Assembly (NCBI RefSeq): GCF_029607905.1
Contig: NZ_JAPHEH010000001.1
Span: 711,530-775,529 of the forward strand
DNA length: 64,000 nt
Source: Thiovibrio frasassiensis
GTDB lineage: Bacteria; Desulfobacterota; Desulfobulbia; Desulfobulbales; Desulfurivibrionaceae
Direction of reading: 5' to 3'
The notes under the pieces are model-generated. The model searched no databases. It had not been told where the DNA came from and worked only from the letters and a program-made list of their open reading frames with translations. Every line of letters starts with the position of its first letter. Within the stretch, counting starts at the first letter, position 1. A program made the position numbers and the translations under genes. Positions 1 through 64,000 of the stretch are shown in pieces.

Positions 1-1249
1 CGAAAAGGTGACGGACTTTGAGCAGATCGCCAAACTCGGCGTCTTCTCAACCCCGGCGGTGGTCATCAACGGCACGGTGCAATGTGTAGGCAAGGTTCCC
101 AGCAAAAAGGAAGCCCTTGCCTGGCTTGGCTACGAGAACAGCCCCCTTCCGGAGAACCCCGGTCCGGAAACAGGGAAAAAGCTCTCCTTCCTCGACCACT
201 ACCTCACCCTCTGGATCTTCCTGGCCATGTTCATCGGGGTGATGGCCGGCTGGCTCTATCCGCCGGTCACCGAGATCATCAACTCCTTTCAGGTCGGCGC
301 CACCAACATCCCCATCGCCATCGGCCTGATCCTCATGATGTACCCGCCCCTGGCCAAGGTGCGCTACGAAAAGCTGCACGAGGTTTTCCGCGATTTCAGG
401 GTGCTGGCCCTTTCCCTGGTGCAGAACTGGCTTATCGGCCCGCTCCTCATGTTTCTTCTGGCCGTCACCTTTCTCTCCGGCCACCACGAATACATGGTGG
501 GGCTCATCCTCATCGGCCTGGCCCGCTGCATTGCCATGGTCATTGTCTGGAACGATCTGGCCGGCGGCGACACCGAGTACTGCGCCGGGCTGGTGGCCTT
601 CAACTCCATATTCCAGGTACTCTTCTTCTCGCTCTACGCCTGGTTTTTCATCTCGGTACTGCCGGGCTGGCTGGGGCTGACCGGCGCGGTGGTGGACATC
701 TCCATGGCACAGATCGCCGAGTCGGTCTTCATCTATCTCGGCATCCCCTTTATCGCCGGGATGCTCACCCGCTTTATCGGCGTGAAACTCAAGGGGGAAG
801 CCTGGTACCAGGAAAAACTGATCCCCAAGATCAGCCCCTTCACCCTGGTCTTCCTGCTCTTCACCATCATGGTGATGTTTTCCCTCAAGGGCGAATACAT
901 CGTGCAGCTGCCCTTTGACGTAATCCGCATCGCCATCCCGCTCACCATCTACTTTCTGGTCATGTTCCTGGTTTCCTTTTTCATGTCCGTGAAGGTGGGG
1001 GCCACCTACGAGCAGTCCGCCACCCTCTCCTTCACCGCCGCTTCCAATAACTTTGAGCTGGCCATCGCCGTGGCCATCGCCGTATTCGGTATCAACTCCG
1101 GCGTCGCCTTTGCCGCGGTGATCGGGCCGCTGGTCGAAGTGCCGGTGCTCATCGGGTTGGTCAACGTGGCGCTTTGGTTCCGGAAAAAATATTTCCCCTT
1201 TACCAAGGAAACCCTGGCCGGAGTCTGCCATGTTTCCTGCAAACCGTGA
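1..1249 (+). CDS. Thioredoxin-like domain fused to ACR3-type arsenite efflux permease (5' partial)
   Basis: Exports arsenite across the inner membrane, by family. The frame is open to the left window edge; the GTG at position 8 is not the true start, because the residues around it ([20 protein letters not shown]) are the second half of a small thioredoxin-like redox-disulfide domain with its cis-proline. Its CxxC would lie upstream, outside the window. After a linker of about 25 residues comes a roughly ten-helix ACR3/BASS permease. The ACR3 signature [12 protein letters not shown] carries the conserved cysteine (about residue 174 counted from position 8), and a conserved Glu follows in [10 protein letters not shown]. 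It heads a plus-strand gene run with rhodanese, thioredoxin and CcdA, and faces the molybdoenzyme genes. Fusion of a thiol-redox domain to the permease is the unusual point. The ACR3 assignment is strong; true length is unknown. Confidence 0.9.
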
Positions 1250-1286
1250 GGCCGGACTGATCGCCGCCACTAAGGAGAAAAAACAG

Positions 1287-1736
1287 ATGCAAACGAGACA
1301 TTGGCCATGGACGGCGGGATTGTTCCTGCTCCTGTGCTTCAGTCCGGCACAGGCCGCTTCCCTTGACGAGTATCTGGCAGGTTTCACCTACCAGGAACGC
1401 AAGGAGATGAAGATCGACAGCAAGGAACTGGTGGAACTGCTCAAGAAAGGAGAGGCCCAGCTCATCGACATTCGCTTTCCCGAGGAATTCGCCGCTTGGC
1501 ACATGAACTTCGCCAAGAACATCCCGCTCAACGAACTGCCCGCACGACTGGGCGAACTGGACAAGAGCAAGCTCGTCGTCACCGCCTGCCCCCACTACGA
1601 TCGCTCCAGCATGGCCCGGCTCTATCTCATCACCAAGGGATACCGAGCCAGATACCTCAACGATGGCCTGCTCGGACTGGCGGAGCTGTTGCGGGGCGAC
1701 AAGGCGCGGGATTTCATCACTACCCCGGCACAGTAA
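1287..1736 (+). CDS. Exported rhodanese-like sulfurtransferase
   Basis: A 149-residue protein with a signal peptide (hydrophobic residues 9-20, probable cleavage after AQA at 23) and a single rhodanese domain, so it acts in the periplasm. The active-site loop is CPHYDR with Cys101, and the fold start LIDIRFPEEFAAWH is typical. Single-domain rhodaneses transfer sulfane sulfur through a cysteine persulfide. The ATG at 1287 is chosen because TAAGGAG lies 10 bases upstream and the signal peptide begins there. It sits between the ACR3 fusion and an exported thioredoxin, which suggests a periplasmic thiol or sulfur relay. The substrate is unknown; handling of thio-arsenic species or polysulfide is inference. 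Confidence 0.85.
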   Translation: MQTRHWPWTAGLFLLLCFSPAQAASLDEYLAGFTYQERKEMKIDSKELVELLKKGEAQLIDIRFPEEFAAWHMNFAKNIPLNELPARLGELDKSKLVVTACPHYDRSSMARLYLITKGYRARYLNDGLLGLAELLRGDKARDFITTPAQ

Positions 1737-1796
1737 GAAGCTTTGCAATAACTTCCGTTCGCAAGGGAGCATCCCATACAACACCAAGGAGAACGC

Positions 1797-2198
1797 ATGA
1801 AAACAATTGTCCGATTCGCATTGTTGCTGGCCGCCCTGGTCGTTCTGCACACCTCTGCCGGTTGGGCGTCAAGCCCATCTGCCCCGGTACCGGTTCTCGA
1901 CACGGTGACCATGGTTGATCTCGGCGCCACGGCCTGCATCCCCTGCAAGATGATGGCGCCCATCCTTGAGGAGTTGGCAGCAGAATACCGGGGCAAGGCG
2001 GCGATCATCTTTATCGATGTCTGGAAGAATCCGGACGAAGGCAAGAAATTCAAGGTGAGCATGATCCCCACCCAGATTTTTTTCGACCGTAGCGGCAATG
2101 AGGTCTACCGCCACAGCGGCTTCCTGGACAAAAAAGCCATTGTGGCCCAGCTTGCCCAAATGGGCGTTGCCCAGCCCGGTAGTGGGAGCGGTAAGTAA
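1797..2198 (+). CDS. Exported thioredoxin-like protein (CIPC)
   Basis: A 133-residue periplasmic thioredoxin. Residues 1-24 form a signal peptide; the redox centre is CIPC (Cys47, Cys50) and the cis-proline motif is SMIPTQI. The Trp that usually precedes the first cysteine is replaced by Ala, and the CxxC middle is IP rather than GP, so its redox potential may differ from cytosolic TrxA. An RBS-like AAGGAG precedes the ATG. Its stop overlaps the start of the CcdA gene (TAATG), implying translational coupling. By analogy with the SoxS-SoxV and TlpA-CcdA pairs, CcdA would keep this protein reduced and it would pass electrons to a periplasmic partner, perhaps the adjacent rhodanese. Confidence 0.88.
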   Translation: MKTIVRFALLLAALVVLHTSAGWASSPSAPVPVLDTVTMVDLGATACIPCKMMAPILEELAAEYRGKAAIIFIDVWKNPDEGKKFKVSMIPTQIFFDRSGNEVYRHSGFLDKKAIVAQLAQMGVAQPGSGSGK

Positions 2199-2896
2199 TG
2201 GACGCCCTTTTTCTCCTGGTCAATGAATGGATGGGCGCGGGCCTCGCCCTGGCCGCCCTGGGCTGTTTTCTCTGGGGCATGATCAGCGTCTTGCTCAGCC
2301 CCTGCCACCTGGCCTCCATCCCTCTGGTGGTGGCCTATGTGGGCGGACAGGAGCAACTGATCAAGGGCAGGCAGGCCGTGCACTATGCGGTGCTGTTCAG
2401 CACCGGCCTTTTCCTGACCATCGTCCTGGTGGGGGTGATCTGCGCCCTGCTCGGCAGGATGCTGGGCGACGTGGGGCCGTACTGGACCATGGCCGTGGGG
2501 GTGATTCTGCTCTGGGTGTCCGGCGACATGCTGGGCATTGCCAAGTGCTCCGTGCCAAGCGGGCTCATGGCAAAATTAAAAGTACGGGGGGCGTGGGGCG
2601 CCTTTGTCTTGGGGCTTGCCTACGGCGTGCTCTCCGGCTCCTGCACCTTCGGCTTCATCGCCCCCATCCTGGCCATCATCACGGTGCAGCAGCAGGTGCT
2701 GACCGGGGTATTGTTCATCCTTCTGTTTGCCGTGGGCCATTGCCTGCCCATTGCCGTGGCCGGCAGTTCAACCGCCACGGTGAAACGGCTGCTGGCCAGC
2801 TCTTCCTTCGGCCAGGCCAGCGGATGGTTCCGCAGGGGGGCCGGAATATTGATCGGTGGGCTTGGGGTTTATTTTCTGCTCAGGCCTTTCTGGTAG
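2198..2896 (+). CDS. CcdA/DsbD-type transmembrane thiol electron carrier
   Basis: A 232-residue, roughly six-helix inner-membrane protein of the CcdA family, which moves electrons from cytoplasmic thioredoxin to periplasmic thiol proteins. The two family cysteines are visible in the paired motifs LLSPCHLASIPLVVAYVGGQ (helix 1) and SGSCTFGFIAPIL (helix 4). It overlaps the thioredoxin stop by one base and is the last plus-strand gene before the convergent ferredoxin gene. A dedicated copy beside a periplasmic rhodanese and thioredoxin argues for reductant supply to the oxyanion island rather than general cytochrome c assembly, which is represented at 47 kb. The specific partner is inferred. Confidence 0.9.
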   Translation: MDALFLLVNEWMGAGLALAALGCFLWGMISVLLSPCHLASIPLVVAYVGGQEQLIKGRQAVHYAVLFSTGLFLTIVLVGVICALLGRMLGDVGPYWTMAVGVILLWVSGDMLGIAKCSVPSGLMAKLKVRGAWGAFVLGLAYGVLSGSCTFGFIAPILAIITVQQQVLTGVLFILLFAVGHCLPIAVAGSSTATVKRLLASSSFGQASGWFRRGAGILIGGLGVYFLLRPFW

Positions 2897-2947
2897 GGAA
2901 ACCGACAGGTTGGGCGAGTGTACTCTCCCCGGCCTTGATTCCTGGCG

Positions 2948-3958
2948 CTACACACCATCCATCCGCAGCAAAACATCACACTCCGGGCCAAGGGCATCCG
3001 GACTGCGACCGCCGCTCAGACTGAGCGCCTTTGGGGGGCAGAACTCCAGACAGAGCCCACAGCCGCTGCAGCGAGCCCACGTGAACTGCAATTGCTTCCC
3101 CTCTTCTTCCCTGATGTTTTTAAGCGCTCCGGTGGGGCACATTCCGGCGCAGCCGCCGCAGAAGTTGCATTCCGTGTTCACCGTAAGCGTAAAAAAGAGC
3201 GGCAGCATGGCCAGCCGGACGGCTTCGTCGCCGGAGTCGACCAGGGCTTGACGGAGTAAGACCAAACGAGCGGGCTGATGCTTGTGGGCATGCTTTTCCT
3301 TGGGGTCCGGCTCCGCCTGCAGGGTGGTGATGGTCTCGGTGGCGGCATGAAGGGACAGATCCCAGAAGGCGCGGAAAAAGGAGCGTCTGCTCGCTGATGC
3401 CGCTTGCCCGATCTCTTCCTCCCGGGTAAGCAGCCGGATGCGGGAGATGAAGCCCTCGCGCCCCAATTTGCTTGCAAGAGCCTGGAGGCGGCGGGCCAGA
3501 ACCGCCGGGACAAACGAAGCCCGGCAATCGGTGCACCGGCCAAGGTTCAGACAAACATCTTCCCCCGACCGGGCGGCGAAGGCAACCAGATGTTCCTCGG
3601 AAAGTGCGCCCAGGCAGGGGAGAATAATCTCCTCCCCGGTGCGGACCCCCTTTTCACAGGACAAGAAAACCGCTTTCCCCGCGTCCACCTTGCCGGGGAA
3701 TGCGGCCAGGCGGGAGCCGCACCCGGTCAGCGCCTCGGCCGGACAGACGGCGGTGCAGGCCAGACAGCCCACGCAGCGCTTCGGGTCAAGCATGACCGTC
3801 CCCGGCTCAAGGCGAATAGCCCCTACCGAACACTCGCTTACACAACGGGCGCAGGCACTGCCCTGGAAGCGGGTCCGCAGGCAGCGGCGGGAGATAAGCT
3901 CAAGGGCAGGCGGCTCGCTGCCATGAAAACGCCCAGCCAGGCGGTCGGCAAGGCTCAT
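2948..3958 (-). CDS. Multi-cluster 4Fe-4S ferredoxin-like protein
   Basis: A 336-residue cytoplasmic protein. An N-terminal pair of 4Fe-4S motifs (CARCVSECSVGAIR and CVGCLACTAVCP) and a C-terminal pair (CNFCGGCAGMCP and CSGCGLCLEFCP) flank a central cysteine-rich part with CEKG, LPCLGALSEEHL and CTDC. That central part resembles the conserved CLGxLS cysteine domain seen in electron-bifurcation-associated subunits. The start at 3958 is chosen because it overlaps the TorD-like stop as ATGA. It is the last gene of the molybdoenzyme operon. No signal peptide is present, so it probably carries electrons or assists cofactor assembly on the cytoplasmic side. Its exact role is unknown. Confidence 0.82.
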   Translation of the reverse strand: MSLADRLAGRFHGSEPPALELISRRCLRTRFQGSACARCVSECSVGAIRLEPGTVMLDPKRCVGCLACTAVCPAEALTGCGSRLAAFPGKVDAGKAVFLSCEKGVRTGEEIILPCLGALSEEHLVAFAARSGEDVCLNLGRCTDCRASFVPAVLARRLQALASKLGREGFISRIRLLTREEEIGQAASASRRSFFRAFWDLSLHAATETITTLQAEPDPKEKHAHKHQPARLVLLRQALVDSGDEAVRLAMLPLFFTLTVNTECNFCGGCAGMCPTGALKNIREEEGKQLQFTWARCSGCGLCLEFCPPKALSLSGGRSPDALGPECDVLLRMDGV

Positions 3959-4608
3959 GGGTTTTGGGCGGCTGCTGGTTTCTGGAGCCGTTGCCGTTCC
4001 GCGTTGATGAAGCCGAGCAGACATTCGCCCAGGTCGCGGTAAAAAGCGAGCGTAGCCTGCTCCTTGAGGATATTGCCAAGAATGGGCGCCCACGGGGCGA
4101 GCAACCTGTTGAAAAAACGGGCACGGATCGCGGAAAAATCGGCACGATCAGCCTGGTTCGATTCGCTGACGGCCTGGGCGATCCTGCCTTCGAGAAAACC
4201 CATGAACTCAAGCTCGATGGCGATATGGTCAGGCGGCTCGTCCCCTTCATGCTGTACCCCTGATTCCGCATAGAGCTTCAGGACTTCCATGGTCGAATCG
4301 CCCATCAGCTTCCTGTCCTGCTCCAGATACACCGAACCATACGGATGGGCCGGGGCGCCGAAGGGCCCCAAGAACAGGCCGGAATACTCGATCAGCAGTT
4401 CTTCCTGGCTGTTTTCCGCAAGGGACTGCGCCATCCGTTGGCAGGCTTCCCCCACCGCCGGCAGCGAAATCTCCCGCATCAGCCCCGCCAGATTGGCACA
4501 AAGATTCTCCTCGACAAACATCTCCCGGTCCGGTTGAGAGAAACAGGCGGCAAGCAGGCGGTAGGCATCGCTTTGGCGCTGGGCGGCTTGCATGAGTTCG
4601 GCGGTCAT
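3955..4608 (-). CDS. TorD-family molybdoenzyme maturation chaperone
   Basis: A 217-residue all-helical protein of the TorD/DmsD family. These bind the Tat signal and the apo-form of DMSO-reductase-type catalytic subunits so that molybdopterin is inserted before export. Family features visible are an N-terminal helical segment with AACFSQPDREM, the motif EYSGLFLGPFGAPAHPYGSVYL and DHIAIELEFMGFL. The ATG at 4608 is chosen because AAGGAAA lies upstream; longer in-frame extensions are read-through of the neighbouring region. It lies directly downstream of the ArrB-like gene and overlaps the ferredoxin gene by ATGA. Its client is most likely the molybdoenzyme at 5543-8110. Confidence 0.88.
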   Translation of the reverse strand: MTAELMQAAQRQSDAYRLLAACFSQPDREMFVEENLCANLAGLMREISLPAVGEACQRMAQSLAENSQEELLIEYSGLFLGPFGAPAHPYGSVYLEQDRKLMGDSTMEVLKLYAESGVQHEGDEPPDHIAIELEFMGFLEGRIAQAVSESNQADRADFSAIRARFFNRLLAPWAPILGNILKEQATLAFYRDLGECLLGFINAERQRLQKPAAAQNP

Positions 4609-4711
4609 AGTGTTTCCTTGAAAAGAGTATACAGCTAAAAACCGTACGAAAAAAGGGGGGCGGAATGCCTGAGCACCCGCCCCCCGGACTTCCGGCTGTC
4701 CTGTCCCCAGA

Positions 4712-5464
4712 CTACTTGGCGGCGCTGAAGCTCCGAATGTAATAAACATTGGGCTTGGTGCCCTTCTCGGGCTTGAGAACCGTGCCCTTGTACTTTTTGA
4801 CCAACTGGGCGACCTCGCTGTTCTTGTCCTGAATGTCGCCGAAGGTTCTGGCCTTGGCCGGACAGGCAACCACGCAGTTGGGCAGCTCGCCCTTTTTCAC
4901 CCGGTGTTCGCAAAAGATGCATTTCTCGGTGATATTGCTGCGCCGCACATCCTGATAATCCGGATGGTCGTACTTGGTCCGATGGGGCGGGTTGTCGGTC
5001 TTGGCCGCCATTTCCGCCGGCGACATGGTGCAGCCGGGGATCATCTCACTCTTGTCGGCATAAAAGGGTTCATAGGGCTTGCCGTCCTCGTTGTAGCTGA
5101 TCACGCTGGTCTCGCCGCCCTTGACCTCCATCTTGGAATAGGGGCAGGCTTCCTGACAGGCGCGGCAGCCGATGCAGCGCTCGTCGTTGTGCATGGTGAT
5201 GCCGTCCTTGGTTTTGTACATCGCCTTGGGGGTCACCGGGCAGGCCTTGACACAAGGCGCATTGGCGCAGTGATTGCAGAGCACCGGTCTGGCCGTGTAT
5301 TTGGTTTTGGGGAACTTGCCGCTGGTTTCGTTCTGGAAATCGGCCCAATTATGGGCCTGCCCGAAGTTTCGGCCGGCGGTGTTGTTCTCCGTTTTGCAGG
5401 CCAGGGCGCAGGCCCCGCACCCAACGCACTTCTGAAGATCTATTACCATCGCATATTGCGTCAT
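4712..5464 (-). CDS. Four-cluster ferredoxin subunit of molybdoenzyme (ArrB/PsrB-like)
   Basis: A 250-residue electron-transfer subunit with four cysteine clusters: CVGCGACALACK near residue 13, CNHCANAPCVKACP, CIGCRACQEACP and CIFC...CVVACP. This is the DmsB/PsrB/ArrB layout that takes electrons from a quinol oxidase partner to the molybdopterin subunit. It ends in NVYYIRSF, which resembles the ArrB C-terminus. There is no signal peptide; such subunits are exported with the Tat-tagged partner. It lies 78 bases downstream of the catalytic gene. No NrfD-type membrane anchor is encoded nearby, as in the two-subunit ArrAB enzymes. Confidence 0.92.
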   Translation of the reverse strand: MTQYAMVIDLQKCVGCGACALACKTENNTAGRNFGQAHNWADFQNETSGKFPKTKYTARPVLCNHCANAPCVKACPVTPKAMYKTKDGITMHNDERCIGCRACQEACPYSKMEVKGGETSVISYNEDGKPYEPFYADKSEMIPGCTMSPAEMAAKTDNPPHRTKYDHPDYQDVRRSNITEKCIFCEHRVKKGELPNCVVACPAKARTFGDIQDKNSEVAQLVKKYKGTVLKPEKGTKPNVYYIRSFSAAK

Positions 5465-5542
5465 GTGTCATTTCCTCCTGTGAATCCATTACACCCTTCG
5501 GGTATAAGTTTCGTTTGAGCAGGCAAGCTGCTCAACTCAGCT

Positions 5543-8110
5543 TTAGGCCTTTTGAATTTTTACGCCGGTGAACCCGCCGTTTCTTGCCGTGGCGCCGCTG
5601 AGCCGGTCGTAATCATCGGGCATGAGCTCGTTGTTGTTCGCGCCTCGCGGGATCGCCTTGGCATAGTCCTTGGCGGCAACACGGCCGTAGGCCCAGTGCC
5701 CCTGGCCATAACATTTGGCGATGGTGCCGGGCCGCACCCCTTCCCACAGCTTCGCCTTGACCGTGATGCTGGCGTTGGTCGAGGTGAGCTTGACCATGTC
5801 GCCGGTCTTGATGCCGAGCTTCTTGCCGTCGGCGGGGTTGATTTTCACGACGTCCTCCCAGCTCTCATCGCCCACATCCACCTTCTTGAATTCATGGTAC
5901 CAGGCGGTGTTCTGGCTCCGGCCCTCGCGGTTGAGCCTGGACTTGTAGTCGATGAAGGTAAAGGGGTATTCCTCCTGGCTGCCGTGCCGTTTCGGCGATT
6001 CGTAATGCGGCACGAAGACCAGTTCGCCCTGGGCTTCGTAGCCGCTGGCCTTGAGAACCTCGTCCACCGTGGTTTTGTTCTTGTCCGCAAACAGCCCCAG
6101 AGTTTTCTTCAGGGTCTCGCTGTAGAACTCGAACTTCTTGGTTTCGGTCTTGAACTTGCCCCAGTTCTTCTTGTAGGCATAGGTTTCGGTGTTGTAGATG
6201 CCCTTCTTCTTGAAATCCTCCCAGCCGGAAATCTGGTCGCCCTTCATCTTGTCCTTGCCGTCCCAGACCTTGTGACTGGAGATCTTGGCGGCGATCTCCA
6301 CGAACTCGGCGACATTGGCGGGTTTTTTCTTGGTTTCCGGATCTTCGATGGAGGCGTAGTAGTCGAAGAGGTTCGCAAAGCCCCTGGCTTTGAGCTTCTC
6401 GGCCAGCAGCCACATCATTTCGGTCTCCTCGGGTTTGGCCTGACCCAGCGGTTTGACGACCGGCTGCTGGATGGACATGTGGCCGTGCAGGTTCGCCATG
6501 TTGGTGATGATCGACAGCTTCTCGGTCGGCGCGAAGGTGGCCGGCAGAACGATGTCGGCAAACTGGCTCATCTCCGAGGCGTTGGTGACCAGGTGGGCGA
6601 AGAAGGGAAGCGCGGACAGCGCCTTTTCCCAGCGCTGGGCACCGGTGCCGGAGAAAGCAAAGTTGGTCCAGGTGCTGATGCACACCTTGATGGCCCCCGG
6701 ATCCTTCAACATGCCGTTAGCCACGTTGTTGGTGACCACGTTCGCCTTGGCGCTCTCGGTCACCTTGCCGTCTTTCTCCTTTTTGTCGATGCCGCCCATG
6801 ATGGCCGGCATGTCCTTGGCGCCGCGGCCGTCAATTTTTTTACCTTTGCCGGATTTTTTAGCCAGATCGTCCAGGTACTTGTCGATGGAGGGGAATTTAT
6901 CCGTCGGCGCGCTTGAGCTCTGCATGACGCCGCCCTCGGTCTCAATCGAGCCGAGGATGCCGTTTAAGGCATAAACCGCCATGGAGGCATAGGTGCCGCG
7001 CGGGGTCATGGCCACGCCGGGGCCCATGTAGACGGCACAGGCCGAGCCCGCCTTGCCCATGGCGCGGGCGACGCGGACGATCTGCTTTTCCGGGATCAGG
7101 GTGACCTTGGCGGCCCAGGCCGGGGTTTTGTCCTTCAGCTCAAGGTTCCACCACTTGACCACGCCGTGGGTCTCCTTCTCGGCAAAAGCGGCCTCGTCCA
7201 CGGTGGCGCCGGCCCTGAAGAGGTTCTTGCCGGCCTTGAAATCGCCGACGAACTCCTTGCTCCACATGCCTTCGCTCAGGAGCACATGGGCGATGGCCGC
7301 AGCCAGGGCGCCGTCTTCGCCGGGCTTGATCGGCAGCCACTCATTGGCCTTGGCGGCCGAAGCGGAGAGACGCGGATCAACGGCGATGACCGTGCCCCGG
7401 TCAAAAATATCACCGAACTTATTGATGGTGTTGGGCACCTGCCGGTTGGAGGAGAGCGGATCGCAGCCCCAAACCACCAGACATTTGGTCTTGGCCATGT
7501 CGTAATCGCGGTAACCGAAGAATCCCTGGGTATACCCGGGGCCCATTTTCTCCGCCTCGGCGCAGATGGCGCTGTGCGAGATGGCATTGGGACTGCCGAA
7601 GATCTTGGGCATGGTGCCGTAACAGAGCTCCGTGGAGGTCGGGGAATAGCGGCCGCGCATATAGAGGAGCTTTTCCGGCTCGCCGGCCTTGCGCAGTTCC
7701 ATCATCTTATCGGCAATGGTGTCCAGGGCCTCGTCCCAGGTGATGGGGACGAACTTGGGGTCGATGCCGCGGCCCTTGGCCGGGTTGGTCCGCTTCATCG
7801 GGGTCAGAACCCGGTCCGGATCGTAGGTCTGCTGGAGCATCAAATGGCCCCTGGGGCAGCAGTAGCCGCTGTTGGCCTTACTGAGCTGGTTGCCGCGCAC
7901 CTTCACGGCGCGGCCGTCCTGAACAAAGAACTCCACCGGACACCAGGCCGTGCAGCCCTGGCAGGTGGAGGGCATCCATGTGCCGGGCTTCTCCCCAATG
8001 GCTCCCCGAGGCGTTTCGGCCAGGGCGTTCAGGGTGGAACCCTTGAAGGCGGCGGCCGCCAGACCGGTTGCCGCGCTCAGCTTGAGAAAATCCCTTCTTT
8101 TGATCTTCAT
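5543..8110 (-). CDS. arrA: Tat-exported molybdopterin oxidoreductase, ArrA-like (putative respiratory arsenate reductase)
   Basis: An 855-residue DMSO-reductase-family catalytic subunit. The Tat signal is RRDFLK (residues 5-10). A 4Fe-4S site follows with Cys50, Cys53, Cys57 and Cys84 or 85 (CX2CX3CX26-27C). GRYS (153-156) and SHSAICAEAEKMGP, with Cys183 as the expected Mo ligand, match the ArrA active-site pattern I recall; ADPR-like VVDPRLSASAAKA is also typical. Length fits ArrA (about 850). It is followed by an ArrB-like subunit and TorD, and the island also carries ACR3, which favours arsenate respiration. Related enzymes for antimonate, selenate or polysulfide share the fold, so the substrate is an inference. 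AAAGGAG precedes the ATG. Confidence 0.85.
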   Translation of the reverse strand: MKIKRRDFLKLSAATGLAAAAFKGSTLNALAETPRGAIGEKPGTWMPSTCQGCTAWCPVEFFVQDGRAVKVRGNQLSKANSGYCCPRGHLMLQQTYDPDRVLTPMKRTNPAKGRGIDPKFVPITWDEALDTIADKMMELRKAGEPEKLLYMRGRYSPTSTELCYGTMPKIFGSPNAISHSAICAEAEKMGPGYTQGFFGYRDYDMAKTKCLVVWGCDPLSSNRQVPNTINKFGDIFDRGTVIAVDPRLSASAAKANEWLPIKPGEDGALAAAIAHVLLSEGMWSKEFVGDFKAGKNLFRAGATVDEAAFAEKETHGVVKWWNLELKDKTPAWAAKVTLIPEKQIVRVARAMGKAGSACAVYMGPGVAMTPRGTYASMAVYALNGILGSIETEGGVMQSSSAPTDKFPSIDKYLDDLAKKSGKGKKIDGRGAKDMPAIMGGIDKKEKDGKVTESAKANVVTNNVANGMLKDPGAIKVCISTWTNFAFSGTGAQRWEKALSALPFFAHLVTNASEMSQFADIVLPATFAPTEKLSIITNMANLHGHMSIQQPVVKPLGQAKPEETEMMWLLAEKLKARGFANLFDYYASIEDPETKKKPANVAEFVEIAAKISSHKVWDGKDKMKGDQISGWEDFKKKGIYNTETYAYKKNWGKFKTETKKFEFYSETLKKTLGLFADKNKTTVDEVLKASGYEAQGELVFVPHYESPKRHGSQEEYPFTFIDYKSRLNREGRSQNTAWYHEFKKVDVGDESWEDVVKINPADGKKLGIKTGDMVKLTSTNASITVKAKLWEGVRPGTIAKCYGQGHWAYGRVAAKDYAKAIPRGANNNELMPDDYDRLSGATARNGGFTGVKIQKA

Positions 8111-8137
8111 GCGTTGCTCTCCTTTGTGTGCTTCAGG

Positions 8138-8599
8138 CTATGCGACTCTTGTTGCCTCCGAAATCCTTTCTATTGCGATAGCGAGGCCCGCCTTGACAAC
8201 CCCGCCGTGGATAACCTTGGTGAAGATCCCCTCCCGGGGCATGATGCAGTCGCCGGTGGCCTTCTTGATGGCGCAGCCGGCGTTGTGGCATTCCTTGCCG
8301 ATCTGAGTAACTTCGAGCACCACCGTGCCGTCGATAATCAACCGGTCGCCGATGGCAAGCGCGGTCAACTCCACCCCCCGGCTGACGATATTCTCGGCAA
8401 ACACCCCATGCTTCAGGTGGGGCATCTTCTTTTTCACCTGTTCGATGCTTTCCCCGGCCAGCAGGGAAACCTGCCGGTGCCAGATCCCGGCATGGGCGTC
8501 CCCGGTGATCCCCCAGTTTTCCTCCAGGTGGATCTCCGGCACCTCTTTTTTCACCATGCCTTTCTTTTCGCTGATGCATACCGCTTCGACCATGCCCAT
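8138..8599 (-). CDS. MOSC-domain protein
   Basis: A 153-residue single MOSC domain. MOSC domains occur in molybdenum-cofactor sulfurases and in reductases of N-hydroxylated compounds. The conserved cysteine region GKECHNAGCAIKKATGDC and the fold motifs GDAHAG, VSLLA and GVFAENI are present. It lies 27 bases upstream of the ArrA-like gene on the same strand and is probably the first gene of that operon. A cofactor-handling role for the molybdoenzyme is plausible from position, but stand-alone MOSC proteins of this size are common in anaerobes and poorly characterised. The ATG at 8599 has GAGAGGGG upstream. Confidence 0.85.
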   Translation of the reverse strand: MGMVEAVCISEKKGMVKKEVPEIHLEENWGITGDAHAGIWHRQVSLLAGESIEQVKKKMPHLKHGVFAENIVSRGVELTALAIGDRLIIDGTVVLEVTQIGKECHNAGCAIKKATGDCIMPREGIFTKVIHGGVVKAGLAIAIERISEATRVA

Positions 8600-8694
8600 A
8601 GCCCCTCTCTTGGTTGTTGGGTAAGACGACAGACAGGCCCTCCAAACGAGGGCCGGAAGTACAAAAAAGCCGAAAACACATCCGATTACAGATC

Positions 8695-8723
8695 AGGATA
8701 GGGGAAGCGCGGGGGAAAAACAA
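8695..8723 (-). promoter_or_regulatory. Putative sigma-70 promoter of the MOSC-arrA operon
   Basis: Read on the minus strand, TTGTTT (8723-8718) is followed after 17 bases by TATCCT (8700-8695). This would start transcription near 8688 and give a leader of about 89 nt before the MOSC start, containing the small hairpin GGCCCTC/GAGGGCC (8636-8654). It was found by inspection only and the -35 match is partial. Confidence 0.35.
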
Positions 8724-8751
8724 GCGGGGGTTTTTTGATTTCTTTGTAGGG

Positions 8752-8781
8752 GTTTTCCCGACAACCGTCTGTCAGGAAAAC
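8752..8781. promoter_or_regulatory. 30-bp near-perfect palindrome, candidate regulator operator
   Basis: GTTTTCCCGACA and TGTCAGGAAAAC form a 12-bp inverted repeat with one mismatch around a 6-base centre. It lies between the response-regulator stop (8785) and the predicted arr promoter, centred about 78 bp upstream of the expected start. Neither strand has a U-rich tail after it, so an operator is more likely than an intrinsic terminator. It may be bound by the adjacent LuxR-type regulator; this is inference. Confidence 0.45.
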
Positions 8782-8784
8782 GGG

Positions 8785-9441
8785 CTATTTCGCGGAACGT
8801 TTTTGGCGGGAGACAAACTCAACCAGCTCGGCCCTGGTCTCCAGGCCAAGCTTGGCCATGGCCCTGGAGCGATAGGTCGCCACGGTTTTTTCACTCAAGA
8901 AATGCTGCTCGGCGATCTCCCTGCTCGTGTAGCCCATGGCCACCGCAAGCATGACCTGCTGCTCCCGCGTGCTCAGCGAGAGCCAGAGCAATTCCTCGGG
9001 GGAGGTTGCCCCTTTTTCCTGCGCGGCCAGGATATCCGGCATCATGGCCGGATGGATGTACATCTGCCCCCGCATCACCGAACGGATGGCGTAGAGCAGA
9101 TCGACATCCAGGCATTTCTTGAGAATAAAGCCCTTGGCGCCCTTGGCCACGGCCTCCTTGAGATACTGATGGTCCTCGTGCATGGTCAGCATGAGGACAC
9201 GGGTCTTGGCCGCCTGTCGCAAAATCTCCGGCAGAAGCAGAAGCCCGCTGGTTCCGGGCAGGGAAATATCGAGGAGCACGATGTCCGGTTGCAGCTCCTT
9301 GGCCTGAGCCAGAGCCTTTGGCCCCGAATCGGCAGTGCCCGCCACCTCCATGTCCGGTTCGGCATTGAGCAGCAGGCGCAAGCCGGAGAGAAGCACCGGG
9401 TGATCATCAACCACCAGAATCCGGATCATTTCATTGTTCAT
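8785..9441 (-). CDS. LuxR/NarL-type response regulator
   Basis: A 218-residue regulator. The receiver domain has the acidic pair Asp12-Asp13 and phospho-acceptor Asp58 (DIVLLDISLPG). The C-terminal LuxR-type helix-turn-helix contains LSTREQQVMLAVAMGYTSRE and FLSEKTVATYRSRAMAKL. The start at 9441 overlaps the kinase stop by 11 bases; a second ATG at 9429 lacks a ribosome site. It is the last gene of the lipoprotein-kinase-regulator operon and lies just ahead of the molybdoenzyme operon, whose transcription it probably controls. The palindrome at 8752-8781 is a candidate site. Confidence 0.9.
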   Translation of the reverse strand: MNNEMIRILVVDDHPVLLSGLRLLLNAEPDMEVAGTADSGPKALAQAKELQPDIVLLDISLPGTSGLLLLPEILRQAAKTRVLMLTMHEDHQYLKEAVAKGAKGFILKKCLDVDLLYAIRSVMRGQMYIHPAMMPDILAAQEKGATSPEELLWLSLSTREQQVMLAVAMGYTSREIAEQHFLSEKTVATYRSRAMAKLGLETRAELVEFVSRQKRSAK

Positions 9442-10894
9442 GGCAAACCCCCGCCTTGGCAGGCATTTCAAAAACCAGCATGGTTCCATCGCCCGGACCG
9501 CTTTCAATCCGGAAAGTTCCCTGCAGCAACTGGGCTCTCTCCTTCATGCCCAATACCCCGAGCTTGGTCTTAGAATCAACCCGTTCCGGCTCAAAACCAA
9601 TGCCGTTGTCCTCGATCACCCCCCGGATATTCTCCCCGCGCCATTCCAGAAGCACGCTCACCTCCGTGGCCCGGGCATGTCGCGCCACATTGGAGAGAGC
9701 TTCCTGCACGATCCGGTAGACGCAGGTTTCCGTGCAACCATCCGGCCTTTTCTCGGCAAAACCGATGATGGTCAGCTCCACCGGTATCTCCTGCCGGGTG
9801 ATAAAACCCCGCACCAGCATCTCCACCGCCGGGACCAGACCAAGATCGTCCAGCACACTGGGCCGCAATGCCACCGCCAGATTATGGATCGCCTCCATCT
9901 CCTCGGTTATGGCCTTTCGTAACCGACCGATACTCTGGCGGGCCTCGGTCTCGTTTTTCGCGTTTTCCAACATCTTGAGATCAACCATGACCGAAGCCAG
10001 GGCCTGGCCGGTCTGGTCGTGGAGCTCGCGGGCGATCCGTTTTCTTTCTCCTTCCTGCCCGGCCATGACCCGGTGCAGAAAATCCCGCTGGAGATGTTCC
10101 TTTTCCAATCGGGCCTTATCCGCGCTGGCAAGAGAAAGCACCATGGCATTGAATCCCTCCAAGAGCTTTCCCAGTTCGTCCTGACTTTCCGCCGGGGCCA
10201 GGCTCACGGAATAATCCCCGCGCCGCACGGCCCGGGTTGCTTCGAGCAGTCGGCCCACCGGCCGGGTGATAATCCAGGTCAGTCCCAAGGACAACAACAC
10301 CCCAAATACCGCGACCAACAAGGTTGTCCGGGCAAGGGATCCGGTGATCACCCCTATCTGACGGCGCAGGCTGTCGCCCTTCACCCCGGCCACCACCGCG
10401 CCTTCGTTGCCGTTGCTGATGCCTGCCGTCGCCTCCCAGATGCCGCCCTCGTTGGTGCGCAGCAGTCTCGGCCCGGAACCCTGCGGGGAGAGGCGGGAAG
10501 CCTTCTCCAACAGATCCGCCGGAAACCCGCCTTCAAAGGTATGGGCAACCACCTGCCCTGCACCATTGCGGACAAAAACATAACGCAGGTCCGGGCGATT
10601 CTGCACCGTGTTCCTGAGCATCTGGGTCAGGCCGTAGACATCGTTGATCAGCAGATAGTCGTGAGACTGATAGGAGAGTTCCGTTGCCACGAAGCGGCTC
10701 TCTTCCCGGAGAAAAGCTTCGATGTTCTCGCTGAGCGCCGCCTGCACCTTGTAAATGGTGACCGCGCCGAAGAGGAGGATCAGAGCCAGGGCCAGCCCCA
10801 GAATCTTCAGCTTCAACGGCACACTGAGCAGAACGGACCTGCCCCGCCGCACGGCTTGCCGGAGAAAAGCTGTCAAAGCGACAGGCACGGGCAC
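9431..10894 (-). CDS. Membrane sensor histidine kinase (HisKA_3 type)
   Basis: A 487-residue kinase. A first membrane helix (about 29-49) is followed by a periplasmic sensor segment (about 50-188), a second helix (about 190-210), HAMP (211-262), a HisKA_3 dimerisation/phospho-acceptor region with His292 in ERKRIARELHDQTGQAL, and an HATPase domain with NVARHARA, EDNGIGFE and GVLGMKERA. This is the NarX-like class that pairs with LuxR-type regulators. It lies 6 bases after the PhnD-like lipoprotein gene and overlaps the regulator gene. The periplasmic segment is short and may read the state of the separate binding lipoprotein. Confidence 0.92.
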   Translation of the reverse strand: MPVPVALTAFLRQAVRRGRSVLLSVPLKLKILGLALALILLFGAVTIYKVQAALSENIEAFLREESRFVATELSYQSHDYLLINDVYGLTQMLRNTVQNRPDLRYVFVRNGAGQVVAHTFEGGFPADLLEKASRLSPQGSGPRLLRTNEGGIWEATAGISNGNEGAVVAGVKGDSLRRQIGVITGSLARTTLLVAVFGVLLSLGLTWIITRPVGRLLEATRAVRRGDYSVSLAPAESQDELGKLLEGFNAMVLSLASADKARLEKEHLQRDFLHRVMAGQEGERKRIARELHDQTGQALASVMVDLKMLENAKNETEARQSIGRLRKAITEEMEAIHNLAVALRPSVLDDLGLVPAVEMLVRGFITRQEIPVELTIIGFAEKRPDGCTETCVYRIVQEALSNVARHARATEVSVLLEWRGENIRGVIEDNGIGFEPERVDSKTKLGVLGMKERAQLLQGTFRIESGPGDGTMLVFEMPAKAGVCHEQ

Positions 10895-10900
10895 CTCTCC

Positions 10901-11827
10901 TTAAAATCCATACAGTTTTGGCTCAGGCTCCACGAAGCGTTCCACCCCGAGCACGGCCAGGGCTTTTTCCCCCTCCGCATCCTGATGCAGTCCGAGGAGC
11001 AAATCTTTCAGCAAGGCCTTTCTCTCCGGGGAGATGGTGCGCGGCACCACCACCGGGGGGATGCCGAAATCCCGCGATTCCCAGATCACCCTGGTCCGCC
11101 GGGCAATATCCGGGTTGCGCTTTACGGCAAATTCATAGACCAGGCTGTCCACCGAAGCGCCGTCCGCGACACCCTCCATGACCGCAGCCATGGAACGATC
11201 ATGACTGTAAGTGAAAATCGTCCGGCCGAAAAAGGTTTCCGGCTGCTGCCCCATACCCTGCAACAGGGAGAGGGGGTAGAGATAGCCGGTGTTGGAAAGC
11301 GGGTCGGTGAAGGCGAACACCTTGCCGCGCAGATCGGTAAATTCCCGGGCCGGGGAAGCGGCAGGCACGATGACAAAGGCCCGATAGGTGGTCTTGCCGT
11401 TGATCCGCGGGACAACCAGCAGCGAGATTGCCCCGTTCCGGGCGCCTTCGACATAGGCCCCGGTGCAGATGAAGCCGAGATCCACCACGTTTCTGGCCAG
11501 CAGGTCGTTCAGCTCCTGGTAGGTTTTGCGCTGCACCAGGATTGCCGGTTTGCCCATCTTGCGCCCCAGGTAATTGATGAGCGGCTGGTAGGAAAGCGCC
11601 GTACCCTGGGGAGAAAGAATGGCCCCCACCCCGATCCGCAGCGATTGGGAATCCGGCTCGACTTGCCCCGCCGGGAGCTGCCGGAGGTTGTCCAGCCGGA
11701 TCAGGCGATCCTGCTCCACCTTTTCCTGCTGCCCACCTTCGCAGCCGGCCAGCAGAAAGAAAAGAAGGCCCAGACACACGGCCTTGCGCCAGACACCGCC
11801 AGACTTTCTTTTCGTGAACATGGTCAT
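10901..11827 (-). CDS. PhnD-like periplasmic binding lipoprotein, probable sensor component
   Basis: A 308-residue solute-binding protein of the phosphate/phosphonate (PhnD-like) class. Its lipoprotein signal ends in LLAGC (Cys29), so it is anchored in the envelope. The family pattern is visible in LRIGVGAILSPQGTALSYQP, LGFICTGAYVEGA, LRGKVFAFTDPLSNTGY and VADGASVDSLVYE. No permease or ATPase genes are adjacent; instead a histidine kinase follows 6 bases later. This mirrors AioX/ArxX-type arsenic sensors and the PhnD-like domain of TtrS, so ligand sensing rather than uptake is likely. The ATG at 11827 is preferred; a GTG at 11842 is also possible. Confidence 0.85.
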   Translation of the reverse strand: MTMFTKRKSGGVWRKAVCLGLLFFLLAGCEGGQQEKVEQDRLIRLDNLRQLPAGQVEPDSQSLRIGVGAILSPQGTALSYQPLINYLGRKMGKPAILVQRKTYQELNDLLARNVVDLGFICTGAYVEGARNGAISLLVVPRINGKTTYRAFVIVPAASPAREFTDLRGKVFAFTDPLSNTGYLYPLSLLQGMGQQPETFFGRTIFTYSHDRSMAAVMEGVADGASVDSLVYEFAVKRNPDIARRTRVIWESRDFGIPPVVVPRTISPERKALLKDLLLGLHQDAEGEKALAVLGVERFVEPEPKLYGF

Positions 11828-11906
11828 GACAGAATATATCACACGGGGTTTATGGTTTTTCCCTCAGAAAGTAACCATGCTGCGACCGAGACTGCCGTGC
11901 AGCATA

Positions 11907-12530
11907 TCACTCAAGAATAAACCCGGCCACCGGAAGGTCTTTTCCCCACGTTTGCCAGGCACCGGCGTGAATATCCAGGGTCCGGGCCTCGCTGTCGTAG
12001 ACGGCCTCGATGTTCGACTCCAGGCTGCATCTGCGATCGTAGTTGGTGTGGGTAAAAACGAGGCGATAGACCGTCTCGCTTTGCGCAACAACCTTCTCAA
12101 CATAGGCGACATGGCCAGTTGGCATCTTTCTCCGGCTGTTGGCCGCAAGGATAAGGATACTGCCGGGCTGGGGGATAAGCGAGGTGTTACCGCGCTCTTT
12201 TTCACAGGCAAACCAGGTAAGGGGTCCATTTTCGTGCCCCAGGCGGCAACTGGCGATGCCGCTCCGGCAACGGGCAAAGGGAAGGCTCTGGGGTTCGCAG
12301 CGTCGCCCCTTGCTCCCGGGCCGCAGCGGAAAACACTCTGCCGTATCGCGCCCCTGCTCAGCAAGGGGTGCGCTGAAATTCTCCCGCGAAGAGAGCTGCC
12401 CTGGAAACGGCTCAACCATCGGCTCCTGGCCTGAAGAGGGGGCAGCCAGGGATTCTGGCCCGCCGCAGCCGAAACTCAACAGTAAAAACAGAAAAATTTT
12501 GCCGACCACCCGAACGGTACTTGGCTGCAT
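11907..12530 (-). CDS. Exported CHAP-like amidase family protein
   Basis: A 207-residue exported protein. The N-terminal hydrophobic stretch ends in LLSFGC, a weak lipobox. The C-terminal half resembles CHAP (NlpC/P60-like) peptidoglycan amidase-type domains: LPFARCRSGI, PQPGSILIL, TGHVAYVEKVV, FTHTNYDRR and GAWQTW. CHAP enzymes normally have the catalytic Cys just before the PFAR motif, whereas here a Cys lies further upstream (RRCEPQSLPFAR), so activity is uncertain. It lies downstream of the sensory lipoprotein gene with opposite reading away from the ABC-F gene. Family assignment is tentative. Confidence 0.6.
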   Translation of the reverse strand: MQPSTVRVVGKIFLFLLLSFGCGGPESLAAPSSGQEPMVEPFPGQLSSRENFSAPLAEQGRDTAECFPLRPGSKGRRCEPQSLPFARCRSGIASCRLGHENGPLTWFACEKERGNTSLIPQPGSILILAANSRRKMPTGHVAYVEKVVAQSETVYRLVFTHTNYDRRCSLESNIEAVYDSEARTLDIHAGAWQTWGKDLPVAGFILE

Positions 12531-12715
12531 AAGGATTCCGTGCTGCTCTGGTTGCTCTGAGGCCTACCGCGCCAGATTCTTTGCCGCATCATAGCAGACC
12601 CCCCCACCCTTGACAATGGCAAGGCAGGTTGAGCTGAATGATTGCGGGAGAATAGGGTTGCACCGCCTTGGCCATCATGCTATAAATGCCGTCTTTTCCT
12701 GGAGATACCCTCAGC

Positions 12716-12760
12716 ATGATTGTTGAAATCGCAAGAAGCCGCGATTACAGCAGAGAGTGA
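12716..12760 (+). CDS. Possible leader peptide 1 upstream of ABC-F gene
   Basis: A 14-codon frame, MIVEIARSRDYSRE, opens the first leader unit. GGAGA lies 11 bases upstream of its ATG. It is nearly the same as the second leader frame (MIVEIA..RDY), which is the main reason to suspect that it is translated. ABC-F genes are often controlled by leader-peptide attenuation, but here this is only inference. Confidence 0.25.
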   Translation: MIVEIARSRDYSRE

Positions 12761-12869
12761 CCACGACCGGCGACGGTTGCCGCTTCGTAACCATTTGATT
12801 TCGGAGTCTCGCTGGCTCGTTTACCTGTGTCACGACATGTGCCCTTTTTCCCTTTTTACGAGAACATTC

Positions 12870-12929
12870 ATGATTGTTGAAATCGCAACAAACCGCGATT
12901 ACAACGGGTATCACTTTGTAACTTTTTAA
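12870..12929 (+). CDS. Possible leader peptide 2 upstream of ABC-F gene
   Basis: A 19-codon frame, MIVEIATNRDYNGYHFVTF, opens the second leader unit and ends 47 bases before the ABC-F start. It shares MIVEIA..RDY with the first leader frame. The ribosome-site match (ACGAGA) is weak, as it is for the ABC-F gene itself. Confidence 0.25.
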   Translation: MIVEIATNRDYNGYHFVTF

Positions 12930-12976
12930 TTTTGGGTCACGAACCTGTTAACTTTTTCTTTTTTTGCGAGTGCATC

Positions 12977-14605
12977 ATGATACACCTCACCAACATCAGC
13001 AAACAGCACGGCTCACAGGTCCTTTTTGCCAACGCCAGCCTGCAGATACTCCCCGGCATCCGCACCGGGTTGGTCGGCCCCAACGGCGCCGGCAAATCCA
13101 CCATCTTCCGGCTGATCACCGGCGAGGAAGAACCGGACAAAGGCGAGATCACCTGCGCCAAGAAAACGGTGATCGGCTATTTTTCCCAGGAGGTGGGCGA
13201 GATGTCCGGCCGCTCGGCCCTTGAGGAAACCATGGCCGCCGTAAGCGAGGTGCTGCGGCTGGGCGAGGAGCTTAAGGTTATGGAGGCGGCCATGGCTCTG
13301 CCCATGGAGGATGAGGCCATGACCGCGCTGCTTACAAAATACGGCGACGCCATGGAGGAGTTCGAGCATCGCGGCGGCTACGATCTGGAATCCCGCGCCC
13401 AGGCGGTATTGACCGGGCTGGGCATCGGGCCGGAGGATTTCAACCGGCCGGTGGAATCGTTCAGCGGCGGCTGGAAGATGCGCATCGCCCTGGCCCGCAT
13501 CCTGACCATGAACCCCGATGTCCTGCTGCTCGACGAGCCCACCAACCATCTGGACGTGGAGTCCATCGTCTGGCTGGAGGAATGGCTGGCCAAGGAGTTC
13601 AAGGGCGCGGTGCTCATGACCTGCCATGACCGCGATTTCATGAACCGCTTGGTTTCCCGGATCATCGAGGTGGCCAACTCCACCATCACCACCTACAGCG
13701 GCAATTACGATTTTTACCTGCGCGAACGGGAGATCCGGCGGGAACAGCTGGCAGCCAGCTTCCGCCGCCAGCAGGAGATGCTGGCCAAGGAGGAGGATTT
13801 CATCGCCCGCTTCGCGGCCCGCGCCTCCCATGCCTCCCAGGTGCAATCCCGGGTCAAGAAGCTGGAGAAGATCGAGCGCATCGAGCTGCCCGTGGAACAG
13901 CGGGTGATCAGTTTCGAATTCAACGAGCCGCCCCGCAGCGGCGACGACGTGGTACGCATGGAAGGACTGGCCAAGAGTTGGCCTCTGGACGGGGGCGGCG
14001 AACGGCCGGTGTTCAGCGGGATTTCCGGGGTGATCCAGCGGGGGGAAAAGGTGGCGGTGGTCGGGGTCAACGGCGCGGGCAAGTCTACTTTTCTTAAAGT
14101 ATTGGCCGGCCAGACCGAGCCCAGCAGCGGCAGCGCCACCATCGGGGCCAATGTCAGCTTAGGCTATTTCAGCCAGCATGCCATGGATGTCCTGGTCCCG
14201 GAACGAACCGTCTTCGATACGGTGCAGGACGCCCTGCCCCAGGCCAATATCGGCACGGTGCGCAATCTCTGCGCCGCCTTTCTCTTTCAGGGCGATACGG
14301 TGGACAAACAGATCAAGCTGCTGTCCGGCGGCGAAAAAAGCCGGGTGGTGCTGGCCACCATGCTGGCGAAGCCGCTCAATTTCCTGATTTTAGACGAGCC
14401 CACCAACCACCTGGACATCCAGTCCCGGGAGATCCTGCTGGGCGCGCTGCAGAAATTCACCGGCACCGTGGTGCTGGTCAGCCATGACCGGCATTTTCTC
14501 CGCTCGCTGGTGAACCGGGTCATGGAAGTGGATCACGGAGAGATGCGGTCCTACGGGGGGGATTACGAATACTACCTGCGCAAATCGGGGCATCTGCCGC
14601 AATAA
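12977..14605 (+). CDS. ABC-F family ATPase (ribosome-associated)
   Basis: A 542-residue soluble protein with two ABC ATPase domains and no membrane part. Walker A motifs are GPNGAGKST (about residues 34-42) and GVNGAGKST (about 363). Signature motifs are FSGGWKMRIALARIL and LSGGEKSRVVLATML, and both Walker B motifs read LLDEPTNHLD or LILDEPTNHLD. The interdomain linker (about 235-310) is rich in Arg, Lys and Glu. ABC-F proteins bind the ribosomal E site and act in translation or antibiotic protection. The start MIHLTNIS at 12977 fits the family N-terminus; its ribosome site is weak. It converges with the PilZ gene. Confidence 0.93.
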   Translation: MIHLTNISKQHGSQVLFANASLQILPGIRTGLVGPNGAGKSTIFRLITGEEEPDKGEITCAKKTVIGYFSQEVGEMSGRSALEETMAAVSEVLRLGEELKVMEAAMALPMEDEAMTALLTKYGDAMEEFEHRGGYDLESRAQAVLTGLGIGPEDFNRPVESFSGGWKMRIALARILTMNPDVLLLDEPTNHLDVESIVWLEEWLAKEFKGAVLMTCHDRDFMNRLVSRIIEVANSTITTYSGNYDFYLREREIRREQLAASFRRQQEMLAKEEDFIARFAARASHASQVQSRVKKLEKIERIELPVEQRVISFEFNEPPRSGDDVVRMEGLAKSWPLDGGGERPVFSGISGVIQRGEKVAVVGVNGAGKSTFLKVLAGQTEPSSGSATIGANVSLGYFSQHAMDVLVPERTVFDTVQDALPQANIGTVRNLCAAFLFQGDTVDKQIKLLSGGEKSRVVLATMLAKPLNFLILDEPTNHLDIQSREILLGALQKFTGTVVLVSHDRHFLRSLVNRVMEVDHGEMRSYGGDYEYYLRKSGHLPQ

Positions 14606-14612
14606 CTGCGCG

Positions 14613-15326
14613 TTAGGCGCTGAGCCCCTTCTGCCGGGCGGCCCGTTCGAACATGAGGATCATCTGCGCCAGTTGCCGCTCCCCAGCGCTGGGCGGGATG
14701 AAATGGATACCGTAACTGGCGAATTTCGTCGTGCCGTTATCGGCCTTTCTGGCAATGGTTGCGGTTTCAAGCCTAACCAGCTGGCTCTCCACCCTTGCCG
14801 GCGCCCCGTATTCGTCTGCAGGCACCGCATGGTTGAGCTGGAGAGAGACCGCCTTAATATCGCTGGGCACCACCACCGGGGTTGCCTGCGGCAATCGGAC
14901 CAGGACCCCGTTGGAGCTGAGGTCGTCAATCCGGCCGGCGAGCAACCATTTGCTGGCGGTCAGAAAGATGGCCATACTCTCGGCAGTGGGCACTACCCGG
15001 TAGGCATGCCGCCGCTGGATGATGGAAATCTCCGCCGGAAGCGCAAGCTCCAAATAGTCATCCTTCAAGCGAAAAATCCGGCTCTTGCCGACGATATTGC
15101 GGCCAAGCACATCACGAAACTGAAACTCCACCTCCTCGGTGGTGAATTTCGAACCCTTATCCCGCTTGGCCAGGATCAACCGCGCGGATGAGACCTTGAC
15201 CACCCAGGCATCGCTGCGATGCCCATGCTGGACAATGCTCAGGGTTTTGCGCCGTTCCAGCATCTGCTCGAAGACCCGGCCGACAGCCCCCGCATCCCGA
15301 ACAATCTCAACTTCAGACTCTTCCAT
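14613..15326 (-). CDS. YcgR-like PilZ-domain protein
   Basis: A 237-residue cytoplasmic protein with a YcgR-like N-terminal domain (about 5-100) and a PilZ domain. The c-di-GMP-binding residues are in RRHAYR (105-110) and in DDLSSNG (about 133). Proteins of this build usually adjust flagellar or surface behaviour in response to c-di-GMP. The ATG at 15326 is chosen because GGGAG lies about 11 bases upstream. It is convergent with the ABC-F gene and is one of three PilZ proteins in the window (also 49.7 and 60.7 kb). Confidence 0.82.
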   Translation of the reverse strand: MEESEVEIVRDAGAVGRVFEQMLERRKTLSIVQHGHRSDAWVVKVSSARLILAKRDKGSKFTTEEVEFQFRDVLGRNIVGKSRIFRLKDDYLELALPAEISIIQRRHAYRVVPTAESMAIFLTASKWLLAGRIDDLSSNGVLVRLPQATPVVVPSDIKAVSLQLNHAVPADEYGAPARVESQLVRLETATIARKADNGTTKFASYGIHFIPPSAGERQLAQMILMFERAARQKGLSA

Positions 15327-15428
15327 CCCGTATAAAACTCCCTGCAACTCAGGTTCTTTCAGGTAACACCCGGAGACGACTCAAGGATACCAAGCTTTGC
15401 CCTCCCCGGTCAACAGCACCCCGTCCGG

Positions 15429-15453
15429 AAAAGGGAAAAAATGCTTTTTCCCC
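15429..15453. terminator. Weak bidirectional terminator-like hairpin
   Basis: AAGGGAAAAA and TTTTTCCCCTT form an A/T-rich inverted repeat in the gap between the PilZ gene start and the prfC end. On the minus strand it would follow prfC. It has one unpaired C and only short T tracts, so it is a low-confidence terminator. Confidence 0.3.
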
Positions 15454-15490
15454 TTGCTTTTCCCCGCCGCTTTCACGACAATAGAAGCAC

Positions 15491-15559
15491 GCCCCGATGG
15501 CCGCTTTTCACCCCCCTGCAGTTCCCCACAACTGCTCAGCGGCGAAGCCTCATCGGGGC
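15491..15559. other. Nested three-stem structured element after prfC
   Basis: Three nested complementary arms lie within 69 bases: GCCCCGATG/CATCGGGGC (15491-15499 with 15551-15559), GCCGCT/AGCGGC (15500-15505 with 15538-15543) and GCAGTT/AACTGC around the loop CCCCAC. The inner loops are asymmetric. There is no T tract on either side, so it is not a normal terminator. It lies 15 bases after the prfC stop on the minus strand. It could be a structured RNA, an mRNA 3' stabiliser or a small repeat element. Confidence 0.45.
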
Positions 15560-15574
15560 TTCCTTATGCCCGGC

Positions 15575-17161
15575 TCAGCTGTGCTCGCGGGTCTTGCGGA
15601 AGACGATCTCCGGAAACAACTCCTGGACCCTGCCCAACCGCCATTCGCTTTCCGCCAGATAGGCCAGATGCCCCTCGGCGTCCAGGGCCAGATGGGCCAG
15701 GTTCTTGCTCTTGAACGCATCGAGCTTCTTGCGGTCCTCGCAGTCGATCCAACGGGCAGTCGCATAGCTCACCGGCTCATACACCGCGTCCACCCCGTAT
15801 TCCGCCTTGAGTCGGGCCATGGTCACCTCAAACTGCAAAACCCCCACCGCGCCGAGAATATAGTCGCTGCCCATGGTCGGTCGAAAGAGCTGCACCGCGC
15901 CTTCCTCGGCCAGCTGCACCAGCCCCTTGTTCAGCTGCTTGATCTTAAGCGGATTCTTGATCAGCACCCGCCGAAAATGCTCGGGCGCAAAATTGGGGAT
16001 GCCGGTGAACTTGAGGGGCTCCTTGTCGGAGAAGGTGTCGCCGATCTTGATGGTCCCATGGTTGTGGATGCCGATAATGTCGCCGGGCCAGGCCTCCTCC
16101 ACATTGGTACGGTCCTGGGCCATGAAGATGGTGGCGTTGGCCAGGGCGACCTCCTTGCCGAGCCGGTGGTGCATGACCTTCATGCCCTTGGTGAACTTGC
16201 CGGAACAGATGCGGAAAAAGGCGATCCGGTCGCGGTGGGCCGGGTTCATGTTGGCCTGGATCTTAAAGGTGAAACCGGAAAAGGCTTCTTCGTCCGGGGA
16301 AACCATGCGGGTCGTGGTGGCGCGGGGTCCGGGCGGCGGGGCCAGCTCGACAAAGGCGTCCAGCAGCTCTTTCACCCCGAAGTTGTTGACGGCGCTGCCG
16401 AAGAAGACCGGCGTCTGGCTGGCCTTGAGATATTCCTTGTGGTCAAAGGGGCTGGCCGCCCCGGCCAGGAGTTCGAGGTCCTCGCGGAGCCGGTCTGCAT
16501 AGCTGCCCAACATCTGCTCCAAAAGAGGGTCATCCAGGTCCTTGACCATGATGGAGTCTTGGGGCCGCCGGTCCTTGCTGGGGGTGAAGAGATTCAGCTC
16601 CTGGCGCATGATATTATACACCCCCTTGAAGCCCTTACCCATGCCGATGGGCCAGGTAAGGGGGGTACACTCGATCTGCAGCTTCTCCTCAATCTCGCTC
16701 AGGATATCGAGAGGCTCGCGGCCCTCGCGGTCCAGCTTGTTGATGAAGGTGATCACCGGGGTATTGCGCATCCGGCACACTTCCATGAGCTTCTCGGTCT
16801 GGGCCTCGACCCCCTTGGCGCTGTCGATGACCATCAGGGCGCTGTCCACCGCGGTGAGTACCCGGTAGGTATCCTCGGAAAAATCCTTATGCCCGGGGGT
16901 GTCCAGCAGGTTGACCTCAAAGTCGCGGTAGTTGAACTGCATCACCGAGGTGGTCACCGAAATGCCCCGCTCCTTCTCGATCGCCATCCAGTCGCTGACC
17001 GCATGGTTGTCGGTTTTGCGCGACTTGACCGCCCCGGCCATCTGGATGGCCCCGCCAAAGAGCAGGAGCTTTTCCGTAAGGGTGGTCTTGCCCGCATCGG
17101 GATGACTGATGATGCCAAAGGTCCGGCGCCGCTTGATTTCTTTTTCCAATAGACTGCTCAT
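15575..17161 (-). CDS. prfC: Peptide chain release factor 3
   Basis: A 528-residue translational GTPase that recycles RF1/RF2 from the ribosome after termination. G motifs are SHPDAGKTT (G1), [14 protein letters not shown] (G3) and NKLDREGR (G4), and the RF3-specific stretches [10 protein letters not shown] and VGVLQFEV are present. Length matches the family (about 528). The start MSSLLEKEI at 17161 is supported by AAGGAG 7 bases upstream. It is transcribed away from the RNA methyltransferase gene, with about 260 bp between the two starts. Confidence 0.96.
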
Positions 17162-17384
17162 GTGCTCCTTCTCTCTCTGCTTTCCAGGTCGAAACCCGAC
17201 CCACGGAACAGCGTATATACTCCAAAAAACGCATTTTGTCAGCAAGTTCCGCAGAATCTCCGTCCGCAAAAACAGCGCCCTCTCCCCCTCCTCAGCGCAG
17301 CACCGGAGAAAAAACGACAACCACTCCTCCCTTGCCTCCCATGGCCTTGGGACGAATTTGCTTTATGCATCTCCGACTGGGGTG

Positions 17385-17390
17385 TATACT
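17385..17390 (+). promoter_or_regulatory. Possible -10 box of the RNA methyltransferase gene
   Basis: TATACT at 17385-17390 would place a transcript start near 17397, shortly before the candidate GTG (17421) and TTG (17430) starts of the methyltransferase. The -35 hexamer at proper spacing (TTTATG, 17362-17367) is poor. Confidence 0.3.
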
Positions 17391-17420
17391 TTTTTTATTT
17401 CTTCCCCTTCTTTCTTTGTG

Positions 17421-19397
17421 GTGACCCCCTTGTCTTTCAAGAAAAAAACGACAACCCGAAAATCAAGCCCCAGCCAAGCCGGCAGCCCGCGCAAACCCTC
17501 TGCCCCCGGCCGGTCGTCTGGCGGCCGAAAAACAACACCGCGAGAAAAACCCTTCGGTCAAAAAAACCAACGGCCGGGAGCGGAGGCTGCTTCCCCTCGC
17601 GGCCATAGCTTCACCAGAGGCAAAAAACCGCAGTCGGCAAACTCCGACGAGGAATGGTTCGAAACGCCTTCCAGAGCATCCGGTCGCCCGCCCGCCAATA
17701 AGCGGAAAGCATCTCCCGACAAACCATTCGCCCAAAAAGGTCCTCGGCCGGACGCTGCTTCTTCACGCGGTCGTGCTTTCACCGGGGCCAGAAAACCACA
17801 AGCGGCACGATCCGAGGAAGAAAACTTCCGGAAACCTGCCACGGCTTCTGATCGCCCATCCAGCACCAAGAGAAAATCTCCGGCTGAAAGACCCTTCGAG
17901 AAAAAAAACCCCAGGCCCGGCGCTGCTTCCGCGCCCGGTCGCGGCAGAAAGCCGCGGGCGGAAAGTTGCGAATTCGGGGATGAACCCTGCCGTGCACCTG
18001 CCTCGTCACCCGACCGCCCACCCAGCCGCAAGAGAAAATCAGCACCCAAAAAAACCTTCGGCCCAAAAACCCGCAGGTCCGCCGCTGATTCCTCTCCCGA
18101 TCGTGGATTTAAAAGCGCCGGAAAATCACAGCCGGAAAGATCCGAAGAGGAACTGTTTTGGGCCCCTGCCGAGCCAAGCGATCGCTCCTTTGCCACCTTT
18201 CTCAAACCGCTCATTCCGGCACCGGCTTCCCCGGAGGAGGCCCGGACCATTCTCTACAGCTCTCCCTTGGCCCATCTCGATTATTCCGTTGAGCTGCAGA
18301 TTAAAGACCAGGGATTGCTCGCCTTCTGGAAACAACACCGCCTCGCCGGGCAGCCGGAACAGATAATCCGCTCCCCCAAAGCCCGGGGCTACCGCACGAC
18401 CTCAAAACGCAAGGCCTTCCTCCACGGCTCCACCCTCTACCTGCTACTGGGGGACAAAGCCGCTCTGCCCAAAAACCGGCAGTATTTCACCGCCTCACCG
18501 CTTGAGCCCACAGAACACGAGGTTATCTACCGCTTTCTCCAGCAGAAGCTCAGCGAACCCGCCTTCCGGCTCATCGCCGGCCATCTCAACTATCTCATCA
18601 TCCGCGGCAATTACACGGAACAGGCGGTAATCTTCAATGTGGACCTGATGAACGGGCCGCTGGTCCGCAAGATGAAACTGCTGAGCGCACATCTCCAGAA
18701 GCTTCCGGTCGCGGTCACCGCCGCTTTCGTCTACCTTGACCCCACCCAGTCCGACTACTATCTGGAGAGCAAACGCCCGGCGGAGACCCTCCATTTCAAA
18801 AAGCTCTTCGGCCCGGATCAGCTGGGGGCCACCTACTGCGGCTGCCGCTACCAGTTCCACCCGACCTCGTTTTCCCAGATCAACGAATCCATGGTGGAAA
18901 CCATGCTGGAACGGGCCAAAGAGCTGCTGGCCCCGAGCCAGGAGCAAGCGCTCCTCGACCTGTACTGCGGCTACGGGCTGTTCAGCCATTTTCTCGCCCC
19001 CGCTTACCGGCAGGTGCTGGCCGTTGACGGCGAAGGCCCATCCATTCGGGCCGCCGAGGCCAATAGCCGGTTGAACCAGAAACGGGGCGGCCAGGCCAAA
19101 TTTCTCGCCCATCGGATTACCGTCGGATATCTGGAAAAAACCCTGCCGCCCCCCATGGCCAACGAAACAATCCTCCTCGACCCGCCCCGCCAAGGCCCGC
19201 TCCCTGGGGTGATCGCCTCCCTGGCCCGGAGGAAGCCGAAAAAGGCCCTCCATATCTTCTGCGGGGTGGACCAGATCCCCCCCTCCCTGAGAGAATGGCA
19301 GGCCAACGGCTACCAGGTGCGGCGCATCGCCCCCCTGGACATGTTTCCCGGCTCGGCCAATCTCGAAATCATGATTCTGTTGGAACCAAAGGCGTGA
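17421..19397 (+). CDS. TrmA/RlmD-like RNA uracil-C5 methyltransferase with long repetitive N-terminal tail
   Basis: A protein of about 658 residues with two parts. Residues 1-260 are low-complexity, very rich in Lys, Arg, Ser and Pro, with four repeats of about 54 residues. Each begins KRK-S-P..KPF..K..RP.A and carries an acidic SEEE-like patch before SDRP. The C-terminal 380 residues form a class I SAM methyltransferase of the RNA m5U type: FSQINESMVE, SAM site LLDLYCGYGLF (about 511), DPPRQGP (about 587) and the likely catalytic Cys in HIFCGVD (about 613). No TRAM domain or Fe-S cysteines are seen. No ATG fits; GTG 17421 or TTG 17430 is likely. The target RNA is unknown. Confidence 0.85.
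   Translation: MTPLSFKKKTTTRKSSPSQAGSPRKPSAPGRSSGGRKTTPREKPFGQKNQRPGAEAASPRGHSFTRGKKPQSANSDEEWFETPSRASGRPPANKRKASPDKPFAQKGPRPDAASSRGRAFTGARKPQAARSEEENFRKPATASDRPSSTKRKSPAERPFEKKNPRPGAASAPGRGRKPRAESCEFGDEPCRAPASSPDRPPSRKRKSAPKKTFGPKTRRSAADSSPDRGFKSAGKSQPERSEEELFWAPAEPSDRSFATFLKPLIPAPASPEEARTILYSSPLAHLDYSVELQIKDQGLLAFWKQHRLAGQPEQIIRSPKARGYRTTSKRKAFLHGSTLYLLLGDKAALPKNRQYFTASPLEPTEHEVIYRFLQQKLSEPAFRLIAGHLNYLIIRGNYTEQAVIFNVDLMNGPLVRKMKLLSAHLQKLPVAVTAAFVYLDPTQSDYYLESKRPAETLHFKKLFGPDQLGATYCGCRYQFHPTSFSQINESMVETMLERAKELLAPSQEQALLDLYCGYGLFSHFLAPAYRQVLAVDGEGPSIRAAEANSRLNQKRGGQAKFLAHRITVGYLEKTLPPPMANETILLDPPRQGPLPGVIASLARRKPKKALHIFCGVDQIPPSLREWQANGYQVRRIAPLDMFPGSANLEIMILLEPKA
17518..18195 (+). repeat. 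Four in-frame ~160-bp repeats encoding a disordered basic tail
   Basis: This part of the methyltransferase gene encodes four diverged units of about 54 codons, recognised by recurring KRK(S/A), KPF..K..RP, (S/D)EEE and (S/D)RP. The protein repeats are clearer than the DNA repeats, so the duplication is old or the motif is under selection. Confidence 0.7.
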
Positions 19398-19435
19398 TCT
19401 CCAAGAGCGCATAATTTTAAGCGAGCAAGATCCCC

Positions 19436-21550
19436 ATGGCCCAAAGCGTGTACATCGTGGCAATCGGCCCCCAGAGCGGCAAATCCGTGGTCGCCCTCGG
19501 CATTATGGAGCTCTTGTCCCGCCGTTTGCGCCGGGTCGGCTACTTTCGTCCCATCATTCCCTCGCATGCGGCCGCAGACAACAACCTGCAATTGATCAAA
19601 TTACGGTACCGCCTTGCCTTTGACTACGATGAAATGTTCGCCCTCTCCCACGACGAGGCGCAGCATCTTACCGCCGAAGGGCGCACCGACCAGATCCTCA
19701 AAACCATTCTCAACAAGTACCGGCAGCTGGAAAGCAAGTGCGATTTTATCCTCTGCGAGGGCACCGATTTCAGCGGCCTTTCCCTGCCCTTTGAGTTCGA
19801 GTTCAACGCCGAGGTGGTGAACAACCTGGGCTGCACTATCATGTTGCTCTTGAACTGCCACAACAAATCCCCGGCAGACATCCTCGACGCCCTGCATGTA
19901 GCCCAAGATTCCTTCCTCAAGAAGGGGTGCACCATCCTGGCCAGCGTGGTCAACCGGGTCGACCCCCTGCTCATGGGGACGGTACGGGAAAAATTAACCG
20001 AATACGGCCAGGGCGCAGGGCCGGTATATATCCTGCCGGAGGAACCGTTTTTAGGCAAACCAACGGTGGGGGAGATCGCCAAGGCTCTCGACGCCCAGAT
20101 TCTCATGTGCGATCCGGAAGAGATGAACCGCGAGGTGTCCGACTTCAAGGTGGCGGCCATGAATCTGCCCCATTTTCTCGACCATCTGGTGGAAGGCGAC
20201 CTGATCATCGCGCCGGGCGACCGTTCGGATATCATCCTCGGCAGTCTGGCCGCCAACTTCTCCAGCACCTACCCGAGCATCGCCGGCTTGCTCCTCTCGG
20301 GCGGCTTCGTTCCGGACCCCCAGATTTCCCTGCTTCTTCAGGGCTTGAGCTACCGCGGCACTGTCCCCATCATCAGCGTGCAGACCGACACCTATACCAC
20401 GGCCATGAACGCCAGCGCCGTACCTCCCATGCTGACCCCGGAAAACGACCGCAAGATTGCCGCCGCCCTGGGTCTTTTTGAGACACATATCGACCTGGCC
20501 GAGCTGGAAGGGAGGATCTCCCTTATAAAATCCACGCGGGTCACGCCGCTGATGTTCGAATACAACCTGGTGGAGATGGCCCAGAAGCAACGGCAACACA
20601 TCGTCCTGCCCGAAGGCGCGGAGGAACGGATTCTGCGAGCCAGCGAGATGCTTACCCGGCGCGGGGTGGCACAGATCACCCTGCTGGGCGACCCCGCCGA
20701 GATTCGCTCCACGGCCAGCAATCTCGGCCTCAGCCTATCGGGCATCGAAATTATTGATCCGCTCACCTCCGCTTTGCGCACAGACTTTGCCCAAACCTAT
20801 TTCGCGCTCCGCCAGCACAAGGGGATTACCGAAAAGACCGCCTTTGACACGGTGGGGGACGTCAACTACTTTGGCACCATGATGATCCACAAGGGGTTGG
20901 CCGACGGCATGGTTTCCGGGGCGGTGCACACCACCGGCGACACCATCCGCCCTGCTCTGCAGATCATCCGCACCCAGCCGGATGTTTCTCTTGTTTCCAG
21001 CGTCTTCCTGATGTGCCTTGCCGACCGGGTCCTGGTCTACGGCGACTGCGCGGTAAACCCAGAGCCCAACGCCCAGCAGCTGGCGGAGATCGCCATAAGT
21101 TCGGCGCAAACCGCCAAGCTCTATGGCATTGACCCCCTGGTCGCCATGTGCTCCTATGCCACGGGTGCCTCGGGCAAGGGCGCCGATGTGGACAAGGTGC
21201 GCGAGGCAACCCGGATCGCGAAAGAACTTCGGCCTGAGCTCAAGATCGAGGGACCGATCCAGTACGATGCCGCCGTGGACGCCGGGGTGGCGAAAACCAA
21301 GCTGCCGGAGAGCCAGGTGGCGGGCAAGGCCACGGTCTTCATCTTCCCGGATCTGAACACCGGCAACAACCTGTACAAGGCGGTACAGCGCTCGGCCAAC
21401 GCCGTGGCCATCGGCCCGGTGCTCCAGGGGTTGAACAAGCCGGTCAACGACCTGAGCCGGGGCTGCACGGTGCCCGACATCGTCAACACCGTGGCCATCA
21501 CCGCCATCCAGGCCCAGGCCGCCCGTACAAGCCAAGGAAAAACTCCATGA
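19436..21550 (+). CDS. pta: Phosphate acetyltransferase with DRTGG domain
   Basis: A 704-residue long-form Pta that interconverts acetyl-CoA and acetyl phosphate. The N-terminal P-loop-like domain starts IGPQSGKSVVALGIMELL, a central DRTGG domain spans about 215-325 (APGDRSDIILG), and the C-terminal catalytic PTA_PTB domain starts near QRQHIVLPEGAEERILRA. Catalytic-domain motifs include DGMVSGAVHTTGDTIRPALQ and SRGCTVPDIVNT. It overlaps ackA by ATGA, the usual acetate operon. In an anaerobe this serves energy-conserving acetate production or acetate activation. Confidence 0.96.
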   Translation: MAQSVYIVAIGPQSGKSVVALGIMELLSRRLRRVGYFRPIIPSHAAADNNLQLIKLRYRLAFDYDEMFALSHDEAQHLTAEGRTDQILKTILNKYRQLESKCDFILCEGTDFSGLSLPFEFEFNAEVVNNLGCTIMLLLNCHNKSPADILDALHVAQDSFLKKGCTILASVVNRVDPLLMGTVREKLTEYGQGAGPVYILPEEPFLGKPTVGEIAKALDAQILMCDPEEMNREVSDFKVAAMNLPHFLDHLVEGDLIIAPGDRSDIILGSLAANFSSTYPSIAGLLLSGGFVPDPQISLLLQGLSYRGTVPIISVQTDTYTTAMNASAVPPMLTPENDRKIAAALGLFETHIDLAELEGRISLIKSTRVTPLMFEYNLVEMAQKQRQHIVLPEGAEERILRASEMLTRRGVAQITLLGDPAEIRSTASNLGLSLSGIEIIDPLTSALRTDFAQTYFALRQHKGITEKTAFDTVGDVNYFGTMMIHKGLADGMVSGAVHTTGDTIRPALQIIRTQPDVSLVSSVFLMCLADRVLVYGDCAVNPEPNAQQLAEIAISSAQTAKLYGIDPLVAMCSYATGASGKGADVDKVREATRIAKELRPELKIEGPIQYDAAVDAGVAKTKLPESQVAGKATVFIFPDLNTGNNLYKAVQRSANAVAIGPVLQGLNKPVNDLSRGCTVPDIVNTVAITAIQAQAARTSQGKTP

Positions 21551-22752
21551 AGGTTCTGGTGCTCAATTCCGGCAGCTCATCCATCAAGTATCAGCTGTTC
21601 GACATGCGGGACGAATCGGTATTGGCCGCTGGCAGCATCGAACAGATCGGCGAACCGGGCAGCCACCTCAGTTACGCGCTCCCGACGGGCCAGCCCGAGA
21701 TGAAAAAAGCGGTCCAAACCCTGCCGGTTCCCGATCATCACCAGGGCTTTCAACGCATCGCCGCAGTCCTGAAGGAAACCGGAGCCCTTGCCAACCCCGG
21801 AGAACTCCATGCCATCGGCCACCGGGTCGTGCACGGCGGGGAACAGTTCCAGAAACCCGCCCGGGTGACCCCGGCAGTCCTCAGCGCGATCCGGGAGTTG
21901 ATCCCTTTGGCTCCGCTGCACAATCCGGCCAACCTCCTCGGGATAGAGGTCGCCCTGGAAAGCGCGCCCTTGGTGCCTCAGGTTGCCGTGTTTGACACCG
22001 CCTTCCATCAATCCTTGCCCAGCCACGCCTACCGCTACGCCATTCCCAAAAAGCTCTACGAAGCGCATCAGGTCCGCCGCTACGGCTTCCACGGGACCTC
22101 CCACTACTATGTGGCAAAAAAAGCGGCGGAGTTTCTGGGAAAACCGCTTGACTCCCTCAATCTGATCAGCCTGCATCTCGGCAACGGGGCAAGTGCCGCA
22201 GCCATCCAGCAGGGAATTTGCATCGATACCTCCATGGGGTTCACCCCTCTAGAAGGATTGATCATGGGCACCCGCTGCGGGGATCTTGACCCGGCAATCA
22301 TCTTTTATCTCGTGCGGGAAACCGGTCTTTCCGCCGGCGAGATCGAGACAATCCTCAACAAGGAAAGCGGCCTCAAAGGAATTTGCGGGGCCAACGACAT
22401 GCGCGCGGTGGGCGAGCTGGCAGAAAGGGGCAATCCGGAGGCGCAGCTTGCCATCCGCATGTACTGTTACCGGATCAAGAAATACATCGGCGCCTACCAT
22501 GCGGTGCTGGGACGGCTGGACGGGCTGATCTTTACCGGCGGCATCGGGGAAAACGCCGATTTTATCCGGGCAGGGTGCTGCGAAGGCCTTGACCATCTGG
22601 GCTTGGAGATGAATAATGGGGCAAATCGAGAACGGCGTCTGGGATGTGCCGCTCTGGAGAGCGGAACGAGCCGGGTGAAAATCTTGGTTATTCCCACCAA
22701 TGAAGAGTTGGAGATTGCCGAACAGACGGTCACCTGTCTGAGCAGCAGCTAA
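21547..22752 (+). CDS. ackA: Acetate kinase
   Basis: A 401-residue ASKHA-fold kinase that interconverts acetate plus ATP and acetyl phosphate. Signature motifs are VLVLNSGSSSIKYQLFD at the N-terminus, HRVVHGGE, VFDTAFHQSLP, YGFHGTSHYYV and FTGGIGENADFIR. Full length for the family (about 400). Its ATG overlaps the pta stop as ATGA, indicating coupled translation. The gene ends 14 bases before a solute-binding lipoprotein gene, which may be cotranscribed. Confidence 0.97.
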   Translation: MKVLVLNSGSSSIKYQLFDMRDESVLAAGSIEQIGEPGSHLSYALPTGQPEMKKAVQTLPVPDHHQGFQRIAAVLKETGALANPGELHAIGHRVVHGGEQFQKPARVTPAVLSAIRELIPLAPLHNPANLLGIEVALESAPLVPQVAVFDTAFHQSLPSHAYRYAIPKKLYEAHQVRRYGFHGTSHYYVAKKAAEFLGKPLDSLNLISLHLGNGASAAAIQQGICIDTSMGFTPLEGLIMGTRCGDLDPAIIFYLVRETGLSAGEIETILNKESGLKGICGANDMRAVGELAERGNPEAQLAIRMYCYRIKKYIGAYHAVLGRLDGLIFTGGIGENADFIRAGCCEGLDHLGLEMNNGANRERRLGCAALESGTSRVKILVIPTNEELEIAEQTVTCLSSS

Positions 22753-22766
22753 CGAGGAAGCGCACC

Positions 22767-23564
22767 ATGCCTGACAAGACCATTGCCGCAAAAATCATCT
22801 TTCTGCTGAGCAGCTGTTTGCTCCTCAGCCTTACCGGGTGCAGCTTGCACAAAAGCGTCCAGCCCTCTTGGGAAAACGGGGTCCTGCGGGTCGGGGTTAC
22901 CCCGAATTATCCCTGCCTTATTCATAAGGCCGCGGGGACGGGCGTAATTTCCGGATTTGAAGCCGAAGCCGCCGCGTTACTGGCCAAACGGTTACACAGC
23001 CGGCTCCAGTTTGTTGAGCTGGAATGGGGCGAGCAGATCCCCGCCCTGGAACGCAAGGAGATTGACATTGTCATGTCCGCCATGTCCATCACAGAGATGC
23101 GTAAAATCCGAGTGGCCTTCAGCGAACCGTACCTCACCATCAGCCAAATGGCCCTGACCACCAAGGAGGGGGAAGAAAAGTTTCCCTCCGTCCAGGCAAT
23201 TCTTGCCTCCCGCACCGCCATCGGCGTAGAAAAGGGAACCACCGGAGATGTCTTTGTCCAGCGCTATTGCCCCACAGCGGAACCGTTTTTCTTCTCCTCG
23301 CCGGATGCGGCCGTGCAAGCCCTCCGCGACAAGCGCATCGAGCTGTACATCGACGACGGCCCGATCCTCGGCGCCTATGCCGCCGCAAACGAGGACGAGG
23401 GGCTGGTCCTGCTCAAGACTCCTTTGACCAAGGAAGAGCTTGCCTGGGCGGTCCGCCGGGATGATCAGTCTCTGCTCAAAAAGGTGAACTTTGCCTTGGA
23501 GACATGGAAAGAAGATGGGACCCTCGAGAAACTCCTGAAAAAATGGCTGCCCGCTGAGAACTGA
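22767..23564 (+). CDS. Family 3 extracellular solute-binding lipoprotein
   Basis: A 265-residue periplasmic binding protein of the polar amino-acid (SBP_bac_3) type. The lipoprotein signal ends LSLTGC. Family motifs include LRVGVTPNYPC, ISGFEAEAAALLAKRL, EIDIVMSAMSITEMRK, IAFSEPY-like VAFSEPYL and GVEKGTTGD. No permease or ATPase gene is next to it; it follows ackA by 14 bases, so it may be an orphan receptor or share a transporter encoded elsewhere. The ligand cannot be told from the sequence. Confidence 0.86.
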   Translation: MPDKTIAAKIIFLLSSCLLLSLTGCSLHKSVQPSWENGVLRVGVTPNYPCLIHKAAGTGVISGFEAEAAALLAKRLHSRLQFVELEWGEQIPALERKEIDIVMSAMSITEMRKIRVAFSEPYLTISQMALTTKEGEEKFPSVQAILASRTAIGVEKGTTGDVFVQRYCPTAEPFFFSSPDAAVQALRDKRIELYIDDGPILGAYAAANEDEGLVLLKTPLTKEELAWAVRRDDQSLLKKVNFALETWKEDGTLEKLLKKWLPAEN

Positions 23565-23578
23565 ACGCCGGACGCGCG

Positions 23579-24022
23579 TCAGGTTTGCTGGGCCTTGCGC
23601 CACCCCGCCGCCTTAAGGCGGGCGATGCGCTCGATATTCCAGCTCTGGATGACCTGAAGATATTGCCGTTGATCCTCGCGCTGGAGGGCCATGATCTTTT
23701 CTTTTTCTTCCCGGATATCCTCCCGCTCGCCAGGATACATCTCCAGCCAACAGGCATACCCCTGATCAAAGAGAAATTCCGGGCAAACCGCCCCAGGTTC
23801 CAGCTGCAATTTTGCCGTGAGCAGCATGGTGGCGAGGAGCATATCATACTCAACCACCCAACCGTTGTCATTGAGCATGGAGCGGACATCAAAGCCGGTG
23901 TCTCCCGGGCAATTCGGACAGAATACCCGCTGGATCACGGCTGAATGCAAAAGATTGTCGCGGAGATGAAACTGAACGGTTTTGCTGCCGCACTCGCAGG
24001 TTTTTCGCACATCAATGCACAT
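23579..24022 (-). CDS. Conserved hypothetical protein with N-terminal zinc-ribbon-like cysteines
   Basis: A 147-residue soluble protein I do not recognise. The N-terminal half has CECG and CPNC pairs spaced about 27 residues apart, as in a zinc ribbon. The C-terminal half is helical and charged (GEREDIREEKEKIMALQRED) and ends in a basic segment. It converges with the solute-binding gene and lies upstream of a small coiled-coil gene and glucokinase on the opposite transcript order. Function unknown; nucleic-acid or protein binding through the zinc site is a guess. Confidence 0.7.
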   Translation of the reverse strand: MCIDVRKTCECGSKTVQFHLRDNLLHSAVIQRVFCPNCPGDTGFDVRSMLNDNGWVVEYDMLLATMLLTAKLQLEPGAVCPEFLFDQGYACWLEMYPGEREDIREEKEKIMALQREDQRQYLQVIQSWNIERIARLKAAGWRKAQQT

Positions 24023-24096
24023 ATCGCCCCTCTGTTCTGCTGTTTCGTTCTTTTTTCCTGAGGCCAGAAATCCCTTCCGCCTTCTGGCCGGGATTT

Positions 24097-24297
24097 TCAG
24101 TACTTTCTCGGCAGCGGAGATGAATCCTTGCGGCCATCGATCATCTTCTGGAGTTGCTGACGTTCGGCCCGGGCATCGGCAAGTTCGCCCTGGATCGCCG
24201 CCTCCTCCTCCGGCAAGGCGGAAAGCAAAAGTTTTTCCAACCGCCCCACCTGTTGTTGCGCCCGATAGAGTTCCCGAGCCAAATCCCGTAAAGACAT
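24097..24297 (-). CDS. Small coiled-coil protein
   Basis: A 66-residue charged helical protein. Residues 8-56 show a heptad-like pattern (LYRAQQQVGRLEKLLLSALP) with no other domain. A good ribosome site (GGGAG) lies just before the ATG, which supports translation. It follows the glucokinase gene by 19 bases on the same strand and may share its transcript. Function unknown. Confidence 0.6.
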   Translation of the reverse strand: MSLRDLARELYRAQQQVGRLEKLLLSALPEEEAAIQGELADARAERQQLQKMIDGRKDSSPLPRKY

Positions 24298-24316
24298 GCG
24301 TCTCCCTGTGTGCTTT

Positions 24317-25309
24317 CTATTTTTGTAAAACCCGAAAAGCGGTCAGGGCAGCGCCATGAAGACCCGCTCTCTCCGCCATGATCATCCTAACCGGGATAGA
24401 GGAAAGGATCCCGGCCATGCGCCCTTTACCGACAAAGCGCGCCATGAATCGCTTCGGATCAAAGACGGGAAGAAGCTTGGGCAGCATGCCGCCCCCCAGA
24501 TAGAGCCCCCCGGTGGCAAGAAACTTGAGGGCCATGTTGCCCGCCTCGGCTGCGAGAATTGCAAAAAAAATCTCCAGGGTCAGGCGGGCAACCCCGCCAT
24601 CTTTTTCCTGGGCCTGAGCCACAATAACCGGTGTCATATCAGGCACATCGGCCAATGCCGCCGCTAACTCGGGGGGGACCTGCATCCCTGCCCCTTCGGT
24701 CAGATAGCGATAGATATTCGGGATTCCTTTTCCGGAACAGACCAGCTCGTAGCTCACATGGCCGTGTGCCGCCCGCAAAAAGGAAAGCAGCGCTTCCTCC
24801 ATCTCCGAGGTGGGGGCAAAATCGGCATGCCCTCCCTCCGATGGGTAGGCGGCATAGCCCGTGCCGCTCCAGCAAAGATAGGCTTCGCCAAGCCCTGTCC
24901 CGGGGGCAAGGACCGCCATGCTGCCTTGGGGGACAGGGGTCCCGCAATTTACCACCAAAAGATCTTCCGGCGGCAAAATCGTCACCGACTCGGCCACGGC
25001 CACCAGATCGTTCAGGACAAGAACCTCGGCAAACCGGAACCGATCCCGCAAGGCCTCCTGATCAATGAGCCAGCCCAGGTTGGTCATCCGGACCCGCCCG
25101 CCGACCACCGGCCCGGCCACGCCAAAGACCGCCACCTGCGGAGACTCCTCAGGGCCGCGGAGAAAATCAGCGATTATTCCGGAGAAATCGCCATAATCGC
25201 TGCTGGCGAAGCGCTGTTCCCTGACCAGGCAATACCCATCACCTGTTGTGCTATACAGGGCCAAAATGGTTTTTGTCCCGCCCAGATCACCTGCCAGAAA
25301 ATAACCCAT
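24317..25309 (-). CDS. glk: Glucokinase
   Basis: A 330-residue ROK/bacterial glucokinase-family enzyme that phosphorylates glucose with ATP. The N-terminal ATP-binding motif is LAGDLGGTKTILALY; ALAGPV-like GVAGPVVGGRVRMTNLGW, VLNDLVAVAES, LAPGTGLGEAYL, PSEGGHADFAP and ATGGLYLGGGM follow the family order. The ATG at 25309 is chosen because GGAGGG lies directly upstream and the family N-terminus fits; an upstream ATG at 25324 lacks a ribosome site. It suggests glycogen or sugar storage metabolism. Confidence 0.93.
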   Translation of the reverse strand: MGYFLAGDLGGTKTILALYSTTGDGYCLVREQRFASSDYGDFSGIIADFLRGPEESPQVAVFGVAGPVVGGRVRMTNLGWLIDQEALRDRFRFAEVLVLNDLVAVAESVTILPPEDLLVVNCGTPVPQGSMAVLAPGTGLGEAYLCWSGTGYAAYPSEGGHADFAPTSEMEEALLSFLRAAHGHVSYELVCSGKGIPNIYRYLTEGAGMQVPPELAAALADVPDMTPVIVAQAQEKDGGVARLTLEIFFAILAAEAGNMALKFLATGGLYLGGGMLPKLLPVFDPKRFMARFVGKGRMAGILSSIPVRMIMAERAGLHGAALTAFRVLQK

Positions 25310-25365
25310 TTTCCCTCCAAGCATGGGGGTAAAACCCGCCCTCACCGTAAACGGGCTCTGCCCTA

Positions 25366-25401
25366 GCAAAAGAGGCCGTCCCCATACGGAGGCGGCCTCT
25401 T
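25366..25401 (-). terminator. Intrinsic terminator after the chemoreceptor gene
   Basis: AAGAGGCCG (25370-25378) pairs with CGGCCTCTT (25393-25401) around a 14-base loop. On the minus strand the stem is followed by TTTTGC. It lies 57 bases after the chemoreceptor stop and before glk. Confidence 0.65.
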
Positions 25402-25457
25402 ACAAAAACGTGCACTCTCAGGGACTTACCGGAATAGGCAAGCACCCGCCTCGGCTA

Positions 25458-26957
25458 TCAGTCTGAACCCTTACCCCCCTCAACCAGTCGGGTGAGATGT
25501 CCAATATTGTCACGGAGCATCATGGTCTGAGCGGTGACCGCCTCGGAGGCTGCGGCCAGTTCCTCGGCATTGGCCGCCATCTGCTGGGTGCCGGTGTCCA
25601 TCTCGGTTACGGCCTTGTTGATCTGGAGCACTCCCTGGGTCTGCTCATGGGACGCGGTAGAGATCTCCTCCACCAGGATAGCCACCTTCCGGGAGCCATC
25701 CACCACATCCTTGGATTCCGCCACGACCTCATTCACCTTCTGCAACCCATCATTGACATTGCCGATGGCCCGCTCAATCAGATCACTGGAGCTTCTTGCC
25801 GATTTGGCGGTGCGTTGCGCAAGATTGCGCACCTCATCGGCAACCACGGCAAAACCTTGACCCTGTTCCCCGGCCCTGGCCGCTTCCACCGCCGCATTCA
25901 AGGCGAGAAGATTGGTCTGGAAGGCGATCGCTTCGATCTCACGGATGATGGAAGCGATCTCGTCACTATCCTTCTTGATGTTCTGCATGGAAATCTGCAT
26001 CGCCGCGACATTGACATTTGCCCTGGAACCAATCGATTCATTCTGTTTCATCGAGGAATTGGCCTCATGGGAATTGGTGTCATTCTGCTGGACCATGGCA
26101 GTGATCTCTTCCAGGGAAGCACTGGTCTCTTCCAGCGAGGCGGCCATCTCCGAGGCCATTTCCGCCACCATTTGAGAGGTGCTTGCCGTCGCCTGTGCCT
26201 CTTCGGAGATGCGGTCGGCGCTCTCGTCCAGATCGCTGACAATGGCGTTGATGGAGTGGACCAGCATCTGCACGACAAAAAAGGCGAACAAACAAACAAC
26301 CAAAAGGGAGATCGCCCCGCCAACGATGAAGAAGAGACCGAACTTCTTCACCTCAGCCATGGCCTCGGCCTTGGTGGCTTCCTGCCCTCCGCGCAACTGA
26401 TCAACCGCAGTCTTGGTGCTTCCCATCAGGCTGTAATACTTTTCAAAAAATTCCCCGTCAAAGGCCTCCAGGGCATTGGCCTTGTCCCCTTTTTCCAGGG
26501 AGGGCAGGATCTTTTTGTTGATGATCTCGTCCATCTTCGGCCAGGAAGCGGCCAGCTCTTCATAGGAGGCAACCACATCCGAGGCTACATCCACAGCATG
26601 ACAAGAGCCGCAATACAATTTTTTGCTTTCCGGCTTGACGAGGCTACCCTGCATTTCGACAATGGCCTCCTCAAACTTCTTACTGGTGGTTTTGAGGCCA
26701 CTCAAGGTTTCCGGATCGTACTCCATGATCTGGCCCTTGAGGATGCTGTTGAGAAGGTTGAGGTTGAGGCGGATGCGAGCGACCTTGTCGATATAGTCCA
26801 TCTTGAGTTCGATCCCGGTATACATCGCACCACCGATCTGCACCCGCTGGATGATGTACTGAGCAATCCCAACGCTTGAGACCATGGACAACGCAACAAA
26901 CCCGACCAGAACAAAAAGTTTTACCCGCAGGCTCAAGCTGTCAAACCATCTTTTCAT
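25458..26957 (-). CDS. Methyl-accepting chemotaxis protein with a periplasmic c-type haem motif
   Basis: A 499-residue chemoreceptor. Membrane helices lie at about 12-34 and 207-230. The periplasmic segment (about 35-205) contains CGSCH (Cys116, Cys119, His120), the covalent haem c attachment motif. The cytoplasmic signalling domain has the conserved hairpin core IREIEAIAFQTNLLALNAAVEAARAGEQGQGFAVVADEVRNLAQRT (given here for position only: about 340-385). Haem-bearing receptors of this type sense redox state, oxygen or NO in Geobacter and Desulfovibrio relatives. It is a single gene with its own terminator; ligand not determined. Confidence 0.93.
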   Translation of the reverse strand: MKRWFDSLSLRVKLFVLVGFVALSMVSSVGIAQYIIQRVQIGGAMYTGIELKMDYIDKVARIRLNLNLLNSILKGQIMEYDPETLSGLKTTSKKFEEAIVEMQGSLVKPESKKLYCGSCHAVDVASDVVASYEELAASWPKMDEIINKKILPSLEKGDKANALEAFDGEFFEKYYSLMGSTKTAVDQLRGGQEATKAEAMAEVKKFGLFFIVGGAISLLVVCLFAFFVVQMLVHSINAIVSDLDESADRISEEAQATASTSQMVAEMASEMAASLEETSASLEEITAMVQQNDTNSHEANSSMKQNESIGSRANVNVAAMQISMQNIKKDSDEIASIIREIEAIAFQTNLLALNAAVEAARAGEQGQGFAVVADEVRNLAQRTAKSARSSSDLIERAIGNVNDGLQKVNEVVAESKDVVDGSRKVAILVEEISTASHEQTQGVLQINKAVTEMDTGTQQMAANAEELAAASEAVTAQTMMLRDNIGHLTRLVEGGKGSD

Positions 26958-27506
26958 AGCGCCCCCTCAATGCGTGCCTCGTTAAATCCAAATCAAACAA
27001 TTTTAACATTATATCGTATAGTTTTGCCTTTTTTACCACTCTTTTTCTCACAGTTCCCTTGGTTGTCAAAAATATTCCAACCAGAGGGTCTCCCAAGAAA
27101 CGACCGACCCAGCCAGCCTCATTTACAGACAAAACGAAGTAAAGGCGGGAAGCTTTACTCCCACCTACAACGACGAATACCTAAGGAGAAGTTTTGTCGT
27201 TGCCATTGACCCCTTCCCCGTGCAGTATAATTTTTTGTACATTTTTTTCCACATAATCACTCCAACCCAACGCCCTGCACAGCCTTTTCAATCCCCCCTC
27301 AGAAAAACAAGCTTGCCCCACCGGTACAAAAAAACCATCTCTCCATAACTCACTAAAACAACAGCACAAAACAAAAACTCACCCGCACCCGCTTCCCATA
27401 ACCGTTAAAATTTTTGTACCAGGACACCTTTCCATAGCTACACCCGGCCCCCCCACCAACCCCCATGAATCCGGCAAAAACCACTTAAAAATAAAAAAAT
27501 AATTGA
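26958..27506. other. AT-rich, G-poor intergenic region
   Basis: No supported gene. Two inverted repeats lie on the left: AGTAAAG/CTTTACT (27138-27159) and CAACGAC/GTCGTTG (27168-27202). From about 27240 to 27505 the plus strand is strikingly poor in G. Three GTAC-A/T-tract motifs occur: TTTTTTGTAC (27231-27240), GGTACAAAAA (27323-27332) and its reverse TTTTTGTACC (27411-27420). The last two lie 90-180 bp before the sigma-54 promoter, where activator sites are expected. The chemoreceptor promoter should also lie at the left end. Confidence 0.5.
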
Positions 27507-27523
27507 TTGGCACGCTTGTTGCT
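27507..27523 (+). promoter_or_regulatory. Consensus sigma-54 (-24/-12) promoter
   Basis: TTGGCACGCTTGTTGCT matches the sigma-54 consensus YTGGCACGNNNNTTGCW at every defined base, with GG (27509-27510) and GC (27521-27522) ten bases apart. The transcript should start about 12 bases downstream, near 27534. A sigma-54 activator gene is encoded at the right edge of the window, but no link between the two is shown. Confidence 0.85.
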
Positions 27524-27533
27524 TTTACATCAA

Positions 27534-27610
27534 GACAGTAAAACAACTCTTATCTCCTTTCTCCTTAAAAGAAGGCCGACTTTCCCGCAGAGTCGGTCTT
27601 CTTTTTTTTG
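27534..27610 (+). ncRNA. Candidate sigma-54-dependent small RNA (~77 nt)
   Basis: The interval between the sigma-54 start site and a strong intrinsic terminator holds no frame with a ribosome site. Its 5' half is unstructured and pyrimidine-rich, with TCTCCTTTCTCCTT (27553-27566), two copies of an anti-Shine-Dalgarno motif complementary to AAGGAGA. The 3' half is the terminator stem. This layout is that of a trans-acting riboregulator that blocks ribosome sites. It is not assigned to any RNA family I know. Confidence 0.55.
27567..27610 (+). terminator. Strong intrinsic terminator of the small RNA
   Basis: AAAAGAAGGCCGACT (27567-27581) pairs with AGTCGGTCTTCTTTT (27591-27605), with one G-U pair and a 9-base loop, followed by a continuing T tract to 27609. 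It lies about 35 bases after the predicted sigma-54 start and 310 bases before the dihydrouridine synthase gene. Confidence 0.85.
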
Positions 27611-27920
27611 CGCCAAGCAAAACTATCTCCATCCACTTATCTGTCCCATTCAAGCACTTTCCCCCCACTTTTTTTTGCTGTTTGCACTCTGCGCCAAAGC
27701 CCGATATAGTGCAATCCCTGTGGTTGTCGGCGCCTTGCCCGCCAATAAAGGCTCCACAGCCAACCCCCCCGAACCCGGCAAGGGGGTTCGGTTTACCGCC
27801 TCCTTATTCCGCCTTGGCCGGCCACCCAGTTCTTACCCTTGTACGAACAGGGAGAGCCCGTTCCAGTCCGCTCTCCCCTGCTTTCATCTTTACAATTCCA
27901 CCAGAGACCGTGAGCCTGCA

Positions 27921-28874
27921 ATGAGCTTTTCCCTTGGGACCATCACCCTCATAAACCCATTTATTCTCGCACCCATGGCCGGTTGCACCGATTTGCCCTT
28001 CCGGCTGCTCTGCAAAGAACATGGAGCTGCTCTCTGCTATTCCGAGATGATCGAATGCCATGACCTGGTGGCACGAAAGCCGGAATGCCTCGAACTGCTC
28101 CGCACCGACGCTGCGGAACAGCCTGTGGCCATGCAGCTTTACGGCAACAATCCCGGCATGATGGGCGAAGCCGCGGCAATCCTGAACGAACTCCCCATCG
28201 CCTGTATCGATATCAACATGGGCTGCCCCATGGAAAAAGTCGTGCAGAATGGGGCTGGAGCCGCCTTGATGAAAAACCCGCACCTCGCTGAAAAGATTAT
28301 CACCTCGGTCTGTAAAAATTCAACAAAGCCGGTAACGGTCAAGATCCGCTCGGGCTGGAACCAGCACACCATTACCGCCCCGGAAATTGCAAAAATAGCA
28401 GAAGGCTCCGGCGCACAAGCCATTGCCATCCATGCCCGCACCTGGTCCGACGGATTCAGCGGCCCCATTGACCATAGGGTACTGCTCCAGGTCATGGAAT
28501 CCGTTTCCATTCCGATTTTTGCAAACGGCGATGTCACCTCCCACGAAGAAGGCTTGTTCCTGCTTAAAAAACTCGGCTGCGCCGGGGTGATGATTGGCCG
28601 GGCCGCCCTGGGCGCCCCCTGGATCTTTTCGGGACGCGTGAACCAGCATCCCTCCATGGCCTACAGAGTCAAAGCCTTGCTCCGCCACCTTGAACTTGCC
28701 GAGACGCACCTTGGCCCGGAACCGGATCTTTCCAAGATCAGAAACCACGCCTGGAAATACTTTCGCGGGGCCCCCACCGGCCCTGCCATCCGCAAACAAA
28801 TCGACGCCACCACAACCTACCCCGCGCTGCGAGCGTTCATCCACACCCTTGCCGAACGAGTGCTTCAGCAGTGA
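27921..28874 (+). CDS. dusB: tRNA dihydrouridine synthase
   Basis: A 317-residue FMN enzyme of the Dus family, which reduces uridines in tRNA D-loops. Motifs: LAPMAGCTDLPFRLLCKEHG at the N-terminus, CSEMI-like CYSEMIECHD, DINMGCPMEKV with the catalytic Cys, VKIRSGW, AIHARTWSDGFSG, ANGDV and MIGRAALGAPWIF. The frame is open well upstream, but the family begins near MSFSLGTITL, so ATG 27921 is chosen; its ribosome site (GTGAG) is weak. The enzyme is of the DusB class by motif, though the exact target position cannot be told. Confidence 0.9.
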   Translation: MSFSLGTITLINPFILAPMAGCTDLPFRLLCKEHGAALCYSEMIECHDLVARKPECLELLRTDAAEQPVAMQLYGNNPGMMGEAAAILNELPIACIDINMGCPMEKVVQNGAGAALMKNPHLAEKIITSVCKNSTKPVTVKIRSGWNQHTITAPEIAKIAEGSGAQAIAIHARTWSDGFSGPIDHRVLLQVMESVSIPIFANGDVTSHEEGLFLLKKLGCAGVMIGRAALGAPWIFSGRVNQHPSMAYRVKALLRHLELAETHLGPEPDLSKIRNHAWKYFRGAPTGPAIRKQIDATTTYPALRAFIHTLAERVLQQ

Positions 28875-29341
28875 CCTGCCCAAAGTACTGCGGGGATTAG
28901 GACCGCACTCTCTAGCAATAAAACCCTTGCATGCGGTCGCGTACCTCCCTCGGAAAACGGAAGATCTGACATGATCCTGGATGCACCTGCTGGGTGAGTT
29001 TTTTTTAACAGATAACTGTGGCACAACACATGATTAAATTTCAACATGTTACGCTGAATCAATACCGTTTTTTTCCTACAATTCTTTCACGAATTCAGGC
29101 TGTTACGGTCCGTATTTATTTTTTACCGATCGTTATTGTCTTGAATCCTTTATTAAAAATGTCGATGATTTAATTGAGAGTACAGAGTTCATTGACTGAT
29201 TCCTGAATCCGTGACGATTTTTAAGGCAATGGTTCAGAGGGCCGGATTTCGACAAAATTATCTACCGGACTTTTCGGTATTACTCGTAAGGTTAGCAAGG
29301 AATTGTCTTTATGAATTTTTACTGCAAAGATGGAGCAAGCC
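28875..29341. other. AT-rich leader region of the two-partner secretion operon
   Basis: No gene is supported. The base composition shifts to AT-rich from about 29000, unlike the flanking genes. Visible structure: GACCGCA/TGCGGTC (28901-28938), the short palindrome TACGGTCCGTA (about 29102-29112) and a distant inverted pair CACGAATTCAGG (about 29088) and CCTGAATCCGTG (about 29200). A promoter for the adhesin gene is expected here, but no convincing -35/-10 pair was found. Confidence 0.4.
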
Positions 29342-32300
29342 ATGTGCCGAATCTATCACTTTGCGTGGAACAAAAGGCAGGCATCCTCCGCCCCTGAAAG
29401 CACACACCCCTGCGGCAAACAAACAAAAAGGCCGTTACTGCATCGCCTTGTCCTTGCCCTGGCACTGGCTTCCCCTGCCTACGCGCTCGCCCTCCCCGGT
29501 GCAGGACAGATCAGCGCCGGTATCGGTAACATCAGTCAAAGCGCCACCACCCTCACGATTACCCAAACCACCCCCAACCTCGCCATCAACTGGCAAAGCT
29601 TCAACATCGGCCAAAACGAAACCGTCAATTTCAACCAGCCCGGCAGTAGCGCCATCGCCCTCAACCGCGTGCTCGGCCAAGACCCCAGCCAGATTCTCGG
29701 CAATCTCAACGCCAACGGCCAAGTCTTCGTCTTGAACCCCAACGGGGTCTTGTTCGGCAGCGCCGCCCAAGTCAACGTCGGCGGGTTGGTTGCCTCCACC
29801 CTGAGCCTGAGCGATGCCGACTTCCTGGCCGGCAACCATACCTTCAGCAATCGTGGCAGCGCGGGATCCGTGGTCAACTACGGCACCCTCACCGCCACCG
29901 ACAAGGGCTACATCGCCCTGCTCGCCCCCGAAGCACGCAACGAAGGGGTCATCGTCGCCATCCTCGGGACAGCCTTGCTCGCCTCGGGCGACAAGATAAC
30001 GCTCAATCTCAACAACGGCTCGCTGCTCTCCTACACCATCGATCAAGGCACGCTGAACGGTCTGGCGGAAAACAAGTACCTGATACAAGCCGATGGCGGG
30101 CAGGTCATCCTCTCTGCCCGGGCAGCCGACGCACTCACCAGCTCGGTGGTCAACAACTCCGGCATCATCGAAGCGCACACCATCGAAAACCAGGACGGAG
30201 TCATCACTCTGCTGGGCGACATGCAAACCGGCCAGGTCACGGTGAGCGGCACGCTGGACGCCTCTGCCCCGGCCGGTGGCGACGGCGGTTTTATCGAAAC
30301 TTCGGCGGCCCACGTTGCCGTTGCCTCCGGCAGCATAATCACCACCCAGGCCCCGCAGGGAACAACCGGCAACTGGTTGATTGATCCGGCAGACTACACC
30401 ATTGCCGCAGCCGGCGGCGACATCACCGGCGCCGACCTTGCCTTTAACCTGGGCAGTACCAGCGTGACCATCCTCAGCAGCGACGGCACGGTGAATCCCG
30501 GAGGCAACGGCGACATTTTCGTCAATGACGCGGTGAACTGGAACAACGGCAACAGCCTCACCCTGGATGCGGTTCGCAATATCAACGTCAATTCTACGAT
30601 CAACAACGGGGGCACGGGCACGATCAACCTGAGCGCGGCAGCCGCAGTGGCGGTCAATGCTAACCTTGGCAGCGGCGGCGCGATCGCGATCACCGCCCCC
30701 GCCGGACTGACCCAGGATGTTGCCTCCACCATCACCACCACCGGCCTCACCGTCAATGTCGGCGCCGCAAGTATTGCGGACGGCATCATTGATGGGGCAG
30801 GCGGCTTGACCAAAACCGGCGCCGGCACCCTGACCCTGAGCAACGTGAATACCTACGCCGGTGCAACGACAATCAATGCGGGCACGCTCTCGCTCAACGG
30901 GGATGGCAATTTAGGCGCGGTACCGGGGTCACCGACCCCGGGAAACCTGATCTTAAACGGCGGCACGTTGCAAGCCACCTCTGATATCCAGATGGATGCG
31001 AACCGCGGTATCAGTTTGTCGGGAGCCGGAACCTTTAACACCTCCCCGGGTGCCACCTTGACCATTTTCGGCAATATCGCAGGGGTCGGCACCCTGACCA
31101 AGGCCGGCACCGGCACCCTGACGCTGGCAGCCAGCAATAGCTATACCGGTGCAACAACGATCAATGCCGGCACTCTGCTCATCAGCAATGACTCCGGGCT
31201 GGGAACAGCACCCGGAGCAGCAACGGCAGGCCATCTGACCCTGAATGGCGGTGCCCTGGAAATCCAGTACATCGGCACTGTCCCATTACATGCAAATCGT
31301 GGCATTGCCTTGGGGCCGGGCGGAGGATCGATTAATACCGCCTCCAGTAACACCACGACCTACGCCGGCACCATCGCAGGCAGCGGTGCGTTTAACAAAG
31401 GACTGGGCGGCACGCTGGAGCTCTCCGGGACGAACAGCTACACGGGCCTGACCACGGTCAGTGGTGGCACGTTGCGGCTTGCCGGAGGCGCGGCGATCGC
31501 AGACACAGGTGCGGTGAATCTGGGCACTTCCGGGGCGATATTGAGGCTGTTCGCCAACGAGACGATCGGATCACTGGCAGGCATTGCGGGCACCAGCGTA
31601 ATCTTGCAGAACAATTCCACGCTGACCACCGGCGATGCAGGCAACACGGACTTTGCCGGAGTAATGAGCGGCGCTGGGGGTAACCTATTCAAACAAGGTG
31701 GAGGCACCTTCACCCTCTCGGGGGCGAACAGCTATACCGGACTGACCACGGTGAATGCAGGCACCCTGGCTTACGGAATCACCAACGCCCTGGACGCAGG
31801 GGCAGTGACCGTGAACGGCGGCACGCTGGATATCGGCAGCTACTCGGATACCGTGGGCGCAGTTACCCTGAACAGCGGCGCGATCAGCGGCACCACCGGC
31901 GTGCTGACCGGCACGGGCTACGATGTACAGAGCGGCACGATCAGCGCCAGACTGGGCGGCGCAGGAGCACTGACCAAATCCACGGGCAACACCGTGACCC
32001 TCAGCGGCGCAAACAGTTACACCGGCGCAACGACCATCAGCGCGGGCAAACTGAGCGCCGCTGACGCGGACGCCCTTGGAACCACAGCGGGCACTACCAC
32101 CGTGGCAGAGGGCGCAACCCTGGAAATTGCCAACGTCGCAATCGGCAACGAAACCATCACCCTGAATGGGAGCGGCATCGGCGAAACCGGGGTGTTAACC
32201 GGCACCGGCACGGCATCGCTTGCAGGGCCGGTCACCCTGGCAACAGACAGCACCCTGGGGGCAACCAACGGAAATTCGCTCGAGCTGAGCGGCACCATTG

Positions 32301-34564
32301 AAGGCGCTAGCGCGCTTGACTTTCTGGGCGGAGGAACCGTCACCCTGGGCGGCACGGTTGGAAGCAGCACCGCACTCGCTTCATTGAGCGGCGCCGCCGG
32401 AACTGCGCTGACGGTTAACGGCGGCCTGGTCCGAACTTCCGGAGCGCAAACCTATAGCGGCGCCACCACCTTCGGGGCAACAACCACGCTGCGCACCACC
32501 GCCGGGGGCAATATCAGCGCAGCAGGCGCCGTAACGGCAACCGCCGGGACGCTCACCCTGGACACGGGCGCGGGCGATGCGACCTTCACCAACACCAGTA
32601 ACGATTTCGGCACGGTTGCCGCAACCAGCACCCACAACGTGTCCCTCGTCGACGCCAACGCCCTCGGCATCGGACCCATTAACGCCACCGGCCTGGTGGA
32701 CATCCGCAGCCAAAGCGGCGACCTAACCCTGAACAATGCCATTACCACAACCAGTACCAGCGCCAATGCGGTCACCCTGATCGCGGATGGTGCTGCCACG
32801 CCGGACGCCACGGGCAGCGGCGGCAACTTCAAGAATGCCGGCAGTGCTGCCATTACCACCGGCGCCGGCGGGGCTTGGCGCATCCATACCGGCAACCCGA
32901 CCGACACCAATCGCGGCGGCCTGGTCGAGGCTGGCAAACGCTACAATGTGGATGACGGCAGCGACCCGATTGCCTCGGACAACCGGATGTACTTCCGTAT
33001 TCAACCCATCCTGACGCTGACCGCAGACAACAAGATAAAAACCTATGGCGCAGCCAATCCAGCCTTCACTTACAGTTATTCCGGCCTGATCGACAGCGAT
33101 CTGATAAATGCTGCGATCAGCAGCGGGCCTGGCTATACCGTCGACGGCACCACCTCCACCTCCGGTCAACTGACAGCGGCCACTCTCCACAACATCACCC
33201 CAAGCGCGGCAACCGCCGCCAACCTCGGCTACTCCCTGAGCTATGCCAGCGGCACGCTTACCGTGAACAAGAGGGCCCTGACCATCGCCGCAACAGGCAC
33301 CAACAAAGTGTATGACACTGACGCAACCGCGACCGTCAATTATTGGGACAACCGCGTAGCAGGCGACCTGCTGACCATCGGCGGCACCGCAGCCTTTCTC
33401 GATAAAAACATCGGCACCGGCAAGACCGTGAATGTGAGCGCCATCACCCTGGGCAACACCGATGCGGGTAATTACACTTTCAACACCAGCGCTTCGACCT
33501 CCGCCGACATCACCGCCGCCAACCTGGAAGTCCCCGGCGTGACCGCCTCGAACAAAATATATGACGGCAATACCGACGCCACCTTGGGCGGCACGGCTGC
33601 GATCTCCGCTCTGGGCGGCGACACTGTCACCCTGGGCGGCACCGGCAGCGGCGTCTTCGCCAACAAAAACGTGGCGAACAACAAATCGGTCATTGTCAGC
33701 GGCTACACCATCAGCGGCACCGATGCCAGCAACTACGCACTGCTGCAACCCACCGGAGTGACCGCCGATATCACCGCCCGTCCTCTGACTATCTCGGCCG
33801 CGGGCCAAAACAAAGTGTATGACGGCACCACCGGGGCGACCGTCACCTACACTGATAACCGGATAGCAGGTGACCTGCTTACCATCACCGGCACAGCCTC
33901 CTATCTCGACAAAAACGTCGGCATAGGCAAGGCCGTGAATGTGAGCGGCATCACTCTGGGCAACACTGATGCGAGCAACTATACCTTTAACACCACCACC
34001 GCTACCGTTGCCGACATTACCGCACGCGCCTTAAAGATTGCCGCGAATTATGCAACGAAAGAGTACACCGGCGTTGCCTTTCAGGGAGGGAATGGAGTAA
34101 CTTATACCGGCTTCGTCAACGGCGAAAGCTCCACCGTGCTGGGTGGCACCCTGGCTTATAGCGGTACCTCACAAGGCGCGATCAACCCAGGCAGATACCT
34201 GATCACCCCCGGTGGATTGACCGCTGACAATTACAGCATCACATACCTAAATGGCGTGCTGACGATAAATCCTACCACCGATGCGGGAGGATTACCGCCC
34301 CTTCTGGTCGGAGCAGTGCTTGCCTTGCCTGGTGGGGAGGACCTGTTTCCCGCCTTCATTTCGGCAATGGTTGCCACGATAGCACCAGTGAGTCCGGTAA
34401 CCGTTCCATCGGGGACAAGCTTACAGCCTGTCATTCCCCGGACGTCACTCAAGCCGTCAGACAGTATGAGCACTACGGATACGGTAGAGCAGGTGGGCAA
34501 TCTTACCCTGATGAACGGCGGGGTCAAATTGCCTGCCGACACAAAAAGTCCCGATGGGGAATAA
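29342..34564 (+). CDS. Two-partner secretion adhesin (TpsA, filamentous haemagglutinin-like)
   Basis: A 1740-residue surface or released exoprotein. It starts with an extended signal peptide (MCRIYHFAWNKRQ, then hydrophobic LVLALALASPAYA), followed by the TPS secretion domain (about 50-300) with NPNGVLFG and NWQSFNIGQNETVNF. About 480-900 contains at least five autotransporter-associated repeats of the form LTKTGAGTLTL..NTYAGATTINAGTL, spaced near 100 residues. About 1220-1640 holds MBG/YDG-type Ig-like modules (NKVYDGTT.A..T, YSGTSQGAINPGRY). ATG 29342 fits the signal and has GGAG upstream. Secreted by the partner encoded next. Adhesion or biofilm function is inferred from the family. Confidence 0.9.
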   Translation: MCRIYHFAWNKRQASSAPESTHPCGKQTKRPLLHRLVLALALASPAYALALPGAGQISAGIGNISQSATTLTITQTTPNLAINWQSFNIGQNETVNFNQPGSSAIALNRVLGQDPSQILGNLNANGQVFVLNPNGVLFGSAAQVNVGGLVASTLSLSDADFLAGNHTFSNRGSAGSVVNYGTLTATDKGYIALLAPEARNEGVIVAILGTALLASGDKITLNLNNGSLLSYTIDQGTLNGLAENKYLIQADGGQVILSARAADALTSSVVNNSGIIEAHTIENQDGVITLLGDMQTGQVTVSGTLDASAPAGGDGGFIETSAAHVAVASGSIITTQAPQGTTGNWLIDPADYTIAAAGGDITGADLAFNLGSTSVTILSSDGTVNPGGNGDIFVNDAVNWNNGNSLTLDAVRNINVNSTINNGGTGTINLSAAAAVAVNANLGSGGAIAITAPAGLTQDVASTITTTGLTVNVGAASIADGIIDGAGGLTKTGAGTLTLSNVNTYAGATTINAGTLSLNGDGNLGAVPGSPTPGNLILNGGTLQATSDIQMDANRGISLSGAGTFNTSPGATLTIFGNIAGVGTLTKAGTGTLTLAASNSYTGATTINAGTLLISNDSGLGTAPGAATAGHLTLNGGALEIQYIGTVPLHANRGIALGPGGGSINTASSNTTTYAGTIAGSGAFNKGLGGTLELSGTNSYTGLTTVSGGTLRLAGGAAIADTGAVNLGTSGAILRLFANETIGSLAGIAGTSVILQNNSTLTTGDAGNTDFAGVMSGAGGNLFKQGGGTFTLSGANSYTGLTTVNAGTLAYGITNALDAGAVTVNGGTLDIGSYSDTVGAVTLNSGAISGTTGVLTGTGYDVQSGTISARLGGAGALTKSTGNTVTLSGANSYTGATTISAGKLSAADADALGTTAGTTTVAEGATLEIANVAIGNETITLNGSGIGETGVLTGTGTASLAGPVTLATDSTLGATNGNSLELSGTIEGASALDFLGGGTVTLGGTVGSSTALASLSGAAGTALTVNGGLVRTSGAQTYSGATTFGATTTLRTTAGGNISAAGAVTATAGTLTLDTGAGDATFTNTSNDFGTVAATSTHNVSLVDANALGIGPINATGLVDIRSQSGDLTLNNAITTTSTSANAVTLIADGAATPDATGSGGNFKNAGSAAITTGAGGAWRIHTGNPTDTNRGGLVEAGKRYNVDDGSDPIASDNRMYFRIQPILTLTADNKIKTYGAANPAFTYSYSGLIDSDLINAAISSGPGYTVDGTTSTSGQLTAATLHNITPSAATAANLGYSLSYASGTLTVNKRALTIAATGTNKVYDTDATATVNYWDNRVAGDLLTIGGTAAFLDKNIGTGKTVNVSAITLGNTDAGNYTFNTSASTSADITAANLEVPGVTASNKIYDGNTDATLGGTAAISALGGDTVTLGGTGSGVFANKNVANNKSVIVSGYTISGTDASNYALLQPTGVTADITARPLTISAAGQNKVYDGTTGATVTYTDNRIAGDLLTITGTASYLDKNVGIGKAVNVSGITLGNTDASNYTFNTTTATVADITARALKIAANYATKEYTGVAFQGGNGVTYTGFVNGESSTVLGGTLAYSGTSQGAINPGRYLITPGGLTADNYSITYLNGVLTINPTTDAGGLPPLLVGAVLALPGGEDLFPAFISAMVATIAPVSPVTVPSGTSLQPVIPRTSLKPSDSMSTTDTVEQVGNLTLMNGGVKLPADTKSPDGE

Positions 34565-34579
34565 AAAAGGGGCAGCTTT

Positions 34580-36265
34580 GTGAATATCCGACACACCCAA
34601 CGCTTCACCCTGTCTGCCCTGGCATTGAGCTTTTTGGCTACCATCTCCGCCCACGCAGCCACGGTTGCGCCAGACAGTGGCCAGACGATCCGCGAGTTGC
34701 AAAAGCAACCTGAACTGAACGCGCCGAAGGCCATGCCTCCTTTGCATCTTGAAGAAAATGTGACCCGCACAGACGCGGCCAATGCAGATATACGCCTCAC
34801 GGTAAGCGGTATCCGTGTTTCCGGCAGCAGCGCCTTTGCCGCGGCTGAACTGGAAGCCCTGGTCGCCAACCTGATCGGCGGCGAACACACCCTTGCCGAG
34901 CTCTATCAAGGGGCGGCACGGATTACCGCCTACTACCGCGAACATGGCTATGTGATAGCGCGGGCCTATCTGCCGGCACAGGAGATCCAAGACGGCGTGG
35001 TGATAATCAACGTCGTGGAGGGACGCATTGGCGAGCAGCACATCAATAATCAATCGCGACTTTCCGATGCGCGTGCAAACAACTATTTGCAGGGGGTCAA
35101 GAGTGGGGATGCCCTCCAAGCAGCTCCCGTGGAGCGCGCCTTGTTATTATTAAATGATACGCCTGGTGTAGGCGGGACCCGCGCCACGCTGCAGCCCGGT
35201 GCCAGCGTCGGAACCTCCGACCTTATTGTTGAAATCGATCCTTCCCTGCCCTATGCCGCCAGGGTTGAGATGAACAACTTTGGCAACCGCTATACCGGGG
35301 AATACCGCTTGGATGGCGCCCTGGCGCTTAACAGCCCGTTCCGAATGGGCGATCAGTTCACCGTGCGCGCCCTCACCAGCGACCAGGATCTGACCTATGC
35401 CCGGATGGCTTACCAAGTTCCGGTGGGCAGCGACGGGTTACGACTGGGAGCGGCTTATTTCGACACCCGCTATCGTCTGGGCAAGGAATTCGCACCATTG
35501 CAAGCGCACGGCACCGCAACCAGCAGCACCCTGTTTGGTGTGTATCCCTTCATCCGCAGCCAGACCGCCAATCTCTCCGGTACGCTGTCCCTGGAAAACA
35601 AGCAACTCAGCGACTACACAGATGCACCAGTGACAACAGTCGACAAAGAGATCCAACTCGCCAACTTTGGCTTGGCAGGCAATCATCAGGACAGGCTGGG
35701 GGGGGCAGGGATTACTTCCTTTGATCTTTCGCTGGCCCTGGGTCTTTTGGGCATGGATGCCGAATCGCTCAGCGCGGACTCGCTGACTACCCGCAGCGAT
35801 GGGGGGTTCACCCGCTTGGCCTATAACGTCAACCGGGTGCAACGATTGACTGACCTTGACAGTTTGTCCGTTTCCCTCTCAGGGCAATGGGCCGACAAGA
35901 ACCTCAATTCCTCCGAGAAATTCTTCCTGGGCGGTGCTTACGGCGTGCGGGCTTATCCGCAGGGCGAGGCCAGCGGCGACCAAGGCTGGCTGACGAATCT
36001 GGAACTGAGGCATCGCTTTCTCCCCAATCTCCAGGGCGTAGTCTTCTACGATGCGGGCTCAGTGAGGATCAACCACGATCCGTTCGTTGCCGGGGAAAAC
36101 AGTCGTACTATCTCCGGCGCCGGCGTGGGGGCGAATAGCACTTTCCTTGGTCTGCAAATCAATGCCTATGTGGCCTGGCGCATAGATGGCGACCAGCCCA
36201 CCTCGGAGCCCGCCTCTGTGGATCGCAATCCAAGGTTGTGGCTGCAGGCAAGCTGGCAACATTAA
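34580..36265 (+). CDS. Two-partner secretion outer-membrane transporter (TpsB, ShlB/FhaC family)
   Basis: A 561-residue outer-membrane protein that secretes the preceding adhesin. It has a signal peptide (ALSFLATISAHA), POTRA-like domains (about 70-230, with GYVIARAYLPAQEIQDG and VVEGRIG), then a 16-strand type barrel. The family loop motif appears as GVRAYPQGEASGDQG, where VRGYP is usual, so Gly is replaced by Ala. It begins with GTG 34580, with AAGGGG eight bases upstream, and lies 16 bases after the adhesin stop. The last residues LWLQASWQH give the expected aromatic end of a barrel. Confidence 0.92.
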   Translation: MNIRHTQRFTLSALALSFLATISAHAATVAPDSGQTIRELQKQPELNAPKAMPPLHLEENVTRTDAANADIRLTVSGIRVSGSSAFAAAELEALVANLIGGEHTLAELYQGAARITAYYREHGYVIARAYLPAQEIQDGVVIINVVEGRIGEQHINNQSRLSDARANNYLQGVKSGDALQAAPVERALLLLNDTPGVGGTRATLQPGASVGTSDLIVEIDPSLPYAARVEMNNFGNRYTGEYRLDGALALNSPFRMGDQFTVRALTSDQDLTYARMAYQVPVGSDGLRLGAAYFDTRYRLGKEFAPLQAHGTATSSTLFGVYPFIRSQTANLSGTLSLENKQLSDYTDAPVTTVDKEIQLANFGLAGNHQDRLGGAGITSFDLSLALGLLGMDAESLSADSLTTRSDGGFTRLAYNVNRVQRLTDLDSLSVSLSGQWADKNLNSSEKFFLGGAYGVRAYPQGEASGDQGWLTNLELRHRFLPNLQGVVFYDAGSVRINHDPFVAGENSRTISGAGVGANSTFLGLQINAYVAWRIDGDQPTSEPASVDRNPRLWLQASWQH

Positions 36266-36375
36266 GCAAATTGCCCCTCAACGGGCAAAACCAACCAAGA
36301 AATTGAAAGATTTTCCAGCGCAGCTCGATTACCGAGCCCCTTGAAACAAGCAAGGGACACTGAGTCGCCTAAAAC

Positions 36376-36409
36376 GAAAAAATCCGCGCAGCACTGCGCT
36401 ACACGGATT
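36376..36409 (-). terminator. Intrinsic terminator after tRNA-Arg
   Basis: On the minus strand AATCC, then GCGCAG, pair with CTGCGC and GGATT around a two-base loop, with a small bulge on one side, followed by a TTTTT tract. It lies 15 bases beyond the tRNA 3' end. Confidence 0.6.
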
Positions 36410-36423
36410 CATATTATTTTTAA

Positions 36424-36500
36424 TGGTGCGCCCGGAGGGATTCGAACCCCCGACACCCGGCTTCGAAGGCCGATGCTCTATCCAGCTGAGCTACAAGCGC
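36424..36500 (-). tRNA. tRNA-Arg (anticodon TCG)
   Basis: 77 nt on the minus strand, starting GCGCTTGTAGCTCAGC and ending in an encoded CCA. The acceptor pairs GCGC with GCGC plus discriminator A; the D-arm has AGCTCAGCTGGATAGAGC, the T-loop is GGTTCGAATCC, and the anticodon stem CGGC/GCCG encloses CTTCGAA, giving anticodon TCG. It reads CGA codons. It lies between the TpsB gene and bioA. Confidence 0.96.
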
Positions 36501-36529
36501 ACATGCACTATTCTTTCAATCAAGCCAGG

Positions 36530-37891
36530 CTACCAACCCGCAATATGCTGCGGATCGGAAAGCACCTGCCAGGCTCGCTCCGTGATCTCGTCTATCTCGG
36601 CCAGGGTCACGGAAAGCGGCAGCCAAAAATAGATCACATTGCCCATGGGCCGCAACAACAACCCGTGCTTCAGTCCAGCCAGATAAATCGGCCAGCCCAC
36701 CCGTTCATGCACATCGTAGGGTGCCTTGGTCGACTTATCCTTGACCAATTCCATGGCAGTGATCATCCCGAGCTGCCGGAGATCCCCGACCCACGGCAGT
36801 TCAGCAAAACGACGCATCCGGGCCTGCAGATGAGTGATCTTGGCCGGCAACCCGACCATGGTCTGTTCCTCGGCAAAGACCAGCAAAGAGCCCAGGGCTG
36901 CCGCGGCCGCGAGAGGATTGCCGCTGAAGGTGTGGCCGTGGAAAAATGTTTTTCCCGCACCATAATCGCCATAAAAGGCCTGAAAAACCTCCTCGCTGGT
37001 CAACGTCGCCGCCATTGGCAACATACCAGCAGTCAGTCCTTTTGACAAACAGAGAAAATCCGGCACTACCCCCGCCTGCTCTAAGGCAAACATGGTTCCG
37101 GTCCGGCCAAAGCCAGTGGCTACCTCATCAAAAATCAGATGCACCCCGTATTCCTTGGTCAAACCGGCCAGCTTTTGCAGATACTTGGCGGGATAGACGA
37201 TCATCCCCCCCGCGGCTTGGATCAACGGCTCGATGATCAGGGCGGCAATCTGCGCCCCCTGCTCGGCCAGGAGTTGCGCCAACGGCTCCAGACACCGACA
37301 GTCACACCCCTCTTGTTCCCGGCCGAAGGGGCAACGATAACAGTATGGGGATGGCAGTCGATGGGAAGAAAAAAGCAGGGGAGCAAAAGGGCCATGGAAT
37401 TCAGGCACCCCGCCCAGACTCATGGTGCCGATGGTATCGCCATGGTAGCCGCGCTCTATCCCCACCAACTGGCAGCGGCCTGGCTGCCCGGTCTGCCGCC
37501 AGTACTGAAGCGACATCTTGATCGCGATCTCGCAGGCCGTGGAGCCATTATCGGAGTAAAATACCCGGGTAAGCTCTGGCGGCGTCAGGCGCACCAACTG
37601 CTCAGCCAGCAGAATCGCCGGCTCATGCGTGGTCCCGGCCAGCAGCACCTGATCGAGCCGCGCCAGCTGGGAACGAATTTTTTCGGTTATAATGGGATGA
37701 CTGTGCCCATGGACAATGCACCACCAAGAGGAAATGGTATCGAAGTATCGCCTCCCCTCCTGATCGAAAAGGAAAATCCCCTCCGCCCTGTCGATAAGAA
37801 GCAGGTCACGCTGGGCATAATCGTGCATCTGGGTGTAGGGATGCCAGAGGAACCGCTTGTCTTTTTCCTGTAAGGTTGACACGGGAGTCAC
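36530..37891 (-). CDS. bioA: Adenosylmethionine-8-amino-7-oxononanoate aminotransferase
   Basis: A 453-residue PLP class III aminotransferase of biotin synthesis that makes 7,8-diaminononanoate. Motifs: DRAEGIFLFDQEGRRYFDTISSWW-type N-terminus, SDNGSTACEIAIKMSLQYW, GYHGDTIGTMS, DEVATGFGRTGTMFA and LSKGLTAG with the PLP lysine, HGHTFSGNPLA. It carries an additional cysteine cluster (YCYRCPFGREQEGCDCRC) common in some anaerobe BioA proteins. GTG 37891 overlaps the hpt stop as GTGA. No other biotin genes are nearby. Confidence 0.95.
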   Translation of the reverse strand: MTPVSTLQEKDKRFLWHPYTQMHDYAQRDLLLIDRAEGIFLFDQEGRRYFDTISSWWCIVHGHSHPIITEKIRSQLARLDQVLLAGTTHEPAILLAEQLVRLTPPELTRVFYSDNGSTACEIAIKMSLQYWRQTGQPGRCQLVGIERGYHGDTIGTMSLGGVPEFHGPFAPLLFSSHRLPSPYCYRCPFGREQEGCDCRCLEPLAQLLAEQGAQIAALIIEPLIQAAGGMIVYPAKYLQKLAGLTKEYGVHLIFDEVATGFGRTGTMFALEQAGVVPDFLCLSKGLTAGMLPMAATLTSEEVFQAFYGDYGAGKTFFHGHTFSGNPLAAAAALGSLLVFAEEQTMVGLPAKITHLQARMRRFAELPWVGDLRQLGMITAMELVKDKSTKAPYDVHERVGWPIYLAGLKHGLLLRPMGNVIYFWLPLSVTLAEIDEITERAWQVLSDPQHIAGW

Positions 37892-38412
37892 ACAGGACTG
37901 ACAATCTTGTAAATAGCCGGATACTGACGGTGCTGTTCCGCATGGTCAAGGCCATAGCCCACCAGAAAACCCTCTGCCACCGTAAAACCGGCATAATCCA
38001 CCGCCACCTCGACCGCGCGTCTTTCCCTCTTGTCGATCAAGGCGCAGATCCCCACAGAGGCCGCCTTTCTATCCACCAGGAGCTGCCGCAGACAGGCAAT
38101 GGTTTTCCCGGTATCGACAATATCCTCGACCAGAAGGACATCCTTGCCTTCCAGCTCAAGCTCTGTGTCCTTGGTGCACTGGATGGTGCCGGAGGAGCAG
38201 GTGGAGGAGCCGTAACTCGACACCCGGATAAAGTCTATCTCAATGGGCAGCTCGATTTCCCGGACCAGATCGGCCAAAAAAATGAAGGCCCCATTTAAAA
38301 TGCCAACCATAACCAATTTGCGCCCGGAATAATCACGGCTGATCGCCCGGCCAAGCTCTTTGACCCTCCTGGCAATATCCTGGCTGGAAACAACCACTTC
38401 CTTCTCAATCAT
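37888..38412 (-). CDS. hpt: Hypoxanthine phosphoribosyltransferase
   Basis: A 174-residue purine salvage enzyme that joins hypoxanthine or guanine to PRPP. The PRPP motif is VLLVEDIVDTGKT; VGILNGAFIFLADLVREI, DFIRVSSYGSST and FLVGYGLD are typical. ATG 38412 is chosen because GAGAGGGG lies upstream and the family starts there; a longer frame to 38508 has no support. It overlaps bioA by four bases and is divergent from the rubredoxin gene. Confidence 0.95.
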   Translation of the reverse strand: MIEKEVVVSSQDIARRVKELGRAISRDYSGRKLVMVGILNGAFIFLADLVREIELPIEIDFIRVSSYGSSTCSSGTIQCTKDTELELEGKDVLLVEDIVDTGKTIACLRQLLVDRKAASVGICALIDKRERRAVEVAVDYAGFTVAEGFLVGYGLDHAEQHRQYPAIYKIVSPV

Positions 38413-38593
38413 CTGCCCCTCTCTTTCTGCTCCCGAACACAACCAACTCCTTAAGGAAACCGCCGCCCGTTGTCGATAAAAATCATTGACCTCGGACAAG
38501 TCCACCACCTATAACAAACAAAGACAGTCTCTCGTCTCGAAGGTCTCGCCAAGCAGCCTCCAGCCTGGCACAAACATCACTAAGGAGCAAGCC

Positions 38594-38755
38594 ATGAAAC
38601 GCTATGAATGTTCGGTTTGTGGATATATCTATGATCCGGCGGACGGTGACCCGGACTCAGGCATCGCCCCTGGCACCTCTTTTGAGGATCTGCCGGAAAA
38701 CTGGTCCTGTCCCATCTGCGGAGCCAGCAAGGATCAGTTCACCCCCATCGACTGA
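38594..38755 (+). CDS. Rubredoxin
   Basis: A 53-residue one-electron carrier with a single Fe(Cys)4 site: [19 protein letters not shown] and [11 protein letters not shown]. Cysteines 6, 9, 39 and 42 are the iron ligands. TAAGGAG lies upstream of the ATG. Rubredoxins serve oxygen and peroxide reduction in strict anaerobes, supporting an anaerobic host. The stop is 3 bases from the convergent HDOD gene stop. Confidence 0.97.
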
Positions 38756-38758
38756 GAG

Positions 38759-40300
38759 CTACAGCAGGATATCCCCGGTGATCCCGGCCCAGGTTTTGTC
38801 AAGTTCCGCGGAAAACGAATTGACAAACTGCGGCACACTGACCTCCTGAAAGGGTCGGTGGTATTCTTGAATCACCGCCCAGGAAAAGGAACGCACGGCA
38901 TCCTGTTCCGTCACCTCGGGCTGCCCCAGACAAGCGCCCTTCATGGAGGCAAAGATATTCGCCAAATTCACCATGGCCACAGGCAACTGGTTGGTTGTCG
39001 CCTTTTCCGGCTGATGATGAAAATGCATTACATCCAGGTATGGCTGCGGCAAACCAATGCCTTCAGCAAGCCAAACCCCGGCCTGACCATGGTCCACACC
39101 AATATATTCCTTTTCCACCCGGACCACATCCTGCATCTCTTCTGAGGGCTGAGCATACTGCGGGTAAAAATTCGGAGAGATTCCATCCAGCACCAGCATC
39201 CCCAGATCATGGAGAAGGCCGCACAAATAAAGATCGGCGGAGGTGTTTAAACGGATGACATCCCGCAGCATCTCGGCAATCCTGCCGACCACCACCGCGT
39301 GTTGCCAAAAATCCTTGGCAACAAGGGTAACCCCGCTGAAACCCTGCACGGACTTTGCCGCCCGGATAGTGTCGAGAAGCACCTCTTGCACCGGCTTGAC
39401 GCCAATAATAACCATGGCGAGGGGAACGGTTCCCACCATGTTGGCTCTTCTGTAGAAAGGTGAATTGGCTGTCTGGATCACCCGGCAGCTCAACACCGGA
39501 TCCAGGGAGATCAAATCCGCCAGACGCCGGGTATTATCGAGACCACCGCTGCCTTTCATCATGCGGCTCAACTCGGCGGCAACCGCCGGGTTCACCGGCA
39601 GAACCGCCTCAGGATGCACGCGATGATGGAGCTTGGCGGGTGTCAGCCGTTGCTCCTTGTCCGGCAAGGGGGGAAGGGTGAGAGAGGCCCTGGCCCTTTG
39701 TTCCTTGTCGGACCGATCTATGACCGGGCTCGGCTTGACCGGAGGTTTCCCCACCTCTTCTTCAGCCTCAACCAAGTCACCGTCGGAAAGCACCTTCTGT
39801 AAGATGGAAGGCTTCGCCTCTTCCCCATCCCGCCCGGCAACCCTTTTATTGGCCAAATCCAACCTGGCCACCAGCCGTTCACAGAACCGCTTATAAAATT
39901 TCAGTTGGAGAAAGACATTGGAGGTGCTGACAATCTCGGGCTCAACCCGCAGGATAAAGGATTCCGTGCTTGCCACCACATCGGCGGTTCGTCGTATCTC
40001 GGTAACCAGCGCCATTTCCCCGAAGCAATCCCCGGTACCAAGATTGGTGAGGAGAATGGGTTTTTCTTTCCCGGGCAACCGTTTTTCCACCCGGACTTCG
40101 CCCCTCACCAGGATATAAAAGGCACGTTCGGTGGTATTTTCCTTGATAATCACCGTATTGGCAGGAACCCGGAGCCATTTGCTCACCTGAAGGAACTGCT
40201 TGAGCTCATGATCATCAAAGCCATGGAAAAAATGCACCTTCTTCAGAAACTCGATCTGTTCCTCAAGATCGATCTCTTTGTTTTTTTTGCCTGAGGCCAT
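38759..40300 (-). CDS. Cyclic-nucleotide-binding plus HDOD domain protein
   Basis: A 513-residue cytoplasmic signalling protein. Residues about 20-130 form a CAP-like cyclic-nucleotide-binding domain (TERAFYILVRGEVRVEK, GDCFGEMALVTEIRRTADV, which contains the phosphate-binding-cassette pattern). A charged linker (about 155-225) leads to an HDOD domain (about 230-430), with LISLDPVLSCRVIQTANSPFY, GLLHDLGMLVLDG and GVDHGQAGVWLAE. HDOD proteins lack full phosphohydrolase activity and act in regulation. Ligand and output are unknown. It converges with rubredoxin and is upstream of mnmE in the opposite reading order. Confidence 0.88.
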   Translation of the reverse strand: MASGKKNKEIDLEEQIEFLKKVHFFHGFDDHELKQFLQVSKWLRVPANTVIIKENTTERAFYILVRGEVRVEKRLPGKEKPILLTNLGTGDCFGEMALVTEIRRTADVVASTESFILRVEPEIVSTSNVFLQLKFYKRFCERLVARLDLANKRVAGRDGEEAKPSILQKVLSDGDLVEAEEEVGKPPVKPSPVIDRSDKEQRARASLTLPPLPDKEQRLTPAKLHHRVHPEAVLPVNPAVAAELSRMMKGSGGLDNTRRLADLISLDPVLSCRVIQTANSPFYRRANMVGTVPLAMVIIGVKPVQEVLLDTIRAAKSVQGFSGVTLVAKDFWQHAVVVGRIAEMLRDVIRLNTSADLYLCGLLHDLGMLVLDGISPNFYPQYAQPSEEMQDVVRVEKEYIGVDHGQAGVWLAEGIGLPQPYLDVMHFHHQPEKATTNQLPVAMVNLANIFASMKGACLGQPEVTEQDAVRSFSWAVIQEYHRPFQEVSVPQFVNSFSAELDKTWAGITGDILL

Positions 40301-40347
40301 GTTTTTTTCCTTCGCCGTTGCACTGCGATGCAGCTGTTATCCCCTCA

Positions 40348-41754
40348 CTATTTTCCGAGACAAAACTCCGCAAAAATCATATCCAGCACATCATCCGTGG
40401 TCGTTTCCCCGATGATATCCCCGAGAAAAGAGAGCGCCCCCTGTAGATCGATGGCCAGAAGATCCGGAGGCAGACCTGCGGCCAACCCCACTCCGACCTG
40501 CTGCACCGCGCCAAGGGCGCGTTGCAGGGCCGCCGTATGCCGAACATTCGGGGCGGCGACCCCAGGCTCCTGTAGAACATGCCCGCCAGTGGCCGCCTCG
40601 TAGAGCGCCTCTTCCAGCGCATGGATGCCCTGGCCGGTGGTGGCGGAAATACCGACCACCGGTAGTCCGGGAAAAACCTCGCCATACAGGCCAATATCCA
40701 GATCAGGCGCCCGGTCGATCTTGTTGACCACCACCACGACCTTCTTGTCCGCAGCCACTGCAAACAGGGCTCGGTCTTCGGCCTGCAATCCTTCTGCCCC
40801 GTCAAGAACCAGCAGGACCAAGTCCGCCTCACCGAGCTTTTGCCGGGCCCGACGGATACCCATCTCCTCAACCGCTTCAACGGTTTCCCGAATGCCCGCC
40901 GTATCAATGATCCGTACCGGCACCCCTTGAATGTCCAGACATTCCTCGATGGTATCCCTGGTTGTGCCGGGAATCGCTGTAACTATGGCCCGCTCTTCCC
41001 GCAGGAGACAGTTGAGCAGACTTGACTTGCCGACATTGGGCCTGCCGAGGATGACCGCGGAAACCCCCTCTCTGATGATTTTCCCCCCCTCCGCCCGGGC
41101 AAGCAATTGGGTCAAGGGCTCCTGAACCTCCCGGTCCAGTCTGGCCATGAGCGGTTGGGGATCAAGGATCTCCACATCCTCATCGGGAAAATCGATGGCC
41201 ACCTCCATGATAGCACGAACCGCAACCAGCGCGTCACGTATTTTCCAGATCTCCTCGTGCAATCCGCCCCGGAGTTGACTCATCGCAAGCGTGGCGCCTT
41301 CGCGTGTTTTGGCGCCCAACAACTCGGCAACCGCCTCCGCCTGGGTCAGATCAATCCGACCATTGAGAAAGGCCCGCTTGGTAAACTCCCCGGGCTCAGC
41401 CAGCCGGGTCGCGGGAAAGGTCACGATCAGGGCAAGGATTTCCTGCAGCAGGAGATGACTGCCGTGGCCGTGGATTTCCACCACCTCTTCCCTGGTGTAG
41501 GTCAGCGGCCCCCGCATATAAACGGCAAGGACCTCGTCAATGGCCAAACCGGTTTCGGGATGGACAATGGCGCCAAAATAGAGGCGGTGGCTTATGAAGT
41601 TGTGCTGGAGGTTTTTCGGATGAAAAAGATGCTGGAGGATTGCGTAGGACTGGGGGCCGCTCACCCGGATAATACCGATGCCGCCGGCGCCGGGTGGCGT
41701 TGCTATGCCGGCAATGGTCGCCTCGTTGAAATCCGGGAAATCCGGCATTACCAT
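40348..41754 (-). CDS. mnmE: tRNA uridine-5-carboxymethylaminomethyl modification GTPase
   Basis: A 468-residue GTPase that, with MnmG, modifies the wobble uridine of tRNAs. N-terminal folate-binding domain starts TIAGIATPPGAGGIGIIRVSG; G-domain motifs are GRPNVGKSSLLN, PGTTRDTIEE, DTAGIRE and NKID; the C-terminus is the canonical FCLGK. It is the last gene of the rpmH-rnpA-yidD-yidC-jag-mnmE cluster, a conserved order in many bacteria. Two hairpins lie in the gap upstream of it. Confidence 0.97.
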   Translation of the reverse strand: MVMPDFPDFNEATIAGIATPPGAGGIGIIRVSGPQSYAILQHLFHPKNLQHNFISHRLYFGAIVHPETGLAIDEVLAVYMRGPLTYTREEVVEIHGHGSHLLLQEILALIVTFPATRLAEPGEFTKRAFLNGRIDLTQAEAVAELLGAKTREGATLAMSQLRGGLHEEIWKIRDALVAVRAIMEVAIDFPDEDVEILDPQPLMARLDREVQEPLTQLLARAEGGKIIREGVSAVILGRPNVGKSSLLNCLLREERAIVTAIPGTTRDTIEECLDIQGVPVRIIDTAGIRETVEAVEEMGIRRARQKLGEADLVLLVLDGAEGLQAEDRALFAVAADKKVVVVVNKIDRAPDLDIGLYGEVFPGLPVVGISATTGQGIHALEEALYEAATGGHVLQEPGVAAPNVRHTAALQRALGAVQQVGVGLAAGLPPDLLAIDLQGALSFLGDIIGETTTDDVLDMIFAEFCLGK

Positions 41755-41785
41755 ACGTACCGTACCTTATAAACTCCGGAGGGAC

Positions 41786-41815
41786 CGAACAGCTTGCCAG
41801 GGGTCAGCCGACAAG
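41786..41815. repeat. Inverted repeat between jag and mnmE
   Basis: CAGCTTG and CAAGCTG form a 7-bp inverted repeat around about 15 bases. It lies in the transcribed gap between jag and mnmE, next to a stronger hairpin at 41858-41886. Confidence 0.35.
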
Positions 41816-41857
41816 CTGCTCTTGTTGCATCGCAGAGAAACACCGATTCGACACCCC

Positions 41858-41886
41858 CTGATTACAAGGGATTACCTTGTAATCAG
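41858..41886. repeat. Perfect 12-bp hairpin between jag and mnmE
   Basis: CTGATTACAAGG (41858-41869) and CCTTGTAATCAG (41875-41886) pair perfectly around the five bases GATTA. On the minus strand the stem is followed by GGGGTG, so there is no terminator T tract. It may stabilise or process the mRNA, or bind a protein. Confidence 0.6.
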
Positions 41887-41948
41887 ATCACCACACCCCT
41901 GCGGATAGGTTGTTCAGATCATGGACCTTCGTACCCCGGCCAGAGGTA

Positions 41949-42797
41949 TTACTCGAGGCTCTTCTCGCCGGTTTTCTTTTTTCTGGGAGAACGCCGCCGC
42001 CCTTTGCCGGGCAAATAGATGAGTACCTTCTTAAACAACCCTTCGCCGACGCTGCGGCTTCGGATCTCGGTGTCGTCCTGCAGGGCCATGTGTACCATGC
42101 GTCTTTCCGCCGGATTAATAGCGGGGATGGTTCTGGTTTTGCCGGTTTCCTTGACTTCCTGGGCCAGCCGCAGGGCGCGATCCTGGAGCTCTCCCATCCG
42201 ATTATCCCGGAACCCCCCGGCATCAAGAGAAAAGAGTACTTTCTGCGTAAATTTCCGGGTGATGATCTTGCGCATCACATACTGCAGACTATCAAGGGTC
42301 TGTCCCTCGGGGCCGACCAGGATATCGACAAACTCCCCGGAGATCTTGGCGTGGACCTTATTGTTCTGATCCTGCTCAATGTTGATTTCCGATGGGCAGT
42401 GCATGAGATCCAGGATCCTGGCAAGATCCGCCCGGATTGATTCCATCTCCTCGGGGGTGACGGGATCTCCCATCGCCTCCTCGGGCTCTTCGTTTTCCCT
42501 GGGCTGTTCAGCCCTGGGTTTTGGCGGGGTCGACTTCCTCTCCGAAGCAGGCCGCTCAGGCCTGGTTCTTGGCGCACTCGCTTTTTTCTCGGCAACAGGG
42601 CGTTTCTGCTCCTGGCCACCCTCTTTCTTGAGAGACACCTGCACCGCCGCTTTTTTCCGACCCAGGCCGAAAATACCGGTGGAACCGGTGGAAATTATGC
42701 GGATATCAAGCTCTTCCCGCGCCACATTCAGCGCGGCACAGGCAGTATCAATCGCCGCTTCAACATCCGTTCCCTTATATTCCATCTTGGCAGACAT
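41949..42797 (-). CDS. jag: Jag/KhpB RNA-binding protein
   Basis: A 282-residue RNA-binding protein. The Jag N-terminal domain (about 1-55, with EYKGTDVEAAIDTACAALNV and TGIFGLGRKKA) is followed by a long charged, Pro-rich linker, a KH domain (GEFVDILVGPEGQTLDSLQY) and an R3H domain (TIPAINPAERRMVHMALQD) ending in a lysine-rich tail. It is usually encoded with yidC and acts in RNA control and cell-envelope growth. The order yidC-jag-mnmE is standard. Confidence 0.93.
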   Translation of the reverse strand: MSAKMEYKGTDVEAAIDTACAALNVAREELDIRIISTGSTGIFGLGRKKAAVQVSLKKEGGQEQKRPVAEKKASAPRTRPERPASERKSTPPKPRAEQPRENEEPEEAMGDPVTPEEMESIRADLARILDLMHCPSEINIEQDQNNKVHAKISGEFVDILVGPEGQTLDSLQYVMRKIITRKFTQKVLFSLDAGGFRDNRMGELQDRALRLAQEVKETGKTRTIPAINPAERRMVHMALQDDTEIRSRSVGEGLFKKVLIYLPGKGRRRSPRKKKTGEKSLE

Positions 42798-42900
42798 CGT
42801 ATGACTCCTCCATTTCAGGCGGTATTCCTGGCAGCCCGGCGTCTTCTCTTCGCAACTGTGGCCCTGGCAGCCTCTTCCGCGCTAGTTAATTCAGCAAGTT

Positions 42901-44541
42901 TTACGCTGTTTCCTGCCGGTTCACAAGATACTGCTGCCCGATGGACAGCAGATTGTTGACAAACCAGTACAAGACCAGCCCGGAAGCAAAATTCAAAAAC
43001 ATGAAGGTAAAGATGAGCGGCATGAACATCATGACCTTCTGCTGGGTGGGATCCCCGGTAGCCGGGGTCATTTTCTGCTGCAAAAACATGGTGGCCCCCA
43101 TCAACAGGGTCAGCACCGGAATTCCCCCGACAAACGGGAGATCAAAGCCGATGGCCAAGCGGTCCGGCGCGGACAGATCCGTAATCCAGAGAAAAAATGG
43201 CGCATGGCGGAGCTCGATGGTCTGCAGCAACACCTTGTACAGGGCAAAAAATACCGGAATCTGGATGACCATGGGCAAACAGCCGCCCACAGGATTGACC
43301 TTATAGGTCTGGTACAGCTTGATCATTTCCTGCTGCTGCAGTTGCTTGTCGTCCTTGAATTTCTCGCGCAGCTTCGCCATCTTGGGCTGCAGCTTCTGCA
43401 TGGTCTTCATGGACTTCATGCCCTTCTGGGAGATGGGCCAGAACAAAAGCTTGATGAACACCGTCACCAAGATAATGGCCACCCCGTAGTTCCCCACATA
43501 GCCGTGGAGAAACTTGAGCAGATAGAGGGTCGGCTTGGCCATCACGTCAAACCAGCCGAAATTGATGCTGCGCTCCAGCTCATGGCCGGCCGACTTGAGA
43601 GCCGCCATGGTCTTCGGCCCGCAGTACACCGAATACGAATACTGCTGACTCTGGCCGGGCTGAATAACATCGCTGGCCCCGGCCAGTACCGTGGTCACCC
43701 GATCTTCATCCTGCACGGAAAAATGGGCCGTGTGCTGGTCGCCGGTCTGCGGAACAATGCCGCAGAGGAAATAATTATCTTCATAAGCCGCCCAGCTGAT
43801 CTTCCCGGTAAAGCTTCGGCTTCCCTTTTTCAGGTCAGTCGCCTTGATTTCCTCGAGCACCCCATCCTTTATCAGGGCGGGACCGACGAAGACCATGGAG
43901 GATTCCTTGGCAAAGGGACGGTTGTCAAGGGTCAGATAGGGGGCACCCTGCAGGGGAGTGGCTGTGGTATTGATGACCTCAATAGTCAGATCCAACAGAT
44001 ACTGCTGGTCGCCAAAGCGCATGGTGCGAACAATCTCAAGGCCCGAGGGCAATTTGCCCCGCATGGTCAGCACTTTGCCGCCATCCTCCTCCTTGATTGG
44101 CGCAGCGACATAGACCACCGGCGGAATGGTGCCCGGCTCAACCCCCCAAGAAAAGTTCAGGGGCAGGTTGTCGCCGTTTTTGGGGCGAAGAAGTTCTTTT
44201 TCGCCGGAATCCTTGGCAAGATCCTCCCGGTAGTTCTTCAACTGAAAGCTTTTCAGCATACCGCCAGACTCAGTGACCACCGCCGAGTAGAGGCTGGTTG
44301 TTACCGGAATCTCACGCCCTTGCCTTACGGAAGCACCAGCAGGCGCAGTAGCCAGCAGACTTGCCGCGGCAACGGGAGCTGGTGCCGAAGCGACACTTTT
44401 TCCCTCGGTTTTGCCGTTTTCTGGGGAGGAGGCAACGATACTTTCCGTGGCCGGGGGGGGAGTGGGAACAAAAAAGTACTGATACCCAAGCAAGATGGCC
44501 AAGGAAAGAAAAATGGCCAAAAACATTCTCTGTGTGTCCAT
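42901..44541 (-). CDS. yidC: Membrane protein insertase YidC
   Basis: A 546-residue inner-membrane insertase. An N-terminal helix (MFLAIFLSLAILLGYQYFF) anchors a large periplasmic beta-domain (about 60-340), followed by the conserved core from about 345 with YGVAIILVTVFIKLLFWPIS (conserved Arg/Lys region), QQQEMIKLYQTYKVNPVGGC and FVNNLLSIGQQYLV. Length and layout are Gram-negative type. It inserts membrane proteins with or without Sec and follows yidD and rnpA. Confidence 0.97.
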   Translation of the reverse strand: MDTQRMFLAIFLSLAILLGYQYFFVPTPPPATESIVASSPENGKTEGKSVASAPAPVAAASLLATAPAGASVRQGREIPVTTSLYSAVVTESGGMLKSFQLKNYREDLAKDSGEKELLRPKNGDNLPLNFSWGVEPGTIPPVVYVAAPIKEEDGGKVLTMRGKLPSGLEIVRTMRFGDQQYLLDLTIEVINTTATPLQGAPYLTLDNRPFAKESSMVFVGPALIKDGVLEEIKATDLKKGSRSFTGKISWAAYEDNYFLCGIVPQTGDQHTAHFSVQDEDRVTTVLAGASDVIQPGQSQQYSYSVYCGPKTMAALKSAGHELERSINFGWFDVMAKPTLYLLKFLHGYVGNYGVAIILVTVFIKLLFWPISQKGMKSMKTMQKLQPKMAKLREKFKDDKQLQQQEMIKLYQTYKVNPVGGCLPMVIQIPVFFALYKVLLQTIELRHAPFFLWITDLSAPDRLAIGFDLPFVGGIPVLTLLMGATMFLQQKMTPATGDPTQQKVMMFMPLIFTFMFLNFASGLVLYWFVNNLLSIGQQYLVNRQETA

Positions 44542-44618
44542 GAAATCGAATCCTCGTCAGGCTCTATTTAGTTTGGATGCAGGCCTGAAGCACCCGGACA
44601 ACACCAGCTGCTGTTGTC

Positions 44619-44837
44619 TCAAAAAGATTTATCCACCGGATCAAACCCGCCAGGGTGAAAAGGATGGCATCGGAGAAGGCGACGCGTGGCGAGATAGAGA
44701 CCACGGATGGTTCCGTGGTGGACAAGAGCCTCTATGGCATACTGTGAACAGGTGGGAGAAAAACGACAGTTCGGCGCGAAAAGTGGAGAGATGCAGAGCT
44801 GGTAACATCGTATCAGAGCAATGAAAATTCTTTTCAC
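44619..44837 (-). CDS. yidD: Membrane protein insertion efficiency factor YidD
   Basis: A 72-residue protein with the full YidD signature: [28 protein letters not shown] (position about 10-37), then [27 protein letters not shown]. It assists YidC. The start is the GTG at 44837, just before [12 protein letters not shown], with AGGA about 10 bases upstream; the in-frame extension to 44954 does not match the family. Located between rnpA and yidC. Confidence 0.93.
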
Positions 44838-45001
44838 ATCCAATCCTGATAGTCTCGTAAAAATGGGGAGAAAACCCGCATCTCCATGACAGACACTCGA
44901 AGAGTTACACAACAGCTTTTGTCGCCGGTCACTTTCGCTTCCTGCTGCCTTCACACCCTTCTACAATCACAGCCATCCATTTTCTGGGGGAAAAGAGGAT
45001 A

Positions 45002-45388
45002 TCACGAGATGCTCAACGTCGCTTCACCCGGAGCTGGCTCCCTCCCACCAGGCTTACGCCGGGCAAGAAGGGTTCGGACAGCCACCTCGACCTCCCGAGG
45101 GGAATCCGGAATAAAACCAAGCCGTACGGCAAAAACCACATCGGAAAAAGGCTCGATAAACGCTGGATTGTGGCGAAAAAATTCCCGGATTATTCTCTTG
45201 ATCCTGTTTCGCTGAACCGCCTGCCGTACACCGTGGACGCTTATTCCCACCCTATTGCCTGCGGTGTGATTTGGCACATAAATCAGACTGAAGTTCTGAC
45301 CGCGCAGCCGCTTCCCCTGGTCATACACCTTCTTATACTGCCAGGATTTAACCAGCAACATGTCCTTGGAAAGGGGATGGGCTCTCAT
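45002..45388 (-). CDS. rnpA: Ribonuclease P protein component
   Basis: A 128-residue basic protein that supports the RNase P RNA in 5' maturation of tRNA. The hallmark RNR motif occurs in AVQRNRIKRIIREFFR, with GISVHG (variant of the usual GxxVSKK) preceding it. It is 22 bases downstream of rpmH. The C-terminal tail (REPAPGEATLSIS) is longer than usual. Confidence 0.94.
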   Translation of the reverse strand: MRAHPLSKDMLLVKSWQYKKVYDQGKRLRGQNFSLIYVPNHTAGNRVGISVHGVRQAVQRNRIKRIIREFFRHNPAFIEPFSDVVFAVRLGFIPDSPREVEVAVRTLLARRKPGGREPAPGEATLSIS

Positions 45389-45409
45389 GCTGCGCGGGAC
45401 GGCTCAGGA

Positions 45410-45547
45410 CTAAACAGTCAGCCGCTTACGACCCTTGGCCCGACGACGGTTGATGACGGCACGGCCGTTTTTTGTCTGCATTCTGGCTCTAAAGCCATGG
45501 GTGCGGTGTCTTTTGAGGTTACTGGGCTGAAAAGTTCTCTTGCTCAT
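45410..45547 (-). CDS. rpmH: 50S ribosomal protein L34
   Basis: A 45-residue basic ribosomal protein: [20 protein letters not shown] at the N-terminus, [20 protein letters not shown] in the middle, and KRLTV at the end. It is too short for a normal gene caller threshold but is a perfect family match. It heads the rpmH-rnpA-yidD-yidC-jag-mnmE cluster and lies behind a consensus promoter at 45697-45725. Confidence 0.98.
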
Positions 45548-45696
45548 GATCGTCTTCCTTTTTCTCTTCTGTTACGGCCTCTAGATGGCCTGCCTCTCAT
45601 TTTTGCTGTCTTGCAGCAGCTGGAACCGTGCGTCACGCAGTCTAACGGAAACACCCCCGAAAGCACAAAAAAATCCGCCCAGCAATAAAGCTCGCT

Positions 45697-45725
45697 ATAT
45701 TACTCAGAGCCATCCGACATGTCAA
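45697..45725 (-). promoter_or_regulatory. Consensus sigma-70 promoter of rpmH operon
   Basis: On the minus strand TTGACA (45725-45720) and TAATAT (45702-45697) are 17 bases apart. Transcription would start near 45690, giving a 143-nt leader before rpmH. The -35 box lies just 18 bases beyond the hemA stop. Confidence 0.8.
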
Positions 45726-45742
45726 ACATTTTCCCGAGGCGG

Positions 45743-47029
45743 TTATTCCTCCGAAGATTCATTATCAAGACCGAACAACTGGCGGACAAAAGCCAGCTTG
45801 AGCTGGGGATTGTCGTGGGGGCCACTGTTCTTCAGGAAAAGCATGGGGTCATGCAGCAACTTGTTGACAATGGCATTGGCCAGCATCTCCACCGAGCGCC
45901 GTTCGTTTTCCGAAAGCGATTTGAGCGAGGCCAAGGTTTTTGTTACTTCGGCCTCGCGGATTGCGTTGGCCTTCTGCCTGATGGCCGTAATGGTGGGAGC
46001 CAGTTCCATGCCATCCAGCCACTGCCAGAACTTGACCACCTCCTCGGCAACAATGCCTTCCGCCCGTAGCGCCTCTTTTTCCCGCTCCGCCTTGTTCACG
46101 TCGACCACGTTTTTCAGATCGTCGATATCATACAAATAGACATTATCCAGATCATTGAGCTCCGGGTCAAGATCGCGGGGCACCGCAATATCGATAAGAA
46201 AAAGCGGCCTGTTTTTCCGCTGGCGCATGAGCGGCTTGACCTCATCTTTCCTAAGAATCAGATCGGTGGCCCCGGTGGAGCTGATCAGGATATCGACCTC
46301 CGCCAACTGCGTGGTCAACTCGGCCAAGCCTACGGCAATACCGTTAAACTGGCGGGCCAGCTTGGCCGCCCGCTCCACGGTCCGGTTGGCCACGATGACC
46401 CGGCCGATCCCCTGCCTGACCAGATGCTCGGCCGCCAGTTCGGCCATTTCCCCCGCCCCCACCAGAAGAACGGCCTTATCCTGCAGGTTGCCAAAGATCT
46501 TTTTAGCCAGCTGCACTGCGGCATAGCTGATGGAAACCGCGTTGCCCCCAATATTTGTTTCGGTGCGCACCCTCTTCGCCACGGAAAAGGATTTGTGCAG
46601 CAGCCGGTTCAGGATTGCGCCAGTGGCTTTCTGCTCCACCGCCTCGCGGTAGGCCTGCTTCAGCTGCCCCAGGATCTGGGGCTCCCCGACCACCATGGAA
46701 TCGAGACTGGCCGCGACGTTGTACAGATGCGCCACCGCCTCCCTGCCCTGATAGAGGTAGCTGTACTGCTGGGCTTCGTCGTCAGCAAGCCCGCTTTTGG
46801 CAAAAAGAAAACCACGCACCGCCACCGCCGCAACGGCCGGATCGCTGGCGACAAAAATCACCTCCACCCGATTACAGGTGGAGAGAAAACAACACTCACG
46901 GCACCCCTCGATCTGCATCAAGGTCAACAGCGGTCCGGCGCAATCCCCGGAAAAGGCGAGCTTCTCCCGCACCGCCACCGGAGCGGTTTTATGATTCACG
47001 CCGATGATGACGATACTCTCAGCCAACAT
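45743..47029 (-). CDS. hemA: Glutamyl-tRNA reductase
   Basis: A 428-residue enzyme that makes glutamate-1-semialdehyde, the first step of C5 tetrapyrrole synthesis. Motifs: GVNHKTAPVAVREKLAF, FLSTCNRVEV with the catalytic Cys, EPQILGQLKQAYREA, GAGEMAELAAEHL for NADPH, and SSTGATDLI. It works with hemL at 58.4 kb. It is the last gene of an operon with an MBL protein, a sirohaem enzyme and CcsA, so haem synthesis and cytochrome c assembly are linked here. Confidence 0.96.
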   Translation of the reverse strand: MLAESIVIIGVNHKTAPVAVREKLAFSGDCAGPLLTLMQIEGCRECCFLSTCNRVEVIFVASDPAVAAVAVRGFLFAKSGLADDEAQQYSYLYQGREAVAHLYNVAASLDSMVVGEPQILGQLKQAYREAVEQKATGAILNRLLHKSFSVAKRVRTETNIGGNAVSISYAAVQLAKKIFGNLQDKAVLLVGAGEMAELAAEHLVRQGIGRVIVANRTVERAAKLARQFNGIAVGLAELTTQLAEVDILISSTGATDLILRKDEVKPLMRQRKNRPLFLIDIAVPRDLDPELNDLDNVYLYDIDDLKNVVDVNKAEREKEALRAEGIVAEEVVKFWQWLDGMELAPTITAIRQKANAIREAEVTKTLASLKSLSENERRSVEMLANAIVNKLLHDPMLFLKNSGPHDNPQLKLAFVRQLFGLDNESSEE

Positions 47030-47834
47030 AGGAGTGTACTCCCCCCAAGAGATACGTTACGCCCCAGAGGGTAAAGAGAACCGAGGCAAACCCGACAATG
47101 GCCATGATCGCCGCCCGCTTGCGCCGCCATCCCACGGTGAGCCGCTGGTGCAGGATGGCCGCATAAATGAGCCAGGTGATCAGCGACCAGGTTTCCTTGG
47201 GGTCCCACTGCCAGTATGTCCCCCAGGCCTGCTTCGCCCAGACCGAGCCGGTAATGATCCCCAAGGTGAGCAACAAAAAACCCAAGGTCAGACAATGCTG
47301 GTTCAGGTTGTCAAGCGCCTCAAGCGAAGGCAGACGGCTATAAAATATCCCGAATTTTTTCTTCTTGATCTCCCGCTCCTGCAACAGATACATGACCCCG
47401 CCGCAGAAAGCCATGGCCAGGAAGCCGTTGGCCATGAGGGCGATGCTGGCATGCACCGGCAGCCAGTTGCTCTTGAGTGCCGGGGGCAAGGGCGCCATCT
47501 CCTGGGAAGAAAAGGCGGCAATCAGCATCAGGATCGAGATGAGCGGCGAAACAAAGACACCAAAATTTTTCACCCGGTACCGCCACCAGAACGACAAGAA
47601 TGCCCAGGTCATGGACCAGGCAAAAAAGGAAACCGCTTCATGGTTGTTGGTCAGGGGGGTATGCCCGGCGGCAAGATAGCGCACCACAAAATAAACGGTA
47701 TGCAGGATGCCGCCGGAAAGAAGAATTGCCCGGGCAACCGCGCGGACCTGTTTATGACCTGAGAGAAAATGGACCACATACACGGCGGTGGCCAAAAGGT
47801 ACAGAGAGAGGGTGAGCTGAAACAAGAGGGTCAT
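47019..47834 (-). CDS. ccsA: System II cytochrome c biogenesis protein CcsA/ResC-like
   Basis: A 271-residue membrane protein with about eight helices. The haem-handling tryptophan-rich WWD motif is AWGTYWQWDPKETWSLITWL, and flanking histidines (HTPLTNNHEAVSFFAW and LPVHASI) are candidates for haem ligation. It delivers haem to apocytochromes with ResB/CcsB, which is not in the window. It overlaps hemA by 11 bases and the sirohaem gene by ATGA. Its job fits the CXXCH chemoreceptor at 25.5 kb. Confidence 0.93.
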   Translation of the reverse strand: MTLLFQLTLSLYLLATAVYVVHFLSGHKQVRAVARAILLSGGILHTVYFVVRYLAAGHTPLTNNHEAVSFFAWSMTWAFLSFWWRYRVKNFGVFVSPLISILMLIAAFSSQEMAPLPPALKSNWLPVHASIALMANGFLAMAFCGGVMYLLQEREIKKKKFGIFYSRLPSLEALDNLNQHCLTLGFLLLTLGIITGSVWAKQAWGTYWQWDPKETWSLITWLIYAAILHQRLTVGWRRKRAAIMAIVGFASVLFTLWGVTYLLGGVHSYVG

Positions 47835-48541
47835 CGTGTCGCTCCTGCAAAGTGCTGGTATTCCTGGCGGACCGCCTCAAGACAGTCAAGAGAGACGTCA
47901 GGACCCAAGACGTCTTGAATATGGCGGGCAAGCTTTTGCCACAACCCGTCCTTGATCCAGACCGCCATCTCGGGATCGGCCAGCCTGGCAAAAATCAGCT
48001 TGTTTTCCGCATGTGGTCTGCCGCCGGCCAGAACCGTATCCCGCAGAGCCCCGAGAATATCGACGAGCGCCCCATATTCCGGGCCGTACTGGCCCTCCAA
48101 TGCCTGGCGCAGCATGCTGGCCAGAGCCGGACTTTTCCCTGCGGTGGAAACGGAAATGGCCAGGTCCCCTCGCCGGGCCGTGGCCGGAAGTATGAAATTA
48201 CACCATTTCGGCACATCCGCCACATTGAGCAGAATATTGTGCGCTTCGGCCTCGGCATGGACCCGCTCCTGCACTGTGGGATCATCGGTGCAGGCAATCA
48301 CCAGAAAAGCCCCGGCCAGATCGCCATCCTGATACAAACGGGGCAGCCACTCTATCGTGCCGGCTTGATGCAGGCCCGCAAGGGTCTCGCTCAACTCGGG
48401 ACTGATCACCTTAATCCGGGCGCCATGGGCCAACAGCCCTTTCGCCTTGCGCTCGCCAACCCGCCCGCCGCCGATGACCAGGCAGGACCGGCCAGCGATT
48501 TTGAGGCAAACCGGAAAATATTGCGAATTATTTTCGACCAA
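47831..48541 (-). CDS. Precorrin-2 dehydrogenase / sirohydrochlorin ferrochelatase-type protein (CysG N-terminal type)
   Basis: A 236-residue protein of the Met8/CysG-N family that oxidises precorrin-2 and may insert iron to make sirohaem. The Rossmann motif is LVIGGGRVGERKAKGLL, followed by TDDPTVQERVHAEA, NVADVPKWCNFILPA and VSTAGKSPALASMLR. The start is inferred at TTG 48541 (MVENNSQYFPVCLK), with GGGTGGA upstream, because the family begins there; it overlaps the MBL gene by 14 bases. A longer frame to 48655 has no family support. Part of the haem operon. Confidence 0.9.
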   Translation of the reverse strand: MVENNSQYFPVCLKIAGRSCLVIGGGRVGERKAKGLLAHGARIKVISPELSETLAGLHQAGTIEWLPRLYQDGDLAGAFLVIACTDDPTVQERVHAEAEAHNILLNVADVPKWCNFILPATARRGDLAISVSTAGKSPALASMLRQALEGQYGPEYGALVDILGALRDTVLAGGRPHAENKLIFARLADPEMAVWIKDGLWQKLARHIQDVLGPDVSLDCLEAVRQEYQHFAGATR

Positions 48542-49160
48542 TGAGTTCCACCCGTATCCTTCCGGCAAGCGCTGCAGCGAACCGGTTTGCATCCTCGCTT
48601 GAACCGACAATGGCATCATAATGCATGGGCACCGCGATCTTAGGGCCGATGGCAAGAGCCGCCTGTGCCGCTTCCTCGGCGGTCATCGTATAGGTGCCGG
48701 AAACAGGCAGCAGGGCGATATCCGCCCGGATATTTTTCATCTCCGGGATATAATCGGTATCGCCGGCATGGTACACCCGCACTCCATCTACGGTAAGAAT
48801 AAACCCAAGCCAACCGTTGGCCTGGGGATGAAACTGCTTGTTGGTGTTGTAGGCCGGGACGGTCTCGATGGTGAGCCCTTCCACTTCGCACCGCTCGCCC
48901 GGGGCAAGGGTTATGATCTTCCCCTGCAGTTTTTTCGCAGACTCCGCTTCGGTAACAATCTGCGTGGACGGTTGCTGAATCAGGTCCACATCAGCAGGAG
49001 AGCAATGATCGTAATGGTCATGGGAAATACAGATGATATCGGCAGGCGGCAACCCCGGAGCAAGCTGGAAGGGGTCGAAATAGATCTTCTTGCCCCCGGC
49101 GCAGAGCAGAAATGCATCATGGCCGAGCCACTGAAGATTTTTGAAAACATTCTCTATCAT
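48528..49160 (-). CDS. MBL-fold hydrolase (UPF0173-like)
   Basis: A 210-residue metallo-beta-lactamase-fold protein. The metal-binding motif is SHDHYDHC, followed by HAGDTDYIPEM and VPMHYDAIVG. UPF0173-like proteins are soluble hydrolases with unclear substrates. ATG 49160 is chosen for its GAGGAG-type upstream site; an in-frame TTG at 49205 lies further up. It is the first gene of the sirohaem-ccsA-hemA operon and diverges from yjbQ. Confidence 0.88.
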   Translation of the reverse strand: MIENVFKNLQWLGHDAFLLCAGGKKIYFDPFQLAPGLPPADIICISHDHYDHCSPADVDLIQQPSTQIVTEAESAKKLQGKIITLAPGERCEVEGLTIETVPAYNTNKQFHPQANGWLGFILTVDGVRVYHAGDTDYIPEMKNIRADIALLPVSGTYTMTAEEAAQAALAIGPKIAVPMHYDAIVGSSEDANRFAAALAGRIRVELIGRK

Positions 49161-49324
49161 AGCTCGCCCCAACTCCTCGTTTGCCACAACCCGCTCTATA
49201 ATCAATTTGACACGTTCTGCAATCTATTATAGGAGTTAACTGTACAATTTTCTTGCATAACTTAAGATTCTTCCGGAATTAACTCTCGCCGTTGCCCTTG
49301 TACTCTCAGGCCAGGAGGTCACCC

Positions 49325-49717
49325 ATGCCAACAGGAACCTTTGCCCTTTCCACCTCGAAGGTCATGCAGTTTTTAGACATCACCGACCAGGTGCAAAAAG
49401 CTGTGAGCGCAAGCGGTGTGCAAGACGGGATCTGCCACGTATACAACCCGCATACCACCGCCGGACTGACCATCAATGAAGGGGCAGACCCCACGGTGCA
49501 GAGCGATATTATTGCCGCCCTGCAAAAAATCGTGCCGCAGATTGCCTATCAGCACCAGGAAGGCAATTCTCCGGCCCATGTCATGGCCTCGCTTGTCGGC
49601 AGTTCGGTAACGGTTTTTATCGAAAATGGCCGGTTGCAGCTTGGCACCTGGCAGAAAATATTCTTTTGCGAGTTTGACGGGCCCCGCTCCCGCAAGGTTT
49701 TTTGGCGACTCGCCTAG
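49325..49717 (+). CDS. YjbQ/UPF0047 family protein
   Basis: A 130-residue protein of the YjbQ family, with CHVYNPHTTAGLTINEGADP, GNSPAHVMASLVGSS, LQLGTWQKIFFCEFDGPR. These small proteins are widespread, adopt a six-stranded fold and have weak or disputed enzymatic activities. AGGAGG lies before ATG 49325. It is a single gene between the MBL operon (divergent) and the second PilZ gene (convergent). Confidence 0.93.
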   Translation: MPTGTFALSTSKVMQFLDITDQVQKAVSASGVQDGICHVYNPHTTAGLTINEGADPTVQSDIIAALQKIVPQIAYQHQEGNSPAHVMASLVGSSVTVFIENGRLQLGTWQKIFFCEFDGPRSRKVFWRLA

Positions 49718-49746
49718 CCGTTTTGCCCCAGGTGAGCGGGAAAAAA

Positions 49747-50481
49747 TCAAAACATCCCTTTGCGCAGCAGCTCCCGCTCGCGTAGACGCACGTACTGAAG
49801 CAACGTTTCCTCTTCGCCCTTGGTCAGATCAAAAAGTATCCCATAGCAATATTTTTTATTGTCTCCACGGGTTGCCCGCATTACCTTTGCCCTACTGATG
49901 TTCATATAGGTGCCCGCACTCAGCCCGGTTCCAGCCCCGGGGAAAAACACCGCCAGTTCAAGCAGGAGATCCCCTGGCTGAAGGGGAGCAAACCTGTCCG
50001 TGCAGACGAAAATCCCGTTGGCGCTGACATCAACAACCTGGAACCCCTGGCGCATTTCATTGTTGTGCATGAACATGACCGTACTGCCGTTGGGCACGCC
50101 AACCCGATAGTTGGACCGGCGCTGCAGGCGGAACAGGGTGGAGGGGAACTCGGTAAAGATGCTGTTTTCCGTGGTATGCGTCACCTGAACCCGCACCTTG
50201 TTCCAGACCATGGCCTCGTCCTTGAACAGGATATGGATAATCTCCTGGGTTCCGGGCCAGTCGACGGGCTTATCAATCTCAAGCATCCGGTCATCGTAGC
50301 TGACGATGACCGTTTTGGGAGACTGATAGCCTGTGTGCACCAAGGAAATGAGCTCCCTTTTTTCCCGGAGCCGGTCAAGGGCCATACGGATCAGCTCATG
50401 GGACTCGGTGGATTGCGTCCCATTCTCCAGGGTTATCCATTGCCCGGACATTTTTTCATCACTGTTTTTAAAACCGATCAT
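49747..50481 (-). CDS. YcgR-like PilZ-domain protein
   Basis: A 244-residue protein with a YcgR-like N-terminal domain (about 25-110) and a C-terminal PilZ domain. c-di-GMP contacts are RRSNYR (121-126) and DVSANG (about 152-157). It has the same layout as the 14.6 kb protein but is clearly diverged from it. The ATG at 50481 has no strong ribosome site; ATG 50451 is an alternative. It diverges from a small conserved gene. Confidence 0.83.
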   Translation of the reverse strand: MIGFKNSDEKMSGQWITLENGTQSTESHELIRMALDRLREKRELISLVHTGYQSPKTVIVSYDDRMLEIDKPVDWPGTQEIIHILFKDEAMVWNKVRVQVTHTTENSIFTEFPSTLFRLQRRSNYRVGVPNGSTVMFMHNNEMRQGFQVVDVSANGIFVCTDRFAPLQPGDLLLELAVFFPGAGTGLSAGTYMNISRAKVMRATRGDNKKYCYGILFDLTKGEEETLLQYVRLRERELLRKGMF

Positions 50482-50510
50482 TTTTTAACCCACAATTACC
50501 GGACACTGCC

Positions 50511-50756
50511 ATGAACAGCCCCAAAACGCCCACCACCCATCTAAAAGCAAAAGAGATCTGCTTTGGCCTGAACCGGGAAACCGACGAGCGCTCCCTGGCG
50601 GCATTTCTGCAACGATTCGCAGAGCCTGCCTTCCTGCAAACCCTTATTCCCCGCCTGGAGGAAGGAGAAATCACCTCCCTCCTTGATTTTCTTTCCCAGC
50701 TGATGCATAAGCATTGTAGCGAAAAGGAATACCACCGCCTGTTCCTTAAGGATTGA
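50511..50756 (+). CDS. Small conserved hypothetical protein
   Basis: An 81-residue helical protein (KAKEICFGLNRETDERSLAA, RLEEGEITSLLDFLSQLMHK). I recall similar small proteins in other Desulfobacterota but know no function. It starts 30 bases from the PilZ start on the other strand and precedes the UbiD gene by 79 bases. The charged helical make-up and conserved-looking core support a real gene. Confidence 0.7.
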   Translation: MNSPKTPTTHLKAKEICFGLNRETDERSLAAFLQRFAEPAFLQTLIPRLEEGEITSLLDFLSQLMHKHCSEKEYHRLFLKD

Positions 50757-50835
50757 GAGACTCTTTATATCTCCAGCAAGAATGAAGCCGTTATTTATAC
50801 TCACAAAATAGCATACCAGCAAGGAGAGCGCAAAG

Positions 50836-52620
50836 GTGAGCCAGAATATTATCAGAGATCTCCGGGCCTTTCTTGAAATCCTGCGGAGGGAAAATTGCCT
50901 GCTTGAGGTTTCCGCTCCGGTTGATCCGCATCTGGAGATTGCCGAGATCCATCGTCGAGTGATTGCCGAAGGTGGCCCGGCCCTGCTGTTCACCAATGTC
51001 AAAGGCAGCAGTTTCCCGGTGGTCACCAACCTCTTCGGCACAGCCCGAAGACTGGAGCTGGCTTTTGGCCGCCGCCCCCAACAATTTGTCGCCGATCTGG
51101 TCAGGGCAGCGGAGACCCTCATGCCACCGAGCCTGGGCAAGATCTGGGAGATGCGCTCTCTGCTGGGCCAGGCCACCAAGGTGGGCTTAAAAAAAATCAC
51201 CGCCGAGAAGGCCCCCATCCTGGAGGTCTGCCAGACCCCGTCCCGGCTGAGCGAGCTGCCCCTGCTCACCTCCTGGGCCACGGACGGCGGCGCCTTTGTC
51301 ACCCTGCCCCTGGTCTACACCGAGCACCCGGACGGTCGCGGCCACAACCTGGGCATGTACCGCATCCAGCGCTATGATGACCGCACCACCGGGATCCATT
51401 GGCAGATCCACAAGGGCGGCGGCTATCATTACCATGCCGCGGAACGCCGCAACGAAGCCCTGCCCATGACCCTGTTCATCGGAGGGCCGCCAGCCCTGAT
51501 GCTGGCCGCCATTGCCCCCCTGCCGGAAAATATCCCGGAACTGATGCTCGCCTCCCTGCTGCTTGGCGAAAAGCTCCCCATCACCCGCGATCCGGCCGGC
51601 GGCCACCCCCTGGTCGCCCACGCCGAATTCGCGGCCAAGGGCTTCGTCCCGCCCCACATGCGGCGGCCGGAAGGCCCCTTTGGCGACCATTACGGCTATA
51701 ACTCCCTCACCCACGACTACCCGGTTTTCCATATCGAACGGCTGTATCACCGCCGCGACGCCATCTATCCGGCCACGGTGGTGGGCCGCCCCCGGCAGGA
51801 GGATTTTTACATCGGCGACTTTCTTCAGGATCTCTTGTCCCCGCTCTTCCCCCTGGTGATGAGCGGGGTCCGCCAGCTCAAAACATTCGGCGAGACCGGC
51901 TTCCACTGCCTGGCCGCGGCCAAGGTCACCGACCGTTACCCCCGAGAGGCTTTCGCCTCGGGCCTCCGCATCCTGGGCGAAGGCCAGCTCTCGCTGACCA
52001 AATTCCTGATCCTCACCGACGGTGAGATTGAGGTCACGGACTTCAAAAAACTGTGGGTCCATGTGCTGGAACGGATCAACTGGCAGACCGATCTCTTCGT
52101 CTTTGCCAATGTTTCCCAGGACACCCTGGATTACACCGGCCCCTCGGTGAACAACGGCTCCAAGGCCATGATGATGGGGCTGGGCAAGGAACCCCGCCGC
52201 ATCCTGCCGGAAACATTTCACGGGGAACTGCCCCAGGGCTGCAGCAAGGCCAAGGTCTTTCTCCCCGGCACCCTGGTGGTTGAGGGGATGGGCTTCAGCC
52301 AACAACAGGATCTTCCCGCCCTTCTGGCCCATTGCCCGGCGCTGGCCGACTGGCAGGTGGTGGTGCTGGTGGACGATACCCAGGCCGCCACGGAGAATCT
52401 GCAGGAGTTTCTCTGGACCGTTTTCACCCGCTTCGAACCGGCTGCGGATATCCATGCGGCAGCAACCGAGCTGCGCCGCTTTCACCCCAGCCTCACCCCG
52501 CCCATCATCTTTGACTGCCGCCTGAAACCTTGGTATCCTGAAGTGCTTGAGGTGGACGAGAAAACCCGGCTCCTGGTTGATGGAAAAATCAACGACATCC
52601 TGCCGCCCCGGTACCGCTGA
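50836..52620 (+). CDS. ubiD: UbiD family decarboxylase
   Basis: A 594-residue prenylated-FMN-dependent decarboxylase. UbiD motifs: VDPHLEIAEI, VTNLFGT, HNLGMYRIQRYDDRTTGIHW, EGPFGDHYGY and the ER-loop-like PAVVVGRP region ATVVGRPRQEDFYIGD. Full length for the long UbiD group. Likely role is quinone synthesis; in anaerobes this is usually menaquinone by the futalosine route, though no other pathway gene is adjacent. GTG 50836 has AAGGAG 10 bases upstream. No ubiX partner is seen here. Confidence 0.93.
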   Translation: MSQNIIRDLRAFLEILRRENCLLEVSAPVDPHLEIAEIHRRVIAEGGPALLFTNVKGSSFPVVTNLFGTARRLELAFGRRPQQFVADLVRAAETLMPPSLGKIWEMRSLLGQATKVGLKKITAEKAPILEVCQTPSRLSELPLLTSWATDGGAFVTLPLVYTEHPDGRGHNLGMYRIQRYDDRTTGIHWQIHKGGGYHYHAAERRNEALPMTLFIGGPPALMLAAIAPLPENIPELMLASLLLGEKLPITRDPAGGHPLVAHAEFAAKGFVPPHMRRPEGPFGDHYGYNSLTHDYPVFHIERLYHRRDAIYPATVVGRPRQEDFYIGDFLQDLLSPLFPLVMSGVRQLKTFGETGFHCLAAAKVTDRYPREAFASGLRILGEGQLSLTKFLILTDGEIEVTDFKKLWVHVLERINWQTDLFVFANVSQDTLDYTGPSVNNGSKAMMMGLGKEPRRILPETFHGELPQGCSKAKVFLPGTLVVEGMGFSQQQDLPALLAHCPALADWQVVVLVDDTQAATENLQEFLWTVFTRFEPAADIHAAATELRRFHPSLTPPIIFDCRLKPWYPEVLEVDEKTRLLVDGKINDILPPRYR

Positions 52621-52720
52621 GCGGAGAATTTTCCGCCCATCTTTCTGTTAAAGATTGACGATCCTTCTGCCGAAACGATATGGTATAAGCAGGGTAATCA
52701 TTATCAATGCGGGGTCCATC

Positions 52721-53155
52721 ATGAAAATCACAGCGACTACTCCTGGCCAGCAGGATGTTTCAGCCCTCGGCAAAAGCTCTGGTTCGACCACAGGGGCTTC
52801 CTTTCAGGATATCCTTGCCCAGGAGCTGGCAGCAGCAAAAAGCCCGGCCAATACAGACATAGCCGCCGTTTCCCCCACAGCTCCTATTCCCGCAGCCCTC
52901 AGGCTGGACGGTCTTACCCTGGCGGAAGACACCATCAACACCCTGGACAAGTTCAGCGCGGCTCTGGGCAACCCAACTTTCAGCGCCCAGGACCTTGCCC
53001 CCTTTGCCTCCGCCCTTGAAGATGACACCGCGGCTCTGGTCAGCCTGAAAAATCAACTCCCACCAAACAACCCGCTCTCCTCCTTGCTTGAGAGAGTGGC
53101 CACCGCCTCGTATATCGAGGCCGCCAAACTGCGGCGCGGCGATTACCATGCCTGA
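52721..53155 (+). CDS. Hypothetical protein
   Basis: A 144-residue protein, Ala/Ser/Pro-rich in the first 60 residues and helical after that (LTLAEDTINTLDKFSAALGN, NPLSSLLERVATASYIEAAK). I do not recognise a family; the FKD-like ASFQDILAQEL start is reminiscent of flagellar hook-length or rod-associated proteins, which is only an impression. ATG 52721 is chosen from the composition change; upstream lies a promoter-like TTGACG. It precedes the RluB-type gene. Confidence 0.6.
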   Translation: MKITATTPGQQDVSALGKSSGSTTGASFQDILAQELAAAKSPANTDIAAVSPTAPIPAALRLDGLTLAEDTINTLDKFSAALGNPTFSAQDLAPFASALEDDTAALVSLKNQLPPNNPLSSLLERVATASYIEAAKLRRGDYHA

Positions 53156-53255
53156 ACCGCTGCTCTCCTGCGCAAGAGTCCCCTCGCTGAAGCGCCTGTT
53201 TTCTCCTCGCCCCGTAGTTGCGCCTTTCCGCGCCTGACCGCCACAGTACCTTTCC

Positions 53256-53969
53256 ATGCCCGAAGAACGGTTGCAAAAAATCCTGGCCAAGGCCGGCCTC
53301 GCCTCGCGGCGCAATGCGGAAGAGCTGATCCGCCAGGGGAAAGTGACGGTGGACGGCAAGGTCGTTACCGAAATGGGTTGCCGGGTTGACCCCGACACAC
53401 AGGTTGTTGCCTTTGAAGGACGCCCCCTGCGCCGGGAGGAAGAAAAAATATATCTCCTCCTCAACAAACCCCGGGGCTATGTCACCACCCTCCACGACCC
53501 CCAAGGCAGACCCATTGTCTCTTCCCTGCTCACCGGCATCACCAGTCGGGTCTTTCCCGTGGGCCGTCTTGATTTCGATACCGAAGGCGCGCTCATCCTG
53601 ACCAATGACGGCGATTTTACCGAACGCATTCTCCACCCGCGCTTTGAAATTGAGCGAACCTACCAGGCAACGGTCCGCGGCCTGCCAACACCTGAAAAAA
53701 TTCGTCTACTCGAAGAAGGGTTTGAGCTCGAAGGGAAAAAAACCTGGCCGGCAAAGGTCCGGATCGTTGCCAAGGAACCGACAACAACCACTCTGGAGGT
53801 CACCATCCACGAGGGGCGGAAACGACAGGTCCGCATGATGTTCCAGGCCATAGGCCATCGGGTTCTCGCGCTCAAGCGCATCGCCTATGGAGGCCTGCAG
53901 CTCGGCGCTTTGCCCACCGGCAAATACCGGCGATTGACGCCGGCGGATCTGGCCCTTATTTTTTCTTGA
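53256..53969 (+). CDS. RluB/RsuA-type rRNA pseudouridine synthase
   Basis: A 237-residue enzyme that isomerises uridines in rRNA. N-terminal S4 domain (ERLQKILAKAGLASRRNAEE), then the catalytic domain with the RsuA motif GRLDFDTEGALILTNDG (catalytic Asp) and HEGRKRQVRMMFQAIGH. Length and KPRGYVTT motif fit the RluB/RluE group. It follows the hypothetical gene and precedes a HU/IHF gene on the same strand. Confidence 0.94.
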   Translation: MPEERLQKILAKAGLASRRNAEELIRQGKVTVDGKVVTEMGCRVDPDTQVVAFEGRPLRREEEKIYLLLNKPRGYVTTLHDPQGRPIVSSLLTGITSRVFPVGRLDFDTEGALILTNDGDFTERILHPRFEIERTYQATVRGLPTPEKIRLLEEGFELEGKKTWPAKVRIVAKEPTTTTLEVTIHEGRKRQVRMMFQAIGHRVLALKRIAYGGLQLGALPTGKYRRLTPADLALIFS

Positions 53970-54068
53970 AAAAATCCTCTTTACAATTGGGCACTTAGCT
54001 GTTTAGTATGTTTTATCTCCCTGTATTTAATATTGTTTTTATTAGCGGCTGCACATCGGAGAAAAACG

Positions 54069-54353
54069 ATGAACAAATCGGAGTTGATCGAGGCACTGGC
54101 TGAGGAGATGCATGTTCCCTTACGGGACGCGAGCTCAGCGGTGACCACCATCCTTGACGCCATGGCGGATGCCTTGGCAAATGGCGAGAGTATCGAAATC
54201 CGTGGCTTTGGCAGTTTTGTGGTCAAGGAGTACGACTCCTATTTCGGACGCAACCCGAAAACCGGCGAGAAGATCAAGGTCAAGCCCAAAAAACTTCCCT
54301 TTTTCAAGGTCGGCAAGGAACTGAAAGAACGGGTCAACGAAGCGCCCGATTAA
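54069..54353 (+). CDS. HU/IHF family DNA-binding protein
   Basis: A 94-residue nucleoid protein with MNKSELIEALAEEM, EIRGFGSFVVKEY and the DNA-intercalating arm GRNPKTGEKIKVKPKK. Such proteins bend DNA and are often required for sigma-54 activation, which is relevant to the sigma-54 elements in this window. GGAG precedes the ATG. Its stop overlaps the rimO stop convergently (TTAA). IHF versus HU cannot be told from sequence alone. Confidence 0.94.
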   Translation: MNKSELIEALAEEMHVPLRDASSAVTTILDAMADALANGESIEIRGFGSFVVKEYDSYFGRNPKTGEKIKVKPKKLPFFKVGKELKERVNEAPD

Positions 54354-55708
54354 TCTGCGTTCTCCCCCTGCCCGGGCTTGACAATCTCGCCCACAAGATC
54401 ATAGGGATGCGCCTCGGTGATCCGCACATCCACAATATCCCCCGGACCGCAGATCCCCTCAGTGATATAGACACAGCCATCGATCTCCGGGGCCTGAAAA
54501 CGGGTCCTGCCTTCCAACAAGAGATCGGTTTCCCTGCTCCATCCTTCGACCAGTACCTTTTCCACCCTGCCAACCATTGCCTGATTCCTGGCGAGAGAAA
54601 TCTCGCCCTGCAGCTCCATGAGCCGCTGACGGCGCTCACTCTTTTCCTCTTCGGTACATTGGCCGGGCAGCTTGTAGGCCGCGCACCCCTCTTCGTTTGA
54701 ATAGCCAAAGATCCCGACATGGGCCAGCTTCTCCGTCTGCATAAACTCGGCGAGTTGGCGCACATCATCCTCCTTCTCCCCGGGAAAGCCCACCATGAAG
54801 GTGGTCCGAATGGCCGCCTGGGGCAAAATCGAGCGAATCCGGGCGAGAAGTGCCTCGATCTGCTTGCGCCCGTATGGACGGTTCATTCCTTTCAGCACCG
54901 AATCCGAGACATGCTGGAGCGGGATATCAAGATAGGGGACAATCCGGGGATTGGCGGCCATAAACTCAAGGAGCTTGGCGTTGACCCGAGTGGGATAGAG
55001 ATACAGGAGGCGGAACCAGGGGATGGCGGACGCTTCCAGCAAGGCGCTGAGCAACTCCACCAGATGCGGGGCGCCAGGACCAAGATCATGGCCATAGGCC
55101 GTGAGATCCTGGGCGACAAAGGTCAGCTCCCGCACCCCGTTTTCCCCGAGCATCCCCACCTCCTGCACCAGATCGGCAAGATTGCGGCTGCGCAGATCGC
55201 CGCGCAGAGAAGGAATCAGACAATAGGCACACCGGTTGGAGCACCCCTCGGTCACTTTCATATAGGCGCGATGCGCCGGGGAGGAGAGCCGCCGCGGCCA
55301 GGTGGAGTCCAGGAGAAAGGTTGGCGGGGCAAGATGCACCCTCGCTTTTCCCCCTTGGCCAAGTTCCTGGAGTCTGCGGACGATATCCTGGGTGCCCTCG
55401 GTGCCGATGAAGAGATCAACCTCGGGCAGCTCACTGGCAAGATCGGCCCCATAGCGCTGCACCATACAGCCGACCACCACCAGCTTCTTTTCCGGAAACC
55501 GCTCCTTCACCCCAGCCAGAGTCAGGATCTCCTCGATCCCCTCCTCCACCGCAGACTGGATGAAGCCACAGGTGTTGACCAAAAGCAGATCCGCCTCCTC
55601 CGCTTCCTCGCAAGGGACATACCCTGCCTCAACGAGCAGGCCGAGCATCAGCTCCGTATCCACCAGATTTTTGGGACAGCCAAGACTGACAGTAAAAAAA
55701 GTACGCAT
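54350..55708 (-). CDS. rimO: Ribosomal protein S12 methylthiotransferase
   Basis: A 452-residue radical-SAM enzyme that adds a methylthio group to Asp of ribosomal protein S12. N-terminal UPF0004 domain starts FTVSLGCPKNLVDTELMLG; the radical-SAM site is CSNRCAYC; CLIPSLRGDLRSR and DIPLQHVS follow; the C-terminal TRAM domain is DLLLEGRTRFQAPEIDGCVY. ATG 55708 has GAGG five bases upstream. It follows the nucleoside phosphorylase gene. Confidence 0.96.
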   Translation of the reverse strand: MRTFFTVSLGCPKNLVDTELMLGLLVEAGYVPCEEAEEADLLLVNTCGFIQSAVEEGIEEILTLAGVKERFPEKKLVVVGCMVQRYGADLASELPEVDLFIGTEGTQDIVRRLQELGQGGKARVHLAPPTFLLDSTWPRRLSSPAHRAYMKVTEGCSNRCAYCLIPSLRGDLRSRNLADLVQEVGMLGENGVRELTFVAQDLTAYGHDLGPGAPHLVELLSALLEASAIPWFRLLYLYPTRVNAKLLEFMAANPRIVPYLDIPLQHVSDSVLKGMNRPYGRKQIEALLARIRSILPQAAIRTTFMVGFPGEKEDDVRQLAEFMQTEKLAHVGIFGYSNEEGCAAYKLPGQCTEEEKSERRQRLMELQGEISLARNQAMVGRVEKVLVEGWSRETDLLLEGRTRFQAPEIDGCVYITEGICGPGDIVDVRITEAHPYDLVGEIVKPGQGENAD

Positions 55709-55715
55709 CATCGCC

Positions 55716-56450
55716 TCATTTTTTTTTAACTGCAGCCAGGGTGGTGACACAGCGCAGAAGGTCCGCCACCAACTCCTGGGACCGGATACGGAACTCCTTG
55801 CTCTGAAAAGAAGGCTGCCAGGATTCCTGCCACAAAAGATCCGAAACCATCATGACGGCAGCCAGCTCAACCTGGCGAAACGCCGCGACCTGCATGAGGG
55901 CGGAATACTCCATATCGACAGCAAGGATCCCCTCTCCACCATAGCGGACCACCTTTTCCCTGGTTTCGCGGTACAGGGCATCGGTGGTCCAGATCGGCCC
56001 TTCCCGCAGATCTTTGCCCGTTTTAGAGAAAAAATCCCGCAAAACCTTGCGCAACCGGGGAGAAGACCCAACCTTGCCAGCCACAGGATAATGCGTGGAG
56101 GTTCCCTCTTCGCTCACACCCCAGGTAGGCAGCACCAGTTCACCCACGCCAAGGTCGGCACGAAGGGAGCCGCACCAGCCATAGACAATAATCTCGCGGG
56201 CGCCGAGGGCGATGAGCTTTTCCAGACAGATCACCGCCATGGGCGCACCAACCGCAGGCCCAGCCCAGAAAACTGGAGATGATTGACTGCAATGCAGATT
56301 GCTGTGAAACAAAAAATGGCGGGTCCACTCTTCCTGGGCTGCAATCTGCGCGGCGTGACGGGCCTCGGCGGGATTCACCAGCAGAACCCCGCAGGACGGG
56401 AGCTGCGGCTCATTCTTGCCGCGCGAGGGATGGACAACAACTTCACTCAT
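55716..56450 (-). CDS. PNP/UDP-family nucleoside phosphorylase
   Basis: A 244-residue phosphorylase of the uridine/purine family. Motifs: GPAVGAPMAVICLEKLIALG, VYGWCGSL, AVDMEYSALMQVAAF (the substrate-binding Met-Glu pair), and MMVSDLL with the catalytic Asp. Substrate preference is not clear. It lies 7 bases upstream of rimO and beyond the terminator of the F0 operon, so it probably has its own promoter. Confidence 0.85.
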   Translation of the reverse strand: MSEVVVHPSRGKNEPQLPSCGVLLVNPAEARHAAQIAAQEEWTRHFLFHSNLHCSQSSPVFWAGPAVGAPMAVICLEKLIALGAREIIVYGWCGSLRADLGVGELVLPTWGVSEEGTSTHYPVAGKVGSSPRLRKVLRDFFSKTGKDLREGPIWTTDALYRETREKVVRYGGEGILAVDMEYSALMQVAAFRQVELAAVMMVSDLLWQESWQPSFQSKEFRIRSQELVADLLRCVTTLAAVKKK

Positions 56451-56471
56451 GACCGGAGGACCCCAGAAAGC

Positions 56472-56507
56472 AGAAAAGGCCGCAGGGGGGAAAACCCCTG
56501 CGGCCTT
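56472..56507 (-). terminator. Strong terminator of the F0 ATP synthase operon
   Basis: AAGGCCGCAGGGG (56476-56488) and CCCCTGCGGCCTT (56495-56507) form a perfect 13-bp stem with a 6-base loop. On the minus strand it is followed by TTTTCTG. It lies 25 bases after the atpE stop. Confidence 0.85.
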
Positions 56508-56532
56508 ACGAACCTTAAATATCGCGAAAAAC

Positions 56533-56937
<405 letters not shown>

Positions 56938-56946
56938 TTACACAAA

Positions 56947-57669
56947 TTAATGGGCATGTTCCATGGCGGCGGAAAAATACAGAATCGAGAGCAGGAGAAA
57001 AACCAGCGCCTGCACGATGGAAACAAACACGCCAAGACAGAGAATCGGCAGCGGGGCAAAGTAAGCGCCTGCCAGCATGAAGAGGATGCCCAACAGGGTC
57101 TCCTTAGCCATGATGTTACCGAAAAGACGAATGGAGAGCGACAAGATACGGGCAAAATGGCTGATAAGCTCGATGGGGAGCATGAGGGGAATCAGCCAGG
57201 GAATGGGTCCGAGAAAATGCTTGATGTAGCCGATACCATGAAACTTCACCCCGAGAATATGGGTGGTGAAGAAAACGATCAGGGTGCAGGCCAGGGTGAT
57301 ATTGAGGTTGGAGGTCGGAGACATGAATCCCGGCATCAAGCCGATCATGTTCGCCACCAGAATATAGAGGGCAAAGGTGGCGAGCATGGGAAACATCATC
57401 CGCGCCCCTTCCTTGCCCATGTTGTCCGCCATGAATCCCTCAAGGCCGCCGATGACGACCTCCCAGAAATTCTGGCCCTTGCCGGGCACCAAGGACATCT
57501 TGCCCAGGGTCAATTTCGGGACAATGATCAGAAAAAGCATAACCAGCCAGGTGTAGGTCATGTGCGGAGAAACCAGCTTGGCCAGCAGCGTGTCCCCGAC
57601 CGGACCGTGGGGAACAGGCAACCCCAGACTTTGCAGAATCAGCGAGATAAACAGTATTGGATGTTCCAT
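56947..57669 (-). CDS. atpB: ATP synthase F0 subunit a
   Basis: A 240-residue membrane subunit that forms the ion half-channels. The conserved essential Arg lies in SLSIRLFGNIMAKE, and the final helices carry ALVFLLLSILYFSAAMEHAH. NFWEVVIGGLEGF and GLMPGFMSPTSNLN are typical of the family. It is transcribed after atpI and before atpE. Order atpZ-atpI-atpB-atpE without F1 genes is a split operon. Confidence 0.95.
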   Translation of the reverse strand: MEHPILFISLILQSLGLPVPHGPVGDTLLAKLVSPHMTYTWLVMLFLIIVPKLTLGKMSLVPGKGQNFWEVVIGGLEGFMADNMGKEGARMMFPMLATFALYILVANMIGLMPGFMSPTSNLNITLACTLIVFFTTHILGVKFHGIGYIKHFLGPIPWLIPLMLPIELISHFARILSLSIRLFGNIMAKETLLGILFMLAGAYFAPLPILCLGVFVSIVQALVFLLLSILYFSAAMEHAH

Positions 57670-57698
57670 GGACCGTGCGCGCCTCCTTAAACCTTTTA

Positions 57699-58100
57699 TT
57701 ACTTTGTCGAATAAATACTTTTTGCTGCGACCATCACGGCAAGCCCAATACTCAAAAGCACAGTGGACAGGCCAACCAGCAGGGCGAGGGTGTGAACCAA
57801 CTGATACCGAACCAGAAGGAAGAGAACCCCCACGACTACGAACAGACGCAGATAATATCGCATAAAGAACAACGGCTTGACCGCCTCAAGCGGCCCGGCC
57901 AACAACCTGATCAGATCTCTTTTCAAAAAGAGAAAACTCAGGTTTGCAATCGCTCCGCCGATGAAAACGGAAAGGGCATGAAATCCTGAGTACCCCCACC
58001 AGCCCAAGCCGGTGAGCACCGCCAGCAACAGCCAGTTAAAAACCATGACCCTGCCCAGCGACACTTCGCCAGAAGCTGCGGAAGACCGACTCTCCGCCAT
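57699..58100 (-). CDS. ATP synthase subunit I (AtpI-like)
   Basis: A 133-residue protein with about four membrane helices (ALSVFIGGAIANLSFLFLKR, LLVGLSTVLLSIGLAVMVA). It matches the AtpI-type small membrane proteins that help assemble the c-ring. It overlaps the atpZ stop by ATGA and precedes atpB by 29 bases. Sequence conservation in this group is low, so the call rests on layout and position. Confidence 0.82.
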   Translation of the reverse strand: MAESRSSAASGEVSLGRVMVFNWLLLAVLTGLGWWGYSGFHALSVFIGGAIANLSFLFLKRDLIRLLAGPLEAVKPLFFMRYYLRLFVVVGVLFLLVRYQLVHTLALLVGLSTVLLSIGLAVMVAAKSIYSTK

Positions 58101-58324
58101 CAGAGATCCTTCCGGCTGGCCATGTCATAGAGATTTTTGAAGGCCGCCGCAACCCCGAACCCCAAGAAAATCAGGGTCAACCAAGGAGAGGTTCTGCCGT
58201 CAAACACCTTATGATCGAGATAGTAACCGATGCCGACTCCGATAAAGATAGAGAAGGCTACGGACATGCCAACGGTGCTGAACTGGGCAAGCAACCGCAG
58301 GGTATCCTTACGATTACTGGACAT
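58100..58324 (-). CDS. AtpZ-like F0F1 ATPase gene-cluster protein
   Basis: A 74-residue protein with two membrane helices. The AtpZ pattern GIGYYLDHKV, then SPWLTLIFLGFGVAAAFKNLY, is clear. AtpZ and AtpI form a magnesium/calcium-associated assembly unit in other bacteria. ATG 58324 has AAGGGC just upstream. It heads the F0 cluster and overlaps the next gene by ATGA. Confidence 0.85.
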   Translation of the reverse strand: MSSNRKDTLRLLAQFSTVGMSVAFSIFIGVGIGYYLDHKVFDGRTSPWLTLIFLGFGVAAAFKNLYDMASRKDL

Positions 58325-58421
58325 CTTCAGCCCTTGCAGCACTGTCCGGAAAACAACTCCATCGATTTACGACCGATAGGATTACTAGCATTGCATCCCC
58401 CCAAAGTCAACGGCTTTTTTC

Positions 58422-59717
58422 TCATTTTGCCAACTTTTTGAATGAGCATTCAGTTTTCTCAAGCGCCGTGGCCAACTCACCTTCACTCTGCGCAGCGGAG
58501 ATAAAAAGCGCCTCGAATTGGGAGGGGGCCAGCCAGATTCCCTGCTCCTGCATCTGCCGGAAATGCTGGCCGTATCGGGCCGTATCCGCCTGCATGGCCG
58601 AGTCAAAGTCAACCACCGGCCCGGACGTAAAAAAAGCGGTCATCATGGAGCCCACCCGGTTCAGGGTGGTCTGGCCGGGCAGATATTTTTCCGCAAGCAT
58701 CGTCATTCCTTGGGCAAAGCGGGCCGACTTCTCCTCCAGCGCGGCATAAAATCCGGGCTGAGCCAACTGCCGCATGGTGGCGGCACCCGCCGCCATGGCC
58801 AGGGGATTGCCGGACAAGGTTCCGGCCTGATAGACCGGACCGACCGGGGAGATCGTGTCCATGAGTTCTCTGGTGCCGCCATAGGCACCAACCGGCAAGC
58901 CGCCACCGATGATCTTGCCGAGACAGGTAAGATCGGGCATGACCCCATAGTATTCCTGCGCTCCGCCCAGGGCCAGACGCAGACCGGTGATCACCTCGTC
59001 GAAGATAAGAACGATGCCCAGCTCGGTGGTCAGAGTGCGCAGCGTTTGCAAAAATCCGGGATTGGGGGCAACAACCCCCATATTTCCCGCCACCGGCTCG
59101 ATGATCACGCAGGCAATATCCAATTTTGTATCACGCAGGGTCTTTTCCAGAATCTCCGGGTTATTATAAGGAATGGAGATCGTGTTCTTGACAATATCCG
59201 CAGGCACCCCGGGGCTGCCGGGTATCCCGAGGGTGATCACCCCAGACCCGGCCTTGACCAAAAAACTATCGGCATGGCCATGGTAACAGCCGTCAAATTT
59301 CACCACCACATTCCGGCCGGTGTACCCCCTGGCCAGCCGGATGGCACTCATGGTCGCCTCGGTGCCGGAGCTGACAAAGCGCACCTTTTCCACCGAAGGC
59401 AGAGCATTGATTACCAACTCGGCCAGTTCAACCTCCAGGGGGCAGGGTGCGCCAAAACTGGTGCCGTCCCGCAAGGTTTTTTCAATGGCCTCGACCACGG
59501 CCGGATGGTTATGCCCAAGGATCATCGGCCCCCAGGAGCAGACAAAATCGAGAAATTCGTTGCCATCCACATCCTGAATCTTGGATCCGGCTGCCTTTTT
59601 CACAAAAAGAGGGTCACAGCCCACGGATTTACAGGCCCGCACCGGACTGTTCACTCCGCCGGGGATAAGTTGCTGCGCCCTTGCAAACAGGCTCTGCGAT
59701 TGATCGGTTTTCATCAT
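58422..59717 (-). CDS. hemL: Glutamate-1-semialdehyde 2,1-aminomutase
   Basis: A 431-residue PLP enzyme that makes 5-aminolevulinate. Motifs: LIPGGVNSPVRACKSVG, FVCSWGPMILGHNHP, VSSGTEATMSAIRLARG, GCYHGHADSFL, FDEVITGLRLALGGAQ and CLGKIIGGGLPVGAYGG, which holds the PLP Lys. ATG 59717 has AAGGAG six bases upstream. Together with hemA (45.7 kb) it completes the C5 route to tetrapyrroles. Confidence 0.96.
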   Translation of the reverse strand: MMKTDQSQSLFARAQQLIPGGVNSPVRACKSVGCDPLFVKKAAGSKIQDVDGNEFLDFVCSWGPMILGHNHPAVVEAIEKTLRDGTSFGAPCPLEVELAELVINALPSVEKVRFVSSGTEATMSAIRLARGYTGRNVVVKFDGCYHGHADSFLVKAGSGVITLGIPGSPGVPADIVKNTISIPYNNPEILEKTLRDTKLDIACVIIEPVAGNMGVVAPNPGFLQTLRTLTTELGIVLIFDEVITGLRLALGGAQEYYGVMPDLTCLGKIIGGGLPVGAYGGTRELMDTISPVGPVYQAGTLSGNPLAMAAGAATMRQLAQPGFYAALEEKSARFAQGMTMLAEKYLPGQTTLNRVGSMMTAFFTSGPVVDFDSAMQADTARYGQHFRQMQEQGIWLAPSQFEALFISAAQSEGELATALEKTECSFKKLAK

Positions 59718-59920
59718 CCTGCACTCCTTGCCTTTAAAATGATTGCTGATCCCGCACGAAAAAAGGGGCACAGATCAACGACAATACGATAACGCCTTCA
59801 CGATGCGCTTACTGTCTCCGGGAAGCGGAAAATATAGCAGGCTGCAGCCATGCTGTCAAAATTCTTTCAAGCCCCACAAGCACCGCCCCCACAATCCCTT
59901 TCTTTACACCATCCTTTCCC

Positions 59921-59950
59921 TTGACACGACAAAGCCCTTCATAGCAATAT
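59921..59950 (+). promoter_or_regulatory. Putative sigma-70 promoter
   Basis: TTGACA (59921-59926) and CAATAT (59945-59950) are 18 bases apart on the plus strand. The start would be near 59957, 57 bases before the hypothetical gene at 60014. Confidence 0.55.
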
Positions 59951-60013
59951 GACCGCAGGAGCAGAAGACGGGCGAAAACATCCTTTCCCCGCAAGACCAC
60001 ACCAGGAGACGCC

Positions 60014-60454
60014 ATGGAACTGCATGACCCGAATCTTCATCTCAAGCTTATGGAAATGTGTGACTGCTATCTCGGCACAGACTACGCTGCCACCATTCAA
60101 AAGGTGGCGGATGGTCCTTCCGCCGACACGCAAGAGGACGCCCTGAGGTATCTGGCCCTGGCCCTCCTCTACACCCTGACCGAAGAGGCCAGCCAACTTT
60201 CTCTGAAGCGGAAAAAAGACAAGGTCACCGTCACCATCAAACACGACAATGAAAAAATTGCCCTGCGCCCGCCGGCAAGACCTGTGTTCAATACAATCAT
60301 TTCCATGATGCGCACCATCCTCCATTTGGAGGAAGACAAAGGCGGGATGGCGCTGACCCTTGGGCTCAAAAATGACCAGATCGAGGTCCAGGTGAAGATC
60401 GAACGCACCACGGACAAGGAAACCCTCAAGGTGAAATTTCCCGAGCTGAGATAA
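60014..60454 (+). CDS. Conserved hypothetical protein
   Basis: A 146-residue soluble protein I do not recognise. The first 70 residues are helical (ALRYLALALLYTLTEEASQL), and the rest is predicted beta-rich and charged (KKDKVTVTIKHDNEKIALRP, GLKNDQIEVQVKIERTTDKE). CAGGAG lies before the ATG and a good promoter lies upstream. It heads the plus-strand locus of PilZ, ribbon-helix-helix and ParA genes, but has a separate downstream promoter, so a shared function is uncertain. Confidence 0.72.
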   Translation: MELHDPNLHLKLMEMCDCYLGTDYAATIQKVADGPSADTQEDALRYLALALLYTLTEEASQLSLKRKKDKVTVTIKHDNEKIALRPPARPVFNTIISMMRTILHLEEDKGGMALTLGLKNDQIEVQVKIERTTDKETLKVKFPELR

Positions 60455-60587
60455 GTGCTCCGGCCCGCGCCCTGCCGACAAAAGGCTCCAAGCGGAAGAA
60501 CGTCGCCCTTCCCGCCAGCGGTCCTTTTCCCCCTAGCGCCAGAACCTTGCCCTGCCCGGTCCAGCCACAACAACTGGCTGTTTTGCC

Positions 60588-60617
60588 TTGACAATCTTGG
60601 CAATGCCAATAAATAAT
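60588..60617 (+). promoter_or_regulatory. Promoter with a palindrome between -35 and -10
   Basis: TTGACA (60588-60593) and AATAAT (60612-60617) are 18 bases apart. The spacer holds the perfect inverted repeat TTGGCA-A-TGCCAA (60597-60609), in the position of a repressor operator. It lies about 93 bases upstream of the PilZ start. Confidence 0.55.
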
Positions 60618-60640
60618 CAAACATCTCCTGCATATTTGCA

Positions 60641-60666
60641 CGTCTTTGGCAGCAGACGCTTTTTTT
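60641..60666 (+). terminator. Leader hairpin with T tract, possible attenuator
   Basis: CGTCT (60641-60645) and AGACG (60654-60658) flank an 8-base loop, followed by seven T residues. It lies in the predicted leader of the PilZ gene, after its promoter. The stem is only 5 bp, so it may be an attenuator or a weak terminator. Confidence 0.35.
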
Positions 60667-60716
60667 CAGACTTTTTTGCCTCTCATCTGCACATGACCAT
60701 AAGGAAGGAGTCGGTA

Positions 60717-61187
60717 ATGACCAAGAAAGAAAGCGGGACCGAGGAAATAACCCCATGGGAACTTACGGGTTTGCCGATCGCCCCAGCCGGGGGAAGCCCT
60801 GCGAGCGGCGATCTCGAGAAAATCATCCGCAAAAACTATCGCGAACCCATTGCCGAAGACGATACGGTCTGCGCCGAGATTGACGGCCGAACCCATAGGG
60901 TCTGCGATATCGGCAGCCGGGGCATGGGCCTCATTGTTCCTGCCCTCAGCGGCTTTCTGGCAGGCACGCTGTACGGTATCATGCTGCATATCGACAACAA
61001 CACCATCACCCTCCGGGGAAAAGTCACCCATATCTCACCCAGCGAAACCTCCGGGGAGTGCCAGTGCGGAATCGAGTTCATCGAACTGAACCCAAAGGAC
61101 GAAGAGGCCCTGCAGCAGTTTCTGACCGCACACCACGCCAGACTCTTTAGCACCACTAGCCGTTCTGCCGACCTTGGCCGGGATTAA
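60717..61187 (+). CDS. PilZ-domain protein
   Basis: A 156-residue protein made mostly of one PilZ domain. The c-di-GMP motif appears as RKNYR (RxxxR) followed by DIGSRGMGL, where D/NxSxxG is expected with Gly between. It lacks the YcgR N-terminal domain. AAGGAAGGAG precedes ATG 60717. It is followed within 40 bases by the ribbon-helix-helix gene and then ParA, so c-di-GMP may influence that positioning system. Confidence 0.78.
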   Translation: MTKKESGTEEITPWELTGLPIAPAGGSPASGDLEKIIRKNYREPIAEDDTVCAEIDGRTHRVCDIGSRGMGLIVPALSGFLAGTLYGIMLHIDNNTITLRGKVTHISPSETSGECQCGIEFIELNPKDEEALQQFLTAHHARLFSTTSRSADLGRD

Positions 61188-61223
61188 ACAGCAACCTCAT
61201 CATGATCATGGACCCGGGGAAGA

Positions 61224-61625
61224 ATGGCGGCGAAAAATAAACACGATATAATGGATGACCTCCTGAAAGGCGCCTCGGAAGACACGCCGCTTGAGGCTCC
61301 CTCCCTTGCCAAGCTGATTCATCGCACCGGAGAAACAACCCGCGCCACACATCCTGGCGAAAGCGCGTCAGACCCGGAGCAGAAGAAAGCCCCGGGACCC
61401 GACAGCAAGAAAAAATCCACCCACTATCTTTCCGAAGAGATTTTCGAGGATCTGGACGACGCACGGGATAAAATAAATGAACTGGTGCACCAGCGCCTGA
61501 AATCCAGGGTTTCAAAGTCCCGGATTGTGAATCAGGCACTGAGGATGATCCTCAAGGATTTTGAGGAAAAGGGCGAAAAAAGCCATCTGATCAAAGAGAT
61601 CTTAAAAGACATCCGCAAGAAATAA
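61224..61625 (+). CDS. Ribbon-helix-helix-like protein next to ParA
   Basis: A 133-residue protein. The first 60 residues are polar and probably disordered; residues about 65-120 (STHYLSEEIFEDLDDARDKI, then SRVSKSRIVNQALRMILKDF) look like a ribbon-helix-helix fold. Small ribbon-helix-helix partners of ParA ATPases are common in plasmid and chromosomal positioning systems, where they bind DNA or stimulate the ATPase. It lies 36 bases upstream of ParA. Confidence 0.72.
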   Translation: MAAKNKHDIMDDLLKGASEDTPLEAPSLAKLIHRTGETTRATHPGESASDPEQKKAPGPDSKKKSTHYLSEEIFEDLDDARDKINELVHQRLKSRVSKSRIVNQALRMILKDFEEKGEKSHLIKEILKDIRKK

Positions 61626-61661
61626 TTAGAAGTTGGCCACGGCCGGCCCGGAGACTTCACA

Positions 61662-62636
61662 ATGATAATCACTTGCCCTCACTGCAAAAAACAGCACAAT
61701 ATCGATGAAAAAAGAATCCCGCCCAATGTCAAGATGGCTCGCTGCCAAGGGTGCGGACAACAGTTCCCCCTCGATATTCCCCGGGAAGAACCAGCTCCGC
61801 CGCCCTTACCGAAGCCCATCCCAGTCGAGATAGCGCCGATTCCTGCTGCATCCGACGCCGCGCCTCGGGGCACCCAGGAGACCAGAAGGATCGGGGTCTC
61901 CCTGAGCAAGGGGGGGGTCGGCAAGACCACAACCTCGGTAAACCTCGCCGCCGGCCTTGCCCTGGCGGGAAAAAAGGTTCTTCTGGTTGACACCGACACC
62001 CAGGGGCAATCGAGTTTCATGCTGGGCGTAAAACCCAAAGGCGGCCTGACCGAGCTGGTGACCGGCGAGCTCCCTCCCGAAGAGGCAATTATTCAGGCGC
62101 GCAAGAACCTGTGGATCCTGGCCGGAGGCAAATCGCTGGCAGGTCTCAAGCGCCTTATCGACCGCAAGGACTACGGCGGCGAGCTGACCATTGCCCAGGC
62201 CCTGACCCCGCTGGAAAAAGACTACGATTACGTGGTGGTGGACACCTCGCCGGGCTGGGATCCCCTCACCGTCAATGTTCTGTTTTATGTCAACGAGCTG
62301 ATGACCCCGGTCTCGCTTGAGGTCATGTCCATTCAGGGGTTCGGTGAATTCCTGAAAAGCATCGCCTCCATCCAGAAGTTCCGCAAAGAGGTCGAGCTCC
62401 GCTACATCCTGCCCACCTTCCGCGACATGCGGGTAAAGAGCGGGAGTGAGTTTCTCGAGGAGATTGAAAAAATCTACGGGGACAAGGTCTGTGCCCCGAT
62501 CCGTTACAACGTCCGCTTATCAGAGGCCCCGGCCTACGGGCAGACCATTTTTGAGTTTGCCCCCGGGTCCAATGGCGCCCAGGACTACCGCGATCTTGTC
62601 CGCAAGGTCACGGGCGAACCGGATCTTTTCACCTGA
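61662..62636 (+). CDS. ParA-family ATPase with N-terminal MJ0042-type zinc ribbon
   Basis: A 324-residue protein. The N-terminal zinc ribbon (residues 1-38) is CPHCKKQHNIDEKRI...CQGCGQQF. A Pro-rich linker leads to a MinD/ParA ATPase: Walker A SKGGVGKTTTSVNLAAG (about 84), LLVDTDTQGQSSFMLG, and VVVDTSPGWDPLTVNVLFYV. ParA proteins position DNA or protein complexes. Fusion to an MJ0042 ribbon is uncommon and suggests it recruits a protein partner. It sits with a ribbon-helix-helix gene and a PilZ gene. Confidence 0.88.
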   Translation: MIITCPHCKKQHNIDEKRIPPNVKMARCQGCGQQFPLDIPREEPAPPPLPKPIPVEIAPIPAASDAAPRGTQETRRIGVSLSKGGVGKTTTSVNLAAGLALAGKKVLLVDTDTQGQSSFMLGVKPKGGLTELVTGELPPEEAIIQARKNLWILAGGKSLAGLKRLIDRKDYGGELTIAQALTPLEKDYDYVVVDTSPGWDPLTVNVLFYVNELMTPVSLEVMSIQGFGEFLKSIASIQKFRKEVELRYILPTFRDMRVKSGSEFLEEIEKIYGDKVCAPIRYNVRLSEAPAYGQTIFEFAPGSNGAQDYRDLVRKVTGEPDLFT

Positions 62637-62702
62637 GCCGCCCCATGCCACGCGCATTTCCAGAACATCCCCGGCGAAAAAGGACAGAGGAGGATTCTGC
62701 CC

Positions 62703-63179
62703 ATGGCTGTTGAAAGCAGGCTGATTCCCGTGCTCCGCGAGGGGATCGATATTGTAAAAATGATTGCTTATAAAAAGCTGAAAGAGGCGCTGGCGGCGAA
62801 ACACCCCGACCGGGACGCTCCCTTCATCGCCAGGCTAACCGGGGCGCTGATCAATATGATCTTCGGCGTTCCGGCCCAAGAGGAGCCCTTTGTCCAATTC
62901 GCCAGGACAGAGGCGGAGCTCATTGCCCAAGAAAAAATTACCCTCGGACCCCTGCTTGAGGATCTCCGGATTCCTCTCACCGATGCCCTCCGCATCCAAG
63001 CCCTCTGCGACCACCAGCAAGGCGAGGACAGCACCGCCACCCTCAAGCAGGCACAGGAACTCGGGATCCTCCTGGTTGACCGCGACCTGCCGCTGCCCCA
63101 CAGCTTCACCGAACTGGTCCGCAAGCTGGGCAGCGCCTTTGGCCTGATACTGCCCCCCCTGCCCAGCACCGAGCACTGA
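62703..63179 (+). CDS. Hypothetical protein after ParA
   Basis: A 158-residue soluble protein I do not recognise. It is mostly helical (VLREGIDIVKMIAYKKLKEA, AELIAQEKITLGPLLEDLRI). It follows ParA by 66 bases on the same strand and is likely cotranscribed. It could be a cargo adaptor of the ParA system; there is no direct evidence. Confidence 0.65.
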   Translation: MAVESRLIPVLREGIDIVKMIAYKKLKEALAAKHPDRDAPFIARLTGALINMIFGVPAQEEPFVQFARTEAELIAQEKITLGPLLEDLRIPLTDALRIQALCDHQQGEDSTATLKQAQELGILLVDRDLPLPHSFTELVRKLGSAFGLILPPLPSTEH

Positions 63180-63201
63180 CGCCGCCTAAACCGCTGGCCT
63201 C

Positions 63202-64000
63202 TCAGCTCTCAAGCTCGTACTTCTTGATCTTGCGCCAGAGTGAGACCCGATCAATGCCCAGAACCTGGGCGGCCACGCTCTTGTTATCCCCGTGCTCCTT
63301 TAAGACCCACTCGATATAGGCCCGTTCCTGGTCGGCAAGACTTGGGATTCCGCCGCTTTTCCGGCGGAAGGTCTGGAAAGAGGCGCCGCGCAGGTCTTCC
63401 GGCAGATGCCCGACTTCAATGGTGTCGCCGCTGGCCAGCGCCACCCCACGTTCGATAATATTTTCCAGCTCCCGGACATTGCCGGGGAAATCGTAGCGCA
63501 GCAGAATATCCACCACCTCCGGCTCGATATTGGCCACCTCCTTGTGCATCAATATCCCGTACTTCCTGATAAAATGCTGAATAAGCAGGGGCAGATCATC
63601 CTTGCGCTCGGCCAGGGGCGGGATATGCAGCGCCACCACATTGATCCGAAAAAACAGATCCTGCCGAAAATGGCCCAGCTTCACCTCCTCCGAGAGGTTT
63701 CGGTTGGTGGCCGCAAGAAAACGGACATTGACCTTGATCGGTGAAACCCCACCGAGATGCATCACCTCTTTTTCCTGGATCACCCGAAGCAACTTCACCT
63801 GCATGGCCGGTGACATCTCGGTGATCTCATCGAGAAAAAGGGTGCCGCCATCGGCCATCTCCACCAGCCCCTTCTTCATTTCCACCGCCCCGGTGAACGC
63901 CCCTTTCTCATGGCCGAAGAGCTCATTGGCCAGCAGATCCTCCTGAAAGGCTCCGCAATTCACGGAAAGCATGGGGCCGTTCCTCCGGTTGCTGCAGCTA
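63202..64000 (-). CDS. Sigma-54-dependent transcriptional activator (5' partial)
   Basis: The C-terminal 266 residues or so of an NtrC-family activator. The AAA+ domain shows ELFGHEKGAFTGA (sigma-54 contact loop), GGTLFLDEI (Walker B), FLAATNRNLSEEV, FRQDLFFRINVV and FPGNVRELENIIERGV; the C-terminal Fis-type helix-turn-helix is KSVAAQVLGIDRVSLWRKIK. The gene continues past the right edge, since the frame stays open with SNRRNGPMLSVNCGAF; any receiver or sensor domain is outside the window. It converges with the ParA locus. Confidence 0.94.
   Translation of the reverse strand, partial: SCSNRRNGPMLSVNCGAFQEDLLANELFGHEKGAFTGAVEMKKGLVEMADGGTLFLDEITEMSPAMQVKLLRVIQEKEVMHLGGVSPIKVNVRFLAATNRNLSEEVKLGHFRQDLFFRINVVALHIPPLAERKDDLPLLIQHFIRKYGILMHKEVANIEPEVVDILLRYDFPGNVRELENIIERGVALASGDTIEVGHLPEDLRGASFQTFRRKSGGIPSLADQERAYIEWVLKEHGDNKSVAAQVLGIDRVSLWRKIKKYELES

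Follow-up and report, generated by a model that had tools for sequence, protein, structure and literature searches.

A predicted RNA uracil methyltransferase of Thiovibrio frasassiensis carries a basic, repeat-built N-terminal tail whose unit number varies within the genus

The window analyzed here, a 64,000-nucleotide stretch of the T. frasassiensis genome (contig NZ_JAPHEH010000001.1, positions 711,530 to 775,529 of the forward strand), encodes a methyltransferase whose catalytic part is preceded by a long basic tail built of four related units. We propose, and would give an even chance, that this protein is a SAM-dependent RNA uracil-C5 methyltransferase in which a tail grown by duplication would serve as a multivalent electrostatic RNA tether, with U747 of 23S rRNA as the likely target. 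The enzyme type is known and its chemistry is ordinary; the novelty is the variation in the tail.

Results

One gene lies inside the forward-strand open frame at 17109-19397, with the TTG at 17430 as its start and the stop codon ending at 19397. The 655-residue product (numbered with the TTG codon as 1) comprises a 27-residue basic leader, four tail units, and a 400-residue catalytic part that begins at 18195. The preliminary description had placed the start at 17421, which we correct to 17430: a GTG is in frame at 17421 in the window and in one congener (L033) only, and GGT replaces it in the other congeners. The features of the gene are as follows.

17349..17400, forward strand: conserved leader block (GGGACGAATTTGCTTTATGCAT...GTGTATACTTTTTTTATTT) of the aligned genus loci, promoter-like by position
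17420..17424, forward strand: GGTGA Shine-Dalgarno-like site, found in 15/15 genus loci
17430..17510, forward strand: TTG start, then the basic leader that opens the tail, 27 residues; TTG in 15/15 genus loci
17511..17684, forward strand: tail unit 1, 58 residues, from the unit alignment
17685..17852, forward strand: tail unit 2, 56 residues, NKRK ... SEEE, from the unit alignment
17853..18014, forward strand: tail unit 3, 54 residues, TKRK ... CEFGDEPC, from the unit alignment
18015..18194, forward strand: tail unit 4, 60 residues, RKRK ... SEEELFWAP ... DRSFA, from the unit alignment
18195..19397, forward strand: catalytic part (central and SAM-binding domains, TrmA/RlmC/RlmD fold), stop codon included, from PF05958 and a structure search

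GGTGA with a TTG close behind it is present in every genus genome having the gene (15/15). The leader block is kept in 12 of 13 aligned genus loci (L018 and L040 were left out of this alignment) and is absent from L042; we infer from its position that it is a promoter, and a sigma-70 consensus scan returned nothing above its threshold. No further in-frame ATG, GTG, or TTG occurs in codons 1 to 278 of the window's gene, and the first one, at codon 279, falls within conserved residues. Across the genus, 8 of 15 tails lack an internal in-frame start, and the other seven have one or two, at no position common to more than three loci. Because the Shine-Dalgarno-like site and TTG are kept in all 15 loci, the window's tail has no in-frame start inside it, the leader block is conserved, and tail dN/dS ratios are 0.26 to 0.59, the 255-residue tail is very probably translated. 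A protein that begins at the catalytic part, with the tail untranslated, would fit a start codon that is TTG and a consensus scan without a sigma-70 site, but we find this reading scarcely credible, since the next possible start lies inside conserved residues, the start region and leader block are so widely kept, and tail dN/dS is below 1. A 230-residue open frame runs antisense to the tail (window 17558-18250, reverse strand) and is probably a by-product of tail composition.

Two genes flank the methyltransferase gene.

15575..17161, reverse strand: divergent neighbor, which we take to be prfC-like; matched in 14 of 15 genus loci (not L042)
19436..21550, forward strand: downstream neighbor, presumably pta-like, 38 bases past the methyltransferase stop codon

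The prfC-like gene was also matched in 5 of 16 loci from other genera, which hold at most 1.5 kb upstream. The pta-like gene, possibly co-transcribed with the methyltransferase gene, was matched in the genus loci with enough downstream DNA and was unmatched in the 16 other-genus loci.

The preliminary description had called the enzyme TrmA-like, and profile and structure searches agree. The catalytic part matches PF05958 (E 3.6e-17; cut-off 23 bits, with 60.4 for the whole protein and 62.9 when the catalytic part is scored by itself), and the nearest bacterial solved structures are RlmCD (5zq0; Z 39.2, 371 residues, 2.4 A), RumA (2bh2; Z 36.0), and TrmA (3bt7; Z 34.0), with alignments spanning 342 to 374 residues. 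C611, which we take to be the catalytic Cys, DPP 584-586, E646, and the SAM-binding LDLYCGxG align with E. coli RlmD, RlmC, and TrmA and are invariant or nearly so in a 26-sequence alignment; the roles of the Cys, DPP, and C-terminal Glu are presumed. The catalytic residues are kept, and the predicted function is probably that of an RNA uracil-C5 methyltransferase.

Assignment within the superfamily is less direct. E. coli RlmD, RlmC, and TrmA are each 20-23% identical to the protein, which scores below the cut-off of the RlmD model TIGR00479 (100.4 bits, or 102.0 for the catalytic part, versus 183.55), a second RlmD model (99.2 versus 458), the TrmA model TIGR02143 (57.9 versus 334.65), and the RlmC models TIGR02085 (37.6 versus 429.5), NF002909 (49.5 versus 553), NF002910 (52.8 versus 558), and NF002913 (24.9 versus 537). 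The best NCBIfam score is to RlmD, not RlmC; because of this and the near-equal identities, the target is not readable from similarity. By sequence the protein belongs to a separate clade of the TrmA/RlmC/RlmD superfamily and is not filed as RlmC, RlmD, or TrmA.

The reported lack of a TRAM domain holds: a TRAM profile search listed no match in the methyltransferase at E up to 1, and both the RlmD-family paralogue of the same genome (L002) and E. coli RlmD, run as controls, were positive. The structure search is uninformative on this point, as for the TRAM-bearing chains heading its list the alignment begins at model residue 254 or slightly ahead of it. The cysteines of the CxxxxxCxxC region, presumably an Fe-S site, are absent at the aligned place in a comparison with the E. 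coli enzymes. Absence of TRAM is itself ordinary: neither RlmC nor TrmA of E. coli gives a match, and PMC6235398 likewise describes RlmC without TRAM.

The closest known enzymes each share some of these features. E. coli RlmC (23S m5U747) shares the superfamily, the catalytic residues, and the lack of a TRAM match but has an N-terminal Cys cluster and no tail and is 21% identical. E. coli RlmD/RumA gives the best profile score but has both TRAM and the Cys cluster, and Streptococcus pneumoniae RlmCD, the nearest fold, differs in its N-terminal TRAM. E. coli TrmA (tRNA m5U54) is alike in fold and in having neither a TRAM match nor an aligned Cys cluster; it differs in that the TrmA model score lies below cut-off and that T. 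frasassiensis has TrmFO for m5U54.

The RNA target was approached by elimination. Among 116 sampled genomes (17 of the genus, including T. frasassiensis, 10 others of the family, and 89 others of the order), TrmFO was above cut-off in 104 and the RlmD family in 102, T. frasassiensis being included in both counts; its RlmD-family paralogue, L002, carries TRAM and CxxxxxCxxC. With TrmFO (tRNA U54) and this TRAM-bearing paralogue (U1939) in the genome, 23S U747 would be left as the classical m5U site that lacks an enzyme, and it is our guess at the most likely target. The presence of TrmFO makes tRNA U54 an unlikely one. The 23S rRNA of T. frasassiensis keeps GUUG at E. coli positions 745-748; the E. 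coli hairpin-35 pattern was not found in this genome at up to three mismatches because the stem differs.

The four tail units that had been described are present at 17511-18194. The acidic SEEE patches attributed to them occur in units 2 and 4, with SDEEW in unit 1 and CEFGDEPC in unit 3 instead. Read by eye from the unit alignment, the consensus is roughly RPSSxKRKSPxEKPFxKKxRRPGAAxxRGRxFTGxRKPxxERSEEExFRxPAxATD. The repeat is beyond chance: the best off-diagonal score in a self-alignment of the tail is 196, versus a shuffle mean of 65.4 (sd 8.6; maximum 90, n = 200; z 15.2), and each of the 12 of 15 genus tails tested exceeded all 200 of its own shuffles (z 6.5 to 25.3). Unit copies are 63-75% alike in DNA, and Tandem Repeats Finder reported no array in the tail DNA. 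We also considered that the tail might be a repeat occurring elsewhere in the same genome; we set this aside, as a genome search at E up to 10 returned the tail itself alone.

The tail carries a net charge of +34, with 61 K/R (33 Arg, 28 Lys) and 27 D/E among 88 charges, and the acidic residues may partly neutralize the basic patches within it. G, P, S, A, and T make up 53% of its residues, and hydrophobic or aromatic residues make up 7% (7-12% across the genus). An AlphaFold2 model built on a 26-sequence alignment has pLDDT below 50 over residues 1-250 and a loop at 441-453 and at least 90 for 260 of the remaining residues; together with the net charge, this points to the basic, disordered tail that had been expected. 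Alternating basic and acidic blocks, the abundance of Arg and Lys, spaced aromatics, and the repeats themselves would suit an IDR whose multivalency drives condensate formation or brings the enzyme into RNA-rich bodies. We regard that role as improbable, given so few hydrophobic or aromatic residues in the window's tail and the far shorter tails that suffice in other genera.

The family is held by 39 of the 116 genomes (15/17 of the genus, 2/10 others of the family, and 22/89 others of the order). Holders match at E up to 1.7e-31, the next match (4.6e-24) being an RlmD-family place, and the weakest holder (G092) is a piece containing an internal stop. The two genus genomes without a match, G009 and G016, are 88% and 85% complete, respectively. 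As 77 of the 116 genomes, some of them incomplete, gave no match to the family, members of the order can do without the modification, if it is real. A search at E 1e-50 of 395 genomes sampled across the phylum gave T. frasassiensis as the sole match, a weak test in that the tally omits the other 38 holders and the threshold misses distant members. Plasmid records gave 47 matches, all below 60% identity, and 4 of the 5 matches listed are annotated rlmD.

Comparison of homologs for repeat number, as the preliminary description had suggested, revealed two, three, or four units among congeners: four in 5 genomes, three in 2, and two in 8 (L018 is counted among the last although an insert sits in its first unit). 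The tail is at least 140 residues long in all 15 genus genomes having the gene. Outside the genus, tails were read in 16 of 24 holders; these 16 frames stay open upstream, so that the relatives need not start directly at the catalytic domain, and from the first possible start they extend 28 to 111 residues (upper limits; in L019 this start is probably too early) with net charges of +4 to +20. Net charge is positive in every one of the 15 genus and 16 other-genus tails. A basic N-terminal tail therefore looks general to the family, whereas growth by units is seen in this genus only; the claim that a long repeat tail is unusual for the enzyme class stands with the addition that shorter basic tails occur in these relatives. 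The tail at L015:2704-3036 (reverse strand), which belongs to a different genus of this family and is up to 111 residues long, seemingly has basic repeats of its own, of the KGRRPAAKGKRP kind. Among the open-licence texts listed as matches in a literature search, none described an enzyme of the TrmA/RlmC/RlmD type with a disordered tail made of repeats.

The tail evolves faster than the enzyme it precedes. Its dN/dS ratios (0.26-0.59, 10 pairs) compare with 0.02-0.13 for the catalytic part (9 pairs), and amino acid identity between congeners is 47-91% in the tail versus 88-99% in the catalytic part. Charge class is kept in 112 of 152 single-base amino acid differences (6 pairs, possibly affected by recombination between species), versus 60% expected (p 0.0005). 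The tail is thus loosely constrained, in frame and in charge class. These data bear on whether the tail grew by repetition as a nearly neutral extension whose units are gained and lost by recombination, tolerated while frame and solubility hold, and which adds little beyond the short basic tails of other genera. Differing unit numbers in close relatives, the rapid amino acid change, and a palindromic repeat carried in frame by the L018 tail all favor such an extension; dN/dS below 1 in 10/10 pairs, charge class kept above expectation, and the length retained in every genus holder speak against it, and we consider it possible but somewhat unlikely.

Synonymous divergence between the window and L033 is lower in the tail (dS 0.212) than in the catalytic part (0.543). 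Sliding divergence places a low-divergence tract at 16830-17830, beginning some 600 bases before the start codon and covering the 5' end of prfC, the leader (0.061), and the tail as far as its middle, where divergence jumps. Three other pairs (L038-L046, L045-L046, and L041-L045) show no tail dS deficit; in L036-L037 and L036-L039 tail dS is also low, and the alignment used is not collinear across their upstream regions. Because the tract spans the upstream region to mid-tail and three pairs lack the deficit, recombination is a simpler cause for window-L033 than overlapping constraint, which we set aside. A tract that ends inside the tail suggests that tail exchange occurs. When 40 units drawn from 14 tails were placed in a tree, a weak one of short sequences, window units 3 and 4 (17853-18194) grouped with units of L033, L041, L045, L038, and L046, the last four of which are a clade apart in the tree of the catalytic part; by these groupings, either the CEFxxEPC-unit form would be old or tails would have been exchanged between lineages.

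In three congeners, a dispersed, MITE-like repeat of 102 bases was found after GGQAK in the catalytic domain.

L042:4901-5206 (genome G008): three tandem in-frame copies
L043:4901-5164 (genome G014): one in-frame copy, interrupted by a palindromic element of about 155 bases at 4946-5100
L018:2401-2423 with L047:1-92 (genome G012): at least part of one copy; the contig breaks there

The repeat has at least 125 matches, many of them partial, across eight genus genomes: 27, 27, and at least 40 in the G008/G014/G012 group and 4 to 8 in each of the other five. Of 15 other repeat loci, 14 have no open frame reaching 20 codons past both ends, and one (L065) lies inside a doubtful 130-residue frame. 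The three repeat-bearing congeners form one clade in the catalytic-part tree (support 0.969), and the shared site suggests that the insertion is ancestral in them. Among them, dN/dS is 0.07-0.08 before the insertion site (three pairs) and 0.08 after it (one pair); if the insertion is ancestral, these ratios mean that the gene stayed under purifying selection with the repeat in place. The palindromic element of about 155 bases is also in frame in the tail of L018 (1084-1235), and several congeners have similar copies downstream of the gene, at a distance of about 2.2-2.5 kb. Palindromic elements inside Rickettsia proteins resemble these in-gene repeats. Of 8 genus genomes, 7 have a REP-type transposase (PF01797) above cut-off, at one to five places each; it was rejected as the source of the MITE-like repeat, as no link to the repeat was shown.

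Discussion

In our proposal, the net-positive, disordered tail would have grown in this genus by duplication of a unit of about 56 residues. It would act as a multivalent, fuzzy electrostatic tether that binds RNA nonspecifically and keeps the enzyme near its target, rRNA, and it would stand in for a folded module that binds RNA, such as TRAM. The tail probably helps the enzyme hold RNA. Its changing number of units and its rapid divergence are compatible with a property set by charge and length and not by the exact sequence, and also with a spacer under weak constraint. The TRAM analogy is weak because, as reported for RlmCD (PMC6235398), RNA between TRAM and the catalytic domain proved functionally irrelevant, and recognition contacts were assigned to residues of the central domain.

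A bolder form of this proposal, in which a clade of bacterial rRNA methyltransferases would use a copy-number-variable multivalent tail instead of TRAM to bind pre-rRNA and concentrate it locally, with affinity tuned between species by unit number, seems to us unlikely, if a little less so than a condensate role. Disordered extensions on RNA-acting proteins are known from ribosomal proteins (PMC2672003) and from the noncatalytic region of RNase E (PMC4435900); the tail here is unlike them in being made of 54- to 60-residue units whose number varies between congeners.

The repeat-bearing congeners indicate that such a methyltransferase can go on evolving, and stay under purifying selection, while a mobile repeat lies in frame in its catalytic domain. 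The genus and its relatives also provide a natural series, from a short nonrepeat tail to two, three, and four units on closely related catalytic domains, in which the effect of the tail may be measured unit by unit.
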